Positions 1-16,147 of a stretch of 16,147 bases of DNA are shown piece by piece. The DNA comes from Nitrospirae bacterium RIFCSPLOW2_12_42_9 (lineage in GTDB: Bacteria > Nitrospirota > 9FT-COMBO-42-15 > HDB-SIOI813). Within the stretch, counting starts at the first letter, position 1. Every line of letters starts with the position of its first letter. Below the pieces are notes generated by a model. It was not told the origin of the DNA. It ran no database searches and saw only the letters and a list, made by a program, of their open reading frames with translations. The translations under genes and the position numbers were made by a program. The DNA lies in NCBI GenBank assembly GCA_001805205.1, contig MHER01000102.1, forward strand, positions 2,447 through 18,593, written 5' to 3'.

Positions 1-377
1 GTATCAACAACCCCATGCACGCATGGCTATTTACCCGTGAAATGGGAGTGGACGTGGCCCTTAACCAGGCTGACCTTATGGCCAGGATGATAGAAGAGGA
101 GATGTCCCTTGGCGACATGATGACCCTGCTTAAGTTACACAGAGGTAAGTTTTCGCTGGTGGAAGAAAAAATCTACCATGGTGCTAAAGCAGCAGGCATC
201 GCTATCAAGGATTTAAAACTGCCGCCAAACTGTACCCTCTCCGGTATACTGCGGCGTGGTGAGATGATCTTACCCCGTGGTGATACTGTGCTGCAGGCAG
301 AAGATGAAGTGCTGGCGCTGGTAGATGATGCTGCTGCCGAAGAGCTGGCACGCCTGCTGGGCAGACCTACTGACTGA
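1..377 (+). CDS. trkA: Trk-type potassium uptake regulator TrkA, C-terminal part (5' end outside window)
   Basis: The gene enters from the left edge in frame 3 (first full codon at base 3) and stops with TGA at 375-377, leaving about 124 residues. The opening residues INNPMHAWLFTREMGVDV match the end of a TrkA-N Rossmann domain. The following residues (from about LGDMMTLLKLHRGKFSLVEE) form an RCK_C (TrkA-C) domain ending in the typical EDEVLALV strand. TrkA is the cytoplasmic NAD(H)-binding gating subunit of the TrkH/TrkG potassium channel. The full protein would be either about 220 residues (single N-C pair) or 450 (two pairs), and the window cannot tell which. Codon choice is CTG- and GC-rich near the 3' end, unlike the TTA/CTT-rich leucine use of the other genes here. 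The gene converges on the endonuclease Q gene, with 21 bases between their ends and no hairpin terminator. Confidence 0.85.
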   Translation, partial: INNPMHAWLFTREMGVDVALNQADLMARMIEEEMSLGDMMTLLKLHRGKFSLVEEKIYHGAKAAGIAIKDLKLPPNCTLSGILRRGEMILPRGDTVLQAEDEVLALVDDAAAEELARLLGRPTD

Positions 378-398
378 AAAATTCCCGTCTCATAATTA

Positions 399-1670
399 TT
401 ATATTTTGTGATTTGTCTTTTTCCCGTTTTCAATTATCTTGATTATTCCATATTCACCATCATAACCCGGCGCTATACTTACCCTGCCCTCTCTTACCCG
501 CAATATAGCCTCACCCAGAAGCGGAGTACCGGCCTTTGTTATATCTTCAATGGTACTATCCTGTAATATTGAAAGTTCATCTCCGAGCGCCGCGAGGAGT
601 TTATTGTATGTATTTTTCACAACCTTACTGTTAACACCAATACCGGTTACCTCTGCAATAATCTCTGCAAGTGGAATCAACCTTTTAAAGGGGATTTTAC
701 CGGCTGGTATGTTACTTTCGTCTCTGTCTGCGAGGTCATCAACCCTGTGCATGACACCAATAGTCACCTTTTTACCACATTTTGGGCATAGCCCATTGTT
801 TTGCCTTGTGTCAGACGGGTGCATACGCCTTTTACAGTCTCTATGACCATCAAAATGATATTTCCCTTCCTCCGGGAAAAACTCGATAGTACCAATGAAA
901 TTCTTATTATTGTTACTTTTGATGGCATTATAGATCCCTTTATATGATAGCTCCGTATCGAAGATATTCGCCTCGCGGGCGAGTTTTGCAGGTGAATGTG
1001 CATCAGAATTGGAAATAAGGGCTACACGGTCAAGCCCTGATAGCCTCCAGTTCATTGGTGGATCAGATGAGAGGCCGGTTTCAATTGCATATATATGTGA
1101 TGTTAATTCCTCAAAACATTCTTCCAGCGAATCAAATCCGGAGTTTGAACCCAGGACAGAAAAGTGCGGGGTCCATGCATGGGCAGGTATGAATAATACA
1201 TCCGGTGAGGTATCGAGGGCTATATTTAAAAGTACCTTACTATCCAAACCAAGTATTGGCCTGCCATCGGACTTCAGGTTTCCTATCTTTGAGAGGGCAG
1301 CATTGATCTTAGCTGCTTCAGCAAAAGTAGGGACGAGAAGAAGATTGTGTACCTTTCGTGTGCGGCCATTCTTACTATAAATGCAGCTTATCTCAGCAGA
1401 GAGGATGAATCTTACATCCCTGCGGCAACTTGAAGGCACCTCTTCAACCATTGAACTTTCATATTCTGGTTTAAGCCTGAACAGGCCATCTTCTGCACTT
1501 TCTAACTTCTCCTGTAAATTAACAAGCCATTTTGGATGGGTAAAATCGCCTGTCCCAACCACGGTAAGACCTTTTAATTGTGCCCAACGGTTCAGGTTCT
1601 CTATTTCCATATCCTTACTCGTTGCCCTCGAATATGGAGAGTGTATATGGAGGTCAGCTATAAATTTCAT
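399..1670 (-). CDS. Endonuclease Q-like PHP-domain DNA repair nuclease (TIGR00375 family)
   Basis: The product is 423 residues, close to the length of archaeal EndoQ. The N-terminal PHP fold is complete in metal-ligand motifs: D6-L-H8-I-H10, G-T-G-D42 with H45, E93, H108, P-A-H164, E197 and S-D223-A-H225. A zinc-finger-like insert follows, with H276, C279 and C295-P-K-C298. A C-terminal helical part contains a helix-hairpin-helix-like stretch (AEIIAEVTGIGVNSK, about 335-349). Characterised family members (Pyrococcus furiosus, Bacillus pumilus) nick DNA 5' of deaminated bases such as uracil and hypoxanthine and at abasic sites. The same activity is inferred here. The first zinc-ligand pair appears to be His-x2-Cys rather than the Cys-x2-Cys of archaeal proteins. 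No convincing Shine-Dalgarno sequence precedes the ATG at 1670. The gene is divergent from tRNA-Val and alone on its strand. Confidence 0.8.
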   Translation of the reverse strand: MKFIADLHIHSPYSRATSKDMEIENLNRWAQLKGLTVVGTGDFTHPKWLVNLQEKLESAEDGLFRLKPEYESSMVEEVPSSCRRDVRFILSAEISCIYSKNGRTRKVHNLLLVPTFAEAAKINAALSKIGNLKSDGRPILGLDSKVLLNIALDTSPDVLFIPAHAWTPHFSVLGSNSGFDSLEECFEELTSHIYAIETGLSSDPPMNWRLSGLDRVALISNSDAHSPAKLAREANIFDTELSYKGIYNAIKSNNNKNFIGTIEFFPEEGKYHFDGHRDCKRRMHPSDTRQNNGLCPKCGKKVTIGVMHRVDDLADRDESNIPAGKIPFKRLIPLAEIIAEVTGIGVNSKVVKNTYNKLLAALGDELSILQDSTIEDITKAGTPLLGEAILRVREGRVSIAPGYDGEYGIIKIIENGKKTNHKI

Positions 1671-1695
1671 ATTAAATTAAAAAGACCAAAATCCC

Positions 1696-1725
1696 TTGCA
1701 ATTTTTTTAAAACACATGCTAAAAT
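1696..1725 (+). promoter_or_regulatory. Sigma-70-type promoter of tRNA-Val
   Basis: TTGCAA (1696-1701) and TAAAAT (1720-1725) are separated by 18 bases. The -10 box is preceded by TG at 1717-1718, making an extended -10. The predicted start lies only a few bases before the tRNA 5' end at 1738, so the 5' leader would be very short. Confidence 0.6.
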
Positions 1726-1737
1726 TACTCACCATAC

Positions 1738-1812
1738 AGGCGCGTAGCTCAGGGGGAGAGCGCTTCCTTGACACGGAAGAGGTCGGCGGTTCAAGACCGC
1801 CCGCGCCTACCA
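1738..1812 (+). tRNA. tRNA-Val(GAC), 3' CCA encoded
   Basis: A full cloverleaf can be folded. The acceptor stem AGGCGCG (1738-1744) pairs with CGCGCCT (1802-1808). The D stem is GCTC/GAGC (1747-1750 with 1758-1761). The anticodon stem is CTTCC/GGAAG (1763-1767 with 1775-1779), with loop TTGACAC giving anticodon GAC at 1770-1772. The T stem is GGCGG/CCGCC (1785-1789 with 1797-1801) around loop TTCAAGA. Discriminator A1809 is followed by genomically encoded CCA (1810-1812). GAC reads valine codons GUC and GUU. Confidence 0.93.
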
Positions 1813-2021
1813 TAACATTTCAGAGATAAAAATATATAATATTCCTTACTCATTATGTTAGCAAGAAGAACATTTACGGATTGAATATTGATTGGGGAAA
1901 AATAAATCCAATCTTTACCCAATATCCAATCACGGTTGTATGGTAAATACTGATGTGAAAAGTCAAAAAATATTCTCCAAATCCATGGTTTAAAATTTAA
2001 ATTTTTTTGAGCTTCATTCCC
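1813..2021. other. AT-rich gene-free spacer between tRNA-Val and the rpsU promoter
   Basis: No credible gene is visible here. The only open frame of note is on the minus strand and overlaps the tRNA; it has no family resemblance. The stretch is AT-rich, and its only clear structure is the nested inverted repeat at 1879-1931, described separately. No oligo-T terminator follows the tRNA directly. Confidence 0.6.
1879..1931. repeat. Nested inverted repeat built from GATTGG/CCAATC
   Basis: The outer arms GATTGAATATT (1879-1889) and AATATCCAATC (1921-1931) pair with one mismatch. Directly inside them, GATTGG (1890-1895) pairs perfectly with CCAATC (1908-1913). The same six-base word therefore appears in both arm pairs. 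It could form a cruciform or an RNA hairpin but lacks a T-tract, so it is not an obvious terminator. Its role is unknown. Confidence 0.5.
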
Positions 2022-2051
2022 TTGACAGGCATTATATGTGTATGTTATATT
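2022..2051 (+). promoter_or_regulatory. Strong sigma-70-type promoter of the rpsU-yqeY-dnaG-rpoD operon
   Basis: A consensus -35 TTGACA (2022-2027) is followed after 18 bases by TATATT (2046-2051), with TG at 2043-2044 in extended -10 position; TTATAT at 2045-2050 with a 17-base spacer is an alternative reading. Transcription would start near 2058, giving a 5' untranslated leader of about 65 bases before the rpsU ATG. Confidence 0.65.
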
Positions 2052-2122
2052 TATCAATCTAATTTTTATATTTAAATTTTAGAGACATAATATTGCCTTT
2101 ATATATAAGGGGGTGGGAATAG

Positions 2123-2311
2123 ATGTTAGGGGTTAAGGTAAAGGATAATGAATCCTTTGAGAGTGCTCTTCGCAGATTCAAAAAACAGTGCGAGAAGGCA
2201 GGGATTTTATCTGAGATGCGTAAGAGAGAACACTATGAGAAGCCCAGTGTTCGCCGCAAACGCAAGGCTCTTGCTGCAAGGAAAAAGGCAGCCAAAAGAC
2301 AGAAGGTCTGA
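2123..2311 (+). CDS. rpsU: 30S ribosomal protein S21
   Basis: This is a 62-residue, highly basic protein with the S21 signature. An acidic start ([19 protein letters not shown]) is followed by [18 protein letters not shown] and a Lys/Arg-rich tail. S21 is a late-assembling small-subunit protein near the 16S anti-Shine-Dalgarno end and contributes to initiation. A purine-rich ribosome binding site, AAGGGGG (2107-2113), precedes the ATG. It is the first gene of the macromolecular synthesis operon, and the yqeY start follows the TGA after three bases, which suggests translational coupling. Confidence 0.95.
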
Positions 2312-2314
2312 TCA

Positions 2315-2770
2315 ATGTCTTTACTGGATAGGTTGACAGAAGATCTGAAAAGATCTTTAAAAGAGGGAAATTCCACAAAGGTATCTGTAATCAGGTTATT
2401 AAAGTCATCCATAAAAAACAGAGAGATAGAGAAAAGGTCTCCTCTTACTGATGAGGAAATAATGGAAGCAGTAGTATCCGGTATTAAACAGAGGAGAGAG
2501 TCTATTGAACAGTTTAAAAAAGGGGGGAGAGAAGACTTAGTCAACAAAGAGACCAGCGAGATAGATGTTTTACAAGCCTATCTTCCACAACAATTAAGTG
2601 AAGAAGATCTCATGAATGAAATCAGGACTGTTATTAAGGAAGTAGGGGCTGCTTCCCCGCAGGATATGGGAAAGGTAATGAAGACTTTGATGCATCGTGT
2701 GAAGGGCCGCGCTGAAGGTGCAAAGGTAAGTTCTTTAGTAAAGGAACTTATGGAAGCGCGTGCACATTGA
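2315..2770 (+). CDS. yqeY: GatB/YqeY domain protein
   Basis: At 151 residues, this is the usual length of the stand-alone YqeY family, which resembles the C-terminal helical domain of GatB, a tRNA-dependent amidotransferase subunit. Recognisable features are the N-terminal LLDRLTEDLKRSLKEGN, the VIRLLKSSIKNREIE helix, and the C-terminal PQDMGKVMKTLMHRVKGRAEG segment, typical of the tRNA-binding tail domain. Its exact function is not established. It is commonly found between rpsU and dnaG, as here. The dnaG ribosome binding site begins immediately after its TGA stop. Confidence 0.92.
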   Translation: MSLLDRLTEDLKRSLKEGNSTKVSVIRLLKSSIKNREIEKRSPLTDEEIMEAVVSGIKQRRESIEQFKKGGREDLVNKETSEIDVLQAYLPQQLSEEDLMNEIRTVIKEVGAASPQDMGKVMKTLMHRVKGRAEGAKVSSLVKELMEARAH

Positions 2771-2789
2771 AAGGGGGAGATACCCCTTG
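2771..2789 (+). promoter_or_regulatory. Ribosome binding site that fixes a TTG start for dnaG
   Basis: AAGGGGGAG (2771-2779) lies directly after the yqeY stop, seven bases before an in-frame TTG at 2787. Starting at this TTG puts the zinc ligands at 40, 43, 61 and 64, the same numbering as in E. coli DnaG. The upstream in-frame GTG at 2760 would add nine unconserved residues and lies inside yqeY. Confidence 0.7.
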
Positions 2790-4553
2790 GATGGACATAT
2801 TCCTGAAGAATTAATAACAAAGATTAAAGGAACTCAGGACATAGTAGAGGTAATTTCCAGGCACGTTTCTTTAAAGAAGTCTGGTCAAAATTATTCAGGA
2901 CTCTGTCCATTTCATTCAGAAAAGACCCCATCCTTTGTGGTAAGTCCAGCAAAACAACTATTTCATTGCTTTGGCTGTGGAACCGGAGGGAATGTTATTA
3001 CATTTCTCATGAAGTATGAGAACGTGACATTTCCAGAGGTCTTAAAGAATTTAGCCAGGGATGCAGGGATTGCTATTCCTTCTAAGAGTGTAAAGAGTGA
3101 AAGAAAAGAGGAGTCATTATACGAGGTAAATAGGCTGATTGCAGAGTATTACAATAAAATATTATTAACATATAAAGAGGCCGGGGCTGCACGTGAATAT
3201 CTCCTGGGAAGGGGCCTCTCTACGGAAGTGATTGAAAGATTTAATGTAGGATATTCAATCAACTCATGGAATAATGTATATGAATACCTCAGGAATAAGG
3301 GGTTTAAGGATGAGGTCCTTGTAAAAACGGGTCTTGTTATTCCAAAGAATAGCGGGGCAGGATTTTATGACAGGTTTCGCGGAAGGATAATGTTCCCAAT
3401 ACATGATACCCAGGGAAGGGTTGTTGGATTTGGTGGAAGGGTACTTGATGATTCCACCCCGAAATATTTAAATTCACCTGAGACCCCTTTATTCAATAAA
3501 GGCGCTTTGCTTTATGGTCTTAATATCGCGAAAGATGGCGTGAGGGAATCAGGCTATGCTATAATTGTAGAAGGGTATATGGATGTAATTGCAGTCTGTC
3601 AGAGCGGGATACCAAATGTTGTCGGAACCCTTGGGACTGCCCTTACAGTAAATCATTTGAGAGTTTTAAACAGGTTCTGTAAAGAGGTTATTCTGACATT
3701 TGACCCTGATATTGCAGGTAGAAACGCAGCCCTGCGTACAGTTGATATCTTTATAGAAAGTGGGATCAGGGGAAAGGTTTTGATATTGCCTGAAGGCGAA
3801 GACCCTGACATCTTTATAAGGAAAAGGGGAAAGGGGCAATTTCTTGAACTTATAGAAAGATCAAAAGGGATTTTTGATTTCTCCCTGGACCATATAATAG
3901 GTAAGTCAGGAGATAGGCCGGATAAAGGCTCAATAGAAAAGAAGGTTAGTGTAACTGAAGAATGTTTTGAATTGATAAGGAAGATACCAAACAGGATAGA
4001 GCAGGACTACTATTTGGAAAAGGTATCTAAGGCGCTGGCAGTTGAGAAGAATGTATTAATGGCTGAGTTCAGGAAGAAGAATAAAAACAAAAAGGGCTTA
4101 CCTGTAGAAAAGTCTAAAAGACTTGCAATGAACAGGCCCGGGGTTGATGAGATACTGTGTATACTCATGATAAGGGATAAGAGTTTCAGAAAGCGGATAA
4201 AAGGTAATCTGAGCGCTGTTGATTTTGTTGTTCCGGAATTTCAGGAGATAGCCGGTTTTCTTATAGATTCTGATAAGGATATTGATGTTATGTTAAACAG
4301 TGATGACTATAATCAGGGTGTTAAAGATACTGTAACAAGACTTGCATGTTCTGATCTGCATTTCGATTCCGCTGAACAGACATTCTCTGATTGTGTGAGA
4401 GTATTACAGAGAAAAAGGCTTGAGATAGGGCTTAGAGAGGTAGAGAAGGAGATAGGCTCGGCTGAGATGAGCGGGACCTTTGAAAGGGTCAGGGAGCTTC
4501 TTTTTAATAAACAGGCATTACTTAAACAGAAAAGACTTCTGTATGATAATTAG
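2787..4553 (+). CDS. dnaG: DNA primase
   Basis: With the TTG start the protein has 588 residues. It synthesises RNA primers at the replication fork with the DnaB helicase. The N-terminal CHC2 zinc-binding domain has C40, H43, C61 and C64 (CPFH ... HCFGCG). The RNA polymerase domain includes FRGRIMFPIHDTQGRVVGFGGR (about 197-218). The Toprim motif E-G-Y-M-D holds E262, and the metal-binding DxD is F-D306-P-D308-I-A-G. A proline replaces the glycine usual between these aspartates, but both acidic residues remain. The C-terminal 130 or so residues are a divergent helical DnaB-binding domain. The gene lies in the operon order rpsU-yqeY-dnaG-rpoD, with 49 bases before rpoD and no terminator between them. 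Confidence 0.95.
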   Translation: MDGHIPEELITKIKGTQDIVEVISRHVSLKKSGQNYSGLCPFHSEKTPSFVVSPAKQLFHCFGCGTGGNVITFLMKYENVTFPEVLKNLARDAGIAIPSKSVKSERKEESLYEVNRLIAEYYNKILLTYKEAGAAREYLLGRGLSTEVIERFNVGYSINSWNNVYEYLRNKGFKDEVLVKTGLVIPKNSGAGFYDRFRGRIMFPIHDTQGRVVGFGGRVLDDSTPKYLNSPETPLFNKGALLYGLNIAKDGVRESGYAIIVEGYMDVIAVCQSGIPNVVGTLGTALTVNHLRVLNRFCKEVILTFDPDIAGRNAALRTVDIFIESGIRGKVLILPEGEDPDIFIRKRGKGQFLELIERSKGIFDFSLDHIIGKSGDRPDKGSIEKKVSVTEECFELIRKIPNRIEQDYYLEKVSKALAVEKNVLMAEFRKKNKNKKGLPVEKSKRLAMNRPGVDEILCILMIRDKSFRKRIKGNLSAVDFVVPEFQEIAGFLIDSDKDIDVMLNSDDYNQGVKDTVTRLACSDLHFDSAEQTFSDCVRVLQRKRLEIGLREVEKEIGSAEMSGTFERVRELLFNKQALLKQKRLLYDN

Positions 4554-4602
4554 TAGTATTTAATTAGTAACCAAAGTTTAAACAGGAGGGTTAAGAAAGT
4601 TT

Positions 4603-6372
4603 ATGGCAAAGGATGAAAAAATAACAGAAGTACAGCAATTGATCTCTATGGGTAAGGAGAAGGGCTATCTTACATATGATGAGCTCAACAATGCCTTACC
4701 TGAGGATCTTATATCTTCTGATGAAATGGACAGCATAATGATGATGTTCGGCGAGATGGATATAGATATTGTTGATCAGGTGGAGGAGGAGACCTATCAT
4801 AAGCTTCTGGCAGAAGAGGAGGTTGAGGAAGAGGAGAAGGAGGAGAAGGAGGTAAGTATTGGTGTTGCCAGGACTGATGACCCTGTGCGCCTCTATCTGA
4901 AAGAGATGGGAGATGTGTCTTTACTCAGCAGGGAAGGGGAGATAGAGATTGCAAAGAGAATAGAAGAGGGGAAAAGGGAGATAGAGTCTATAATATTCAG
5001 CATGCCCTTTACTATCAGTGAAATAATATCTCTCGGAGATATGTTAAAGACGGGCAAGGTAGTACTCCATGAATTTATTTCAACATTTGAAGAGGAAAGT
5101 GAAGAGGAATTTGAGGAGCTTGTTGAGGAAGATACGGAAGAGTTAAAGCTGAAGACCTTAGCCTCTATTGAAAAACTTAAAAGGGTATTCAGAGATTTTA
5201 AGAATCAGCAGAGGCAACTCAAGACAGGGGCTTTAAAAGAGTCTGAAAGGGTAAAGATTAAACAGAAGATAATGACTCTCCGGACAAAGATTACTGATCT
5301 GATGAGCTCTCTGAATCTTAATACAAGGTTTATTGATTCTGTTGTTGAAAGGCTGAAGGAATATAACAAAGAGATTCAGCATAGAGAGAACGAGATAAAT
5401 GTATGCGCAAAGAGGTTAAAATGCAAGGCCGCAGATTTACAAGCCCTCTTTAATAAAATAAAGGAAAACAGGGTCAGACTCAAAAAGCTGATTAAGGACT
5501 CAGGTAAGAAGGCAGAAGATATAGCGGCCATAGAAAGAAATTATGCCTCTGCCTTTGAAACACTAAGGAAGATTGGAGATGAAACAGCAATTACAGCTAC
5601 TGAACTGAAAGAGGCTGTTAAGTCCCTGGAGATGGCTGAATTAAAGAGTCGTTTTGCCAAGAGTGAGCTGATAGAGGCCAATCTAAGGCTTGTGGTAAGC
5701 ATAGCAAAGAAGTATACAAACCGTGGCCTTCAATTCCTCGACCTTATTCAGGAGGGGAATATTGGTCTTATGAAGGCAGTGGATAAGTTTGAGTACAGGC
5801 GTGGTTATAAGTTCAGCACATATGCAACATGGTGGATAAGGCAGGCCATTACGAGGGCAATTGCTGATCAGGCCCGTACTATCAGAATACCGGTCCACAT
5901 GATTGAAACTATAAATAAACTTATACGCACCTCAAGGCAGCTTGTTCAGGAAATAGGGAGAGAACCTTCTCCGGAGGAGATTGCTACAGAGATGAAGCTC
6001 CCTGTGGATAAGGTCAGGAAGGTACTGAAGATAGCAAAAGAGCCTATTTCACTTGAGACCCCTGTTGGTGAGGAAGAGGACAGTCATCTTGGTGATTTTA
6101 TTGAGGATAAGAGGGCAGTATCGCCCCTCGATGCTGCAATAAAGGCTAACCTGCATGGCCAGATTGATACAGTCCTTCAAAGCCTGACCCAGAGGGAGGA
6201 AAAGGTGCTGAGGATGCGTTTTGGTATAGGAGAGATAACCGATCATACCCTTGAAGAGGTTGGACAGACCTTTGATGTTACAAGAGAGAGGATTCGTCAG
6301 ATAGAGGCTAAGGCATTGAGGAAACTAAGGCATCCAAGCCGCAGCAAGAGGCTAAAGAGTTTTGTAGATTAA
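4603..6372 (+). CDS. rpoD: Primary RNA polymerase sigma factor (sigma-70/RpoD)
   Basis: The 589 residues contain every region of a housekeeping sigma factor. Region 1.1 spans about 5-60 and is followed by a very acidic linker (65-83). Region 1.2 begins at D93-[10 protein letters not shown] large non-conserved region of about 220 residues, rich in Glu/Lys helices, follows. Region 2 (350-430) includes the core-binding and -10 recognition segments ([36 protein letters not shown]). Region 3 is 431-500. Region 4 (510-585) ends with the -35-binding helix-turn-helix ([19 protein letters not shown]). The ATG at 4603 has AGGAGGG (4584-4590), at a somewhat long 12-base spacing. The sigma-70-type promoters before tRNA-Val and rpsU fit recognition by this protein. 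Confidence 0.97.
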
Positions 6373-6409
6373 GCCGGCGGCTCTTGCATGAAATGACAGA
6401 GGCTTTCAA

Positions 6410-6483
6410 GGGCCCATAGCTCAGATTGGTAGAGCTACCGGCTCATAACCGGTTGGTCCCAGGTTCAAGTCCTGGTGGGCCCA
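6410..6483 (+). tRNA. tRNA with CAT anticodon, probably tRNA-Ile2 (lysidine-modified); no encoded CCA
   Basis: The acceptor stem GGGCCCA (6410-6416) pairs with TGGGCCC (6476-6482). The D stem is GCTC/GAGC, the anticodon stem ACCGG/CCGGT, and the loop CTCATAA gives anticodon CAT at 6444-6446. The T stem is CCAGG/CCTGG around TTCAAGT. Discriminator A6483 is followed by TCA, so CCA must be added after transcription. It is not initiator tRNA, because pair 1-72 is G-C. C4-G69 and C5-G68 in the acceptor match the known TilS determinants of E. coli tRNA-Ile2, favouring Ile2 over elongator Met. It starts 37 bases after the rpoD stop, with no promoter visible, and ends 13 bases before the next ATG, so it is probably cut from the operon transcript. 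Confidence 0.9.
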
Positions 6484-6496
6484 TCAGATTATTTAT

Positions 6497-7216
6497 ATGG
6501 AATTTATCCAGAATGAGCAATTAAGACTACTCGTCCAGATACAGGGAAAAGAAAGCCGGATTACAGAGATACTGGATAAACAGAGTAAACTTCCGGATAT
6601 CATCTCTTCCTTAAAAGTCAGCCTCGATAAAGCCCAGAGTACCCTTTCTGAAGCTTCTCAGGAATTTGAAGGTACCACAAAAGAGCGGAGGAGGCTTGAG
6701 GGTTTACTTCAGGATGCTGAAGAAAAGGCAAGAAAGCTTAAGGGCAGAATACCGGAGATCAAGACCAATAAAGAATATCAGGCACTGTTAAAAGAGATTG
6801 CTATTGTAGAACAGGAAAAGTCGGATTTTGAAGAGAAAATTATTATGTTGCTTGATAAAAGTGATAGTCTTAAGGCTGTATGTACTGAAAAAGAGAATAT
6901 AGTTAAAAAAGAAGAACAGGATTTTCTTTCAGAGAAGGGGAGAATAGATGCTGACTTTGATCAACTTACAGTGAAGCTTAAAGAGCTGGAATCTGAAAGG
7001 GCTGCAATAGAATCTGAAATAGAACCCAAGCTTCTTGCTGAATATAACAAGCTGATATCTATCAGAAAGGGACTTGCTGTAGTCTCTGTCCGGAATGATT
7101 ACTGTCTCGGATGTCATATACGTGTTCCTCCCCAGATTTTTACAGAGATCAAGAATAATGATAAAATAATATCTTGTTTAAGTTGCCAGAGGATTCTGTA
7201 CTGGAAGCCAAAGTGA
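6497..7216 (+). CDS. Coiled-coil protein with C-terminal C4 zinc ribbon (CT398/DUF164 family)
   Basis: The 239-residue product begins with about 190 residues of charged heptad-like helices, predicted to form an antiparallel coiled coil. It contains the family hallmark TNKEYQALLKEI (90-101). It ends in a zinc ribbon with C203-L-G-C206 and C227-L-S-C230. Family members such as Chlamydia CT398 and Helicobacter HP0958 have been linked to sigma-54 and to flagellar or secretion functions, but no function can be assigned here. The ATG lies 13 bases after the tRNA 3' end, with no recognisable Shine-Dalgarno sequence. Its TGA overlaps the binding site of the next gene. Confidence 0.85.
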   Translation: MEFIQNEQLRLLVQIQGKESRITEILDKQSKLPDIISSLKVSLDKAQSTLSEASQEFEGTTKERRRLEGLLQDAEEKARKLKGRIPEIKTNKEYQALLKEIAIVEQEKSDFEEKIIMLLDKSDSLKAVCTEKENIVKKEEQDFLSEKGRIDADFDQLTVKLKELESERAAIESEIEPKLLAEYNKLISIRKGLAVVSVRNDYCLGCHIRVPPQIFTEIKNNDKIISCLSCQRILYWKPK

Positions 7217-7225
7217 GGGTAAGCA

Positions 7226-7657
7226 TTGACGAGGAGGTCTAAGGTCTTAACGATATATACAGATGGTGTTGCGAGAGGGAATCCCGGTGAGGGGGGATAT
7301 GGTGTTATTATAAAAGGTTCCGATGGGAATATCGTGGAAGAGATTGGGGGATATATCGGGGAGACGACGAATAATTTTGCGGAGTATAGTGCACTGGTTA
7401 CCGGATTAAAGGCCTCAATGAAATATAGAGCTGACAAGATTGAAGTATACTCAGACTCGGAGCTAATGGTAAGGCAGCTCAATGGTGTGTACAAGGTTAA
7501 GAGTGAATCCCTTATCCCTATGTATAAGGAGGCAAAAAGTATAATGTCCTTACTTGGGGATGTTAAGATAACCCATATACCGAGGGAAAAGAATAAAGAG
7601 GCTGACATACTGGCAAATAAGGCAGTAGATAAAAAGATGCGGACTGAGGTAAGATAG
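7226..7657 (+). CDS. rnhA: Ribonuclease HI
   Basis: The 143-residue enzyme degrades the RNA strand of RNA-DNA hybrids. All catalytic positions are visible: D13 in Y-T-D-G, E53 in NNFAEYSAL, D77 in V-Y-S-D-S, and D127 in NKEADILANKA, with H117 nearby. The start is a TTG at 7226, preceded at six bases by TGAGGGT (7214-7220), which overlaps the previous stop codon; no in-frame ATG or GTG suits. The gap to the zinc-ribbon gene is nine bases, so the pair is co-transcribed. The last codons, GAG GTA AGA TAG, also encode the 5' strand of helix P1 of RNase P RNA. Confidence 0.93.
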   Translation: MTRRSKVLTIYTDGVARGNPGEGGYGVIIKGSDGNIVEEIGGYIGETTNNFAEYSALVTGLKASMKYRADKIEVYSDSELMVRQLNGVYKVKSESLIPMYKEAKSIMSLLGDVKITHIPREKNKEADILANKAVDKKMRTEVR

Positions 7658-8108
7658 ATGGTCGCCCTGTTCTTTTTAAGAACCGGGAGGAAAGTCCGAA
7701 CTCCGGAGGGCATGGTGCTGGGTAACGCCCAGTGGGGGTAACCCTAAGGAAAGTGCCACAGAGAACAGACCGCCGAAGAAGTTCCGGTAGAAGTTCCGGG
7801 GACACCATACTCAATTCAAAACAGAATTGAGTATGGTGTCCCCGGAACTCCGGAACTTCTGGTAAGGGTGAAACGGTGAGGTAAGAGCTCACCGCTCCAT
7901 TGGTGACAATGGAGGCACGGTAAACCCCACCAGGAGCAAGACCAAATAGGGGAACATTCAGTGCAGAAATGTACTGATGAAGTTGGCCCGACCGGGTTCC
8001 CGGGTTAGGTCGCTTAAGGTCTCAAGAGATTGGGATCTCAGAGGAATGATCATCACCCCTCAAAGGGTAACCTTAGAGGGGGACAGAATTCGGCTTATTT
8101 CTTACCTC
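7646..8108 (+). ncRNA. rnpB: RNase P RNA, type A, with enlarged P12
   Basis: This is the catalytic RNA that removes tRNA 5' leaders. P1 pairs GAGGTAAGA (7646-7654) with TCTTACCTC (8100-8108). It may extend to 7639 and 8114 (GCGGAC with GTCCGC across one bulged T). P2 pairs GATGGTC (7657-7663) with GATCATC (8048-8054). Conserved core segments are AGGAAAGTCC (7688-7697, P4 5' strand), ACAGAGAACAGACCGCC (7758-7774), GGTAAGGGTGAAACGGTG (from 7861), CACGGTAAACCCCACC (from 7917), AGCAAGACCAAATAGGGG (from 7935) and ACAGAATTCGGCTTA (8083-8097, P4 3' strand). A P19 hairpin with a GTAA tetraloop is at 8056-8081. At about 463 bases it is longer than the 377 of E. coli, mainly because of the hairpin at 7777-7860. 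It has no obvious promoter and overlaps the rnhA coding end. Confidence 0.95.
7777..7860. repeat. Long palindromic repeat (REP/MITE-like) forming P12 of RNase P RNA
   Basis: A 26-bp perfect inverted repeat (7792-7817 with 7824-7849) closes a six-base loop, AAAACA. Outside it, AGAAGTTCCGG (7777-7787) pairs perfectly with CCGGAACTTCT (7850-7860), leaving a four-base bulge, TAGA, on the left. The total is 37 base pairs. Short direct repeats sit at the junctions: AGAAGTTCCGG at 7777 and 7789, and CCGGAACT at 7842 and 7850. The inner arm GGGGACACCATACTCAATTC resembles palindromic repeats that I recall as dispersed in several bacterial genomes, often near IS200/REP-associated tyrosine transposases; I cannot verify this here. 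No transposase lies in the window. Confidence 0.75.
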
Positions 8109-8123
8109 GTCCGCTTATTTCCT

Positions 8124-8675
8124 TCAGGCGATAGCCTTATCAAGTTCATCTACCAGGTCAACATAATACTGACGACCACGGTCACTTAGTTTCTCTTTCT
8201 CTACTTTATCGAATTTATCTAAAAGCTCATTTTGGAAATCTTCGGGCAGGATATTATTGGCCATCATATAAAGTATATTATCCTCTTTTTGTATATGTTG
8301 TGCCAGGAGGCCTGCATAATTTCTTGCATTATCTATAATTACCTTTTTTGCACCACTGTCACCGGAGGCATACTTCTCAACGCCTTCAGCCAATGCCCTG
8401 GCATAACCTCTTCCATCATTATGTTCACCAAGCATTATTGCTATAGGGCCCCCTTCAATAGGGAATCCTTTCTGCTCCATTGCCTTAAAAAGCAGGTCTT
8501 CTTCTTTCATATGGTGATAGTTATCTGCAAAATTCCTGATAAAATCTGATGCCTTTTTAAGGAGTTCAGATGGGACGTTATCACCTTTTTCCATCTTCTT
8601 GGAAATCTTTTCCAGAACATCCAGCATCTTCTCGATGACCCTGTGGTCCTTCTTTAAAGCCTCTGTAGCGATCAT
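8124..8675 (-). CDS. Hemerythrin-like HHE cation-binding protein
   Basis: The 183 residues form the four-helix HHE domain. The candidate di-iron ligands are H11 (KKDHRVIE), H54 or H55 with E58/E59 (HHMKEEDLLF), H85 (GEHNDGR) and H127 with E131 (HIQKEDNILY). Such proteins bind oxygen or nitric oxide, or repair and store iron. Which applies cannot be read from the sequence. There is no signal peptide or membrane segment, so it is cytoplasmic. A strong AGGGAGGA (8683-8690 on the minus strand) precedes the ATG by seven bases. It ends only 16 bases from the RNase P RNA, convergently. It follows cytochrome b6 but has a separate candidate promoter with an FNR-like site. Confidence 0.88.
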   Translation of the reverse strand: MIATEALKKDHRVIEKMLDVLEKISKKMEKGDNVPSELLKKASDFIRNFADNYHHMKEEDLLFKAMEQKGFPIEGGPIAIMLGEHNDGRGYARALAEGVEKYASGDSGAKKVIIDNARNYAGLLAQHIQKEDNILYMMANNILPEDFQNELLDKFDKVEKEKLSDRGRQYYVDLVDELDKAIA

Positions 8676-8729
8676 AAAAAAGTCCTCCCTTTAATTGTCA
8701 TATTTATAAATTCTCTCTTATATTAGAAA

Positions 8730-8770
8730 AGTATAAATGATTTATCCGGAAATGGTATGATTGAAATCAT
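8730..8770 (-). promoter_or_regulatory. Candidate FNR/CRP-family-controlled promoter of the hemerythrin gene
   Basis: The perfect dyad ATGATTGAAATCAT (8757-8770) contains the FNR half-site arrangement TGAT-N4-ATCA. On the minus strand a -10 box, TATACT, occupies 8735 to 8730, and no -35 box lies at the expected distance. With transcription starting near 8723, the dyad centre falls at about -40.5, essentially the class II activator position. The dyad is just beyond the cytochrome b6 stop codon. Confidence 0.4.
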
Positions 8771-8772
8771 AT

Positions 8773-9522
8773 CTACAATGGTCCTGATATGCCAAGCCTC
8801 CGTACCATTAAAAAATGGAGGGAGAGTAACCCGACTGTTATCCAGGGTAGAATAACTACATGAAAGGCAAAGAATCTTGTGAGGGCCAGTTGACCCACAC
8901 TATCGCCCCCTTTCAGGAGGTAAGTTATATGTTTCCCAACAAAAGGGAATGCGCCCGGGATCTCTGCGCCTATAGTGGTGGCCCAGAATGAGACCTGATT
9001 CCATGGCAGCAGGTATCCTGTAAATCCGAATGTAAGGACAAGCAAGAATAGCATTATTCCAACTACCCAGTTCATATCCCTCGGGTGTTTATAGGCGCCA
9101 TGAATATATATCCTTAGCATATGTATAAGGACAGTTATTACCATCACATTGGCAGCCCAGTGATGAAAACCCCTGACAAGCCATCCAAAAGGTACGTTAT
9201 TTGTTATATGGACTACACTGGCATATGCCTGATCAACCGTTGGCCTGTAGTACATAAGAAGGAGGATACCGGTAAATATATTTACAACAAACAGGAGAAA
9301 TGTAAAGCCACCAAAACAGAACCAGAAATTAATATGTTTTGGTACTGGTTTCTTTAATATCTTCCGGAGGGCTGATCTCAGATCAAGTCTGTCATCAAGT
9401 TCACCATAAAGAAAACCTGTGGCGAGGGTAAACCAGTTTATAATCCCGCGTACATTTGCGCCCTTTTCTATCTTTGCCAACAACTTGCCACTCTTTTTCT
9501 TCCTGCTGCGCGTAGTCTTCAT
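8773..9522 (-). CDS. Cytochrome b6-type subunit (N-terminal half of cytochrome b) of a quinol:cytochrome c oxidoreductase
   Basis: The integral membrane protein has 249 residues counted from ATG at 9522; GGGGAG lies about eight bases upstream, so the TTG one codon earlier is less likely. After a basic N-terminal extension of about 60 residues come four transmembrane helices. The two b-haem ligand pairs are H120/H134 and H221/H236. The 15-residue step in the second pair is the b6 pattern, and the end GISGPL is that of plastid b6. C69 in FWFCFGGFTF aligns with b6 Cys35, which binds haem c-n covalently. It moves electrons from quinol to the low-potential haems, beside the Rieske protein encoded 19 bases upstream. 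No subunit IV gene follows; the next gene is the hemerythrin. Confidence 0.92.
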   Translation of the reverse strand: MKTTRSRKKKSGKLLAKIEKGANVRGIINWFTLATGFLYGELDDRLDLRSALRKILKKPVPKHINFWFCFGGFTFLLFVVNIFTGILLLMYYRPTVDQAYASVVHITNNVPFGWLVRGFHHWAANVMVITVLIHMLRIYIHGAYKHPRDMNWVVGIMLFLLVLTFGFTGYLLPWNQVSFWATTIGAEIPGAFPFVGKHITYLLKGGDSVGQLALTRFFAFHVVILPWITVGLLSLHFLMVRRLGISGPL

Positions 9523-9541
9523 CAAAAAGCTCCCCTTTTAT

Positions 9542-9979
9542 CTAACCGACAACTACTTTGTCTCCAATTTCCCTTACCTCATAACTTGGCAATGGTCTTG
9601 GAGGCGGACCACCCAATACAGCGCCATTAATATCATATATACCGGCATGACATGGACATATGAGCCGCTTTTCTTCAGGATGCCAGCTTACTATGCAACC
9701 CAGGTGTGTACATATCAGGGAAAGCCCGTATAGCTTGCTGTTATGCCGTATAATCCCTGCCGGTTTTCCATCTATTAATATCTTTTTCATACCGCCTTCC
9801 TGCAATTCAACTATTGGGAAGGAGATCTTCTTTTCTCCGGGTGGACCTGCGGTCTTTTCTGTTGGCCATATATACCGTATGCCTGCATAGCCGGATAAAA
9901 CGGATGTAGCAGCAACCCATAGGCCAATAAGGCTGTTGATAGTCTTATGGAGTAAATCTCTCCTTGTTATATCCTCCAT
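9542..9979 (-). CDS. Rieske iron-sulfur protein of the bc-type complex
   Basis: The 145-residue protein has a twin-arginine motif (I-T-R6-R7-D-L-L) before one hydrophobic segment (about 15-37), so Tat export with retention as a membrane anchor is likely. The soluble domain carries the [2Fe-2S] ligands C90 and H92 (CTHLGC, disulfide partner C95) and C108 and H111 (CPCHAG, disulfide partner C110), followed by the conserved GGPPPRPL loop. It takes the first electron from quinol and passes it to a cytochrome c. AAGGAT precedes the ATG by seven bases. It is transcribed after the cytochrome c gene and before cytochrome b6. Confidence 0.94.
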   Translation of the reverse strand: MEDITRRDLLHKTINSLIGLWVAATSVLSGYAGIRYIWPTEKTAGPPGEKKISFPIVELQEGGMKKILIDGKPAGIIRHNSKLYGLSLICTHLGCIVSWHPEEKRLICPCHAGIYDINGAVLGGPPPRPLPSYEVREIGDKVVVG

Positions 9980-10000
9980 ATAATCCTTTCATCCGAAGAT

Positions 10001-10016
10001 GGCGACTAAAGTCGCC
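10001..10016. repeat. Palindrome GGCGACTAAAGTCGCC between the cytochrome c and Rieske genes
   Basis: The seven-base arms GGCGACT and AGTCGCC pair perfectly around AA, in an 81-base gap (9980-10060). In the transcript it would be a stable hairpin about 20 bases before the Rieske ribosome binding site, with no T-run, so it is not a classic terminator. It could adjust mRNA stability, or be a dispersed REP-like repeat. Confidence 0.55.
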
Positions 10017-10060
10017 CCTATCCTGGAAAATCCCTTAATCATTTTTAAAATCTTCTGAAT

Positions 10061-10489
10061 TTACTTTGAAAAAGTTCTTATGAAGTTTATAACAGCCCAG
10101 CGCTGGTTTGGCGGCATTATATCTTCTCTGGCAAACATCCTGGTGCCATGTACACCTCTTGAAATAGAATAGAATAACATTCCATCGGTCTTCTTTGACA
10201 TAATATGGTTATCAGTGAAATCCCTCGGCATAGGGTTAAACTTCCCGATTACTGCAGCATCACCTTTACCATCCCCATGAACACCATGACAGATCTCACA
10301 ATGGCCGGTGTATAGTTTCCGCCCATCCCTTAGAACCGATAAATTAAACGGCAGAGGGTTCTTCATGTTTATATATTCTTTTGGGTAATATCCGGGGGTC
10401 GTTGTTGGATCACCTTCTGCAGATATTATTGCAGGATAAGACAACATGACAGCAAACAGAACAACTATAAAAGTCTTTGTAAGATTCAT
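10061..10489 (-). CDS. Exported monohaem c-type cytochrome
   Basis: The start is taken as ATG at 10489, because GGGAGGA (10493-10499, minus strand) lies three to four bases upstream. A longer frame from 10531 overlaps glmM and has an unlike N-terminus. The 142-residue product has a signal peptide (MNLTKTFIVVLFAVMLSYPA, cleavage probably near S23-A24). The single haem-binding site is C64-E-I-C67-H68-G, and a probable axial methionine lies in IMPPNQRW near the C-terminus. It resembles class I small cytochromes. Its position as first gene of the Rieske-cytochrome b6 cluster suggests it accepts electrons from the Rieske protein in the periplasm. It begins 28 bases after glmM, so it is likely co-transcribed with it. 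Confidence 0.9.
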   Translation of the reverse strand: MNLTKTFIVVLFAVMLSYPAIISAEGDPTTTPGYYPKEYINMKNPLPFNLSVLRDGRKLYTGHCEICHGVHGDGKGDAAVIGKFNPMPRDFTDNHIMSKKTDGMLFYSISRGVHGTRMFAREDIMPPNQRWAVINFIRTFSK

Positions 10490-10517
10490 TTTTCCTCCCA
10501 TGATAATGTTTTTGTGA

Positions 10518-11882
10518 TTAATTGATGCCAAGGTGTTTAGCTACAGTTTGAGATATTTTATCAACTATACTCTCAATCTCTTCTTCCCTGTCTCCTTCAA
10601 CCATTATGCGTAAGACAGGTTCAGTACCCGAATATCGTATAACAATTCTACCTTTTCCGTCCAGTCTTTTCTCTGATTCATTAATAACATGTGAGACTTC
10701 CGGTATCGATTCGAGGGCCTTTTTTTCATTTACCCGGATGCTGACCAGTTTTTGTGGGAATGTCTTCATGCATGATGCAAGTTCTGATAATGACCTGTCT
10801 CTCTTTTTCATCAGGGTTAATACCTGTAGTGCGGTTATCAGGCCGTCTCCTGTTGTATTATAATCGAGAAATATCACATGCCCTGATTGTTCTCCTCCGA
10901 GGTTACAGTTAGTTCTCATCATCTCCTCTAATACATACCTGTCCCCTACAGGAGTCCTGACTATTTTTATACCTGCCTCTTTCATGGCTATTTCAAGGCC
11001 TATATTGCTCATAATTGTAGCGATCAATGTATCCTGATTGAGCCTTCTATTATTCTTCAAATCAATGGCACACATGGCCATGACCTTATCCCCATTCACG
11101 ATGTTCCCCTCCTCATCTGCAAATATAACCCTGTCAGCATCTCCGTCATGAGCGATTCCTATATCCGCATTGTATTCCTGAACAGCCCTTTGAAGCTTCA
11201 CAGTGTGAAGAGAGCCGCATCCGAGATTGATATTCACGCCATCAGGGTTATCACCCATTGTTGTAACCTCAGCGCCTAATTCCCTTAATACTGTAGGTGT
11301 AATTTTATATGATGCACCATTAGCGCAATCTACTACAACCTTGATACCTTCAAAATCTATCCCTTTTGGGATGGTATTCTTAACAAATTCTATATAACGT
11401 CCCTCTGCATCATCTATCCTGAAGGCCTTACCAAGACTGCTGCCGGTTGGTCTCAGATTATCAATATCCCCTGAGAACATAATGTCTTCTATCTCCTTTT
11501 CATAATCATCCGGGAGTTTAAGGCCGTCTTCAGAGAAGAATTTTATACCATTATCTTCAAAAAGGTTGTGAGATGCAGATATTACCACACCTGCATCGCC
11601 TCTGAGGCTTCTGGTTAGGAATGCGATTGCAGGGGTGGGCATGGGGCCTACCAGCAATACATCTACGCCCATCGAACATATTCCAGCCGTAAGTGCTCCT
11701 TCAAACATGTATCCTGAGAGCCGGGTATCCTTGCCAATAATTATCCGGTGGTGCCCTTTTTTATTCTTTTTGTTTTTAAAGAAATGTGCTGCTGCACGCC
11801 CCAGTTTAACTGTCATCTCAGCGGTAAGGGGGTCAATATTTGCAACCCCCCTGATACCATCTGTACCAAAAAGTCTTCTCAT
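10518..11882 (-). CDS. glmM: Phosphoglucosamine mutase
   Basis: The 454-residue enzyme converts glucosamine-6-phosphate to glucosamine-1-phosphate for UDP-GlcNAc, peptidoglycan and lipopolysaccharide synthesis. The N-terminus [15 protein letters not shown] is diagnostic. The phosphoserine is S104 in VISASHN, followed by [11 protein letters not shown]. The magnesium loop DGDADRV lies near residue 245, the sugar loop [10 protein letters not shown] is present, and the C-terminal phosphate loop is [12 protein letters not shown]. Its ATG overlaps the TGA of cdaR/ybbR by four bases (ATGA), a sign of translational coupling. The cdaA-cdaR-glmM order is well known; in Firmicutes GlmM directly restrains CdaA activity, and the same may hold here. 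Confidence 0.96.
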
Positions 11883-12541
11883 ATCCTTTCAACCTCCACA
11901 TCTATAATAACAATATCATTTCCCAGTATCCTTAGATTACGCAATGGAATCTTAACCTTTACCTCTTTTGAGAAACTGCTCCTTCTGCCTGAAACGTTAA
12001 TATTTATATCTTCCATCAGGGGGGCCTTTATTATTTCAGACTCAGGTCCCTCTAATATAATCTTAGCAGGACTGACTGAAACACTTTTTATCCTGTAGCC
12101 CGATGCAGGCTTACCGGAGATGTTTGCCTTAACATCTACTTCCTTCCTCATTAATCTTACTATATCAATCTTTATCTTTCGGGGGTTCATGCTAACTACA
12201 TCTACCTTCCCCGGGACATTAAGGTTATCATGATCCAGGGTGTAGTATCTTGCCCCTTCTCTCGCACCAGAGAGATTAAGGCTTACATTTAACTCATCAG
12301 GGTCTAAATCCCGTATAATACTCTGTCTCCCTTTTAATCTTACATTTATATGATCTTCAACCTTACCTGTTACAATCATATCATCCGGGATATTTTTTAA
12401 CTGAAGGGGCAGCGCATAATTCATTTCAAGGGTATCCCTTGACACAACAGGGGTTATATAGAACCACAGGATTATAGCAAAAAAGAGGGAGATTAGCTTT
12501 AAAAAAAGATTGTTTAGCAACAGGTTTCTGAAATTTACCAT
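11879..12541 (-). CDS. cdaR: YbbR-domain protein, CdaR-like regulator of diadenylate cyclase
   Basis: The 220-residue protein has a single N-terminal membrane segment (about 12-32, [20 protein letters not shown]). Two extracytoplasmic YbbR-type beta domains follow, roughly 40-120 and 125-218, with the repeated pattern ...PRKIKIDI... and ...[16 protein letters not shown].... Bacillus subtilis CdaR has four such domains. CdaR partners bind the membrane diadenylate cyclase and tune c-di-AMP output. AGGAAAG precedes the ATG directly and comes from the last of three tandem 13-base repeats. It lies between cdaA and glmM and overlaps glmM by four bases. Confidence 0.88.
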
Positions 12542-12546
12542 CTTTC

Positions 12547-12585
12547 CTATTTTCCTGGCCTATTTTCCGGGCCTATTTTCCGGGC
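12547..12585. repeat. Three tandem 13-base repeats across the cdaA stop codon
   Basis: On the plus strand the units are CTATTTTCCTGGC (12547-12559), CTATTTTCCGGGC (12560-12572) and CTATTTTCCGGGC (12573-12585). Units two and three are identical and unit one differs by one base. Read on the minus strand, each unit contains GGAAAATAG. The first unit transcribed encodes the last residues and stop codon of CdaA. The others form the whole gap to the cdaR binding site. Confidence 0.8.
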
Positions 12586-13442
12586 TCCTCACCTGCTATT
12601 ATCTTTCTTATACTCTTCTTCATCCTGTTGGGGAAGAATGAATCGAGTTTTTCAATCCAGGTATTTCTTTCTTTCTTACCCCTCTCAAATATTCTAGTAA
12701 GTAAACGTCTCAGGGCAGCAGTATCCAGCTCTCTCATCATGTTACCACCTATACTTACGGATATTGTACCGGTCTCTTCTGAAACCACGATGGCAACTGC
12801 ATCAGTTTCCTCTGTAACACCTATTGCAGCCCTGTGCCTTGTACCAAGGGATTTATTTATATCCTGGCTGAGCGTCAGCGGAAGAAAACATCCGGCTGCT
12901 ATTATCCTGTCCCCTTTGATAATGATAGCCCCGTCATGAATAGGTGAGTATGGGAGAAAGATACTTGTCATTAACTCCTTGGTTATTTTTGAATCCAGTG
13001 GTATACCCATCTCGACAAGTTCTTTAAGCTCTGTATTGCGCTCAATCACAATAATTGCCCCGATCTTCTTATTGGCCATTGATACACAGGCCCTGATTAT
13101 CTCTTCTATATTCTTTGATTCCTCTATAGTACTAAGGCGCTGCGTGAGGGGGTTCTGTCCCATCTGTGCAAGGGCCCTTCTTATCTCAGGCTGAAATAGT
13201 ATGATTAGCGCAAGTACTATATATGACCAGAAACTCTGGATCAACCATTCAACTGTATATAGCCCGGTCCATTTGGATACCGCAAAGGCAATGATCAGTA
13301 TAACAAGGCCCATCAACATCTGAAAGGCCTTTGTGCCTTTTATCAATAATAACAGGCGATAGAATACGAATGATATAATAGCAATATCAATAATGTCCTG
13401 CCACCGTATTTCCCTGATTAGATCATTCAGGAAATCTATCAT
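12573..13442 (-). CDS. cdaA: Membrane diadenylate cyclase (c-di-AMP synthase)
   Basis: The 289-residue protein has three N-terminal membrane helices (about 15-35, 40-57 and 67-84). A cytoplasmic DisA_N/DAC domain follows, carrying both catalytic signatures: D170-G-A172 in SPIHDGAIII and R202-H-R204 in LGTRHRAAIG. It condenses two ATP into cyclic di-AMP, a second messenger for potassium and osmotic balance and cell-wall homeostasis. The end EEPGK is encoded by the first of the tandem repeats. It starts eight bases after folP and precedes cdaR and glmM, the classic c-di-AMP module. Confidence 0.95.
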   Translation of the reverse strand: MIDFLNDLIREIRWQDIIDIAIISFVFYRLLLLIKGTKAFQMLMGLVILIIAFAVSKWTGLYTVEWLIQSFWSYIVLALIILFQPEIRRALAQMGQNPLTQRLSTIEESKNIEEIIRACVSMANKKIGAIIVIERNTELKELVEMGIPLDSKITKELMTSIFLPYSPIHDGAIIIKGDRIIAAGCFLPLTLSQDINKSLGTRHRAAIGVTEETDAVAIVVSEETGTISVSIGGNMMRELDTAALRRLLTRIFERGKKERNTWIEKLDSFFPNRMKKSIRKIIAGEEPGK

Positions 13443-13450
13443 TTCTCTTT

Positions 13451-14317
13451 CTATTCTCCCCTTATAGAATCAGCCATTTTTGCAAGCTGTTTCATTTCCC
13501 TTACATCATGAACACGTATAATATTGACCCCTTTCATAATGGCAATTGCCGCTACAGCAGCCGTGCCATGAAACCTCTCTTTTACAGGGAGATTTAATAT
13601 CTCTCCGATAAAAGACTTCCTTGACGGACCGATCAGCACAGGACAACTTAACTCTTTAAATACTTCAAGGTGCCTGATTAGCAGAATATTATCATTCAGT
13701 CTTTTGCCAAAACCAATACCCGGGTCAATGATGATCTTTTCTTTAAATATGCCATTTCTCACTGCATAATCAATCCGCTCTCTAAGAAATTCATAAACCT
13801 CTTTTACAACATCCTTATATACAGGATTTACCTGCATATTGCTCGGCCGACCCAGCATATGCATCAACACCACAGGGGTTTTATACTTTTTAACTATATT
13901 AACCATTTCAGGATCAAATCTCAAGGCACTAATATCATTTACAATCGAGGCTCCTGCCTCAATAGCAAGCCTGGCTACTTCTGCCTTGTAAGTGTCAATT
14001 GAAACAGGTACATTTACCCGGGCCGATAGGGACTGTATTACGGGAATAACTCTCCTGATCTCCTCTTCAACCGGGAGAGGGACTGCCCCGGGTCGTGTTG
14101 ATTCGCCGCCTATATCGAGGATATCAGCGCCTTCCGCCTCTAATCTGAGGCCATGTTCAAATGCCTTTTCAGGATCAAAAAAGAGGCCCCCGTCAGAGAA
14201 CGAATCAGGGGTAATATTTATTACCCCCATAAGATAGGTCTTATCTTTAAAGGTTAAATCGATTTTTGATGACTGATTTTTAATTTGGGACTGCAGATGT
14301 TGCCCTGATAATTTCAT
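13451..14317 (-). CDS. folP: Dihydropteroate synthase
   Basis: The 288-residue TIM-barrel enzyme joins p-aminobenzoate to dihydropterin pyrophosphate in folate synthesis; it is the target of sulfonamides. Both signatures are present: [14 protein letters not shown] (31-44) and [13 protein letters not shown] (66-78). Further family motifs are [39 protein letters not shown] and the terminal IRVHDV. The ATG at 14317 has GGAG five bases upstream and puts the first 38 bases inside the end of ftsH. No later in-frame Met suits, since the next is inside the first signature region. Close packing with ftsH upstream and cdaA downstream indicates one operon. Confidence 0.95.
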
Positions 14318-16082
14318 CTATCTCCGGGGCATCCAGGACTTCTTGTTCTAATAGAGCCTCTGCAATGGCTTTAAGTGTGTTAATGTTGTCCTTTAGAAGT
14401 TTTTTAGTCCGGTCATAATTTTCCATCACAAGCCTTTTTACCTCTTCGTCAATCTGAATCGCGGTGTGTTCACTATAATCCCTGTGCTGGGCAATTTCTC
14501 TGCCAAGGAATATCTCTTCCTGTTTCTTACCAAAAGTTAAAGGACCGAGCCTTTCACTCATTCCCCATTCACATACCATCTTCCTTGCAAGATCTGTGGC
14601 CCTTTCCAGGTCATTACCAGCCCCTGTAGTCATATGATTCAGCATTAACTCTTCTGCAATACGGCCGCCTAATAATACGGCTATATTTGCGTAGAGATAT
14701 TCTTTAGAATAGGTATACTTATCATCAACCGGTAATTGCTGCGTAATACCGAGTGCCCTGCCGCGCGGAATTATTGTAACCTTATGTATAGGATCAGTAC
14801 CCGGGAGAAGCTTTGCAACAAGCGTGTGACCCGCCTCATGAAAGGCAGTATTTCTCTTTTCCTTCTCACTAATAAGGAGACTCCTTCTCTCAACACCCAT
14901 CAACACCTTATCTTTAGCTGCCTCAAAATCCACCATCTCTACCATCTTCTTGTTTATCCTTGCTGCAAAGAGGGCTGCCTCATTTACAAGGTTAGCAAGT
15001 TCAGCGCCTGAGAACCCTGGTGTCCCACGCGCTATGGTTTCCAGGTTCACGTCATTTGCAAGCGGGATCTTCTTGGTATGAACCTTGAGAATTCCTATTC
15101 TTCCCCTTACATCCGGTCTTCCGACTACTATCTGCCTGTCAAACCTGCCAGGCCGGAGCAGTGCCGGATCAAGGACATCAGGTCTGTTAGTAGCAGCAAT
15201 AAGTATAACACCCTCATTTGTTTCAAAGCCATCCATCTCTACAAGGAGCTGGTTCAGGGTCTGCTCACGCTCATCATGACCGCCGCCAAGGCCTGCACCG
15301 CGCAATCGCCCGACTGCATCAATCTCATCAATGAAAATTATACACGGCGCCTGTTTCTTACCCTGATCAAACAGGTCCCTTACACGCGATGCCCCGACAC
15401 CTACAAACATTTCAACAAAATCAGAACCGCTTATACTGAAAAACGGGACATTAGCCTCACCTGCTATTGCCTTGGCAAGGAGGGTCTTACCTGTACCAGG
15501 AGGGCCCACAATCAGTACACCCTTTGGTATCCTGCCGCCGAGCTTCTGGAATTTAGGCGGGTCTTTAAGAAATTCTATAATCTCCTGTACCTCTTCCTTG
15601 GCCTCATCAATACCGGCAACATCTGCAAAGGTTACCTTTTTGCGGTCCTCTGTAAGTAGTCTTGCCCTGCTCTTACCAAATGAGAGGGCACGATTCCCGC
15701 CTATCTGGGTCTGCCGCATAAAGAATATCCAGACACCAACCAGTAAGATAATCGGACCCCATGAGAAAAGGAATGCCAGGTACCATGGTGTCTCATCAGG
15801 AGGTTTGACAGTTATTTTTATACTCTTTTCCCTGAGGTGAGTAACAAGGTCCGGGTAATCCATTGTATATGTACTGAACTGTGCCCCATCCCTCATGGAA
15901 CCGCTGATCTGGTTCTGCTTGATAACAACCTCGGACACCTCGCCTCTTTCAACCCTGTCCAGGAAATCACTGAATACTATATCCTTTAAAGAAGGAGAAG
16001 TCTGTTGTGAAAGATAATAGAGGAGGATCATCACACCCCCTATAATTACCCACAATCCTAAATTTTTATAAAAGGAATTCAT
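14280..16082 (-). CDS. ftsH: ATP-dependent membrane zinc metalloprotease FtsH
   Basis: At 600 residues, this is a typical length. Two membrane helices (about 8-25 and 102-121) flank a small periplasmic domain. The AAA+ module has Walker A GPPGTGKT (193-200), Walker B IIFIDE (248-253) and the second region of homology ([20 protein letters not shown], from 298). The pore-loop motif is F-V-E-M-F-V-G (222-228). The protease domain has the zinc site H415-E-A-G-H419, with the third-ligand aspartate in GAGNDLERA. FtsH degrades misassembled membrane proteins and regulators such as LpxC or sigma-32 in other bacteria. It is the first visible gene of the minus-strand block. No strong ribosome binding site is seen before the ATG. 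Confidence 0.97.
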
Positions 16083-16147
16083 GGATTATATTATCGCCTT
16101 TGTTGGAGGATAAATTAACTAATGATTAATATAACATAAATCTTTGA
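16083..16147 (-). other. Upstream region of ftsH, AT-rich, no gene visible
   Basis: The 65 bases before ftsH are AT-rich. On the minus strand they hold several -10-like words (for example TTATATT), but the window ends before a -35 region could be judged. No convincing promoter is called. Confidence 0.4.

Follow-up and report, generated by a model that had tools for sequence, protein, structure and literature searches.

How does the gene for an essential catalytic RNA come to carry a long palindrome in one of its helices? The question is raised by a window of 16,147 nucleotides, by which we mean the whole stretch of DNA that was analyzed, lying on contig C102 of the draft genome G000 (2.05 Mb, 208 contigs, 85.5% complete). 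The initial annotation of the window had proposed that a mobile palindromic repeat is embedded in the P12 helix of RNase P RNA.

The rnpB gene and its P12 hairpin

The gene matches the full class A RNase P RNA model of Rfam (RF00010, model positions 1-367) with 308.6 bits, compared with a gathering score of 100, and this is the only match found in G000. The helix names P3, P12, P16 and P17 are the customary ones, assigned along the Rfam structure line. The initial annotation had placed an 84-base hairpin of 37 bp at P12, and both the predicted fold and the Rfam alignment, which puts the extra bases between the two P12 strands, show that it was correct to the base (7777-7860). The direct repeats that it had noted at the junctions are also present. 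The features of the locus are as follows.

7646..8112, + strand: rnpB, the class A RNase P RNA gene (RF00010, 308.6 bits, full model)
7777..7787, + strand: outer P12 stem, 5' strand, AGAAGTTCCGG, which is also the first copy of the left direct repeat (from the fold)
7789..7799, + strand: second copy of the left direct repeat AGAAGTTCCGG; 7788-7791 form the 5' bulge UAGA (from the fold and position)
7792..7849, + strand: perfect inner stem of 26 bp (7792-7817 paired with 7824-7849) with a 6-nt loop, comprising the core and six flanking pairs (from the fold and repeat search)
7798..7843, + strand: core of the putative mobile palindrome, GGGGACACCATACTCAATTC, loop AAAACA and GAATTGAGTATGGTGTCCCC (from dispersed copies and RAYT ends)
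7842..7857, + strand: right tandem repeat, CCGGAACT twice, starting at 7842 and 7850 (from position)
7850..7860, + strand: outer P12 stem, 3' strand, CCGGAACTTCT, 11 bp with 7777-7787 (from the fold)

The hairpin has a predicted folding energy of -68.6 kcal/mol versus -22.3 kcal/mol for shuffled sequences (sd 3.2, n = 200; z -14.6), with no shuffle as good, and an inverted-repeat search ranks the 26/26 arms first, as the longest perfect inverted repeat in the window. A perfect helix of 26 bp is within the substrate range of RNase III, and this enzyme is encoded in G000 (255.3 bits). At the other end of the gene, an ORF that looks RNase H-like by eye ends at 7657 and so shares 12 bases with the start of rnpB (7646-7657), which places its stop codon within P1. 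As for the helix itself, a passage of PMC2858038 describes P12 as containing none of the universally conserved nucleotides and as sometimes dispensable, and a passage of PMC8172020 names organisms without it.

Dispersed copies and a transposase gene with the same ends

The core idea of the initial annotation, that a small mobile palindrome sits in P12, is supported by searches of G000, in which the palindrome is dispersed. The strict arm pattern GGGGACACCWTACTYAWTTC, with no mismatch allowed, has 17 matches in G000 and none for the reversed control pattern, and GGACACCATACTCAATTC, with up to three mismatches, has 17 versus four for its reversed control. There are eight full palindromes including that of rnpB, on C102, C192, C47, C103, C105, C197, C16 and C29 (the C16 copy has one arm off by a base), and two further arms surround a single transposase gene on C110. 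The initial annotation had allowed for a palindrome found nowhere else in the genome, which the seven other full copies contradict; these are intergenic with respect to ORFs of 100 aa or more, or touch only the ends of such ORFs. At locus L016, around 1441-1600, a copy of the element lies inside the loop of a further large palindrome (arms GGGACAGC and GCCATTTTTT).

Within the phylum sample, the palindrome is confined to one bacterial family: the strict degenerate 20-mer occurs in 8/10 genomes of the family, G000 included, and in 0/89 others of the phylum. With up to three mismatches, all 10 family genomes match, some of them by chance (controls give 0 to 4 matches per genome). Database genome contigs were scanned with GGTGTCCCCN{1,31}GGYAAGGGTGAAA, a scan that may exclude records close to the window, and gave two matches, neither in rnpB and neither with an Rfam match at its locus; no further P12 case was therefore found in that scan. 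A plasmid search with the rnpB query returned 47 records with partial rnpB similarity only, none of them covering 80% of the query.

The initial annotation had also pointed to a Y1/RAYT transposase gene elsewhere in the genome, and such a gene is present on C110 with the same arms at both ends. It encodes a protein of 220 aa (Pfam Y1_Tnp, 46.2 bits; three Y1_Tnp matches are found in G000) and is bracketed by inverted arms, GGGGACACCTTACTTAATTC upstream and GAATTGAGTATGGTGTCCCC immediately following the stop codon. This right end matches the right arm of the rnpB palindrome base for base, and among the listed places in G000 it alone shares the CTCAATTC variant of the rnpB arms. When the protein is aligned with seven relatives, the presumed HuH histidines and tyrosine (the latter in RYIELNP) are invariant. 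The best 120 of 8000 database matches are 64-79% identical to it, its own record aside; the few named among them include Thermodesulfovibrionales, Nitrospirota, Deltaproteobacteria and others. The phylum to which the window belongs is probably Nitrospirota.

Beyond the palindrome ends, the flanks differ between copies. Among 37 copies, the tetranucleotide before GGGG is TTCC in 14 and TTCT in nine (TTCY in 23/37), and neither GTAG nor GTGG, the GT[AG]G foot that PMC6006769 describes for canonical REPs, is found among the 37. Judged by its sequence, the rnpB palindrome is thus RAYT-associated in the broad sense and is not a canonical REP, because that foot is absent; the REP-type insertion of the initial annotation stands as far as the RAYT association is concerned and has to be given up for the canonical form.

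Tandem repeats of at least eight bases adjoin the left edge of 6/37 copies, that in rnpB among them, versus 4/1168 random positions, and the right edge of 3/37, again including rnpB. At nine bases or more, the counts are 5/37 on the left, 2/37 on the right and 1/1168 at random positions. In this set L101 was entered twice, and L103 and L219 appear to represent a single insertion carried by two sister genomes; a left repeat of at least eight bases is absent from all three loci. The initial annotation had taken the junction repeats as expected for entry into an existing P12 hairpin; with left repeats of this length at six copies, rnpB included, they do not argue for P12 specifically. Each copy has its own repeated letters, which therefore derive from the flank, and since such repeats, in different letters, accompany other copies too, they belong to the insertion or its aftermath. 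According to a passage of PMC2817692, IS200/IS605 elements make no larger target-site duplications, so the flank repeats would be a feature of this element or of slippage at the base of the hairpin.

Origin of the P12 palindrome and its relation to known systems

We consider it very probable, at roughly 0.87, that a non-autonomous RAYT-associated palindrome inserted into the tip of P12 in the rnpB of G000. The palindrome would amount to a Y1 (HuH) transposase unit reduced to its two ends, placed back to back. Because it is self-complementary, its arrival at the tip would simply have extended the P12 helix. As that helix faces away from the catalytic core, the ribozyme presumably remains functional. 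The flank would have been duplicated in tandem on both sides, either during insertion or through slippage at the base of the hairpin, which would leave the outer 11-bp stem, the 4-nt bulge and the 26-bp inner stem. We infer that the C110 RAYT moved the palindrome, and likewise the time of insertion, the expression of the gene and the tolerance of the ribozyme. Several observations count against this explanation: the C110 protein scores under the curated cut-off of NCBIfam REP_Tyr_transpos (NF047646; 60.9 versus 80 bits), both arms are present at only 1/13 family Y1_Tnp matches, C110 alone (within the loci examined, several of which are cut by contig ends), and the copy number is low (8), with nothing but the perfect arms to suggest recent movement.

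The relatives that we compared belong to the same family, the sample containing no genome of the same genus. P12 measures 28-39 nt in five of the seven readable ones (G003, G004, G007, G008 and G009), versus 91 nt in G000, 89 nt in G005 and 84 nt in G006, the last two with unrelated sequence. The alternative of a long P12 shared by relatives, raised in the initial annotation, thus mostly fails, five being short and the two long ones differing in sequence; these two nevertheless count against insertion in G000, since they show that P12 can grow in other ways. In G006, the P12 palindrome has five matches with up to three mismatches versus none for the control, two of them being rnpB itself and three lying elsewhere, which hints that it may be dispersed. 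With P12 set aside, the rnpB of G000 is 83-92% identical to those of seven family members, G002 being nearest (92.3%). The P12 of G002 consists of 100 N, an unreadable assembly gap, so that no very close relative supplies an empty site, which again counts against our explanation. No rnpB was found in the family genome G001. A contig end at this point had led us to suspect that G004 shares the insertion, and we rejected this on its P12 of 33 nt.

That the P12 arm is an ordinary evolved helix might be argued from its varying length in the phylum, P12 exceeding 55 nt in 18/115 readable rnpBs of an uneven sample. We find this scarcely credible: the dispersed copies already contradict it, as the same 20-mers are found at other genomic sites and at the termini of the transposase unit, and the 26 perfect pairs and the short P12 of most readable family members also speak against it. 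A misjoin in assembly that placed the repeat in rnpB is very improbable. The genome is an incomplete draft of many contigs, and the G002 gap and the G004 contig end both fall at P12, but the sequences on either side of the repeat are parts of a single rnpB covering the whole model, a misjoin would be needed twice at one spot, and the CTCAATTC variant of the arms is, among the listed places in G000, shared only with the C110 right end. It is also improbable, though less extremely so, that the repeat, though truly dispersed, entered P12 through recombination, gene conversion or hairpin template switching and not by RAYT strand transfer. The slippage-like tandem repeats beside several copies would fit such a route, as would the related P3 and P12 modules with few or no copies elsewhere in the rnpB of families f3 and f7; against it, the copies have defined ends that coincide with those of the RAYT unit, mostly after TTCY, and their flanks beyond differ.

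RAYT-mediated insertion would make rnpB a case with several partial parallels. The intervening sequences of 23S rRNA, which are excised by RNase III, are likewise long perfect helices added on a peripheral arm of an essential RNA; they are cut by RNase III, whereas the rnpB hairpin is known here from sequence, in a genome that encodes the enzyme. Vioque is said to have described in 1997 STRR repeats in the rnpB of heterocyst-forming cyanobacteria, which resemble our case as dispersed short repeats inside rnpB and differ in being tandem repeats and not a transposase-end palindrome. Rickettsia palindromic elements (RPE) occur in M1 RNA and tmRNA genes (Ogata et al. 2002, via a passage of PMC2229807), and mobile palindromes in RNase P RNA are therefore already known. 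Like RPE, the present palindrome is a dispersed element within an RNase P RNA gene and presumably tolerated; in contrast to it, RPE are 105-146 bp long and translatable, and that passage of PMC2229807 names no transposase for them, whereas the present element measures ~46 bp and has ends that also flank a RAYT gene.

The arrangement further resembles REP/REPIN sequences and their RAYT (TnpA-REP) as portrayed in parts of PMC2817692 and PMC6006769, with intergenic dispersed palindromes and a Y1 gene flanked by inverted copies, and REP insertions into genes at tolerated places are reported in a passage of PMC6006769. Unlike REP/REPIN, it shows no GT[AG]G foot, a low copy number, long-arm ends and a site in a structural RNA gene. 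Part of PMC6006769 also describes RAYT subclasses with atypical structures lacking GT[AG]G, and by that description our palindrome resembles those of subclass 2.6 and class 3. Among the matches listed from the open-licence PMC literature, no paper on RAYT palindromes in rnpB was found by title, and those listed for the letters GGGGACACC concern unrelated subjects. What gives the case its weight is a mobile palindrome in an essential ribozyme that can be tied to an identifiable transposase unit.

Other palindromes in rnpB genes of the phylum

Similar events involving different palindromes in other lineages of one phylum are the more interesting part, more so than the P12 case. Class A RNase P RNA (RF00010) was matched in 280/395 genomes of the phylum and not in the other 115, including near-complete ones of families f11, f13 and f16, which may use another kind of RNase P. 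We located P12 in 116 rnpB loci, 115 of them readable, from 52 of 53 matching genomes (the 53rd, G004, was read separately) and from 64 more among the roughly 150 best matches listed, few of which come from family f9. The P3 lengths from this survey are unreliable, the anchor often lying upstream of P2, and only individually inspected P3 sequences are used here.

In family f4, the genomes G021, G029, G037 and G050 have a P12 of 68-83 nt together with a long P3, both with GGGAGAGGG-type arms, some of them decayed (loci L046, L131, L034 and L137, respectively). P12 and P3 are short in G012 and G044, which belong to the same genus as three of these four. With up to three mismatches, TGCGGGAGAGGGTCAGGG has 52 matches versus 13 for controls in G029, 40 versus 3 in G037, 26 versus 3 in G021, 15 versus 5 in G050, 21 versus 6 in G012 and 12 versus 8 in G044, the last hardly above control. 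We folded 40 of these stretches (20 from G037, 12 from G029 and 8 from G021), and most, not all, form CCC..GGGAGAGGG hairpins, several of those from G021 being exceptions.

Families f3 and f7 show related long modules in the P3 and P12 of one rnpB (L141 and L138 in G020 and G028, L140 in G032). Outside rnpB loci, the f3 modules have two matches in G020 and one in G043, all with three mismatches; the G032 module has one 71% copy beside it and elsewhere short matches only. In neither family is there clear dispersal. As these paired modules are hardly found elsewhere in the genome, they suggest conversion between P3 and P12.

With other palindromes at similar spots in some relatives, the essential RNase P RNA seems to be a site where small mobile DNA can land and be tolerated. 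Palindrome insertions would then account for some of the differences in P3 and P12 length, and rnpB becomes a natural experiment in the amount and position of foreign sequence that a catalytic RNA can accommodate, as well as a source of single-copy, alignable sites at which RAYT palindrome insertion and the origin of flank repeats can be studied. One could go further and suppose that the hairpin tips of P12, P3 and P16-P17 are a preferred RAYT target, entered independently by unrelated palindrome families because single-strand (HuH) RAYT transposases enter hairpin loops, and that RNase III cuts the hairpin here to leave a working two-piece ribozyme; we regard this as speculative and rather unlikely.

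The P16-P17 site is that of a second palindrome, also RAYT-type and a parallel that favors the insertion reading for P12, which sits between P16 and P17 in the rnpB of two sister genomes of one genus, G004 and G007 (GGGGACAGATTTCAAATCTGTCCCC and GGGGATAGATTTAAAATCTGTCCCC; L142 and L041). Elsewhere in the family, this site holds a short hairpin in G000, G002, G005 and G008 and none in G003, G006 and G009. The arms are GGGGACAGATTT..AAATCTGTCCCC, with one difference that leaves a G-U pair. A different RAYT gene in G004 (L111), whose protein scores 75.3 bits, under the NCBIfam REP_Tyr_transpos cut-off of 80, is bracketed by GGGGACAGATTTATTTT and AAAATAAATCTGTCCCC, with arms near 1164 and 2071, and among the loci examined one variant copy of the second palindrome lies at L080.
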